Positions 1 through 39,628 of a stretch of DNA of 39,628 nucleotides are shown here, in pieces. Below the pieces are notes generated by a model, which saw only the letters and a program-made list of their open reading frames with translations, did no database searches and was not told the origin of the DNA. The stretch's first letter is position 1. The number at the start of each line of letters is the position of its first letter. The position numbers were made by a program, and so were the translations under genes. This DNA is from a virus: the IMG/VR virus record IMGVR_UViG_3300027649_000533, positions 1 through 39,628 of that record. One strand, 5' to 3'.

Positions 1-223
1 GTGGTAGCTTTAAGTTTGCAGTAGGGTCTTGTTCTAGTGTTTGAATATTTTGCTGTAAATCTTCAGGCGTAAATTCATCTTCAGGAGTTGGATCATCTAG
101 TGTTATTTCTGGAACTTCTGTAGGCTTTTCATTTGACGTACTTTCATCTATTTCTTCATCAGCATATTCAGCTACAGGAAGACCAAATAAATTAAGTTGT
201 TTGTAAGCTTCTCTATACCACAT
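1..223 (-). CDS. Partial acidic protein of unknown function (3' end beyond window)
   Basis: An open frame starts at ATG 223 and runs off the left edge without a stop, giving about 74 residues. It begins MWYREAYKQLNLFGLP and then becomes very rich in Glu, Asp, Thr and Pro, so most of the visible part is probably a disordered acidic linker. The start lies one base after the stop of the GH73 hydrolase gene and has no Shine-Dalgarno site of its own, which suggests translational coupling. I recognise no domain. Being in one operon with a wall hydrolase, it could be a virion or lysis-associated protein, but that is only a guess from position. Confidence 0.6.
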   Translation of the reverse strand, partial: MWYREAYKQLNLFGLPVAEYADEEIDESTSNEKPTEVPEITLDDPTPEDEFTPEDLQQNIQTLEQDPTANLKLP

Positions 224-224
224 G

Positions 225-1151
225 TTAATCGTACTGTGTCAAGTTATAATCATTGATTATACTTTTGATTTTAGAAGGCTCTTTTTTATCACTTGAGTAT
301 CCCGCAGCAAAAATTAAATCAATAATTTGATCAACTGATAAATTCTCTTTGTCAAAGCCATATCTTCCACCATATTCTATTGCTTTTTGATATCTAGGGT
401 TTCTTTTAAGAAAATTTGGCAACGTAGACATTGCTGCAATTGCATCTCCTTCATATGAAGCAAATTCTGCATTTACTTTATATTTATTTCCTTCATCGTC
501 ATATTCATATGTTGGTAGAACAACTGAAGCTGTTGTCCCAGATGTTGAGCTTTGTTTTACACCAAAATAATTTCCATAATTTTTTGCCAAGATGCTGTTA
601 CCCCATCGTGATTCTAAAGCTGACATTGCAATTATAACAGAAGGTGGGATTACATTGCCTGTATTTGCTGAAGCTTGCTGAGCTGGTCCTACAAGCTTTT
701 CAATAAATTGCCCTGGTGTATTATCAGGACCTGAGCTTTCTAAAGGTACACTAACTTCTTCGCTTTGTATTAATTTCTTATACCAAGGTTGCTCATTTAA
801 AACATCAAAAACTTCAGATTCTAAATTGTTAAACCTTAGCTTATCTTCAGGTGACATTTCAGCTATTTTATCTGAAATTTTCTTTTTTAATTCTATATCC
901 AATCTTTTTCTTGAAATATCAGGGTCTCTTGAAAACATATCAAAAGCAAATCCTATGAAATATTTCATCACAGTATCAGGATCATTTTCAGCAACACCCT
1001 CATTAAGACTGAATGGTGGTGATGCTGGATCTACCTCATTTGCCTCTTCACTGGCAATTTTAATCAATAAATTTGATAAGCTATCAGCTCTATGATAAAA
1101 ACCTCTATCATCTAATTGCTTTGCTATACGGATTACTTTTGATATGCTCAT
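225..1151 (-). CDS. GH73-type glucosaminidase (FlgJ-like peptidoglycan hydrolase)
   Basis: The 308-residue protein has a C-terminal endo-beta-N-acetylglucosaminidase domain (about 148-305) of the FlgJ/LytF type. The signature SALESRWGNS contains the expected catalytic Glu180, followed by the NYGNYFGVK segment typical of GH73. These enzymes cut the glycan strands of peptidoglycan. There is no signal peptide or membrane segment, so it acts either as a virion-borne tail lysin or as an endolysin exported through a holin. Residues 1-36 form a separate helical tag (IAK.LD..GFY..AD.L) that reappears at the C-terminus of the protein at 10011-10622. Residues 37-140 look like an acidic linker. The start has a purine-rich site (GGGAAAG) about 9 nt upstream and diverges from the J-domain gene across only 38 bp. 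Confidence 0.85.
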   Translation of the reverse strand: MSISKVIRIAKQLDDRGFYHRADSLSNLLIKIASEEANEVDPASPPFSLNEGVAENDPDTVMKYFIGFAFDMFSRDPDISRKRLDIELKKKISDKIAEMSPEDKLRFNNLESEVFDVLNEQPWYKKLIQSEEVSVPLESSGPDNTPGQFIEKLVGPAQQASANTGNVIPPSVIIAMSALESRWGNSILAKNYGNYFGVKQSSTSGTTASVVLPTYEYDDEGNKYKVNAEFASYEGDAIAAMSTLPNFLKRNPRYQKAIEYGGRYGFDKENLSVDQIIDLIFAAGYSSDKKEPSKIKSIINDYNLTQYD

Positions 1152-1164
1152 TGCTTTCTTTCCC

Positions 1165-1189
1165 TATTTATTTCTTTTATAAATAGAAT
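1165..1189 (+). promoter_or_regulatory. Candidate leaderless promoter inside a 7-bp inverted repeat
   Basis: TATTTAT (1165-1171) and ATAAATA (1179-1185) form a perfect inverted repeat in the 38-bp gap between divergent genes. The right half is part of TATAAATA (1178-1185), which resembles both a sigma70 -10 box and a T4-type late promoter box. It ends 4 nt before the ATG at 1190, and TATAAA alone is followed by exactly six bases and then ATG. Transcription would start at or near the ATG. No Shine-Dalgarno site is visible for this gene. Function is inferred from spacing only. Confidence 0.45.
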
Positions 1190-2191
1190 ATGTCAGAAGA
1201 ATTCAACCCTAAAAAAATAATTGATTTCTCTAAAGATTATTATAATATTTTGGGATTAGACAAAATTGACCTTCCAAATGGTAGTTCGAGACAAGATAAA
1301 ATTAATACTTCAGAAATTATTGAAAAGGCATTTCGAAAAAAAGCAAGAACATGCCATCCTGATTTTGGTGGTAGTAATGAAGCTTTTTTGGATTTAGTTA
1401 GAGCTAGAAGAGTTTTAGAAGATCCATTACTAAAAAAGATATTTGATCAAGGACACTTTGAAGAGCGACAAATTGAAGAGGTCTTAAGTGCATTTCAAGT
1501 TGATTGGTCAAAAATTGGTACCTATCGTAAAGGCACACCAGAAGACACTATAGGTTTTTCATTATTTAATACAATTTGTGAAAATATAGAAAAAGATATA
1601 TTGGTACCAGCTTTTTTTCCAACTTCTAATGAGCATAATTATGAATGGGACTTTGTAATTAAAAGTGAAGAAAAGAGTCTACAAAAATTAGTTATATCAA
1701 TTGTAAATGATGAAAATGAAGTTTTAAGATTAACAAGTGGAGAAGATTTAGAAAAATCACTTCCATTTAAGATTTATATTTGTATACCTAAAGCAAGTCT
1801 AAGCTTCCTAAGAAAAGAAAATGCTGAATACACCCCGGACGGTAGAACTCTTGTAAATGGATATATCACTAAGGCTATATACAATGATTTGAATCTATTG
1901 GAGACAACTGATTTAGAAACAGCACATAATTTTATTATTGAGAATTTATTGTCAGACGTTCAACTAATCAAACAAGGCGAAACTGAAAAATTTCAATCTA
2001 AAAAAGGTTCTCAAACAAAATTCATGGATTCAGAAGTTATGAAGAGTTATGACAAAGAAAAGCTTTCATCAATAATAAATTTAAGATCATTTGCTTTGTT
2101 TAATAATGAAACAGCTGCAGACTTTATTGACAAAATTGATAATAATGACGTTGAAAAATCTTTAGATGGTAATCCTGACTTACCCTTGTGA
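1190..2191 (+). CDS. J-domain (DnaJ-like) co-chaperone with unknown C-terminal part
   Basis: Residues 15-88 form a J-domain: helix I (DYYNILGLD), then helix II leading into the HPD tripeptide at 56-58 (CHPDFGG), then helices III and IV (FLDLVRARRVLED). J-domains bind Hsp70 and stimulate its ATPase through HPD. The stretch between helices I and II is about a dozen residues longer than in DnaJ. Residues 90-333 contain no zinc-finger repeats and no substrate-binding domain I recognise, so this is a class C J-protein whose partner is unknown. The obvious Hsp70 partner is the DnaK encoded at 19281-21029. The gene lies 77 bp upstream of the PIN-PhoH gene on the same strand. It lacks a Shine-Dalgarno site and may be leaderless. 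Confidence 0.85.
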   Translation: MSEEFNPKKIIDFSKDYYNILGLDKIDLPNGSSRQDKINTSEIIEKAFRKKARTCHPDFGGSNEAFLDLVRARRVLEDPLLKKIFDQGHFEERQIEEVLSAFQVDWSKIGTYRKGTPEDTIGFSLFNTICENIEKDILVPAFFPTSNEHNYEWDFVIKSEEKSLQKLVISIVNDENEVLRLTSGEDLEKSLPFKIYICIPKASLSFLRKENAEYTPDGRTLVNGYITKAIYNDLNLLETTDLETAHNFIIENLLSDVQLIKQGETEKFQSKKGSQTKFMDSEVMKSYDKEKLSSIINLRSFALFNNETAADFIDKIDNNDVEKSLDGNPDLPL

Positions 2192-2267
2192 GAGGGCTGA
2201 GCGTTATCTTTTTGGAAATAAAATAAAGTGATCACAAACACACTCTTAATGCGAGGAGCTCAATAAT
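2192..2267. other. 76-bp gap with an 8-bp palindrome
   Basis: The gap between the J-domain and PhoH genes contains the perfect palindrome GTGATCAC (2228-2235) and a strong ribosome-binding site, GCGAGGAGC, that serves the TTG start at 2268. I see no clear promoter or U-tracted terminator, so the two genes may be co-transcribed. The palindrome could be a small operator, but nothing else supports this. Confidence 0.3.
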
Positions 2268-3635
2268 TTGGCAAAGCATATTTACATCATCGACACTTGC
2301 GTTTTTCTTCATGATCCCCTTGCAATATATAAATTCAATGATAATGATATATATATTCCACTAGCAGTAATTGACGATTTAGATGACATCAAAACAAGAA
2401 AAGAAAATGTTGGATGGGCAGCTAGAGAAGTATTTAGAAATTTAGAACACTACTCCTTACAAGACTTATTGAAGGGTGTTAAAATAAATGATCAAGGCGG
2501 AAGATTATTTGTTTACAACACTGAATCTCCTCTTCAAAAGAATGAAAGACCTAACATTGTCAAAGTTCACTCTGACAATGCAATTATCGAATCATGTTTA
2601 GCCTTAAAAGCAGCAAATCCAAGAAAAAAAGTTGCAATCATAACAAAAGATACTGGATTAAGAATTAGGGCAATTACATGGGGTTGTCAAGCTGAAAACT
2701 ATAAATCTGACCAATTGGAAGATCATTTATTCACAGGCCTTAGATATTGTGAAGTAACTGATGACGAAGATTGGAAAAAGCTTTGGGTAGACTTTGAGCT
2801 TGAAACTAAAACATTAAGCGAGTCACTATTAACAAGGCTTGGCACACTTTCTCCTAATGAATTTATTTTCTTTCAATATGGAGAAAAGATTTGCCCAGTA
2901 TTCCACAAAAAAGGCATCTTTAAGGTTTTAAAAGATAAATCAAATACAAAAGATGGAAAAGCATATTCAGGAATTCAAGGTAAAAACTTGGAACAAAGAT
3001 GTGCATTGGAAATTTTATGTGATTTAGGAATTCCTCTTGTAACTCTTTCAGGAAAAGCAGGAACAGGAAAATCATTCTTAGCTCTTGCAGCTGCTCTTCA
3101 AATGATTAATGAGGGCATCTTTGATAAAATTGTTGTTATGAAGCCTCTCATTCCAGTTGGTGGTAAAGACATTGGAGCACTTCCTGGTGACAAGTTTGAC
3201 AAAATTTCTGCTTGGTTAGGTCCAATCAGAGACAACATTGAACAAATCTTAGGTTCAAAATCTCTCAGATCAAATAATATGTTTGAGGAAATGTGCCGAG
3301 ATGGAATTATTGAAGTAGAAGCTATGGCTTATATTCAAGGACGCTCAATTCCAAGATCTATCATTATTCTTGATGAAGCAGAAAATATTTCACCAAGAGA
3401 AGCTAGGATGGTAGTGGAAAGATGCGGAAAAGACAGTAAAGTCATTCTTCTTGGTGACCTTTCACAGGTTGAAAACCCTTATCTTGATGCAAAGTCTAAT
3501 GGCTTAGCTCATGCAATTAGTGGTGGAAAGACTAATGATCTTGTCGCCTCTGTAACACTCTCAAAAGTTGAAAGATCAGAGCTTGCTTCTGCTGCAAGTG
3601 ATATTTTTAATAAACCTGAAGCAAGAAGAAAATAA
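2268..3635 (+). CDS. PIN-domain / PhoH-like ATPase fusion
   Basis: The 455-residue protein has the architecture of the PhoH2/YlaK family. An N-terminal PIN domain (about 4-150) starts YIIDTCVFLHD and carries the acidic VIDDLDDIK segment. The PhoH P-loop ATPase follows (about 235-455), with Walker A GKAGTGKS near 262 and Walker B IIILDEAENIS near 365. PIN domains are usually metal-dependent ribonucleases and PhoH2 proteins are described as RNA helicase-nucleases. A PhoH gene is very common in large phages, but its role there is unsettled. The start is TTG, chosen because GAGGAG sits 7 nt upstream and the family N-terminus (AKHIYIIDT) follows at once. The fibre gene begins 18 nt after the stop. 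Confidence 0.92.
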   Translation: MAKHIYIIDTCVFLHDPLAIYKFNDNDIYIPLAVIDDLDDIKTRKENVGWAAREVFRNLEHYSLQDLLKGVKINDQGGRLFVYNTESPLQKNERPNIVKVHSDNAIIESCLALKAANPRKKVAIITKDTGLRIRAITWGCQAENYKSDQLEDHLFTGLRYCEVTDDEDWKKLWVDFELETKTLSESLLTRLGTLSPNEFIFFQYGEKICPVFHKKGIFKVLKDKSNTKDGKAYSGIQGKNLEQRCALEILCDLGIPLVTLSGKAGTGKSFLALAAALQMINEGIFDKIVVMKPLIPVGGKDIGALPGDKFDKISAWLGPIRDNIEQILGSKSLRSNNMFEEMCRDGIIEVEAMAYIQGRSIPRSIIILDEAENISPREARMVVERCGKDSKVILLGDLSQVENPYLDAKSNGLAHAISGGKTNDLVASVTLSKVERSELASAASDIFNKPEARRK

Positions 3636-3652
3636 GTGATTGGTTGTAAATA

Positions 3653-6600
3653 ATGTCTCACGCTTTTATATGGACTGAAGTTAATCCTGATACAAATCAA
3701 AGTGATGTTCAACGAGAAATATCAAGTGCTGGTTTCGGGACAAACGTCTCCGGCACTTGGACCAAAAAATTATATAGATTAAAATGGGTAAATTCTAGCG
3801 TTGAAAGCATCAAAATTTGGCTTGATAATGAGTTTGCAGACATATTTACAACCCAACACTATCCTCTTATAAAATCATCTAATGGGACCAAAGTTTTTAC
3901 AGACCTTGGTTTTGACATTAGGTTCACACTTTACGATTCATTTATCATTAATGAATTACAAAATGCTGATGCAGCCACTGTATCGAATTTATCAACTGGA
4001 ACTCTTGGATCAGAGACATTCTTGATTTCTTCAAAGTATATTGATGGATATTCATTAGACTATAATAAAAATATTTTGGTTAAGTCCCAAACAGATAAAA
4101 CACAAAATGGATTTTATACTGTTACAAATCGAGCTGGCTTTGGCTCTCTTGGCCCAGTTAGATCTGAGGATTTAATTACTTTTGCTAAAATTGTTGCTGT
4201 TGGGTCTTCATCTTACTATGCATACAATACATTTTATCAACCATTTGAAACAGCACAATTTGGATCTACATCTGTCAAATGGGTAGATAGAGTTACAACA
4301 TATCAATTAAGTAATGTAGTATGTGCAACTACTGAAAATTTATATCAATCTTCTGCTGGACTAAGTGCGCCATCAAGTAAAATTGATAACTTTACTCTTT
4401 CGTTAAATGACAGAGTACTTGTAAAAAATCAAACTACACAATCCCAAAATGGAATTTATTTTGTTAGTAGTCTGTTCAAACCAAATTCATCTTTTATTGT
4501 AAATCCATATACAAGCACAAACACTTCTGATGATTTTTGGGATACAGCTATTAATTATATTAATTCAAATAATAGCCTAAATATTCAAAATATTAATTCT
4601 GGTATAGCTTACAGTGGATCATATTTCAGATATTTTAGTGGAACAGCATTAACGGGTGGTATTGCATCAACATCATCTTTAGCATGGACTGAAGCTACAT
4701 TCAATTATGCAAACACAAATGCAGATTATTATTATGAAATAGCATCCACTAGTGGTTTAGGATTTAGCTTTGATTATTCATCAAATGCTGGAACACTAAC
4801 CTCAACACCATATACAATTGTAAATTATTCAGGAATTGCCACTACACTAAATGTTAATGAGAGAATATTAGTAAAACATTTTAATAACAGCTACAGTGGA
4901 ATATATACAGTTCAAGGTGTTGCTATAGGCACAACCGGGTTTTGGACAAGATCAACTTCGCACGATACAGCTAGCGAAATAGTACAAACAATAGTCAAGG
5001 TTGCAAACAGTAGAAATACCAACAATGGAAATATTTGGTATTTAGGAAAAGAAACAACGCATAAAAACAATTTTATCTTAAACTTTGATAATATTGTTGT
5101 TCAAGATAATTTTTATCCTTACACATATGAGCCAGTTACAAATTTACTTTCCACAAATGCCTCAAGCTTAACAAGTGTAAACTCTAATCTTTTTGCTCAA
5201 TCAGGAATTGCAATCTCTCAGAGAGTTTTAGTCTCTGGCCAATCATCTCAAGCACAAAATGGTATTTATCGAGTAGATGCTGTAAATGACTATGTTTCTG
5301 GTGTTGAATTTGCTCCAGACTATTCAATTAAAAGAGGTTCTATTGCAAGAATTACTGGTGGAAATATTGGAGCAGGAACAACATATTTCTTATATGCTGA
5401 TGGGACTTCTACTTCTGCGGGATCTGTAGGAGCAACATGGGTAAATATTACTTCAACGAGAAAATATTATTGTGGCGCTAGAACAACATTAGATAAATTT
5501 TCATCTACATTTTACACACCAAATGATTTTGATGTTGCTGTATCTGTCGGCAGTACTGTTTTAGCTAACACGAGTAATCAGCTTTATAATGGCATATATA
5601 CTGTTTCATCTCTTGGCGCATCTGAAAGAATTGCACTTGATTTTTCAGATGGCCTAGTAAGCTGGTCAAGAGATATTGTTGAAAATGTCCTTGAAACAAG
5701 TACAAGCTCATATACAGTCTCCCCTAATCTCAAAAAACAAATTAAAGGCGTACTTCAATATAGTTCAATTGGTTCTTCTTACTATGGAGAAGTTTTTGTG
5801 CCTGAAGTCATATTCACTTCTACTCCTAATTACCAAGAATTCTTTGGGGATGAAAGCAAAACTAGCTCATTTATTCAAGAAATTGATATAGATTGGCATG
5901 AGCAAAATTATCAAAAATATAATGTAGCTGCTGTTTATTTTGCAACAAGTGCTAGCGGATTACCAACATCAGCAGGAACAGCAATTTCAAGTAGAGTGAC
6001 TAATTTTAGCGGAAGTGGTATGACATTACTTCAAGCTAATGACAGTGTGTTAGTGATGATAGGCACAGGCACAACTTATTCCTACAATGTTCATAATGGT
6101 ATTTATAGACCATCGTTCACTGGTATTGGAAGTGTCTATTTTACTCCGCATGAAGATTTTGACTACACAACAAAATATACGCCAAATACAAATAATAAAG
6201 CATTAGCATCTCCTTATGAGAGACCAACATTAGTAAAAATTGATTCCGGGTATATGTCTGCTAAAACAAATCCTAGTACAGATTTTGTTTATATGCAGGG
6301 TGATTTAGGATTTAGAACAGCCTTATTTGGAGCAACTTACACTACAGCTGACAGTCTTTCCCTCCTGCACACTGGATCTGAAATATTCTATAGTGGATCA
6401 GAAGTTACAATATATCCTAATAAAAATTCATTGGGATATTTTCCAAAAGTAGCACCAATTCAACATTTACTCGAAGCTAATATAAATTTAGACACAGTCA
6501 GTGGTGACATTGTAATTGTAAAAAGATCTGGATCTCAACTATTTAGCACAAGATCTGGTGATACGACCACTTATTATTATGAACTTGGAGATAGAGTATT

Positions 6601-9463
6601 TTATTACTCGGCAACAGAAGATGAATACAATTCTTCTGTCAGACAATCTACAAGTGGAATATACCAAATAGTTCATATTGACACTAACTTCAATTATTAT
6701 CTGCGTAAAGTAAAATATAATGCAACTAATGGTCATTTAGATCATGCAAAAAGATTAGTTGAGCAATCTTCTGACAGTTCATATATCTACTTATCAAGAC
6801 CAGAAACTCCGTCATCAGTATATACATGGTCTAATGTCAATTATCCAGACAATTTATTAGATGTCTATGTTGTATCTACTGGCGGAACAGTTATTAATCA
6901 AACTTATGGGGTCACATACACTGTAGATGCCAAAAATGGTAAACTAAATAAAATTGGTGCTGGAGTTTGGACTGGTACTTTATATGCTTACCTTTATTTA
7001 GATTCAACTACGCCTAAATACAATCAAGAACCAAAGCAAACAATAAATAGATATTTCAATTTCAATGTTGTTTTGCGTGATAGAGCAATAGCAAAAAATT
7101 CATCACCTAAGGCTTTAAACACTCCAAGAGCAGACAACACATATTTCCAGGTTGTTAATAAAATTGGAACAGCTACCACCACAGATATCAAACTTAACAG
7201 AGACAGAAGTTCTTGGTTTATTTCTCAAACAGGAAATAATTATTCTGAAAATGTTACGCATGTATTAACGTCTAATTCTAATTCAGGCTATTTCTTTACT
7301 GAGAGAATTTCACAAGATGGGTATTATAAATCTGCGGGTTCTTCTGTAACATCAATATTTAACAATACTAGTTTGATTGATCCTGTAAGCAAAAAAGATA
7401 TTGGAATCTTTACTGGAGACATTTATCTTAGAAATGTTGCTACAGGAGGAACTGTGTATGATAACTGGTTCTCCGGATTGGCAATTACAACAAATGAAAA
7501 CATAATTGTAATTACAAATAAGACTACGACAGACTACCAAGATAGATTTATTGAAACAAATTTAATAAGCTCTTACTACAATGACAAAAACATACTCGTA
7601 AATCACGATAAAGCGGGTAAAAGAGATCAAAAGGTATATTCGTACAAAAGATCTGAATATCAAGCCGTAACACTATCATATGCTAGCTCTTTTGGCAGTA
7701 CAGTTGTTGCAAGTCAGGCATTCTTAAACAATTCAGCTGGAGTTGGTACTTTTACTCTCTATTACAACCCAATCAATACAAATAGAGACACATCATACAA
7801 GACATGGATTGATCACAGTATAAGAACAGAATTTATCTGTGCTGCAGGAACGACATCTGTAGTAACTGACTTCAATAATATAACCTATACTGGAGTCATT
7901 ACTCCAATGGGTATTGTTCCAGGATCTGGTTCAACTGCTATAATAGATGGTGTAACTTTATCTGTAGGTGATAAATTACTTGTTTCATCTCAATCAGACA
8001 AGACAGAAAATGGTGTTTATTCTGTTGTTAGTAATAGCCTGTTATCATTGACAAGGGCTTCTGATTTAGATGCATCAGCTGAATTAAGACCATTAGGAAG
8101 AGTTACATTCAATAATCAAACTTTTGAATTATTGTTACCTAATAATATGTCATCATATAGTTTGGGAACAACTGCTCAATTCTGGAAAGCATTACAACCA
8201 GAATTTACAATCAATGTTTCTGGAATTGCACATACTAATTTCTCATCGCTTTCAATACTTCCAGATGAGATAAATGGATATTCAACCCAACAAAATGATA
8301 AAATTTTCTTTTTAGGCCAAACAAGTACTGCAGATAGAATTGTTGCAAGAATTAATAAAACTGAAAATCCAAGTTTAGCAAGAGTTAATGCTGGATCTGG
8401 TGTCACACAATTTACTATAACCAATTGCTTTACCACTGATACAAACAGAAGCATTAGCTATGAGCTTTATTTTGATCCTTCACTAACATCTCTTGAAACA
8501 GATTCTATCCAGTGGTTTAGAAGATCATTTATCACAAACTATACTGCGTGTTCATTTGGAACTACAGCAAATATTAGCTTATCTTCAAATCCATTCTTTA
8601 GTGGAATAAAGCTTGGTGATAGAATTTTAGTTAAGAATCAATCTACAGATACTCAGAATGGCATCTATTCACTTGACGAATTGGTAACTTTTTATCTTTC
8701 AAGACATCCTGATTTATCTTCATCATCACAAATTTCAATTGATAAGAGAGTGTCTGTACTTAATGGAAACACTGCAACTGGATATTATGGATTAATATTT
8801 GATGAATCTGGAACTCCTGGTTTAGGAACTTCTAACTTATATTGGGCAAAAGTTAGTGGGACACCATACCTTGTAAATGTTAGAGCAGCTTCATTCGCAG
8901 ACATAAACTTAATTAGCCCTCCAAGTTCACTAGATGGCGTGAATCTTGAAAAGCTTGACAGAATTTTACTCAAAAATCAAACAAACAACACTCAAAATGG
9001 AATCTATGTAGTGTCAGCTATTGGCTCATCAAACTCATGGATAAGAGCTGATGATCTTAATGCAAATTCTGAACTTGTACCTCAGCTTTCAGTAAAGGTT
9101 GGAGCTGGTACTACAAATATAAACAAAAACTTTAGAATAAAATTATCTGTGCCTAGAGATCTTACAAATACTCAAACAACTGAATATATTTTGGGAACTG
9201 ACAGTATTCAATGGATTGACACAGAAAATAATGAATTGTATGACTCATCTCCTGAACTTTGGCAAAAACTTGAGTCTGGATATGATAGTGCAGTTTACTT
9301 AGGCAATGCAAAACTTAGTGTGAATTCAATAGCGAAAAGCAAAAGTTTTGGTATTGCAATTAGAACACCACCTGCTTCTAGTCTTTCAAATTTTGACATT
9401 ACAGACAATGGCAAAGTAAGAGGATTAAACTTCAAAGTAGAATATAAAACCGTAAAAGATTAA
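3653..9463 (+). CDS. Giant repeat-containing virion protein, probable tail fibre
   Basis: This 1936-residue protein is rich in Ser, Thr, Asn, Gly and Tyr, as phage fibre and baseplate proteins usually are. A module with core (I/V)LVKNQ(T/S)...QNG(I/V)Y.V recurs near residues 141, 254, 404 (degenerate), 523, 634 (degenerate), 1441, 1657 and 1770. Variants near 798 and 981 keep only the NG/SG-IY end. The module is familiar from tail fibre proteins of many phages. The N-terminus (about 1-95, MSHAFIWTEVNP...) is different and may be the virion attachment domain. There is no signal peptide, catalytic motif or transmembrane helix. The start has no good Shine-Dalgarno site (TTGTAAATAATG). A direct role in receptor binding is inferred. 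Confidence 0.8.
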   Translation: MSHAFIWTEVNPDTNQSDVQREISSAGFGTNVSGTWTKKLYRLKWVNSSVESIKIWLDNEFADIFTTQHYPLIKSSNGTKVFTDLGFDIRFTLYDSFIINELQNADAATVSNLSTGTLGSETFLISSKYIDGYSLDYNKNILVKSQTDKTQNGFYTVTNRAGFGSLGPVRSEDLITFAKIVAVGSSSYYAYNTFYQPFETAQFGSTSVKWVDRVTTYQLSNVVCATTENLYQSSAGLSAPSSKIDNFTLSLNDRVLVKNQTTQSQNGIYFVSSLFKPNSSFIVNPYTSTNTSDDFWDTAINYINSNNSLNIQNINSGIAYSGSYFRYFSGTALTGGIASTSSLAWTEATFNYANTNADYYYEIASTSGLGFSFDYSSNAGTLTSTPYTIVNYSGIATTLNVNERILVKHFNNSYSGIYTVQGVAIGTTGFWTRSTSHDTASEIVQTIVKVANSRNTNNGNIWYLGKETTHKNNFILNFDNIVVQDNFYPYTYEPVTNLLSTNASSLTSVNSNLFAQSGIAISQRVLVSGQSSQAQNGIYRVDAVNDYVSGVEFAPDYSIKRGSIARITGGNIGAGTTYFLYADGTSTSAGSVGATWVNITSTRKYYCGARTTLDKFSSTFYTPNDFDVAVSVGSTVLANTSNQLYNGIYTVSSLGASERIALDFSDGLVSWSRDIVENVLETSTSSYTVSPNLKKQIKGVLQYSSIGSSYYGEVFVPEVIFTSTPNYQEFFGDESKTSSFIQEIDIDWHEQNYQKYNVAAVYFATSASGLPTSAGTAISSRVTNFSGSGMTLLQANDSVLVMIGTGTTYSYNVHNGIYRPSFTGIGSVYFTPHEDFDYTTKYTPNTNNKALASPYERPTLVKIDSGYMSAKTNPSTDFVYMQGDLGFRTALFGATYTTADSLSLLHTGSEIFYSGSEVTIYPNKNSLGYFPKVAPIQHLLEANINLDTVSGDIVIVKRSGSQLFSTRSGDTTTYYYELGDRVFYYSATEDEYNSSVRQSTSGIYQIVHIDTNFNYYLRKVKYNATNGHLDHAKRLVEQSSDSSYIYLSRPETPSSVYTWSNVNYPDNLLDVYVVSTGGTVINQTYGVTYTVDAKNGKLNKIGAGVWTGTLYAYLYLDSTTPKYNQEPKQTINRYFNFNVVLRDRAIAKNSSPKALNTPRADNTYFQVVNKIGTATTTDIKLNRDRSSWFISQTGNNYSENVTHVLTSNSNSGYFFTERISQDGYYKSAGSSVTSIFNNTSLIDPVSKKDIGIFTGDIYLRNVATGGTVYDNWFSGLAITTNENIIVITNKTTTDYQDRFIETNLISSYYNDKNILVNHDKAGKRDQKVYSYKRSEYQAVTLSYASSFGSTVVASQAFLNNSAGVGTFTLYYNPINTNRDTSYKTWIDHSIRTEFICAAGTTSVVTDFNNITYTGVITPMGIVPGSGSTAIIDGVTLSVGDKLLVSSQSDKTENGVYSVVSNSLLSLTRASDLDASAELRPLGRVTFNNQTFELLLPNNMSSYSLGTTAQFWKALQPEFTINVSGIAHTNFSSLSILPDEINGYSTQQNDKIFFLGQTSTADRIVARINKTENPSLARVNAGSGVTQFTITNCFTTDTNRSISYELYFDPSLTSLETDSIQWFRRSFITNYTACSFGTTANISLSSNPFFSGIKLGDRILVKNQSTDTQNGIYSLDELVTFYLSRHPDLSSSSQISIDKRVSVLNGNTATGYYGLIFDESGTPGLGTSNLYWAKVSGTPYLVNVRAASFADINLISPPSSLDGVNLEKLDRILLKNQTNNTQNGIYVVSAIGSSNSWIRADDLNANSELVPQLSVKVGAGTTNINKNFRIKLSVPRDLTNTQTTEYILGTDSIQWIDTENNELYDSSPELWQKLESGYDSAVYLGNAKLSVNSIAKSKSFGIAIRTPPASSLSNFDITDNGKVRGLNFKVEYKTVKD
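4073..9010 (+). repeat. Degenerate protein-level repeats of the LVKNQ...NGIY module
   Basis: Copies start near 4073, 4411, 4862, 5221, 5551, 7972, 8621 and 8960, each followed by a segment of about 60-150 residues of beta-rich sequence. They are conserved as protein (hydrophobic-LVKNQ, polar stretch, QNG-IY-V) but not as near-identical DNA, so the duplications are old. Two further copies are in the minus-strand giant gene near 35945-36005 and 33310-33365. Confidence 0.8.
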
Positions 9464-9476
9464 TATTATAAAGGTA

Positions 9477-9505
9477 TTGATTATTCTAAGGTAAAAATAT
9501 AGTAT
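9477..9505 (+). promoter_or_regulatory. Possible sigma70-type promoter
   Basis: TTGATT (9477-9482) and TAGTAT (9500-9505) are separated by exactly 17 bp in the 68-bp gap before the gene at 9532. Each hexamer matches consensus at four of six positions. No hairpin terminator separates this site from the fibre gene, so it would add to read-through transcription. Weak evidence. Confidence 0.35.
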
Positions 9506-9531
9506 TAACAATTTATCAAGAGAGATAAAAA

Positions 9532-10011
9532 ATGGCAAATTTAGAGGCACAACTTCATACACTTTTAGAAGAAATAGCACCAGAAGCTCACAACTTTGAA
9601 GAGCAAGCTCTCATCATAGCAACAGCGGCTTCAGTCATCAATAAAAGATTTACTTCAAGAAGGTTAGCCAAAATAGATAATAAAACTATTGAAGCCCATA
9701 TGACAGATGCATTATTAGAATCAATGTGTGCCTCCAATTCATGGGCTGATGATAGTTCAGATGATTATTTTGATGCAAGAGGAATGAGTCCAGCCGTCCT
9801 TATTAATAGGGTGGCAAAATCTAATCAAAATAAGTGGGGTAAGATGGAAATCTTGAACACTGAAGATTCTGAAGAAGATGACAAAGAATTCACTGATGAA
9901 GAAATAGCTGAAAAAGCTACTATGCAAAATGCACAACAAACTAATGAAGTTTTTATAACTCCAGGCAGAGGCAAGTTTTATACTGACTCTATATCAGATG
10001 CTGTAAGATAA
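9532..10011 (+). CDS. Small helical protein of unknown function
   Basis: 159 residues. The first 70 are predicted helical with many Ala, Leu and Glu (MANLEAQLHTLLEEIAPEA...), a middle region is Asp/Ser-rich, and the end is acidic and probably disordered. I recognise no family. A purine-rich GAGAGAT lies about 8 nt upstream of the ATG. The stop TAA shares its last A with the ATG of the next gene (TAATG), so the two are translationally coupled and likely work together. Position between a fibre gene and the topoisomerase operon makes a virion or assembly role possible but unproven. Confidence 0.75.
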   Translation: MANLEAQLHTLLEEIAPEAHNFEEQALIIATAASVINKRFTSRRLAKIDNKTIEAHMTDALLESMCASNSWADDSSDDYFDARGMSPAVLINRVAKSNQNKWGKMEILNTEDSEEDDKEFTDEEIAEKATMQNAQQTNEVFITPGRGKFYTDSISDAVR

Positions 10012-10622
10012 TGAAATTTATAAAAGTAGCTGCACCTCCAGGATTAACAGGCGGACCAATGGGAATGCTTGGTTCAGACTTAGGGTTAGGTGCCGCTCCT
10101 CCTCCTATGCCCACTGCTCCAACTGCAATGCCTGGTCCTACTGAAAAAGTAATCAAACAACCATTGACAAACTTGGGACTGATTCTTGCTGATGTCAAGA
10201 TTGAACAATTGCTCATGGAATATCTTGGTAGCAATGAATTAGAAATTGCAAATGAAATTTGGGAAATGTATGGCGGAAATGAAGATGGAAGTGTTGATGA
10301 ATCAAAGACCGGTAAGAGATTAGAAGACAAAGAAGCTTCTGATGATGAAGTTGAAGATACCAAAAATACAAAATGGCAAAGACTTCCACAAAATAAAACA
10401 CTAATGTCATTAAACCCGCCAGTAACTCTTGATAAATTACACAACGCAGTTAAATATTTATCTTTTGGAATTGCAAAAAATAAATCAAAAGAACAAGGTG
10501 CTGCTGCTGGCGGTGGTGGAATGCCAGGGTTAGCATCATACAATTACAGAAACATGGTAAAAATTGCTAAAATTCTTGATAATTTGGGATACTACAATAT
10601 AACTGATCGATTGATGCCATAA
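10011..10622 (+). CDS. Protein of unknown function with Gly/Pro/Met-rich N-terminus and C-terminal helical tag
   Basis: 203 residues in three zones. Residues 1-45 are low-complexity Gly/Pro/Ala/Met. Residues 46-160 are a mixed helical core containing an acidic stretch (DESKTGKRLEDKEASDDE). The C-terminus is a Gly-rich hinge followed by YRNMVKIAKILDNLGYYN. That last segment matches the N-terminal tag of the GH73 hydrolase at 225-1151 at I-A-K, L-D, G, Y, D and L. Translation is coupled to the preceding gene through a one-base overlap. No enzyme motif is visible. The tag suggests a shared binding partner or packaging signal (inference). Transcription of this gene probably ends at the hairpin at 10652-10685. 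Confidence 0.75.
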   Translation: MKFIKVAAPPGLTGGPMGMLGSDLGLGAAPPPMPTAPTAMPGPTEKVIKQPLTNLGLILADVKIEQLLMEYLGSNELEIANEIWEMYGGNEDGSVDESKTGKRLEDKEASDDEVEDTKNTKWQRLPQNKTLMSLNPPVTLDKLHNAVKYLSFGIAKNKSKEQGAAAGGGGMPGLASYNYRNMVKIAKILDNLGYYNITDRLMP

Positions 10623-10624
10623 AT

Positions 10625-10653
10625 TTGACAAAAGGCCATAAAATAGGTATAAT
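10625..10653 (+). promoter_or_regulatory. Perfect-consensus sigma70 promoter for gyrB-gyrA
   Basis: TTGACA (10625-10630), a 17-bp spacer and TATAAT (10648-10653) match the bacterial housekeeping promoter consensus at all twelve positions. It starts three bases after the stop codon of the preceding gene. The expected start site is about 10659-10661. The -10 box overlaps the left arm of the terminator hairpin at 10652-10685. Confidence 0.85.
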
Positions 10654-10685
10654 GCTGTGATATAAAAAATCACGGCATTTTTTTT
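10652..10685 (+). terminator. Rho-independent terminator interleaved with the gyrB promoter
   Basis: ATGCTGTGAT (10652-10661) pairs with ATCACGGCAT (10669-10678) to give a 10-bp stem with one G-U pair and a 7-nt A-rich loop. Eight T residues follow (10678-10685). It would stop read-through from the upstream operon. RNA starting at the overlapping promoter lacks most of the left arm and so could not form the hairpin. Confidence 0.85.
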
Positions 10686-10701
10686 GCTCGATCGGAGAAG
10701 T

Positions 10702-12825
10702 ATGGCTAGTCAATATAACGAAGACTCAATTCAAATTCTTGAAAGTCAAGAGGCAGTGCGAACACGCCCTGCTATGTACATTGGGGACACTGGTAAGAAA
10801 GGTCTTCATCACCTTGTTTGGGAAATCTTGGACAATTCAGTTGATGAGCATATGGCTGGGCATTGTTCAAAAATTGATGTCATAGTTTCAAAAGACAATC
10901 GCACCCTCACTGTAATTGATAATGGTCGTGGTATCCCTGTAGCAGTTAAGCAAGAAGATCCAAAGAAGCGCTCCACTCTTGAGATTGTATTAACTGAGCT
11001 ACACGCTGGTGGTAAGTTTGGTGATGATGGATCCGGATATGAAGCATCTGGTGGCCTTCATGGTGTTGGTGCTTCATGTGTAAACTTTCTTTCTGTAAAT
11101 CTTGATGTAGAAGTCAGCCGTGAAAAGAAGAAGTATCAATTATCTTTTGAACGTGGAATTCCCGTTTCTGCTGTAAGAGAAATAGGCACATCAACTTCTA
11201 CTGGTACAAAAATTTCATTTACTCCAGACCATAATATATTTGGTCAGTTTGCTGTCGAAGATGCCTTCCGTGAAGTTCTTGTTGATGACTTCGAAATTGA
11301 TGAAATGTTTGCTGAGTGTTCTGGTAAGTGGCGTAAAGCTTTAATTAATAGTCCTGTTGACTTAAATTCATTTATTCAATGCTTTAAGTTGATGAATTAT
11401 GAAGATGCAATTTACTCAGAAGCATACAATTCTTGGTTTAATCATTCTTGGAAAAATATTCAATTCGATGAAACAGTTATTGTTCGTCGATTACGTGAAA
11501 CTGCATATTTAAATGGTGGCTTAAAAATCTGCTATAAGAATGAGCACACTAACACTAAAGAAGAATTTTATTTTGAAGGCGGAATTTCTGACTATGTCGG
11601 TTATTTAGCATCCACTCGCTCAAATGTATATCCATCTAAGCCATTTTTCTTTGATAATAAAAGTGGAAAAGTCAATGTCCAAATCGCATTTCAATATGGT
11701 GAAGAAGATGATGAAGCAATCTATACCTATGCAAATAATATTCATACCTCTGATGGTGGCACTCATCTTAGTGGCTTCAAAACATGTATCACAAGAATCG
11801 TAAATCAATTTGCACGATCTTCTAGCGTTCTAAAAGAAAAAGATGTCAATTTAACTGGTGAAGACATTCGGGAAGGCATTGTCGCTATAGTATCTGTGCG
11901 ACTTCCACAGCCTCAATTTGAAGGCCAGACTAAAGCAAAATTAGGCTCTCAAGAAATTGAAGGAGTGGTAAACAAGCTTTTTTCTGAAGCCTTAACTGAA
12001 TTCTTTGAGAAAAATCCATCGATTGTAAAGATGATTGCAGAAAGAGCATTACGTTCAGCTAAAGCAAGAGCTGCTGCGAAGAAAGCATCTGAATCTATCA
12101 AGCGTCAAGGATTCTTGGGTCGTTCAGGCTCTCTCCCAGGAAAGCTTTCTGACTGCAACTCAGAAGATTCTATGTCAACTGAGTTATATATTGTTGAGGG
12201 AGATTCTGCTGCTGGATCATGTAAGGGTGGAAGAGATCCTGAATTTCAAGCAGTTATGCCTATCCGTGGAAAAATCATTAATCCTGAAAAAAATGATTAT
12301 GCAAAACTCATGGCTAACGAAGAAGTTGCAGCAATCATATCTGCAGTTGGAACAGGGATTAAAGACGACTTCAACCTGAATGATTTGAGGTATGGCAAAA
12401 TTGTCATCATGACTGATGCTGACGATGATGGAGCACACATTGCTGCGTTGTTGATGACATTCTTCTATCGATTCATGCGACCGCTAATCACATCTGGGCA
12501 TCTTTATATTGCTAAGCCACCCCTTTATCGTGTCAATGTCAAAAACCAAAAATTTTACATCCACACTAATGAAGAACTGGACACTTACCGCAAAAAATAC
12601 GGTGATAAAATAGAGGTAACCAGATTCAAAGGCTTAGGCGAAATGGATGCTGATGAGCTTGGTAGGACTACAATGGAAATTGGAAATCGACAAATCATCA
12701 GGGTGAATGTAGAAGATTTAGAGTCTTCTTCAAATATGTTATCTGTCTTAATGGGTAGTGAAGTTGGCCCAAGAAAAGAGCATATTATTGTGAAATCTGA
12801 AAAGAGAAGTTTGGAGCAAATTTGA
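10702..12825 (+). CDS. gyrB: Type II topoisomerase subunit B (GyrB/ParE-like)
   Basis: A 707-residue ATPase subunit of DNA gyrase or topoisomerase IV. The GHKL ATP site shows EILDNSVDEH (41-50), DNGRGIP (73-79) and GGLHGVGAS (117-125). The TOPRIM domain shows the VEGDS motif with Glu499 and TDADDDG with Asp572/Asp574. The family end (RFKGLGEM) is present, so the protein is a full bacterial-type subunit. Residues about 183-252 are an extra segment in the transducer domain that most bacterial GyrB lack. ATG 10702 was chosen over an upstream in-frame TTG (10684) because GGAG at 10694-10697 is correctly spaced for it and the TTG falls in the terminator U-tract. CGN arginine codons are common here, unlike the neighbouring fibre genes. 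It is coupled to gyrA by TGATG. Confidence 0.95.
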   Translation: MASQYNEDSIQILESQEAVRTRPAMYIGDTGKKGLHHLVWEILDNSVDEHMAGHCSKIDVIVSKDNRTLTVIDNGRGIPVAVKQEDPKKRSTLEIVLTELHAGGKFGDDGSGYEASGGLHGVGASCVNFLSVNLDVEVSREKKKYQLSFERGIPVSAVREIGTSTSTGTKISFTPDHNIFGQFAVEDAFREVLVDDFEIDEMFAECSGKWRKALINSPVDLNSFIQCFKLMNYEDAIYSEAYNSWFNHSWKNIQFDETVIVRRLRETAYLNGGLKICYKNEHTNTKEEFYFEGGISDYVGYLASTRSNVYPSKPFFFDNKSGKVNVQIAFQYGEEDDEAIYTYANNIHTSDGGTHLSGFKTCITRIVNQFARSSSVLKEKDVNLTGEDIREGIVAIVSVRLPQPQFEGQTKAKLGSQEIEGVVNKLFSEALTEFFEKNPSIVKMIAERALRSAKARAAAKKASESIKRQGFLGRSGSLPGKLSDCNSEDSMSTELYIVEGDSAAGSCKGGRDPEFQAVMPIRGKIINPEKNDYAKLMANEEVAAIISAVGTGIKDDFNLNDLRYGKIVIMTDADDDGAHIAALLMTFFYRFMRPLITSGHLYIAKPPLYRVNVKNQKFYIHTNEELDTYRKKYGDKIEVTRFKGLGEMDADELGRTTMEIGNRQIIRVNVEDLESSSNMLSVLMGSEVGPRKEHIIVKSEKRSLEQI

Positions 12826-15347
12826 TGGCAAGAAAACCAAAAGATATAAACGAAGATGTTGTGGTCAACAGCATTGAAGATTACATAATTGATAAAGACT
12901 TTGTAGAGCTTATCGATGAGCGCTTCACGAACTATGCTTTTACTGTTATGGAAGATAGAGCATTACCTGATGCAAGAGATGGCCTAAAGCCATCTCAACG
13001 CAGGACAATGGTGGCAATGAATGACCTAAATCTTCGCTCAACAGGAAAGACGAAGAAGTGTGCAAAGATTTGCGGTGATGTATCTGGTAACTATCATCCC
13101 CATGGTGAAGCAGTAGTTTATCCAACTCTTGTCCGAATGGCTCAAGATTGGTCATTGCGCTACCCTTTGATTGCACCACAAGGTAACTTTGGCTCACCCG
13201 CTCCTGAAGACAAACCGGCTGCGATGCGATACACAGAAGCTAAATTCTCTGTGTTTGGCGATCAAATGATCAATGAGTTGTCAGATCATGTAGTTGATTA
13301 TATTTCTAACTATAATGATGAGCTGATGGAGCCTACCGTTCTGCCATCTCTGGTGCCTAACCTTATTATAAATGGCTGCAGTGGTATTGCTGTGGGTTGG
13401 GCTACGTCAATGGCACCTCACAACTATCGAGAAGTGGCTAATCTTATTGATGCCTGGATTCAAAATAACGACCTTACAATTGATGAAATTCTGGAGATTA
13501 TGCCTGGGCCAGATTTTCCAGTTCCCTGTAAAATTATTGGCTCACAAGGCATTCGTAATTATTTTACTGCTGGACGTGGAAGTGTTCAGATTGAAGGCTA
13601 TTACTCAATTGAACAAGAGAAAAATTCTCAATATATCAAGGTTGTAGCACTTCCTTATGGCGGTAGCGCTGAAGGCTTTTGTCGAGAAATCAAAGAGCTT
13701 GTTGAATCTAAAAAGATTGAAGGAATCACTAATCTTAAGAACCTTTCAAACAAGAAAGGTATGGATGTACGAGTTTGGGTTGGAAAAAACGCCAATTCAA
13801 ATGTGATTTTAAATCTTCTTTTAAAGCACACAAGCTTAAGAACTAATTTTTCAGTTAACACAACTGTTCTCATGAATGGTAAAAGAGTTGTTGAAAATGT
13901 TCCAATGATTAAGCTTGTTGAAGTATTTGTCAATCATCGAAAAGAAGTTTTGACAAGAAAATTCAATGCAGAGCTAGACAAGAACAATCGCAGACTTCAC
14001 ATTCTTGATGGCCTTATTGGAATTACATCTAAAATCGATCAAGTAATTAAATTGATTCGTGAAGCGGACAATCGTGAAATAGCAATTAAAAATTTAATTG
14101 CTAGTGAATTTGTATCATCTCAAGAGCAAGCAGATGCAGTCCTTAAGATCACCTTAGGAAATCTTACAAAGCTTGATACAAACTCAATGTCTGAAGAGCA
14201 CGATCGCCTTACTAAGAGAAATGTTTGGCTTAGTGATAAATTGTCATCAGATACAAAAATGCTAAAGCTTATTTCAAAAGAGCAACTTGATTTAGCAGAA
14301 AAAATTGGTGATGATCGCAGATGTGAACTTCTTCCAAGTGCTGATGAAATGAGTATTGAAGATTTAATTGCAGAAGAACAAATCATTGTTTCTCTAACGA
14401 GAGATGGATATATCAAAAGGGTTCCTTTAGATACTTTCCGAGCCCAAAATCGTGGAGGTAAGGGCGTTATGGGTGTCAAATCACGAGAAGAAGATGAAGC
14501 AGCAGATATTTTTTCTGGTTCTACTCATGACTTATTCTTATTCTTTACCAATCAAGGTAATCTGCTTAAGAAAAAGGGATATGAAATTCCAATCGCATCC
14601 AGAACATCTAAGGGTACACACCTAAACAATCTATTGAATTTAGTTGAAGGCGAACTAGTTTCTTCTACAATTACTCTCAAGTCACTTGATATCGATGGAT
14701 ATTTTGTAATGGTTACGAATAAGGGCCTGATAAAGAGGTCTGAAATCCGTGAATACGACACAAGCTTAAGGAAGCGTGGATTGAAGGCCATTACTCTTAC
14801 TGAAGGTGACAAACTCTCCTTTGTAATGACTACTGATGGAAATAAGGATGTAATGCTCGTAACAGCTATGGGCATGGCAGTAAGATATCAGGAAACTCTT
14901 GTCAGATGTATTGGCAAAAATGGACAAGGAAGCAGATCTATGCTTCTTTCAAATGATGATAATATAGCTGCTGTATTGGCAATTGACAGTGATCAGGATC
15001 CTTCAATTCTTGTGGTAACAGAATTGGGCAAGGGTAAGAAGACTTCTGCTTCTGAATATCGGTCAACAGCCGGTAGGACTGTCAAGGGTCAAAGAACTAT
15101 TAATCAAAGCAAGAGAGAAAAGACTGGAAAAATTGTTTCAGCTTTAGCTATGCAAGACACTGATGATATTCTTGTTCTTACATCCAAAGGCAAAATCATG
15201 AGATGTAACCTTGATAGCTTAAGAAACAAATCAAAGGCAACTCAAGCAAATACAATTGTCTCTCTTGATGCAAACGACTCTGTACAAAGTGTAGTGTTGA
15301 TTGAAAGCAATGGAGAAAGTTTTGATCTTCTAGATACAGAAGAATAA
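12825..15347 (+). CDS. gyrA: Type II topoisomerase subunit A (GyrA-like)
   Basis: An 840-residue DNA-cleaving subunit. The winged-helix region carries catalytic Tyr136 in AAMRYTE, and GNYHPHGE lies at 88-95. The C-terminal beta-pinwheel region contains QNRGGKG at 541-547, a close variant of the gyrase-specific GyrA box (QRRGGKG), which favours gyrase over topoisomerase IV. In the quinolone-binding region the residues equivalent to E. coli Ser83 and Asp87 are Ala96 and Pro100. The start is the ATG sharing its A with the gyrB stop; GGAG lies 8 nt upstream. A TTG one codon earlier is less likely. With GyrB it would relax or supercoil the large phage genome. Confidence 0.93.
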   Translation: MARKPKDINEDVVVNSIEDYIIDKDFVELIDERFTNYAFTVMEDRALPDARDGLKPSQRRTMVAMNDLNLRSTGKTKKCAKICGDVSGNYHPHGEAVVYPTLVRMAQDWSLRYPLIAPQGNFGSPAPEDKPAAMRYTEAKFSVFGDQMINELSDHVVDYISNYNDELMEPTVLPSLVPNLIINGCSGIAVGWATSMAPHNYREVANLIDAWIQNNDLTIDEILEIMPGPDFPVPCKIIGSQGIRNYFTAGRGSVQIEGYYSIEQEKNSQYIKVVALPYGGSAEGFCREIKELVESKKIEGITNLKNLSNKKGMDVRVWVGKNANSNVILNLLLKHTSLRTNFSVNTTVLMNGKRVVENVPMIKLVEVFVNHRKEVLTRKFNAELDKNNRRLHILDGLIGITSKIDQVIKLIREADNREIAIKNLIASEFVSSQEQADAVLKITLGNLTKLDTNSMSEEHDRLTKRNVWLSDKLSSDTKMLKLISKEQLDLAEKIGDDRRCELLPSADEMSIEDLIAEEQIIVSLTRDGYIKRVPLDTFRAQNRGGKGVMGVKSREEDEAADIFSGSTHDLFLFFTNQGNLLKKKGYEIPIASRTSKGTHLNNLLNLVEGELVSSTITLKSLDIDGYFVMVTNKGLIKRSEIREYDTSLRKRGLKAITLTEGDKLSFVMTTDGNKDVMLVTAMGMAVRYQETLVRCIGKNGQGSRSMLLSNDDNIAAVLAIDSDQDPSILVVTELGKGKKTSASEYRSTAGRTVKGQRTINQSKREKTGKIVSALAMQDTDDILVLTSKGKIMRCNLDSLRNKSKATQANTIVSLDANDSVQSVVLIESNGESFDLLDTEE

Positions 15348-15364
15348 TCTATCAGGGGGTTGTA

Positions 15365-15751
15365 ATGGCAAACGCACTTTATTCATCAGCTAGAAATTCA
15401 TTTTTGAAAGGCAGTATCGATTGGGTTAATGATAGTTTTAAGATAATTTTACTATCATCATCCTACACAGTCGATTTAGCTAATCATATTTACACTTCTA
15501 GTGTTGGTGGGACAGTTGCAATATCTAATGCTATTACAACCCTCACTCCTTCTTCTGGTATTGCTGATGCTAGTGATATTACATTTAGTGGGGTTGCTGG
15601 AACTACTGTAACTCAATTTGTTTTATTCAAAGATTCGACAAAAGAATTGATAGCATATTTTGATACTGGTTCTAATATACCCATTATTCCAAATGGTGGA
15701 AGCATCACTATTCAATGGGATGATGGTGCAAATAAAATTTTCAAATTATAG
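15365..15751 (+). CDS. Small phage virion-type protein
   Basis: 128 residues opening MANALYSSARNSFLKGSIDW, then a beta-rich region. This opening (short name-like start, FLKG.IDW, then VALL/IILL strands) is familiar from a widespread family of small tailed-phage structural proteins whose exact role is not settled. Its strong GGGGG ribosome-binding site is followed by ATG 18 nt after gyrA, so it is transcribed with the topoisomerase genes. The stop codon overlaps the left arm of the terminator at 15750-15775, making it the last gene of that unit. Family call is from memory of the pattern, not a search. Confidence 0.65.
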   Translation: MANALYSSARNSFLKGSIDWVNDSFKIILLSSSYTVDLANHIYTSSVGGTVAISNAITTLTPSSGIADASDITFSGVAGTTVTQFVLFKDSTKELIAYFDTGSNIPIIPNGGSITIQWDDGANKIFKL

Positions 15752-15775
15752 CTCAAGGAAACTTGAGCTTTTTTT
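15750..15775 (+). terminator. Strong rho-independent terminator
   Basis: AGCTCAAG (15750-15757) and CTTGAGCT (15762-15769) form a perfect 8-bp stem closed by a GAAA tetraloop and followed by seven T residues. It overlaps the stop codon of the small virion gene and ends the gyrB-gyrA transcription unit. Confidence 0.95.
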
Positions 15776-15811
15776 GTAAGTAAAAACAAATCATTTCAAG
15801 AAATAAACCTT

Positions 15812-16042
15812 ATGCCATTATCAAGTATTGAATCAAAAATTGAAAAATTACATAATATTGAAGTAAGGATTACATCTGAAGCTTCTATTGATAATAAGGT
15901 ATTTATTAAGTCTTCAATAAATAGTATGCATTCTATTTCTGGCTATGTTGTTGAAGAAAAATCGTCTCCAGTAAAAAGGGCTACATTGAATAGTTACATA
16001 TCAATATTAAATCCAATTACATCAACTGTTGACAATAATTAG
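15812..16042 (+). CDS. Small protein of unknown function
   Basis: 76 residues, with no cysteine, no membrane segment and no motif I recognise. The sequence alternates polar and hydrophobic residues (IEVRITSEASIDNKVFIKSS), suggesting beta structure. It opens the structural cluster after the terminator. The 36 bp upstream show no clear Shine-Dalgarno or -10 box, so how it is expressed is unclear. It lies 9 nt before the Ig-like protein gene and is probably translated with it. Confidence 0.65.
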   Translation: MPLSSIESKIEKLHNIEVRITSEASIDNKVFIKSSINSMHSISGYVVEEKSSPVKRATLNSYISILNPITSTVDNN

Positions 16043-16051
16043 GAATGATAT

Positions 16052-16369
16052 ATGAAAAATAATGAATATCTAACAGGCACTACACTTAAGATTTATGCCA
16101 ACCTAAAAGATGAATCAGGAATTGCTGTATCAACTACAGGTTTGAGATTCTACATGACAGAGCCAGGTGGGATTGGTTACACATTTACTTTTGGTGTGTC
16201 ATCTGGATCTGGAAATTCTGAGACAATTCAAGGTAGTGGAACAACGGGAGAATATTACAAACAATGGACTCCTTCCAGAATTGGTAAACACAAATATACT
16301 TGGGAGGCTTATGGAGTTATTCAATCTAGCTTCAAAAGTTTTTTTGAAGTGAAGGATTCAAGGTGGTAA
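16052..16369 (+). CDS. Phage Ig-like-fold virion protein
   Basis: 105 residues that read as a single beta-sandwich domain: TLKIYANLKDESG, LRFYMTEPGG, a Gly/Ser-rich loop, then GEYYKQWTPSRIGKHKYTWEAYG and a final strand. The same strand order (a difference term, then G.Y...WTP...G...Y.WE) is seen in many small phage proteins with Ig-like folds encoded near tail or head-completion genes. AGGA lies upstream of the ATG. The stop abuts the ATG of the next gene without a gap, so translation is coupled with the tail-tube-like gene. Confidence 0.6.
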   Translation: MKNNEYLTGTTLKIYANLKDESGIAVSTTGLRFYMTEPGGIGYTFTFGVSSGSGNSETIQGSGTTGEYYKQWTPSRIGKHKYTWEAYGVIQSSFKSFFEVKDSRW

Positions 16370-17311
16370 ATGTTTCCAGGCATACTTAGAAGAGCTGAAC
16401 TTGCAACTGGCTTATTAATCAAAAGCATATGTGTGAATGGTGATTATTTAGTTGTTGAAAATTGCGACGTTAATCAAACACAAGAAAGCGATGTAAAAAA
16501 TTACATTCAAGGTGGTCCAGCTTATGCCATTTTCAATATTGGAGCTAAAAAATTTGAAGGCTCTATAACATTTCCACTAAGAGTTGATAGAAATAATGTT
16601 ATTGAACCTGCTGCAATAACATTATTAATGCATGCAGCGAAGCCAATGTCAGTCTTGAGAATTGACACAAATCACGTTATTTCTCATACGATTGCTACAG
16701 TAAATGATTATGCCACTGACAATAATAGGCTTATATCTCTTGATGCAGTGATTATAAACACTCTTAAAATTACTGCTGATGAAAACCAGCCTGTTAAGAT
16801 TACCATTTCTTTCACCGGTATGGTAGATAGCCATGATGCTTCTGTTTTTACATATGATTCAACTCAAATTATGGGAAGAGCATTATCATGGGCGGATTGT
16901 AATGCTTCAAGAAAAGAATCATCAATGAGAACAACTTCATCTATTGAAGTTAATGTTGATAATGAACTTGTCACCCCAGTTTTTTTGATGGGTTGGGAAG
17001 GTGCTGGGGCCGCTTTCACCCAGTATGATCAAATTAGCCTAATTGCTGTACAGTCTACTAAATGGAGTGGACAAGTTACAGAAGTGCTAAGACAAGGTGC
17101 TGAATTAGAATCTCACGTCCATGGTGGATGGATGTATCAAGAAAATTTGAGATTAGAATTTGGGCCACTTATTGCTACATTTCCTTATCCTGTATTCAAA
17201 ACTGCACAGATTCCACTAACTTCCTCAATCATAAGGAGAAATACTTCTTGGACAGGAATTAATAGACCTGATGCTTCAATGAATAATAACGGACTTTTTA
17301 CTTTTAGTTAG
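16370..17311 (+). CDS. Tail-tube-like structural protein, paralog 1
   Basis: 313 residues, beta-rich, with no signal peptide. The N-terminal part reads as a tube-type fold: VVENCDVNQTQESDVK, a GP.Y loop, KFEGSITFPL, then a long strand pair ending VKITISFTGM. A second similar half follows (TTSSIEVNVDNELVTPV...). The first half lines up with the product of the next gene, so the two look like diverged duplicates. AAGGTGG lies 4 nt before the ATG. Tube identity is inferred from fold-like pattern and position; another tail or baseplate-hub protein is possible. Confidence 0.45.
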   Translation: MFPGILRRAELATGLLIKSICVNGDYLVVENCDVNQTQESDVKNYIQGGPAYAIFNIGAKKFEGSITFPLRVDRNNVIEPAAITLLMHAAKPMSVLRIDTNHVISHTIATVNDYATDNNRLISLDAVIINTLKITADENQPVKITISFTGMVDSHDASVFTYDSTQIMGRALSWADCNASRKESSMRTTSSIEVNVDNELVTPVFLMGWEGAGAAFTQYDQISLIAVQSTKWSGQVTEVLRQGAELESHVHGGWMYQENLRLEFGPLIATFPYPVFKTAQIPLTSSIIRRNTSWTGINRPDASMNNNGLFTFS

Positions 17312-17349
17312 TTTAGAAGGAAATAAGCATTGTTAAAAAGAAAGTAAAA

Positions 17350-17379
17350 TATAATAAAAAACAAAAGAAAATTCTTTTG
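17350..17379 (+). promoter_or_regulatory. Possible promoter with a hairpin at the predicted 5' end
   Basis: TATAAT (17350-17355) sits in an A-rich stretch but has no good -35 hexamer at 16-18 bp. Six bases later CAAAAGAA (17362-17369) and TTCTTTTG (17372-17379) form an 8-bp inverted repeat, so the mRNA would begin with a stem-loop. A weak AAAGTGAG ribosome site follows before ATG 17396. Confidence 0.45.
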
Positions 17380-17395
17380 AAAGTGAGTCGATAAA

Positions 17396-18409
17396 ATGCC
17401 TTTAAATAACGATATCCTTGGTATTTATAAAGCTGTTTACATTTATACAAGTGGAGTCGCAGTATCTTATATTGTTGACAGCGTGACAAGAAATGTTAGT
17501 ATGGAAGCCTCGCCTAAGGTCATGATGACTGGTTCTCCTAAGACGAGAATCATGGACCTTGGTGGTGTTACCGAGACTATCAGCATTCAAGCTCCTATCC
17601 TTATTGGTGGTGGTGCTTCTGCTGACGGTAGAGCTTTATTAGCATACAAGGTCAATGAAATCATTGATACTTCTACACAAAGAAGCCTTCCAATCCTTAA
17701 ATCTGCGAGCATCTCAATCAATGAGGGTGGCGGAAACGTTTCCATTACTCTTGAGTCAGACGGAGATTTACAAACACCATCATTCTTTGTTGAGAATTCA
17801 AACAACCCGCACCCATCACTTGATCCTTCTGTAGTTGGAACTCAAACTGGTGTTGGTCAATCTGGTGCTACCAGAGTTGCTAGATTCTATGACTTTAGAG
17901 CTAAAATTGGTGCAAGACAATACTTCATTCAAGAAGCAACTGTTGACGTTAACGTTGACACTGTAAAGAACTACTTTATCAACCCTTATTCATTCAATGA
18001 TCAAGCTGGTGGATATAAGCTTACAGGTAACGGCGGTACAACTCTTGCATCTGTTCTTTATCCTGGTGGTACTGGTATTTCCTACAAGTTTGGTACTCCA
18101 TTCCCACACATTGGTGTCAACGGCATCACTGTTTCAGGTAAAGGTAAGGGAGCTGTTGTTGTAGGTTCAAACTATGCTTCTGAGACACTTGCTGGTATTA
18201 CTACCCAAGTTGCTGGTAAGACAATCCTTGCATCAAGTGATGATGTTTCATTCAACCTTGAAGTTGCTGGCTACTCATCTGCTGGATTTGGCTGGTCATC
18301 ACTTATCCCAGGCATCGGTTTATCAAAAGCAATCATCAATGCTACAAACTTTACCGTAAATACTGGTATTCTTTCTGTTGAATTCGACTTTACCTGCTAC
18401 GTCATCTAA
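17396..18409 (+). CDS. Abundant tail-tube-like structural protein, paralog 2
   Basis: 337 residues. The N-terminal segment (IVDSVTRNVSMEASPKV, then DLGGVTETISIQAPILI and SASISINEGGGNVSITLES) follows the same order as the preceding gene product, suggesting a shared fold. The rest is Gly-rich and beta-like. Codon choice is shifted from its neighbours toward GGT, GTT, CTT, AAC and TTC, the sort of bias seen in very abundant proteins, so it may be the main tail-tube or another major virion protein. Its stop overlaps the stop of the convergent DUF151-like gene and no terminator lies between them. Exact function is not proven. Confidence 0.5.
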   Translation: MPLNNDILGIYKAVYIYTSGVAVSYIVDSVTRNVSMEASPKVMMTGSPKTRIMDLGGVTETISIQAPILIGGGASADGRALLAYKVNEIIDTSTQRSLPILKSASISINEGGGNVSITLESDGDLQTPSFFVENSNNPHPSLDPSVVGTQTGVGQSGATRVARFYDFRAKIGARQYFIQEATVDVNVDTVKNYFINPYSFNDQAGGYKLTGNGGTTLASVLYPGGTGISYKFGTPFPHIGVNGITVSGKGKGAVVVGSNYASETLAGITTQVAGKTILASSDDVSFNLEVAGYSSAGFGWSSLIPGIGLSKAIINATNFTVNTGILSVEFDFTCYVI

Positions 18410-18888
18410 TCTTCGTTGATATAGTTTTCAAAGTCCCATTCTTCATCAACATAATCCATATTATCCCAAACACCTCTGATAATTTTCAAGTCAATTTGGG
18501 ATAATATGGAGAGTATTATTCCATCGCACAAAGACAAAATTGTAAAGTAATTATTTAGATTTTTATCTACAAATTTTACAGAACAATAAATCAAATCTCC
18601 CACTTTACTCTCAATAGTAATTTCTTCTACTTTTGAGTTATAAAAATTACATAATCGCAATAACACTTGGTGTATGGTTTGTATATGTGAATTTTTATGA
18701 TAATCTTTCATCACAAAAGCTAACATACTAGCCTCATAAGAATTTACTTCTATGGCAGTTTGTAAATCTTGGCATGACAGCACAACAAAAGAGCGATTTT
18801 CGGCATTTATCGCTAAGCTATCAATATAAATGTGGAGCAATTCATAATTGTCTCCTTGTTGAAGATTGTTTGAGTTAATATTAGTCAT
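18406..18888 (-). CDS. DUF151/bifunctional nuclease-like protein
   Basis: 160 residues whose layout follows the DUF151 (BFN) family: strand FVVLSCQD, then AIEVNSYEASMLAFVM in place of the family's LPI.I...EA.AIA, then IHQVLLRLC and VEEITIESKVGDLIYCSVKF. The signature RPSDA...LA...PI is degenerate here as LCDGIILSILSQIDLKI. Some DUF151 proteins have reported nuclease activity; the loss of the RPSD residues makes activity uncertain. Residues 140-160 are an acidic tail. The start lies inside the last codons of the MerC-like gene (8-nt overlap), so translation is coupled. It is the last gene of the zinc-ribbon-dnaK operon. Confidence 0.55.
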   Translation of the reverse strand: MTNINSNNLQQGDNYELLHIYIDSLAINAENRSFVVLSCQDLQTAIEVNSYEASMLAFVMKDYHKNSHIQTIHQVLLRLCNFYNSKVEEITIESKVGDLIYCSVKFVDKNLNNYFTILSLCDGIILSILSQIDLKIIRGVWDNMDYVDEEWDFENYINED

Positions 18889-19303
18889 GATTGATTGAAC
18901 ATTTCTTACACTTTGTACATAATTTATGATTCAAATAATTAGAAACACAAATTAATACTCCACCAAGAATGATGAATAAATTATATAAATTAAATTCAAA
19001 GTGCTGATGATTATGTTTATTTAGAAGATAAGCGGTAAGTATTAATATGATTCCAATCCCTAAAAATGTAACAGCTTTTAGGGATTTGTGTTTAATATAC
19101 CCATAGCAAATAGTTGTTAGATTTATTATGAGAGAAATTGTAAGTAAAATCCATTCAAATATATCATTTATAAATAATGTCATTCCAATAGTAGGAACAA
19201 ATATTAAGAAAAATGGAAGTATTGTGCAGTGAATGGTACAGGCTATACTCGCATATAATCCATACTTCTGATATTTTTCACTAACCAAGATTTTTTTTAG
19301 CAT
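18881..19303 (-). CDS. MerC-like four-helix membrane protein
   Basis: 140 residues with about four hydrophobic helices (near 14-40, 47-70, 76-95 and 106-125). The first helix contains ACTIHC (Cys22, His25, Cys26), the hallmark pattern of MerC-domain proteins, and GYIKHKSLKA between helices 2 and 3 also fits. The C-terminus is CTKCKKC followed by a short polar tail, a likely metal-binding site. MerC proteins move mercury ions across the inner membrane; many chromosomal relatives have unknown roles. The start was set at ATG 19303, which overlaps the dnaK end by 23 nt. The frame is open up to 19375, but a start there would overlap dnaK by 95 nt. Neither has a good ribosome site, so coupling to dnaK is likely. 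Confidence 0.75.
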   Translation of the reverse strand: MLKKILVSEKYQKYGLYASIACTIHCTILPFFLIFVPTIGMTLFINDIFEWILLTISLIINLTTICYGYIKHKSLKAVTFLGIGIILILTAYLLNKHNHQHFEFNLYNLFIILGGVLICVSNYLNHKLCTKCKKCSINHD

Positions 19304-21029
19304 TAGCGTATACTTTTTGTGATTTCTCTTTGATTGTTTCTTTTGCTGATTCCAAAAGACTCGACAGTAATTCAATATTTTGGCTTTTCAAATCATTTTC
19401 AATAGAATTTTTAAGATCTATCAAATCTAATGTATCTTGATTGTCTAAAATTTTAGTTCTAAGAAGTTCCTCAATTTGAATATTACAATCATAAAGACAA
19501 TCTTGCCTATTTGTGATTTTTCTAAAAAACTCATCTTCTTCTTTGTGTTTTTGTGCGTCATCAATAATTTTTGAAATTTCTTCATTTGATAGTGATGCCT
19601 GCCCTGTAATCTCAATATCTTTTGCTACTCCTGTGCCAAGATCTTGAGCTATGACTGAAAGTATACCATTGGCATCAATCTTAAATATCACTTCAATTTT
19701 TGGCAGTCCTCTAGGCTTTTTTTCTATGCCATCAAGCTTAAATTCACCAAGACACAAATTATCAATTGTCTTGGGTCTTTCTCCTTGATAAATCTTGACA
19801 TCTACAGTTGCTTGATTATCAAAAGCAGTTGTAAAGCATTCATTGACAACTGCCGGTACTTGAGTGTTTCTTGGTATTAACACACTCATGATGTCACCTT
19901 GAGTTTCTACACCCAATGATAACGGGCAAACATCAAGCAAATAAATCTCTCTACTTGTATTTCCCGTCAATAATGATGCTTGGATTGCTGCGCCTACTGA
20001 AACAGCCTCATCAGGGTTAATTGTTTTGTTTGGCCTTTTTCCAAATTTTTCTTCAATTACTCTTTCGATAAGTGGGATTCTAGTACTACCACCAACAAAA
20101 ACAACTTCATCTATTTTGTCTGACTTAATGTTTGCATCTCTCAAGGCTTCATTAACACACGTCATAGTTTTATCAATATAGTGCTTGATAGATTGCTCAA
20201 AAACTTCTCTTGTAATAGTTACATTTAGATTTAAAGGCTTGTTGTTATGGTAAGTAAAATTGCTGATAATTGCATTAGCTTTTTGCATAGAGGAAAGCTG
20301 TTTCTTTACTTTTTCAGCACAGTCTCTCAATCTCTGCCTTGTATTATCGTCAGCCTCAAAATTCAATTCATTATCTTTTATGAATTGATTTAAAATAATA
20401 TCTGACAATTCTTTATCAAAATCAACACCACCAAGAGCAGTATTACCTGATGTTGATTGAACATGGAAATCTACTCCATCCATCAACTTGAGCAAAGTTA
20501 CATCAAATGTACCTCCACCTAAGTCGTAAACAAGAATGGTTGCATCATTTTTCTTATCCAATCCATATGCTAATGATGCAGCTGTTGGCTCATTAATAAT
20601 TCGTAGTACCTTGAGACCAGAAAGCTCACCAGCAGTTTTAGTTGCTTTTCTTTGATCATTATTAAAATAAGCTGGTACAGTGATTACAGCTTCATTCACT
20701 TCTGATCCAAGATATCTTTCAGCACAACCCTTAAGATATTTTAAGATGTAAGATGAAACTTGCTCAGGACTATAAGAGTTTTCATTGATACTAAACCTTT
20801 TGCTAGTACCCATATGTCTCTTAACAACACGTATAGTATGAGAATAGGGCAAATGCTGCTCCATATCAACAGCATATTGCCCTACATATACTTCGTCTCC
20901 AAATGATACAACGCTAGGAGTAATTCTGTCACCCAAGTCATTAGGAATAACTTCAACTTGATCATTGTCATTTACGTAAGAAACTACACTAAATGTGCTT
21001 CCTAAATCAATTCCAATAGCATAACTCAT
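19281..21029 (-). CDS. dnaK: Hsp70 chaperone DnaK
   Basis: A 582-residue Hsp70. The ATPase domain shows IGIDLGSTFS (5-14), VITVPAYFNNDQR (115-127), INEPTAASLAYG (145-156), DLGGGTFDV (169-177) and VGGSTRIP (312-319), with Thr197 in GNTALGG. The DVCPLSLGVET linker, through which J-proteins act, is at 366-376. The substrate domain and most of the helical lid follow. The lid lacks the acidic C-terminal tail of E. coli DnaK, hence the shorter length. No GrpE is seen in the window. The gene has no Shine-Dalgarno site; TATAAA lies 7 nt before the ATG in an element shared with dnaJ. Confidence 0.97.
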   Translation of the reverse strand: MSYAIGIDLGSTFSVVSYVNDNDQVEVIPNDLGDRITPSVVSFGDEVYVGQYAVDMEQHLPYSHTIRVVKRHMGTSKRFSINENSYSPEQVSSYILKYLKGCAERYLGSEVNEAVITVPAYFNNDQRKATKTAGELSGLKVLRIINEPTAASLAYGLDKKNDATILVYDLGGGTFDVTLLKLMDGVDFHVQSTSGNTALGGVDFDKELSDIILNQFIKDNELNFEADDNTRQRLRDCAEKVKKQLSSMQKANAIISNFTYHNNKPLNLNVTITREVFEQSIKHYIDKTMTCVNEALRDANIKSDKIDEVVFVGGSTRIPLIERVIEEKFGKRPNKTINPDEAVSVGAAIQASLLTGNTSREIYLLDVCPLSLGVETQGDIMSVLIPRNTQVPAVVNECFTTAFDNQATVDVKIYQGERPKTIDNLCLGEFKLDGIEKKPRGLPKIEVIFKIDANGILSVIAQDLGTGVAKDIEITGQASLSNEEISKIIDDAQKHKEEDEFFRKITNRQDCLYDCNIQIEELLRTKILDNQDTLDLIDLKNSIENDLKSQNIELLSSLLESAKETIKEKSQKVYANAKKNLG

Positions 21030-21043
21030 AAGAACATTTATAC
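21030..21043 (-). promoter_or_regulatory. dnaK start element shared with dnaJ
   Basis: Read on the minus strand, GTATAAATGTTCTT directly precedes the dnaK ATG. The dnaJ start has the same sequence with one A fewer. A -10-like TATAAA at 21037-21042 would place the RNA start at or next to the ATG. No purine-rich ribosome site is present. It falls in the 15-bp gap after the zinc-ribbon gene. Confidence 0.5.
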
Positions 21044-21044
21044 A

Positions 21045-21398
21045 TTATTCTGAGTCATCTGGTAAGACAGTACCTCCAGGAACATACCCTTCTAATAATT
21101 CTTTCAAAACATCTTTGTCTTCAAGTTTTTTTCTAAAGCTTATTGTTTCTTTTTTTGTGATAGGGCTTGTAGATATTTGATTGGATGAATTAAATGGGAG
21201 ATTATTTCTATAATCGTGAGCCATTGAGTTTAACTGAACAACAGCAAATGTGTCTTTACATTTTAAACATCTCATAATAGCATAAACTTCAACTTCTGAC
21301 TTAGGTAGCCATCCTAAATGTGAATCTTTTGAAAATTGATTTTTACAATTCCTGTTAAGGCAATTCTTAGGCTTTCCAACTACAGTTTGATGAAACAT
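21045..21398 (-). CDS. Zinc-ribbon protein of unknown function
   Basis: 117 residues. Cys13-X4-Cys18 and Cys44-X2-Cys47 (NCLNRNC and RCLKCKDTF) form a probable zinc ribbon in the N-terminal half. The C-terminal half is polar and likely unstructured, ending in an acidic PDDSE. I recognise no enzyme domain; small zinc ribbons often bind nucleic acid or protein partners. It has one of the best ribosome sites in the window (GGAGGGG about 6 nt before the ATG) and is the first gene of an operon that continues into dnaK, the MerC-like gene and the DUF151-like gene. A role in regulating the chaperone unit is possible but unsupported. Confidence 0.7.
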   Translation of the reverse strand: MFHQTVVGKPKNCLNRNCKNQFSKDSHLGWLPKSEVEVYAIMRCLKCKDTFAVVQLNSMAHDYRNNLPFNSSNQISTSPITKKETISFRKKLEDKDVLKELLEGYVPGGTVLPDDSE

Positions 21399-21478
21399 AT
21401 TTTTACCCCTCCTACCAGCTAAAAATAAAACTGATTCTTATAAAAAAAGAATTTGCACAGGTACATTAGAACACTTTA

Positions 21479-21487
21479 TGGTATAAT
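21479..21487 (+). promoter_or_regulatory. Extended -10 promoter of a tiny plus-strand unit
   Basis: TGG-TATAAT (21479-21487) is an extended -10 element without a matching -35 hexamer. The same ATGGTATAATC occurs on the minus strand before the UvsW-like gene, and GGTATAAT is also the core of the gyrB promoter. The predicted RNA start is about 21494. Confidence 0.55.
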
Positions 21488-21495
21488 CTTTACAT

Positions 21496-21525
21496 AACCA
21501 CTGACGGTAAGTTAGTGGTTTTTTT
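21496..21525 (+). terminator. Terminator-like hairpin at the very 5' end of the tiny unit
   Basis: AACCACTGAC (21496-21505) pairs with GTTAGTGGTT (21511-21520), a 10-bp stem with one G-U pair and a 5-nt loop, followed by a run of seven T. It begins about two bases after the predicted RNA start, so it could release an RNA of roughly 30 nt, act as an attenuator for the short frame downstream, or stop antisense read-through. Confidence 0.6.
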
Positions 21526-21541
21526 GTTGAAAGGAGACATT

Positions 21542-21616
21542 ATGAGAAACTTGCTTCAAGAATTTGAAAATATGATGACAGAAATGATCAGTCTTATATT
21601 CAAAGTAGAATTATAA
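21542..21616 (+). CDS. Possible 24-residue peptide
   Basis: ATG 21542 to TAA 21614-21616 encodes 24 residues, starting MRNLLQEFENMMTEMI and ending with a hydrophobic SLIFKVEL. A strong ribosome site, AAGGAG, lies 7 nt upstream. The frame has its own promoter (21479-21487), an intervening hairpin and a terminator just downstream (21626-21647), so it is a self-contained unit of about 150 bp on the strand opposite to all its neighbours. Its pattern suggests an amphipathic helix. It may be a real micropeptide, a leader peptide, or a coincidental frame within a small RNA. Confidence 0.5.
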   Translation: MRNLLQEFENMMTEMISLIFKVEL

Positions 21617-21625
21617 AATAAAATA

Positions 21626-21647
21626 TAATCTACAATGAAGTAGATTA
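21626..21647. terminator. Bidirectional terminator between convergent units
   Basis: TAATCTAC (21626-21633) and GTAGATTA (21640-21647) form an 8-bp stem with a 6-nt loop. It is flanked by A-rich sequence on the left and T-rich on the right, which gives a U-tract in either direction. It overlaps the stop codon of the UvsW-like gene and lies 9 nt past the stop of the 24-residue frame. Confidence 0.75.
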
Positions 21648-23411
21648 TTTTATTTCAAAAAACTTCCAAGCTCTCTCATTTTTATATACTTTCTTTCTCA
21701 TATTCGAATGACTTTTCAAATTTTTATGGTTTGATGAAAAGTCAATTATAATGGCTTCAGGTTTGCCGTTTTTTATTGAATCCTGAACATCTTTACCTAC
21801 ACAACGCAAAACTCTTCCCACTTGTTGATATGTAGTAACTGGTGATTGATTTGTACCAGCTAACACCAAACAAGATATTTTAGGTGCATCTACCCCCACA
21901 TTTGCCCATTGAGTTGCTATTAAAATAACTTCATTATTTTCAACAGCATTGAGCATTCTTCTTCTATAATTTTTTTCTTCATCAGTTGGGTCGTCATGCC
22001 CTTTATCACCACCAGGCACAAACACAGCATCCTCTATCATTCCCTCTAAAAGAAAACCATGTTCTCTTCTTTCAACAAGTATTAATGTCGGAACTCCCTT
22101 TTGTTTGAAAGCTTCAGCAAATTGCTTAATTCTGAAGTTTCTTTCCCAGCAATTTATTATATTAAGATTGTAAACTTCATGATATGTTTGAGCACTTTCA
22201 TTAGTATGTATAGAACACATGAATATTTTTGGTGGAACTAGATATCCTTGTTCAATTAAATCACTAGCGCTGACTTCAACAATTTTGCCTCCCATAGTTC
22301 CTTCAATTCTAATTTCTTGATTGTCGGTGCGGAAAGGAGTAGCAGATAATCCAAGTCTATAAAAACTATTTTTTGCTTGATTACCAATTTCTTCTGTTAC
22401 TTCAGCGGCAACATGAGCTTCGTCTATTATAAGAGCATTGCAATTTTGAATTACACTTCTAACTTGAGATTTTTGTAGAAGCATATGTTGTCTATTATCC
22501 CAAGCAATTTGAGCTTTTTTGTATGCTAAATTTTCAGATTTTGTTAGATTTGAAACTTCTTTTTCATATTGTTTGCGAAGGGTTACAGCATCTTTATTAG
22601 AAGAAGATTCAGCAGTTTCAGCTTTATATCTAAGGTCGGCTAATTTACCATGAGCAATTTGTGTTGATTTTTTCAAAGCTAAGATTGATTTTTCTAATTC
22701 GCTTTGAAGTAATGCGGTAGATTTACTGCCTTCTCCAGCATCTTGAACAATTTTATTAGAGCCTTCAAGATATTTTTTATCAAAAGCGTTTAAAGCAGTC
22801 TGATAGGTAATAACATTGATGCCATCCATATTGAGATCGCAAACACCACCACCTGCCATTCCAACTTTAACTGGTTCATTATTTAACCTTAAATATTTTT
22901 CAAATTCTTTTTGTGTTTGCTTTAATAATTCAATAGCCGGGACAATAAAAACAACTGGCTTAACTTTAAGTTTTGCAAATATATAGCAAGATGTCATAGT
23001 CTTGCCAGCTCCAGTTGCTAGAGCCAGCATACCTCTTTGATTTTTAAATGCTATATCTCCGGAAAACTTCTGATAATCACGCAAAATCTTACCTTGAAAA
23101 TCACATTCTAATGGGTAATTCTTAGGTGGCTTGACTCTTTTGTCAATAAAATCATATTTGACCTTTAATTCATCAAAAAGCTTACATATTCTAAGTGATA
23201 AGCCTGTAGGAAAAGATTGGTCTCTTTTTTGATAGAGTGTAATTTTTCCATCCCATAAACCTGTCTTAAATTTAGCAGACCATTCAGCAGACGGGACGAC
23301 ATATGAAAGCTCATTCTTAACAGCTTCTTGGATTGGGTAAGAAAGCTTGCCCATAGAATCTTCAAGATTGATGATTTTACATCGATCATTGTATACATGA
23401 ACTTCTATCAT
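21645..23411 (-). CDS. UvsW-like superfamily 2 helicase with helical insertion
   Basis: 588 residues. An N-terminal region with the GLWDGKI motif (51-57) matches the UvsW-type accessory domain. The helicase core follows: Q-type LRDYQ (110-114), Walker A ATGAGKT (132-138), IIDEAH (328-333), GLSATPFR (354-361), and motif VI YQQVGRVLR near the C-terminus. UvsW proteins unwind branched DNA and RNA-DNA hybrids in phage recombination and replication. Residues about 212-318, between the first motifs and DEAH, are an added Lys/Glu/Ala-rich segment that looks like a coiled coil, which T4 UvsW lacks at this place. The start lacks a ribosome site but has TATAAT 6 nt upstream; terminators bound the gene on both sides. 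Confidence 0.88.
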   Translation of the reverse strand: MIEVHVYNDRCKIINLEDSMGKLSYPIQEAVKNELSYVVPSAEWSAKFKTGLWDGKITLYQKRDQSFPTGLSLRICKLFDELKVKYDFIDKRVKPPKNYPLECDFQGKILRDYQKFSGDIAFKNQRGMLALATGAGKTMTSCYIFAKLKVKPVVFIVPAIELLKQTQKEFEKYLRLNNEPVKVGMAGGGVCDLNMDGINVITYQTALNAFDKKYLEGSNKIVQDAGEGSKSTALLQSELEKSILALKKSTQIAHGKLADLRYKAETAESSSNKDAVTLRKQYEKEVSNLTKSENLAYKKAQIAWDNRQHMLLQKSQVRSVIQNCNALIIDEAHVAAEVTEEIGNQAKNSFYRLGLSATPFRTDNQEIRIEGTMGGKIVEVSASDLIEQGYLVPPKIFMCSIHTNESAQTYHEVYNLNIINCWERNFRIKQFAEAFKQKGVPTLILVERREHGFLLEGMIEDAVFVPGGDKGHDDPTDEEKNYRRRMLNAVENNEVILIATQWANVGVDAPKISCLVLAGTNQSPVTTYQQVGRVLRCVGKDVQDSIKNGKPEAIIIDFSSNHKNLKSHSNMRKKVYKNERAWKFFEIK

Positions 23412-23427
23412 TTTGTGATTATACCAT
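23412..23427 (-). promoter_or_regulatory. Candidate leaderless promoter of the UvsW-like gene
   Basis: On the minus strand ATGGTATAAT is followed by exactly six bases (CACAAA) and the ATG. This is an extended -10 (TGG-TATAAT, box at 23418-23423). RNA starting 6-7 nt after the box would begin at the start codon. It lies just downstream of a terminator, where a new promoter is needed, and no Shine-Dalgarno site exists. Confidence 0.6.
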
Positions 23428-23435
23428 TAATAAAA

Positions 23436-23469
23436 ACAACCATTTTGTTGAGGTCAACAAAATGGTTGT
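23436..23469 (-). terminator. Perfect 16-bp inverted repeat terminator
   Basis: ACAACCATTTTGTTGA (23436-23451) and its exact complement (23454-23469) flank a 2-bp centre. On the minus strand a run of T residues follows, so it should end the protease-dnaJ-holin operon 20 bp after its last gene. The stem is much longer than the other terminators here. Confidence 0.85.
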
Positions 23470-23489
23470 AAGATAAAAAAATAAAGAAA

Positions 23490-23924
23490 TTATCTATTAT
23501 TCATAGCGTTGAATTTATTTACTACTGTTTGAATCTGCTTTGGCTTCTTGCCTGTAAATGTTTCTAATGTAGATAAAACAAGTATATTGATTTTTTCTAC
23601 ATCTTCATCAGACAATTCAATGCCCTTTTCAGCAGCACCAAGCCTGACATACCTTACAAATTGATCAACAGCATCATCTGAGGAAAATTCACCATCCTGG
23701 ATTAATTCAAGACCCTTAATCCAGATATCTAAAATTTGATCAGCTTTTTCACCCAACTTACTACGAAGAACAATCTTAATCATTTGCAAGGTGTTCAATG
23801 CACCTTTTGTTTCTGTTCCAGATTTTGCTAGATGATACAAAGCAAACATTCCAACAATACAAACTAAAAGAAGACCTACTAATTCTCCTGTTGCTGTATT
23901 CAAGAAACCTAAAAGCTTTTCCAT
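23490..23924 (-). CDS. Holin-like single-membrane-span protein
   Basis: 144 residues with one N-terminal hydrophobic segment (about 14-32, LVGLLLVCIVGMFALYHLA) followed by a soluble helical region. The region ADQILDIWIKGLELIQ..., then KGIELSDEDVEKINILV, resembles the LLH-type phage holin layout (one span, then a helical domain ending KGI.L..E.I). Holins permeabilise the inner membrane to time lysis. This is a pattern-based call; a generic membrane-anchored virion protein is possible. AAGGA lies about 8 nt upstream of the ATG, inside the previous gene's end. It is last in its operon, far from the GH73 hydrolase at 225-1151. Confidence 0.45.
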   Translation of the reverse strand: MEKLLGFLNTATGELVGLLLVCIVGMFALYHLAKSGTETKGALNTLQMIKIVLRSKLGEKADQILDIWIKGLELIQDGEFSSDDAVDQFVRYVRLGAAEKGIELSDEDVEKINILVLSTLETFTGKKPKQIQTVVNKFNAMNNR

Positions 23925-24137
23925 TTAGCAATCCTTAGCTATAACACTATCATCTTCATCAGTTGAATTGATATCAATTTCAATATCAGTGACAGAAGGG
24001 ATATCTAAAGAATCCTTAACTTTGGGTTCTTCTTGCTTCTCATCAGCCCAAACAACATTTGCATCAGCTTCAACTTCATGGCCTTCAGCATCGGTAAACT
24101 TTTCAATCTTACCGGTAGCTCTCTTAATCATACTCAT
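23925..24137 (-). CDS. Small acidic protein of unknown function
   Basis: 70 residues: a short basic start ([14 protein letters not shown]) and a long tail rich in Asp, Glu, Val and Ser. It has no domain I recognise and is probably largely disordered. The start overlaps the dnaJ stop by 4 nt (ATGA) and is preceded by GGAAGAGG, and its stop abuts the start of the holin-like gene, so all three are co-translated. The basic-then-acidic layout is also seen in small scaffold or regulator proteins, but nothing proves either. Confidence 0.65.
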
Positions 24138-25117
24138 AATAGACCTCTTCCTTTTCTCGATTCAATGTAAGAATTGAGAATGTTTTTTTCATTTTCATCA
24201 ATATCTTTAGGTAAGTTATACAAAAACTTGATATGAAGATCAGCAGAATTTACACTATCTTTTGGTAATCCCTTGCCTTTAACTATATGAACATAATTAC
24301 TTTTTATGCTACTTGAAAATTTCATATTCAATGTTCTACCATCAGGATGTTTATATTTGAATTCTGGTTCTACAATTGCTTTTATTGGATCTACATAAAA
24401 ATCATGTAATATATTCAAAGATTGATCGTATGAATAATTATCTTTATTATTTACGATAATTTCAACAATTAGGGATCCTGGGCTTTGGAATATATCTCCA
24501 TAATTACCCTTATTTTCAAGTATCATTCCTTTAAAGCACTGTCCACGTTTTACAGTAAAATTAAAGCTTTCAATAATTTTTCTAAAACCTGAACCTTCGC
24601 ATGTATTGCAGAAATTTTCAGGTCTTTCTCCCCTGCCTTTACAATAATCACAAGGACCAGCATAATGTTTGATATACATAAATCCCATTTGCTGTGTAAT
24701 AAACTTTTCACCAGTGCCCATACATTGAGGGCAAACATTCATTGATCCAGTACCACATTTTCCTGAACATTGAAAGCATGGAATAATTCTTTCATATTCT
24801 ATTAATTTATCTACATCAGAAAAAGCTTCTTCTAAATTAATAAAAATTCTATGTGTGATTGGGGTATTGAGGGATCTTCTAAAGTTGTTGATTGCAGACT
24901 GATTTCTAAAAAAATCTGCATCAATGTTTGGGTGTAAATCTTGTTTAGGATTAACAATATCCTCATAAGCTTGGCTGATTTGTTTGAACTTTTCTTCAGC
25001 GCCATCTTCTTTATTAACGTCAGGATGATATTGCTTTGCTAGCTTTCTGTATTTCTTTTTTACTTCATCAACAGACGCAGCATTGTTTAAACCAAGAATT
25101 TCATAAGGACTAGGCAT
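24134..25117 (-). CDS. dnaJ: DnaJ co-chaperone with full zinc-finger region
   Basis: 327 residues. The J-domain (1-62) has HPD at 31-33. The Gly/Phe linker is nearly absent; a short polar segment (65-85) replaces it. The zinc region has all four CXXCXGXG-type pairs: Cys114/117, 129/132, 156/159 and 170/173. The C-terminal substrate-binding region follows (to about 310). It would deliver clients to the DnaK encoded at 19281-21029. It lies 7 nt after the trypsin-like protease gene; TATAAT overlaps that gene's stop and is six bases before this ATG. The adjacent sequence is nearly identical to that at the dnaK start. Confidence 0.95.
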
Positions 25118-25130
25118 AAGAACATTATAC
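25118..25130 (-). promoter_or_regulatory. dnaJ start element shared with dnaK
   Basis: On the minus strand GTATAATGTTCTT directly precedes the dnaJ ATG. It has TATAAT (25124-25129), six bases, then ATG, and no ribosome site. It overlaps the TAA stop of the upstream protease gene. The same element with one extra A lies before dnaK. Confidence 0.55.
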
Positions 25131-25796
25131 TAATTTAGAAATGAAATCTACAATCTTATTGGATGGGCTAATTGAATTTTCCCCAATACCAATGTCTGAA
25201 TGCTGTCCAGTTACACCCATGACAATACCATAAACTAAACCATCAATTCCTAACACCATTCCACCTGATGACCCCTCTAAAATATCTGCATCAATAAAAA
25301 TGATATCTTGCCAAGCTTTTGAAGGAGCTTGATCTCCTAATGTTTGATGAATATTTGATACTCTACCAACAGTGGCAGTGTCGTGAAAGCCTTCTGGAGA
25401 TCCAATTACAACTACAATATCACCTAACTCTAAACCGCTACTATCTCCAAATTCAAGCTTTGGGAACGATTTAGCAGATTCACAATATATTGATCCTGTA
25501 TCAATATCAGGGTTGGAGGCTATAAATTTTGCGGGAAAAAATGATTGATTATCAAAAGTAACATTTATTTCTGTAATTGTTTCATCTAAAGGAACTACAT
25601 GTCCAGCGGTAATAATCAAGCCTTCCCCAACGTGAAATCCACTTCCTGACCATTGCTTTCCACTAGATTTACAATAAATAGAGCAAGAAGACTGAAGACC
25701 CCGCTGTATTGTTTTTTTAATGGGGTCATCAGAAACAGGAGCTTGTGCCTCTTTAATAAGTAGGTCTAAATAATTTACGTCTAACTTGAAATTCAT
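25125..25796 (-). CDS. Trypsin/HtrA-fold serine protease
   Basis: 223 residues, a chymotrypsin-fold protease without a PDZ domain. The triad is visible: His66 in ITAGHVV, Asp99 (SNPDIDTG) and Ser177 in EGSSGGM. The Ser motif (GSSGG) is the HtrA-like form. There is no signal peptide, so it works in the host cytoplasm or in the virion. Residues 5-18 ([14 protein letters not shown]) precede the protease fold and might be a tag or propeptide; IKE-A also fits the cleavage rule of T4-type prohead proteases (I/L-X-E, then a small residue). The start overlaps the signal peptidase stop (ATGA). Targets are unknown; clearing misfolded proteins together with DnaK/DnaJ, or virion maturation, are both plausible. 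Confidence 0.85.
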
Positions 25797-26257
25797 TTTA
25801 TCACTTTGTACATTAACTGTTCTTTGTAAATTGGTCCAAACCTTCTGCTATCATCTGAATTACTATGATTATCACCCACTACGTAATATTCATCCTTAGG
25901 TATTTTATGCTCAAAAATATTATCACCATGAATATGATAGAACTTTAGCATTGTTCTATAGGAATTATCATAAATTAATTCAGCGTAGTAAGGATTACTT
26001 TCAAGAATAAAATAATAATAATATTCTTCTGGCATAAATAATATTCTTTTGATAACGATTTCTTCAAAATCATTTCTGAATACTACAATATCTCCCTTTT
26101 CAAACTTAGTGACTTTTTTTGCCAACACAATCTGGCCATTCTTTAGCGTTGGATACATTGAATTACCCAAAACTACTATTATTTTATATGGTTGAAAATA
26201 TGCAAAGATTAATAATAGTAAGCCAATCAAACATGAAACAAAAAATTTTTTATTCAT
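25793..26257 (-). CDS. Signal peptidase I (S26 family)
   Basis: 154 residues, with an N-terminal membrane anchor (about 4-22) and the S26 catalytic boxes: box B GNSMYPT with nucleophile Ser33, box D VIKRI with general base Lys70, and box E VVGDNHSNSDDSRRFG (126-141). It is shorter than E. coli LepB (324 residues), near the size of Gram-positive SipS-type enzymes. Signal peptidase I removes signal peptides from exported proteins at the outer face of the inner membrane. AGGTGA lies just upstream of the ATG. It is followed by the trypsin-like protease with a 4-nt overlap. All catalytic residues are intact, so it should be active. Confidence 0.93.
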   Translation of the reverse strand: MNKKFFVSCLIGLLLLIFAYFQPYKIIVVLGNSMYPTLKNGQIVLAKKVTKFEKGDIVVFRNDFEEIVIKRILFMPEEYYYYFILESNPYYAELIYDNSYRTMLKFYHIHGDNIFEHKIPKDEYYVVGDNHSNSDDSRRFGPIYKEQLMYKVIK

Positions 26258-26326
26258 ACTTCACCTCTTTAATAATAAAGAAGAGCTGAAGTTCATTTTT
26301 TTATTTATCTCTAAGCTCTTGAAATG
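26258..26326 (-). other. Spacer with a long-loop inverted repeat
   Basis: AAGAGCT (26281-26287) and AGCTCTT (26314-26320) are complementary across a 26-nt T-rich loop on the plus strand. This could be a weak terminator between the subtilase and signal peptidase genes or a processing site. The rest of the 69-bp gap holds the AGGTGA ribosome site of the signal peptidase gene. I see no convincing promoter. Confidence 0.3.
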
Positions 26327-27280
26327 TTACTGATTTTTCTCAGTAATCTTATTCCAATCAACATTGCAAAATTTAGGAACACCAAATCCCCAATTAGTTT
26401 GATCTCCTTCAATAATATTTCCAGTTTGAAGATAAGATCCAAATTCGGAAATATTATCTAAAGCTAAAAGCATATCAATATAATTTTCAATTTTACGAAC
26501 TTCATTTTGCTTCTTGAGTAATGAAATTATCAATGCACAAATTCCAGCAACAAAAGGAGCTGCTTGACTTGTACCAGACATTTTGCAATACTCATTATTC
26601 AAATAAGTGGAATACATATCAACACCGGGAGCAACTGAATCCACTTGCTGTCCTCTTGAAGAAAATTTAGCCATTTTGCCATGTTCATCCAATGCAGCAA
26701 CAGCAATCACTTCATCATATCTAGCTGGAAAATTAACATTAGCTGAATCATTCCCAGCTGCAGCAATAATAATAATGCCCTTATCGGTAGCTTGCTTAAC
26801 AACATCATACAAAGACTGTGGAGGTTCACTCGGACTACCTAATGACATGTTAATAATATCAACATCTAATTCCATTGCTTTTTTGATACCATTTATAATA
26901 GCTTCATAGCTTCCAGAACCATCATTATCTAAAACTTTGATAGGATATATTAAACAATTTGGAGCAATACCAACAACACCAAAATCATTATCTGTGGCTG
27001 CAATAATTCCAGCTACATGAGTTCCATGACCGCTATTTTTATCTTCCCAAGAATCATTGTTTGAACAATTAAATGCCTCTTTCCATTGTCCTTCAAGATC
27101 TACATGTTGGCAAATTCCGGTGTCCAAAATAGCAATTTTTACACCTTCGCCTTTAGTGAATTTCCATGCATCACTTACCATGGCTGCACTTAATCCCCAA
27201 TTTTGAGTTTGTGATAAAGATTGAAAAGGAACTGAAACAACTTTCAAGTCTTCTTCTGGAATGAACTGTATTTTTTCCAT
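26327..27280 (-). CDS. Subtilisin-like serine protease (S8 family)
   Basis: 317 residues. The subtilase triad is complete: Asp53 in AILDTG, His85 in GHGTHVAG and Ser238 in SGTSQAAP; the oxyanion Asn177 lies in AAGND. There is no signal peptide and only a short leader before the catalytic domain (1-45), close to intracellular subtilisins. ATG 27280 was chosen because GGAG lies 7-8 nt upstream. The frame is open to 27385, but that start would run into the giant adhesin gene and lacks a ribosome site. It might process the giant adhesins encoded just upstream, or degrade host proteins; the sequence does not say which. Confidence 0.92.
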   Translation of the reverse strand: MEKIQFIPEEDLKVVSVPFQSLSQTQNWGLSAAMVSDAWKFTKGEGVKIAILDTGICQHVDLEGQWKEAFNCSNNDSWEDKNSGHGTHVAGIIAATDNDFGVVGIAPNCLIYPIKVLDNDGSGSYEAIINGIKKAMELDVDIINMSLGSPSEPPQSLYDVVKQATDKGIIIIAAAGNDSANVNFPARYDEVIAVAALDEHGKMAKFSSRGQQVDSVAPGVDMYSTYLNNEYCKMSGTSQAAPFVAGICALIISLLKKQNEVRKIENYIDMLLALDNISEFGSYLQTGNIIEGDQTNWGFGVPKFCNVDWNKITEKNQ

Positions 27281-27332
27281 TTTTTTTCTCCAATACAGAA
27301 TATTATTCAATTTTTCAGAAATACATTTCCTT

Positions 27333-30300
27333 TTATAGGATATGAATAATGCTGCTTTCGATAGGAATTCCATAGGTTTGTCCATTATAGGGGGTGACTT
27401 TGAATGAGAAAGCTTTACCGCTTGTTACATAGGAATAATTTAATATATTTCCTTCTATTATTTTACTAGTTTTCCCATTAGTCCACTCATACCATTCAAC
27501 TATTGACTGATCTGTACCAAAATTTGAATTATTGAAAACATAATAAGCATCAAGTTGTGATAAAGATTGAATTGTATTATTATTTATATTTAATAATGAT
27601 TTAATTTGAACATCATAAACATAAGGAGCGGGTATATCTTTTAAAATTATATCTTCTGTTGTATATATTATGCCATAGTCTATTGAATCATATGGCTCAA
27701 TTGTTGCATATATAATATCGTTCTCAATAAAATAGTTATTATTCTCAAATAAATCAGATTTTTTCTGTACTATTCTGTTTCTGTAATTTGGACTAGAATC
27801 TAATTCTATGGTGGTAGTCAATATTCCAGAAGTTCTAGATCTATACCATTTAGTTCTTGGATAGAATTCTTTCGCATTGATGTCAGATTCAAATGCATAA
27901 TCAAGATACATTCTAGAACTTATAGAAACTTGATTAGAAGATCCTATGCTTACATATTTTTCTTCTGAGTTGATTTGAAATGAGTTTGTTTTTATGCTCG
28001 GAATAGGAGTTTGATTGAGTTTAAAGATAATATCAGAGTTTGGTATTGTATTTTTGGTAAATCCAAAATTATAAACTTTTGAAGATGAAGAATTGTAATC
28101 TTCCACTTTCAATCCAATTCTATAATAATCTGAGCCAAAGATAGATGCGGTTATTTTAGAATTTGAATTTTGCTTTTTATCAAATATAATAGATCCAGAT
28201 TCTCTTTCAACTTTGTAATTGTTTCTTTGTATTACATTGTCTACTAATACAACAACTTTAGAGTCATTTGGCCATCTTCCGTTTACAACAAAGTAAGTGA
28301 CATAATCAGAGGTGACTGTTCCCTCTCCATAAGATTCATACCTTGATTTGGGTTTTGTAATCTTGACATTTACAGTGTTGCCTGAAGAAATTGGATTAGT
28401 GAATACAATATTCCCATTTACATTGTCAGTTCTGTAACTTGTTGAGGGCAAAATTGTGTTATTAACAGTCACTTCAACTGAATCAATAATATCCCAAGTA
28501 AATTTATTTCCATTAAAATAAATTATGTAATTGTAGTCATTTTCTAGAGATTTTAATGCAACTAAAGAATCATAAATTACTGGATTTGTATATTTATATG
28601 ATTGTTGTCTATTCGCTAAAATTCCATTTTTATATGAAAGAATTTCTTCGTAATCGTTCCAATTAGTAGAATCTCCTTGACATATACCCCATGTCAATTT
28701 AGCCTTGTCAAAATCAGTGTAATCTGTGCCAAGAATGTATTCTAGGATATTATTTGGATTTAATATTGGATCTGAATACAAATAATTTATAGCAGGAGAA
28801 ACTTCTGTATAGTAAAGCTTTTTGACATAAGGTACTACTCTTGAAGAATTATGGTAGTTCCATCCTTCTTTGAGTGTAATTTTAAAATCGAGATTAGTTA
28901 CTTCTTTATTTAAATTATATGTAGTTGAAAAGGATGCCCAATCAGTGAATGTATTTTTATCTGTTGAGTATCTGAATTCAACCAAAACAGAACTATCTAC
29001 ACTTTGCCCAATAGAAGAAACGAATTCTGTGGTTATAGATTTTAAGTATTTTGCTGAAGTGAATTCAATATTTCTTGTCCATTTAGCAGAAAATAAATTG
29101 TTATTTCCACCATGTATTAAAGAATCCAAAGAACTATCCCAAGCTGAATTTGAATTTACATCAAAATATAATGAATCATAACTTTGATCAAGTAATCTTA
29201 AATTATCTCTATCGCCACATCTATCGGGATTTAGATAAATAAATTTTGATCCTAATCCGCTCCAACTGTATTTGATATTTTTTATTACATCTGTTGTATC
29301 GGATGAAATGTTGTCCCCATCAGAAACAACAAACATGACAGGAATAAAAGATTTAGCCCATTTATCAAGCATATATTCTGAAGCACTGGTATTTGAGGGA
29401 ATTGTATCTATTGTGCCGTCCCAGTCTTCTCTCAAATTTAAAACAACTTCGTCTGATGAAATAATAGGGGTAGAAAATGATACTTGCCCTGTTGTTGGAA
29501 GTAAAGTATAGCCTGAATTTAAAACTGTATTATTTTTTACTACTTCAGCATATGGATAAAGAGAAGATGTCCATGTAAATGTATTAGAATCATCAACAGA
29601 AAATACCAATGTAGTTCCGGTACTTGATCCTGTTTTTGGACTAAGAGTGACTTGTAATCCACTCAAGTTTTTATATTTATCTTTTATGTCGGACAATCTT
29701 AGAAGACTATTTTCTGCTAAATAATCTCTTATAATTGTTAGTCTAGATTGATTAGTTGAAGAGGATTCAGTTTCACATAAATCTTTGACAGATTGCTTTT
29801 CTAATCCAGTAGACGCTATATTTACTGTGTTAAACAGTTCAGATTTAGTGCCTTCCAAACGTAAATTTGTAATTCCGTTTGTAATTGCCGTTCCTGATCC
29901 TGTGAAGCCTGTCGAGCTTACATGTTTTACTGATGTACCAAATGACCATAAATCATACAAATTGAAATCATTATTGTATGTATCACCAGGACTTGTATAT
30001 GAGGTAACGGTCTTTCTTACTCTAGATGTTAATGTATCAACAATGCTATTAAACTTTATCTTGTAATCATTATCTGAAAGCAATTTTGACATTGATTGAG
30101 AGTCATCAAATACAATTGGAGATACAAATTTAGAATCAAGCTTAAGATACCCATCATCATTTACAACAAGACCAGTGTATTCTCCAAGCTCCCAATTAAC
30201 TTCTGTATTATCATTGTTTCCTATTACAGTGATAGTTTCAGTAGGTGCAAAATTATTATCGTAATGAACCTTGAAGAAGAAATCAAAGCTTGTATTAATT

Positions 30301-33300
30301 CCACTCCAAGTAATATCATTTGCGCTATACAAAGATTTACCAGAAGTGTAAGGATTTTCAAATGAAGATTTTTTCCATCTAAATAATGGAACAGCACTTG
30401 TCACTTCTTTGATTACTAAAGCTAAACTTGAAGCTCCAGTGCCAGGTATATCTAATGCGCTAGATAACAAGAAAGAAGTAAAACCACTAGTATTTATTCC
30501 TGATGAAATAACAGGACTTGATGAAGCTAGTTGTGTGTCAGGAAGACCATTAACATCTAATGAATACACATATGCAGTTAGTGTGTTATTTATTAATGCG
30601 CTGTTGTAAGTTGATGGAGAGAGCGTGTCTTGTGGCCTTATTGTTATATAAGCAGAAACCTTATCAATTGTACTAGCTGTTGATGAAGAAGTGAATGACT
30701 GCGCTAAGTAACCTGTAGTCCCAACATCACTAGGAATAAATTTTTCATCTAATGTTGGAATACTAGCGAACGTAACTGGAGATAAAGAATCATCAGTGTT
30801 TGTACCAGTCCTATACCAATTATCTCCATCATCAATTGTGTACCAAATTCCGTTGTCTGTAAATGCTACTAGGACATTTTGAGTTATGGTATTGAATGTA
30901 GATTCAAAAACTTTTAGATCGTAGACACAAACAGGATTGCTTCCAATATTTTGAGTTTTATAGAAACTGTTGCCTTCATTTACAGATCTGTAAACACCAT
31001 TATCAGTACCAATATAGATCTTAGATTTTCCAAGCGTGAGTCCAATTCCAGCATCAGTGTCTATTGCATAACTAAAACAATTTCTTCCACGCAAATATCT
31101 TTCTTCTAAGATGAAATCGCTTGAATTTACATCCTCTGGATAACAATATTTCCAGTTTTTTACTTTTAATATGCCATCATCAGTAAGAATAAATAATGAA
31201 TTAGCAAATAAAGATCTTGACGGAACTGAAGGAATGCTATAAGGGACAAAGCTCTTATAGTAGGTTGTTACACCTTGAGGATTTCCAGAAGCAAACATTT
31301 TTCTAGACTGCAAGAATGATGAGAAAGTAGATGTTTGATTTGTTTTAACTAAAGTAAAGTATCCGTCATCACCACATGCATGCAACACACTCTTAGTACT
31401 TAGAACACCGTTGACTACTTTATTGTAAGAATCTAAAAACAAGCCATTGATGGATTTGCCTTGAGAAATTTTCAAGTAGTCTGATTTGAATATTTTTTGT
31501 GAAGTGGTCAAATGTAATGATAAACCATTTGAACTAGCATAAGCCTCAAACAATTCTCCATCTAAAAAGCCAGTAAGAAAATCATTCTGCTTATGTTCAA
31601 AAGAATTTTGTTTTGTCCAAGTACTATTTACAAGCTTCCACAATCCATTTGAAGTTCCAGCTAGTAGTTCAAGAGAGGCATTGTATTTAAGATAATTAAC
31701 ATCATATCCAATATCTAGTTTATTTTCTAACATCCAGTATCCAGAATCATATTTCCAGATACCTTTATTAGTTGCAATTCTTGAACCTGTACCTGTTTTA
31801 TTGATATCGGAAGAACTTTTGATCAATACCGGATCAATTTCAATATCAGATAAAGATGGTACTAATTGAGTTCTATTTTTGTAATCAGAATTTGTGGAAT
31901 CAAATAATGAATCAGTAATAAAATTCTGAACCCTGATAGTTTCTTTCAATCCTCTAGTATCTGTTTGAGTGATAACCGGAGAGGCCCAATCAAACACTGT
32001 GGATATGCCCGACTTAATTTTATTAGATAAATTTAATATATTTGATGCTTCATTTGATGATTGATAATATCTTGTCTGAGCATGGGCAAAATACAAATCA
32101 TCTTCCAAGTTAGATAATACATCATCGTTAACTTTGTGAATTAATGAACCAGCAGAAAATACAGATTTAAGTTCATAATGTAATGTTACTTGGATTGGGT
32201 AAACACTATTATCTATTGACTTGATGTAAACAATTTCAGAATTATTTGTCTGATTCTTAAGTAATAAGAATTTGGTATCTGTTAAAATCTGATTACTAAC
32301 ATAAATTACAGAATCCCCGCCACTAACAGAATTAACTAAAACAGAAATTGAATTGTATGATTTTGCTAATGGTTGGAAGATAGCACTATGAGGTTTTGTT
32401 CCATAATCGTTATTAGCATTATCTTTAGAAATTGTTAAAGTTACATTATTGGAATTATCTTTACCAACAGACTTTGTGAAATTTACAACTCCATCAGATG
32501 AATTTGTATAGAAAGGTATTTGAGTTGGCAAATCATTGATATACGCCATAACCCTTGTTTTCTCATTGTTTGGTATATTATTTACAGGATACCAAGGATT
32601 AGTTGTAAATTTGGTAAAAGAATTTTCAAAGAATAATTGTTGACCTGGTACATAGCTTGTTCCAACATTTACAATCTGATATTGATCATTTATTGAAAAC
32701 TGAGTGATAGGTTGATAGTCTTTATTGAATACAGTAAAGTCCACATCATTATTTGAAAATAAATTATTACTTCTGGTCCACTTATAATTTGTTGAGCTTA
32801 ATGCAGATGGGCTATTCGATATATCCCAGAGTAGATTAGTTGCAATGAATAATCCATAATTTGTTGCAACGATTGTCTTCCCGTAGTTAGTCTCATCATC
32901 ATAAGAATAAATTGACTGCACAGAACCTTGATTACTATTTTCCCAATAAAGTTCTTCATATGTTGTATTATCTCCACTTTGTTTTACATCAACAACACGA
33001 GCTATACCGTTGCTGTGTCCAATTAAGTATTCATTTCCATTTGAGGTTTTATATTTTCTTTGTGTAACGCAATTTACTATTGATGATGAAGCTGAACCTA
33101 CTGGAGTTGAATTCTGATATATTTTTAATATATATGGATAGTAATTGAGAGTAGTAGACCCAAAACTAACAGAATTTACAAATGGATCAAAGAACCATAT
33201 GCTTTGTTGATTTTTAGTCCCATTAATAATACTAAGTTTTGAATTTGCTGTTGTTCCAATATTAGTAACTCTAGTAAGTTCCCAATTTGTGCTTGCTGAA

Positions 33301-36300
33301 CCTAAAGTGCTAACATAATAAACACCATTTTCTTTTTTGTCTATTTGATTTTTTACTAAGGCTGTTTGAGAACTACCAAATGATGAGAAAGTGTAATCAT
33401 CAACAGTGAATGCTGATTTTAATAAAGAAATTACATAAGAAGTGTTGGCAATTGAAGCACCAGAGTATATTTGAGATAGATTTATTTTATTATCAGCTTC
33501 AATTGATGATATAGCATACCATTGAGAAACAGTAGTTTGTGATGTTGCTCCAATACCAATACTAACAGCAATTCCAACATAATCTGTAAACTTTGTCAGA
33601 TTACCATTAACTATTGTTGTTGAACCGCTTGCACTAACTGTTCCCAATCCTTCTTCTTCATAAGGATAATATGTAAGGGTGTGTGGTGAACTAATTGAAG
33701 AGTAAGAGGCAAATAATTTTTTTGTAGTTGCTGCTAAAATATTTGTTGTGCTTGCTGTTGAGGAAAGAGGTAGTGTCCATCTTTTACCATTCGTATCTTC
33801 AGTGTAATAAGCAGAATGACTAATATAAGCAGCATAGTCCGTCCACCAAATTAAGCTGTTTTTATTTAGATTATCCGTGCCATCTGATACTACATAAATA
33901 CCTTTGACAGCTTGATCAAATACTTTACTTATTCCAGCATAAGTTCCAGAATATAAACCTTTGCTAGTATTACCCGTACTTGCTACATAAATTTTTCTAT
34001 CTGTACTTAATAAATCAATGTCACCGTCTACAAAATCAGTGTTAAGGGTTGAAATTTCTTTAACATCTGCAACATTATCAAAAAAGTTTTCAATAGCTCC
34101 TGATGAATTTTTTATGCTTGAAACTTCATTCCATGTCCATTGATTTTCTACTTGATTGTCTTCAATAATTGCATAATAAACACCACCTAAATTGCCAGTG
34201 TAGATAAAACTTCTACAAGCATATGTTGTTGCAGAACCAGATCCTAGCTGCAATTTGTCGGTAGAAGCATATAAACTTGATGATGTAAGAGCCAGTCCAG
34301 CTAAATTTGTTGGAAGTTTTACTTTATTTACGCTACTTGCATTCTTGATGTAAATGTTTCCATCATATGTAAGTAAATAAGTTTTTTTGAAATAATTAGA
34401 TCCTAAATAATTTTCATCTAAAATTTCTTTAATTTTACCTAAATCATTATTCCAATTTAGATCAAATATAGACAAATTATTTATCTTGTTAAGTAAATGT
34501 AATCCTCTATTACTTGAAGCATATACATAACTTAAATTTGAATTTATATTATTTGATTCATAAATTTTTGAGATTGAATCTGAAAACTGCAAGCTTGAAG
34601 ATGTATTGTATGGATAAAGAATTGTTCTGCCAATTCCTGATATCAAATACTTTTCAGGGATAAAAGTTAATTGCTCTTTATATCTATTTCTGGATGAGTG
34701 ATAAAGTTTAAGATTGTTTAGACTTACTTTTCCAGAAATTATTTGTGATGCATCTAAGTTATCAATATTGTTATTATTTAATAATCCAGAAACTTCATCA
34801 AAATTTTCATCAACATAAACTACGAGATCTTCAAAATTATAATCATCATAATTAGGAAGCGATCTGTTTATGTAAATTGTGCCAGAACTAGGATTAATAT
34901 TGTAATGCTGACTTGAAACTAAGACTCCATCTAAATAAACTTTAGCGTCTCTATACTTATAATTTGACCAAACAAATCTTGAATATATATCTGAAATAGA
35001 GCTATCATCATTTATCTTTTGAGTAATATTTCCATCAGAAAGCAATACATATGATTCAAGTGTTAGTGATGATGTGAGTTTTTGTAATGAAGCATTGATT
35101 GCTATTAATGCAACTCTTTTTGCTTTTGGAAGGATGACAAACAAAGAAGATGTTGACTTTATGCTTGTTTTTAAGAAAAGTCTTAAATATCCGCTTGTTG
35201 AATCAAATGAATATTCACTTTGATCTAGTTCTGTTCCATCAAGAGAAACAATAGGGCTTCCATAATTATTTAATGTTTCTATAAATAAAGATCCATCTAA
35301 AGACCTAAGAACAAATATCGAAGAGCCAAAATTATTTTCAAAGTTATCATAATTAAATGCTTTCAGATACACATAATTTTGAAGGTTAATTTGCTCTGGA
35401 TTACTTCCGCCTAAATGTTTATGAGAAAGATAAGCTTGTTGTAAATTTTTTTGAAACTCACCTTGATCTGAACTTATTTGATTCCTTTTTTCTGTGTAAA
35501 GAATATCAGATACAATTTTAATATCACTGTAAGTTGTGTCAGACCCTACAATAATAGAAGCTAAATATGTTGCTTCATTATATGAATCATATTTTTCATC
35601 TGGAACTTGCGGGGATGTTATATTACAATATTCATCCTTTAAAGTTGACAGTCCAGGTTCAGCCCAAGCAAAATATGTGTTAGTTGAGGTGTATCTAAAA
35701 TAGTAAACTTTTTCTGTCTTAGCTGAAAATTTAGAAACAATGCCTCTTCCAGTAGATACTTTTACACACTGTTTAAATGCATTGTCAAAATATAAATTAC
35801 TAGACCCAAGAGTAAAATTTTCACTTGTAACTGCACCGATCCATAATGTTTTTTCATTAGTTAGGCCAGAAGTCGCATAGATGATAAAGTTTGAATTGTA
35901 ATCAGAAGAAGAATTTAAGCTGCTATGTCTTGACCAAGCAGAAGAACTTGCTACATAAACTCCATTGTTAGCAGCAGTAGATTGATTTTTAACAAGTACA
36001 ATATCTCCAGTTGATATTGCCACTCCATCAATAGTTTGTCCTCCTGAAAGAACTATGTTAGAAGTTGTTGCAGCTTTAACAGTGATACTAAATTCAAAAT
36101 TTAGTTCTTGTATCTTTACGCCATATTCACTATTTGAATTTGCATTATATCCATCAAGCAAAAGGAGTTGATCTGCTCTATTGTCTGCAAGCTTAGTTAT
36201 ATCCCAACCTGAAAATATTCCAGGCTTTATGAATGAATACAATCCTGAAAACTGACTTTCTACAGTCAGCATGTTTTCATAATCGTAACCAGGATACCAT

Positions 36301-36353
36301 ATATCTCCAAATTGGGAATATAAAAATTTATATAAACTTGTTCTATTAGACAT
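27333..36353 (-). CDS. Giant adhesin/tail-fibre protein with von Willebrand A domain
   Basis: At 3006 residues this is the largest gene in the window. It is rich in Ser, Asn, Thr and Tyr. The LVKNQ...NGVY module occurs near residue 117 and near 997. Kelch/BNR-like blade repeats of form GT.NG(I/V)(W/Y)...W/Y are found near 1525-1560 and 1780-1850, suggesting beta-propellers. A von Willebrand A domain spans roughly 2075-2380, with all three MIDAS elements: DDSQS near 2083, GSGTAIT near 2150 and SDGDN near 2340. Beyond it are repeated beta-sandwich-like segments to the C-terminus. No signal peptide or membrane anchor. The start is 7 nt after the upstream adhesin gene and has no clear ribosome site. 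A receptor-binding virion role is inferred. Confidence 0.8.
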   Translation of the reverse strand: MSNRTSLYKFLYSQFGDIWYPGYDYENMLTVESQFSGLYSFIKPGIFSGWDITKLADNRADQLLLLDGYNANSNSEYGVKIQELNFEFSITVKAATTSNIVLSGGQTIDGVAISTGDIVLVKNQSTAANNGVYVASSSAWSRHSSLNSSSDYNSNFIIYATSGLTNEKTLWIGAVTSENFTLGSSNLYFDNAFKQCVKVSTGRGIVSKFSAKTEKVYYFRYTSTNTYFAWAEPGLSTLKDEYCNITSPQVPDEKYDSYNEATYLASIIVGSDTTYSDIKIVSDILYTEKRNQISSDQGEFQKNLQQAYLSHKHLGGSNPEQINLQNYVYLKAFNYDNFENNFGSSIFVLRSLDGSLFIETLNNYGSPIVSLDGTELDQSEYSFDSTSGYLRLFLKTSIKSTSSLFVILPKAKRVALIAINASLQKLTSSLTLESYVLLSDGNITQKINDDSSISDIYSRFVWSNYKYRDAKVYLDGVLVSSQHYNINPSSGTIYINRSLPNYDDYNFEDLVVYVDENFDEVSGLLNNNNIDNLDASQIISGKVSLNNLKLYHSSRNRYKEQLTFIPEKYLISGIGRTILYPYNTSSSLQFSDSISKIYESNNINSNLSYVYASSNRGLHLLNKINNLSIFDLNWNNDLGKIKEILDENYLGSNYFKKTYLLTYDGNIYIKNASSVNKVKLPTNLAGLALTSSSLYASTDKLQLGSGSATTYACRSFIYTGNLGGVYYAIIEDNQVENQWTWNEVSSIKNSSGAIENFFDNVADVKEISTLNTDFVDGDIDLLSTDRKIYVASTGNTSKGLYSGTYAGISKVFDQAVKGIYVVSDGTDNLNKNSLIWWTDYAAYISHSAYYTEDTNGKRWTLPLSSTASTTNILAATTKKLFASYSSISSPHTLTYYPYEEEGLGTVSASGSTTIVNGNLTKFTDYVGIAVSIGIGATSQTTVSQWYAISSIEADNKINLSQIYSGASIANTSYVISLLKSAFTVDDYTFSSFGSSQTALVKNQIDKKENGVYYVSTLGSASTNWELTRVTNIGTTANSKLSIINGTKNQQSIWFFDPFVNSVSFGSTTLNYYPYILKIYQNSTPVGSASSSIVNCVTQRKYKTSNGNEYLIGHSNGIARVVDVKQSGDNTTYEELYWENSNQGSVQSIYSYDDETNYGKTIVATNYGLFIATNLLWDISNSPSALSSTNYKWTRSNNLFSNNDVDFTVFNKDYQPITQFSINDQYQIVNVGTSYVPGQQLFFENSFTKFTTNPWYPVNNIPNNEKTRVMAYINDLPTQIPFYTNSSDGVVNFTKSVGKDNSNNVTLTISKDNANNDYGTKPHSAIFQPLAKSYNSISVLVNSVSGGDSVIYVSNQILTDTKFLLLKNQTNNSEIVYIKSIDNSVYPIQVTLHYELKSVFSAGSLIHKVNDDVLSNLEDDLYFAHAQTRYYQSSNEASNILNLSNKIKSGISTVFDWASPVITQTDTRGLKETIRVQNFITDSLFDSTNSDYKNRTQLVPSLSDIEIDPVLIKSSSDINKTGTGSRIATNKGIWKYDSGYWMLENKLDIGYDVNYLKYNASLELLAGTSNGLWKLVNSTWTKQNSFEHKQNDFLTGFLDGELFEAYASSNGLSLHLTTSQKIFKSDYLKISQGKSINGLFLDSYNKVVNGVLSTKSVLHACGDDGYFTLVKTNQTSTFSSFLQSRKMFASGNPQGVTTYYKSFVPYSIPSVPSRSLFANSLFILTDDGILKVKNWKYCYPEDVNSSDFILEERYLRGRNCFSYAIDTDAGIGLTLGKSKIYIGTDNGVYRSVNEGNSFYKTQNIGSNPVCVYDLKVFESTFNTITQNVLVAFTDNGIWYTIDDGDNWYRTGTNTDDSLSPVTFASIPTLDEKFIPSDVGTTGYLAQSFTSSSTASTIDKVSAYITIRPQDTLSPSTYNSALINNTLTAYVYSLDVNGLPDTQLASSSPVISSGINTSGFTSFLLSSALDIPGTGASSLALVIKEVTSAVPLFRWKKSSFENPYTSGKSLYSANDITWSGINTSFDFFFKVHYDNNFAPTETITVIGNNDNTEVNWELGEYTGLVVNDDGYLKLDSKFVSPIVFDDSQSMSKLLSDNDYKIKFNSIVDTLTSRVRKTVTSYTSPGDTYNNDFNLYDLWSFGTSVKHVSSTGFTGSGTAITNGITNLRLEGTKSELFNTVNIASTGLEKQSVKDLCETESSSTNQSRLTIIRDYLAENSLLRLSDIKDKYKNLSGLQVTLSPKTGSSTGTTLVFSVDDSNTFTWTSSLYPYAEVVKNNTVLNSGYTLLPTTGQVSFSTPIISSDEVVLNLREDWDGTIDTIPSNTSASEYMLDKWAKSFIPVMFVVSDGDNISSDTTDVIKNIKYSWSGLGSKFIYLNPDRCGDRDNLRLLDQSYDSLYFDVNSNSAWDSSLDSLIHGGNNNLFSAKWTRNIEFTSAKYLKSITTEFVSSIGQSVDSSVLVEFRYSTDKNTFTDWASFSTTYNLNKEVTNLDFKITLKEGWNYHNSSRVVPYVKKLYYTEVSPAINYLYSDPILNPNNILEYILGTDYTDFDKAKLTWGICQGDSTNWNDYEEILSYKNGILANRQQSYKYTNPVIYDSLVALKSLENDYNYIIYFNGNKFTWDIIDSVEVTVNNTILPSTSYRTDNVNGNIVFTNPISSGNTVNVKITKPKSRYESYGEGTVTSDYVTYFVVNGRWPNDSKVVVLVDNVIQRNNYKVERESGSIIFDKKQNSNSKITASIFGSDYYRIGLKVEDYNSSSSKVYNFGFTKNTIPNSDIIFKLNQTPIPSIKTNSFQINSEEKYVSIGSSNQVSISSRMYLDYAFESDINAKEFYPRTKWYRSRTSGILTTTIELDSSPNYRNRIVQKKSDLFENNNYFIENDIIYATIEPYDSIDYGIIYTTEDIILKDIPAPYVYDVQIKSLLNINNNTIQSLSQLDAYYVFNNSNFGTDQSIVEWYEWTNGKTSKIIEGNILNYSYVTSGKAFSFKVTPYNGQTYGIPIESSIIHIL
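29220..30125 (-). other. Von Willebrand A domain segment with intact MIDAS
   Basis: This stretch of the giant adhesin encodes hydrophobic strand PIVFDDSQSMS, a helix, GSGTAITNGI and strand FVVSDGDNISSD. These match the three metal-ion-dependent adhesion site loops (DxSxS, T, D). It is interrupted by an extra 150-residue beta-rich insert between the second and third loops (residues near 2170-2325). Confidence 0.65.
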
Positions 36354-36360
36354 TTATTAG

Positions 36361-39300
36361 CTACAACTCAGGCATAAATTTGATATTAGCATCTCCTATA
36401 TCAAGTTGTACGGCAAAATCATACACTATAGACGGAGTGCTGGTTGTAGAAGTAAGCAATATACCAAATCTAATTTTGCTCGATGCTTCTGATAATTCAA
36501 ATGTTTTGTTAGGGGTAATTATTGTGTAATTATCAAAGTTAAATGTTTCATTTGCAGCATCGGTTGTTGTATATCCGTAAACTATACTTCCATTATTCTT
36601 TAATTCATTAGAGGTAAGCAAACCTCTTTTAATTTTTGGAATTGCTGAATCATAGTTTTCTGTGTCAAATATTCTGGTAAAGAAATAACTTCCCTGTGAT
36701 GCATTATAAGTTAATGCAACAGAAAGCAATTCAGGTGTAAGATTTTTAGAAGATGTGATTAATTCCACCTTGTACTGAAGCCATTTACCGGAATATGAAG
36801 ATAAATCTACACTTAATGATTGAGCTGTTGTTGAGGCAAAAGCATCATTTATAGAAGAAAGAGAAGATGCGGTGCTATAATTTGCAGCTAAACAAGCAGA
36901 TCTTGTGTCGCCAGATTTAATATAAATATTTATAGCAGTTCCATTATCAAGATTACTATCTGGGCTTGCTGGGTATTTATTCAAAATTAAAGCAACTAGC
37001 TCACTCCAACCTATTAAATTTGGAACATATATAGGTTGTGGCTCATAAATTCCATGCTCTCTAATTTTTTTGTCAGGAGCATAGATAGGATATAATCTTG
37101 ATGGTGGAATGTAAACATTTCTTCTTGATAATGAATTATCTGCATTTTTGACAATTTGATAAATAACACCATTATTATTAGTTGTATTTAATACTTGATT
37201 ATTATAATTTGTGTTTGTATTAGTGTTAGTGTTTGTATTATTGTTTACTTGTGATTGTGTTGGTAAATCAGTATTACTGTTTTGTTTTTCTCCAGTAATA
37301 GGATTAATTGTAGTGTTTGAATTAGACACTATGCTTGTAATTTCATTTTGAATAAATGACGCTGGATTATTTGAAACATTAGAAGTTTGTAGCAATTTAT
37401 CTGACAATAATTCAAAAGGCTGGGTGTGAGCAGGTAATACAATACCTTGAACATTGCCAGCTTGATCTTTGAATCTTACATAAACATTTCTGGTGTTATC
37501 TTCATATGGTGTTGGTAGGAATTGGTAAATCGAACCATCTTGTCCTGCCCCGTAAAAAGTGTTTCCAATAGATGAAACAGCCTTAATTTTACTTACACCA
37601 AAGAATTGTGTAGATGGAATAAGCTCGTATGTATCAGATGAACTCTTCTGCCAATAAACTCTTAGTGTAGTTCCTGTGCCAACATTATTATATGTTTGAA
37701 GCTTGAATTTTACATAATCGCCTTCTGTTAAAGTGAATGTATTAGTTGAGTATTTTGTTTCTAATGTTGTAGTGCTCTTAAAATTATTTATTTGAATAAT
37801 GTCATTCAAGAACAAATTAAAACCTACACTTGAATCAACTCGGAATGTACAAGCTCCATCTTTTTCAGCCTTGATTGCGCCTTCTAAAGTTAATGATGGG
37901 TATGTAAATGCTGAAGAGAATGTTATTGCTGTTCCTGATGCTCCAAAATTAATAGCAGTTGTTTGAGCATATCCAGCTATGTAGTTGTAGCTTTCAATGT
38001 CTGCTATATCTGTCCATGTAATTCCTGTTGAGGCAGTGTAGGATCTGAAGGTTTTGTTTAGGTAATTTGTTTCATAATTGTATGAAGTTATTTTCTTAAA
38101 CCCATTTGCAGACTTGAAATATCCATAAACACCATTGTCAGTTGATATGTAAAGATAATTACCATTTGGATCATCATAAATTGCAAATACATGATCAGCG
38201 TATGTATCGAAAATTTTCTTCCACGTTTTAGGAATATTATCTTGATATGTTAATTCCCAAATTTGACCACCCCTAAATGCAGCAACAACAGAAGCTCTTG
38301 TAACTGATTTGCTAAGTGCCTCTACATTATCAAAGTCTGAAGTTAAGGTCTGGTTCCATTCAGAATTTGAGTATTTATATATAGCGCTAGCATCTGAACC
38401 AAAAGCGCCCCCTAAGCCTACAAATAATGTGAAATCTTTTGCTGCAAGACTTGAGACCTGATCATAAGAACTAAAGTCTCTAATCTTTTCTAACTTAGCG
38501 CCATTATATTTGTAAACAGAGGCTACAGCAGTATCACCTTTTGTCGTTCCTATATAAAGATCTTCTCCAATTGAAGTTAATGATGTAATCGGTTTGATGG
38601 TTTTATAAGCAGTTTGTTGTAAAGGCTGTTTAGCATTTACAACACTCCAGAATTCACCATTATAAGATACAAACAATAAGCCATTGTTAGTACCAGCATA
38701 TGCCCTTCCATTATAAACATATAGGCAAGTAATTTGATATCTCTCATCAACAAGGCTTTCACTAAGGACTTGATAAACTTCTCCATCTTTATAAACAAAC
38801 ATTTTATTACTTGCAGCTATCAAAATTTTGTCATTAAAGGAAACGATTGCATTTATTTCAGCTGAAGAGTTGAACAGCTTTTTGTCCCATAAGAAAGGAG
38901 CATTCACTAAGTCAACATTTGAAAAAGTTGTTTCCCCATATGAAAATTCAATAAAACCTTTTGAATCAGCATTTGGAAAGTCCACTGCATCTCTGAAATC
39001 TGCGTATCTAGAAATTTGAGCAGATACGACATTAGAATATTTATCATAAGCAGCAAGAGTTAAATCAGCAGTTTGATCAATAGTGAAGTAATCACCTCTG
39101 TAGAAAAGTCTTGCTGCATATAGCTTCAATGGGGTGTCAAATGTGAAATTTAAGTAATCTAATGTTTCTGTATCAGCAACATTTTCAAAGACATTTTTCC
39201 AAGCTGCTGATGGAGTTTCTTTAATTTGCAAGACATAAGTTTTGCTATTTCTTGCTGTAGCTCCAATGATAATATTTGTCACTGTTGGATAAATATCATT

Positions 39301-39628
39301 AGTAGAATCAGTAAGATCTTCGTAAACTTTATCAAATTTCTTCAGTACATAATTGAAATTTTCACTTCCAATTACCTCATACTTAGATAAATCAGAAGAA
39401 CCGCCATAAAGAGTAACTTGTTTTATTGGATTTTCATAAATATCCAAAAGATAATCTTTCGAGTTTAATTCTAGTGACTCTGTATTGAAACTTGATAAGT
39501 CATAATACGCAGTTCTATTAGCCAATCTAACCCATTTTGTATCAGTATCATCAAAATAAGCTACTTCATAATCTGTTTTTTCATGAGTGGCTAATTCTAT
39601 ACTAACAGATCCAGTTACAGCTATTGGA
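36361..39628 (-). CDS. Large adhesin with beta-propeller and PA14-like domain (5' end beyond window)
   Basis: The frame is open to the right edge with no stop, so the true start is outside; a TTG at 39525 is internal. At least 1088 residues are visible. Near the start of the visible part, strands of form AGTNNGLLFVSYNGEFW and YIGTTKGD...YKYNG (DNA about 38090-38900) look like propeller blades. A PA14-like carbohydrate-binding domain follows (about 37590-37985): CTFRVDSSVGFNLFLND, then TEGDYVKFKLQTYN and LRVYWQKSS. An Asn/Thr-rich low-complexity linker lies at about 37150-37260. The last 250 residues are beta-rich with another fibre-like domain. Its stop is 7 nt before the start of the 3006-residue adhesin gene, so the two form one operon and probably one adhesion device. 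Confidence 0.78.
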   Translation of the reverse strand, partial: PIAVTGSVSIELATHEKTDYEVAYFDDTDTKWVRLANRTAYYDLSSFNTESLELNSKDYLLDIYENPIKQVTLYGGSSDLSKYEVIGSENFNYVLKKFDKVYEDLTDSTNDIYPTVTNIIIGATARNSKTYVLQIKETPSAAWKNVFENVADTETLDYLNFTFDTPLKLYAARLFYRGDYFTIDQTADLTLAAYDKYSNVVSAQISRYADFRDAVDFPNADSKGFIEFSYGETTFSNVDLVNAPFLWDKKLFNSSAEINAIVSFNDKILIAASNKMFVYKDGEVYQVLSESLVDERYQITCLYVYNGRAYAGTNNGLLFVSYNGEFWSVVNAKQPLQQTAYKTIKPITSLTSIGEDLYIGTTKGDTAVASVYKYNGAKLEKIRDFSSYDQVSSLAAKDFTLFVGLGGAFGSDASAIYKYSNSEWNQTLTSDFDNVEALSKSVTRASVVAAFRGGQIWELTYQDNIPKTWKKIFDTYADHVFAIYDDPNGNYLYISTDNGVYGYFKSANGFKKITSYNYETNYLNKTFRSYTASTGITWTDIADIESYNYIAGYAQTTAINFGASGTAITFSSAFTYPSLTLEGAIKAEKDGACTFRVDSSVGFNLFLNDIIQINNFKSTTTLETKYSTNTFTLTEGDYVKFKLQTYNNVGTGTTLRVYWQKSSSDTYELIPSTQFFGVSKIKAVSSIGNTFYGAGQDGSIYQFLPTPYEDNTRNVYVRFKDQAGNVQGIVLPAHTQPFELLSDKLLQTSNVSNNPASFIQNEITSIVSNSNTTINPITGEKQNSNTDLPTQSQVNNNTNTNTNTNTNYNNQVLNTTNNNGVIYQIVKNADNSLSRRNVYIPPSRLYPIYAPDKKIREHGIYEPQPIYVPNLIGWSELVALILNKYPASPDSNLDNGTAINIYIKSGDTRSACLAANYSTASSLSSINDAFASTTAQSLSVDLSSYSGKWLQYKVELITSSKNLTPELLSVALTYNASQGSYFFTRIFDTENYDSAIPKIKRGLLTSNELKNNGSIVYGYTTTDAANETFNFDNYTIITPNKTFELSEASSKIRFGILLTSTTSTPSIVYDFAVQLDIGDANIKFMPEL
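37211..37248 (-). repeat. Short Asn-Thr tandem repeat (low-complexity linker)
   Basis: The plus strand reads repeated GTGTTTGTATTA-like 6-mers, which on the minus strand encode alternating Asn and Thr. Such simple repeats easily change length by slipped replication, so the linker length may vary between related phages. Confidence 0.75.

Follow-up and report, generated by a model that had tools for sequence, protein, structure and literature searches.

The proteins of a set of related large-phage records share a short terminal tag, of which we found 99 copies on 98 proteins in 14 records, and which probably (at a probability of about 0.68) acts as a portable capsid-targeting propeptide cut by the prohead protease, like the T4 CTS in its working and distinct from it in sequence, fold and position. 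The tag is predicted to be a helical hairpin, and ends in what appears to be a site for the phages' own protease, so that it is probably a removable label for entry into the head.

The window, the whole stretch of DNA analysed here, is a 39.6-kb virus record (IMG/VR IMGVR_UViG_3300027649_000533, 39,628 nt) encoding GyrB/GyrA, PhoH, DnaK/DnaJ, tail-fibre-like proteins and several proteases. It contains two copies of the tag (Table 1), one at the N-terminus of a GH73 glucosaminidase (sequence with tag: MSISKVIRIAKQLDDRGFYHRADSLSNLLIKIASEE; 69.3 bits to PF01832, cut-off 30.2) and one at the C-terminus of a 203-aa protein, which ends in ...GLASYNYRNMVKIAKILDNLGYYNITDRLMP. An earlier note on this DNA had reported a tag shared by these two proteins, and we confirmed both copies, with 9 identical positions in the 17-residue core (IAKQLDDRGFYHRADSL in the GH73 protein and IAKILDNLGYYNITDRL in the 203-aa protein); the hairpin of the GH73 protein reaches approximately residue 33, beyond the limits set at the time. 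A profile of 77 tag rows, from which both window proteins and all their relatives were left out, matched only these two of the 265 ORFs in the window (next best E-value 1.3), and hence the similarity is not due to chance; the tag is also far more widespread than had been reported.

Table 1. Tags, tag-like elements and the proteins carrying them in the window.
Feature	Position	Strand	Details
Protein fragment beginning MWYREA	2..223	-	Cut by window end; adjoins GH73 gene; second N-terminal class
Tagged peptidoglycan hydrolase, GH73	225..1151	-	Catalytic domain residues 157-304; Pfam PF01832 E 6e-19
Predicted prohead-protease site, GH73 tag-body junction	1050..1061	-	K31-I32-A33↓S34; cleavage predicted
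N-terminal helical-hairpin tag, GH73 protein	1056..1145	-	Residues 3-32, ISKVIRIAKQLDDRGFYHRADSLSNLLIKI; independent profile E 2.3e-5
203-aa protein	10011..10622	+	Layout from alignment of orthologues
C-terminal helical-hairpin tag, 203-aa protein	10548..10616	+	Residues 180-202; independent profile E 1e-4; kept in orthologues
Short N-terminal element, trypsin-like protease	25743..25796	-	Predicted site K15-E16-A17↓Q18

From N- to C-terminus, the 203-aa protein consists of a short K-x-(A/S) element (MKFIKVAA), a Pro/Gly-rich linker, a conserved core, a second linker ending in (M/L)-A-S, and the C-terminal tag, which is conserved among orthologues despite the variability of the linker preceding it. 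The C-terminal copies in this family end just past the AD-R-(I/L)-(L/M) of the hairpin, whereas N-terminal copies run on into (K/R)-x-(A/S). A PHROGs search assigned the 203-aa protein to no family, and its AlphaFold2 model was poor (pLDDT 55). For the tag itself, AlphaFold2 was given 48 aligned tags taken from a wide range of proteins, and returned two helices (residues 3-15 and 19-38) with a pLDDT of 93-98 across the first 30 residues, a confident prediction of a two-helix hairpin. As this model was obtained from tags only, the prediction is that the hairpin folds independently of the protein body.

Relatives of the window were reached via the PhoH protein, which led to six related contigs of up to 358 kb, and an orthologue of the 203-aa protein with its C-terminal tag was present in 6/6 of these; the GH73 protein used as query found no relative among viral contigs. 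Seven further records (G013, G016, G017, G018, G020, G025 and G026) brought the total to 14, with 22 of the tag copies located in the 358-kb record (G004). An iterated profile run against all ORFs gave 36 matches above 27 bits, with the next at ≤7.9 and reversed sequences at ≤6.7, and all accepted tag matches scored >10 bits, most of them >17, against ≤6.8 for reversed proteins. A DNA pattern for the tag core recovered 34 stretches in IMG/VR, most of which contained an ORF with a terminal tag, and the same pattern, run against 257 Gb of bacterial and archaeal sequence, gave six matches that all proved not to be tags. Both ORFs and start codons were called mechanically, and amphipathic helices are low in information, which would leave room for a chance likeness of two helices or an artefact of ORF calling; this has a negligible probability and can be considered refuted by scores well above those of reversed proteins, the window matches of the independent profile and the lack of tags in the prokaryotic genomes. 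Searches of Pfam and PHROGs with the tags alone gave only weak, chance-level matches, a PDB profile search with a C-terminally tagged family of ~1000 aa gave nothing, and tblastn of the tag consensus and one tag-like sequence against the phage collection, for which the query was too short, gave no match. Literature searches found no paper describing these tags.

Terminal positions were taken by 86/99 copies (69 N-terminal and 17 C-terminal), where 19% was expected (binomial p 9e-48, with copies treated as independent), and after masking of the tag the proteins fell into 61 clusters without detectable similarity to one another. The earlier note had proposed a scan for an excess at protein ends as a way to refute its tag, and the tag withstood it; the same figures show a short terminal peptide common to unrelated proteins of one phage, as in a T4-type CTS. 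Thirteen of the 99 copies look internal, and three of these, preceded closely by a methionine, may be artefacts of start choice. The catalytic domain has been exchanged behind the conserved tag, being GH73 in the window and GH108 in G002 and G003, with residues 1-166 of the window GH73 protein showing 40% identity to the G003 protein ending in the GH108 domain. In a G013 protein the tag is followed by a stretch resembling the G003 GH108 domain by eye, and the shared middle part is absent. Adjacent small tagged genes form a block at 145-152 kb of G004, and in G017 and L073 tag copies are repeated inside a single protein. Such neighbouring genes and repeats, together with the 61 unrelated clusters, fit a small helical domain that is mobile through recombination, and that would serve in dimerisation or stability and have no address function; we consider this improbable, given the strong restriction to protein ends, the conserved junction motif described below, and the retention of the tag on one side while catalytic domains were exchanged.

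The motif (K/R).(A/S), a class chosen after seeing the tags, was found ≤20 aa after the AD column in 61 of the 69 N-terminal tags, compared with a mean of 19 and a maximum of 30 in shuffled sequences. This junction is often followed by Q or S, and in most tags occupies one of two offsets. In G004, the head block encodes a 1379-aa protein whose head maturation protease domain belongs to phrog_18299 (head maturation protease family, E 3.7e-20), as well as the portal, the terminase, a 284-aa capsid protein and an acidic 562-aa protein taken as the scaffold candidate from its position and composition. A blind scan of all 400 spaced residue pairs in the set of the 1379-aa and 562-aa proteins placed R.A first (25 vs 7.9, p 9e-7); as K.A is the weaker of the two pairs in these phages, we decided against a site limited to it. 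As a positive control, T4 gp21, gp22, gp67 and gp68 gave I.E first and L.E second in the blind scan, which is the known gp21 cleavage motif. When proteins of ≥200 aa were ranked by (K/R).A enrichment, the scaffold candidate and the protease-scaffold fusion held ranks 1 and 2 in five genomes (185 proteins ranked in G004, 87 in G005, 203 in G013, 173 in G016 and 68 in G026), although these genomes are related and the ranks not fully independent. The top pair was likewise K.A or R.A in phage G gp19+gp21, Tunturi_5 gp332, mycobacteriophage I3 gp103 and Rhodococcus phage Finch gp17, with K.A being the top pair in phage G and Tunturi_5. We also considered a cut propeptide on the major capsid protein, and rejected it in view of the match between nearly the whole 284-aa protein and a head-protein family.

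In the main clade, the tag junction thus matches statistically the signature of the presumed substrates of the phages' own protease, and this coincidence with the scaffold candidate and protease fusion suggests (K/R)-x-(A/S) as the cleavage site of the protease family, in the tags as well. The match is weak or absent in G018, G017 and G020; the distant G018 and G017 carry tags but show a weaker scaffold signature or none, and in G020 tags are present with no detectable protease of the phrog_18299-type family.

Two short N-terminal classes finish as the hairpin tags do, in a (K/R)-x-(A/S)-type ending. The first is that of the trypsin-like protease of the window (Trypsin_2, E 7e-20), in which the earlier note had seen a looser version of the tag; the full hairpin is absent, but a short N-terminal element, L(I/V)K(T/E)(S/A)Q, is conserved in the orthologues found (LRIAQ in G013). 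In the form L-(I/V)-K-x-(A/S)-Q this element matches the end of the hairpin tag, and is a short sub-type. The second class, MWY(K/R)x(A/S), is that of the fragment next to the GH73 gene, of which the orthologues start with MWY(K/R)xA followed by acidic, low-complexity sequence. The gene beside the tagged hydrolase starts with MWY(K/R) in the window, G003 and G016, and the class stands at 14 N-termini in G004, whose whole proteome has 22 WY(K/R) tripeptides. In phage G, 19 of 459 proteins (first 400 kb) start like MKRLIKK(A/S) where 0.5 would be expected, a pattern picked after inspecting N-termini, and several of these proteins carry HGTS-type motifs. Both the MKRLIKK(A/S) start of phage G and the MWY(K/R)x(A/S) class appear to be alternative labels.

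In six records, a conserved 150-aa protein tagged at its N-terminus is encoded within the head block or close to it. Of 27 further records with tags, 8 encode the long protease-scaffold fusion, namely 3/3 above 300 kb and five smaller ones. The G004 protein encoded at 143701-145011 combines an N-terminal FIKISQ and a YYHGT motif with a C-terminal copy of scaffold residues 623-735; the YYHGT motif gave no family match and may mark an ADP-ribosyltransferase. T4 packages Alt, which is an ADP-ribosyltransferase. The proposed cargo includes cell-wall hydrolases, the trypsin-like protease, a Nudix enzyme, possible ADP-ribosyltransferases and many uncharacterised proteins. An unremoved docking hairpin for another common partner, for example a component of the tail or neck, a replication compartment, the membrane or a chaperone, would agree with the location of most tagged genes outside the head block, with the tagging of cell-wall hydrolases, a type of enzyme common in tails, with the internal copies, where cutting would split the protein, and with a tag predicted to fold alone. 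We regard it as unlikely, since it does not predict a head-scaffold signature at a near-fixed junction offset, nor the different endings of N-terminal copies and the C-terminal copies of the 203-aa family. The idea of a docking or packaging signal put forward in the earlier note is thus partly supported overall, with packaging favoured indirectly by the match between junction and scaffold signature and by the tagged protein of the head block.

For the capsid-targeting propeptide, we infer packaging, core binding, cleavage and delivery from sequence. Newly made proteins with a hairpin at either end, or with a short label like MWY(K/R)x(A/S), would bind to the prohead core, with the scaffold or the protease-scaffold fusion as the most plausible partner, and would be enclosed as the shell forms. 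Much as T4 gp21 acts at (I/L)-x-E, cleavage by the head maturation protease at (K/R)-x-(A/S) would then break down the scaffold and detach the tag from the cargo, and the freed cargo would be delivered into the bacterium together with the DNA.

Whether this extends to a capsid-import code shared by several uncultivated jumbo-phage lineages is evenly balanced; in such a code, the N- or C-terminal hairpin, MWY(K/R)x(A/S), L(I/V)Kx(S/A)Q and the MKRLIKK(A/S) of phage G would be interchangeable terminal labels, to be read by the prohead core and then removed by a protease specific for (K/R)-x-(A/S). If true, the proteins that a phage packages and injects could be listed from its sequence alone, and the labels would give a testable specificity for the whole head-protease family. 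For uncultivated jumbo phages, a label would predict the head cargo, including many proteins of uncharacterised function. The tag could also serve to load chosen proteins into large capsids.

The nearest isolate by major capsid protein is Bacillus phage G (Donellivirus; 48% identity over the full length), of which gp19 belongs to the same protease family (phrog_18299, E 2.6e-19), and in which protease and scaffold candidate are on separate genes, unlike the fusion in the tagged phages. The protease family was also found in Tunturi_5 and cluster C mycobacteriophages, and the tag profile detected no hairpin in the cultured relatives phage G, Tunturi_5, I3, Finch and Skog, so protease and hairpin do not always occur together. 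Herpesviruses have a scaffold-linked capsid maturational protease that cuts after alanine, at (V/L/I)-x-A↓S, without a basic residue two before the alanine, and we know of no cargo tags of this kind in these viruses.

Head and inner-body proteins of phiKZ and SPN3US have propeptides thought to target the prohead, many of which are >100 residues in SPN3US, with cut sites ending in x-E (PMC5694885). For these phages no portable tag common to many unrelated proteins is described, and the tag profile gave no match in phiKZ. The T4 CTS is a terminal propeptide on IPI-III and Alt that is cut by gp21, with the C-terminus of Alt also being cut (PMC9026906). The tag resembles it in being short, terminal and present on unrelated proteins, and would also end in a site for the phage's own prohead protease. 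The tag profile had no match in the T4 genome, and no sequence similarity to the CTS was found, hence we file the tag as CTS-like in its working and not as a homologue. The T4 CTS is N-terminal, 10-19 residues in length and ends in an (I/L)-x-E site, whereas the tag described here is a hairpin of ~30 residues that occurs at either end, has a predicted (K/R)-x-(A/S) site and is carried by ~20 proteins per genome.

The tag, a predicted two-helix hairpin of about 30 residues that is usually terminal on its carriers, is borne at the C-terminus by a family of proteins of approximately 900–1000 aa, of which each genome encodes two or three in tandem, and searches of PHROGs, Pfam and PDB with this family gave no match. 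A piece of the head scaffold (residues ~623–738 of the 1379-aa protease-scaffold fusion) was also found in two further proteins, from the 358-kb relative G004 and from G016, and such pieces may possibly provide a second route into the prohead core.

Locations of the features described, with strand
Feature	Location	Strand	Remark
Tagged large family, G004	L018:14640-17492 and neighbour (G004 74637-80511)	- (L018 gene)	
Tagged large family, G016	34141-42563		
436-aa protein	L022:3701-5008 (G004)	+	Scaffold piece at C-terminus
G016_32945, 116 aa	G016		Scaffold piece alone
Nudix hydrolase	L021:17894-18268 (G004)	+	N-terminus MWYRYS
Portal, 793 aa	L017:8121-10499 (G004)	-	C-terminal restriction-endonuclease-like stretch, residues ~706-777
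Adjacent protease genes (three)	Window 25125-27385	-	Trypsin-like, signal peptidase I (S26), subtilase
Prepilin-like protein	G004 142190-143086	-	
Three-hairpin protein	L073:5214-6761	+	Copies mostly internal
G017_53881, 338 aa	G017		Two hairpin copies, mostly internal

Shorter N-terminal sequences are proposed as alternative labels, and in the first 400 kb of Bacillus phage G (L185-L204) a (M)KRLxKK(A/S)-like start was present on 19 proteins, in some of which it is followed by HGTS-type motifs; these proteins are open to testing in this cultured phage.

The C-terminal stretch of the G004 portal matched DUF559 with a score over the cut-off (E 4e-6) and MTES_1575 with one narrowly under it (E 6e-9), and is an unusual feature in a portal protein. 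The prepilin-like protein may be a clue to the host. While the usual tagged protein carries one terminal hairpin, the L073 protein and G017_53881 differ in having three and two, respectively, mostly internal.
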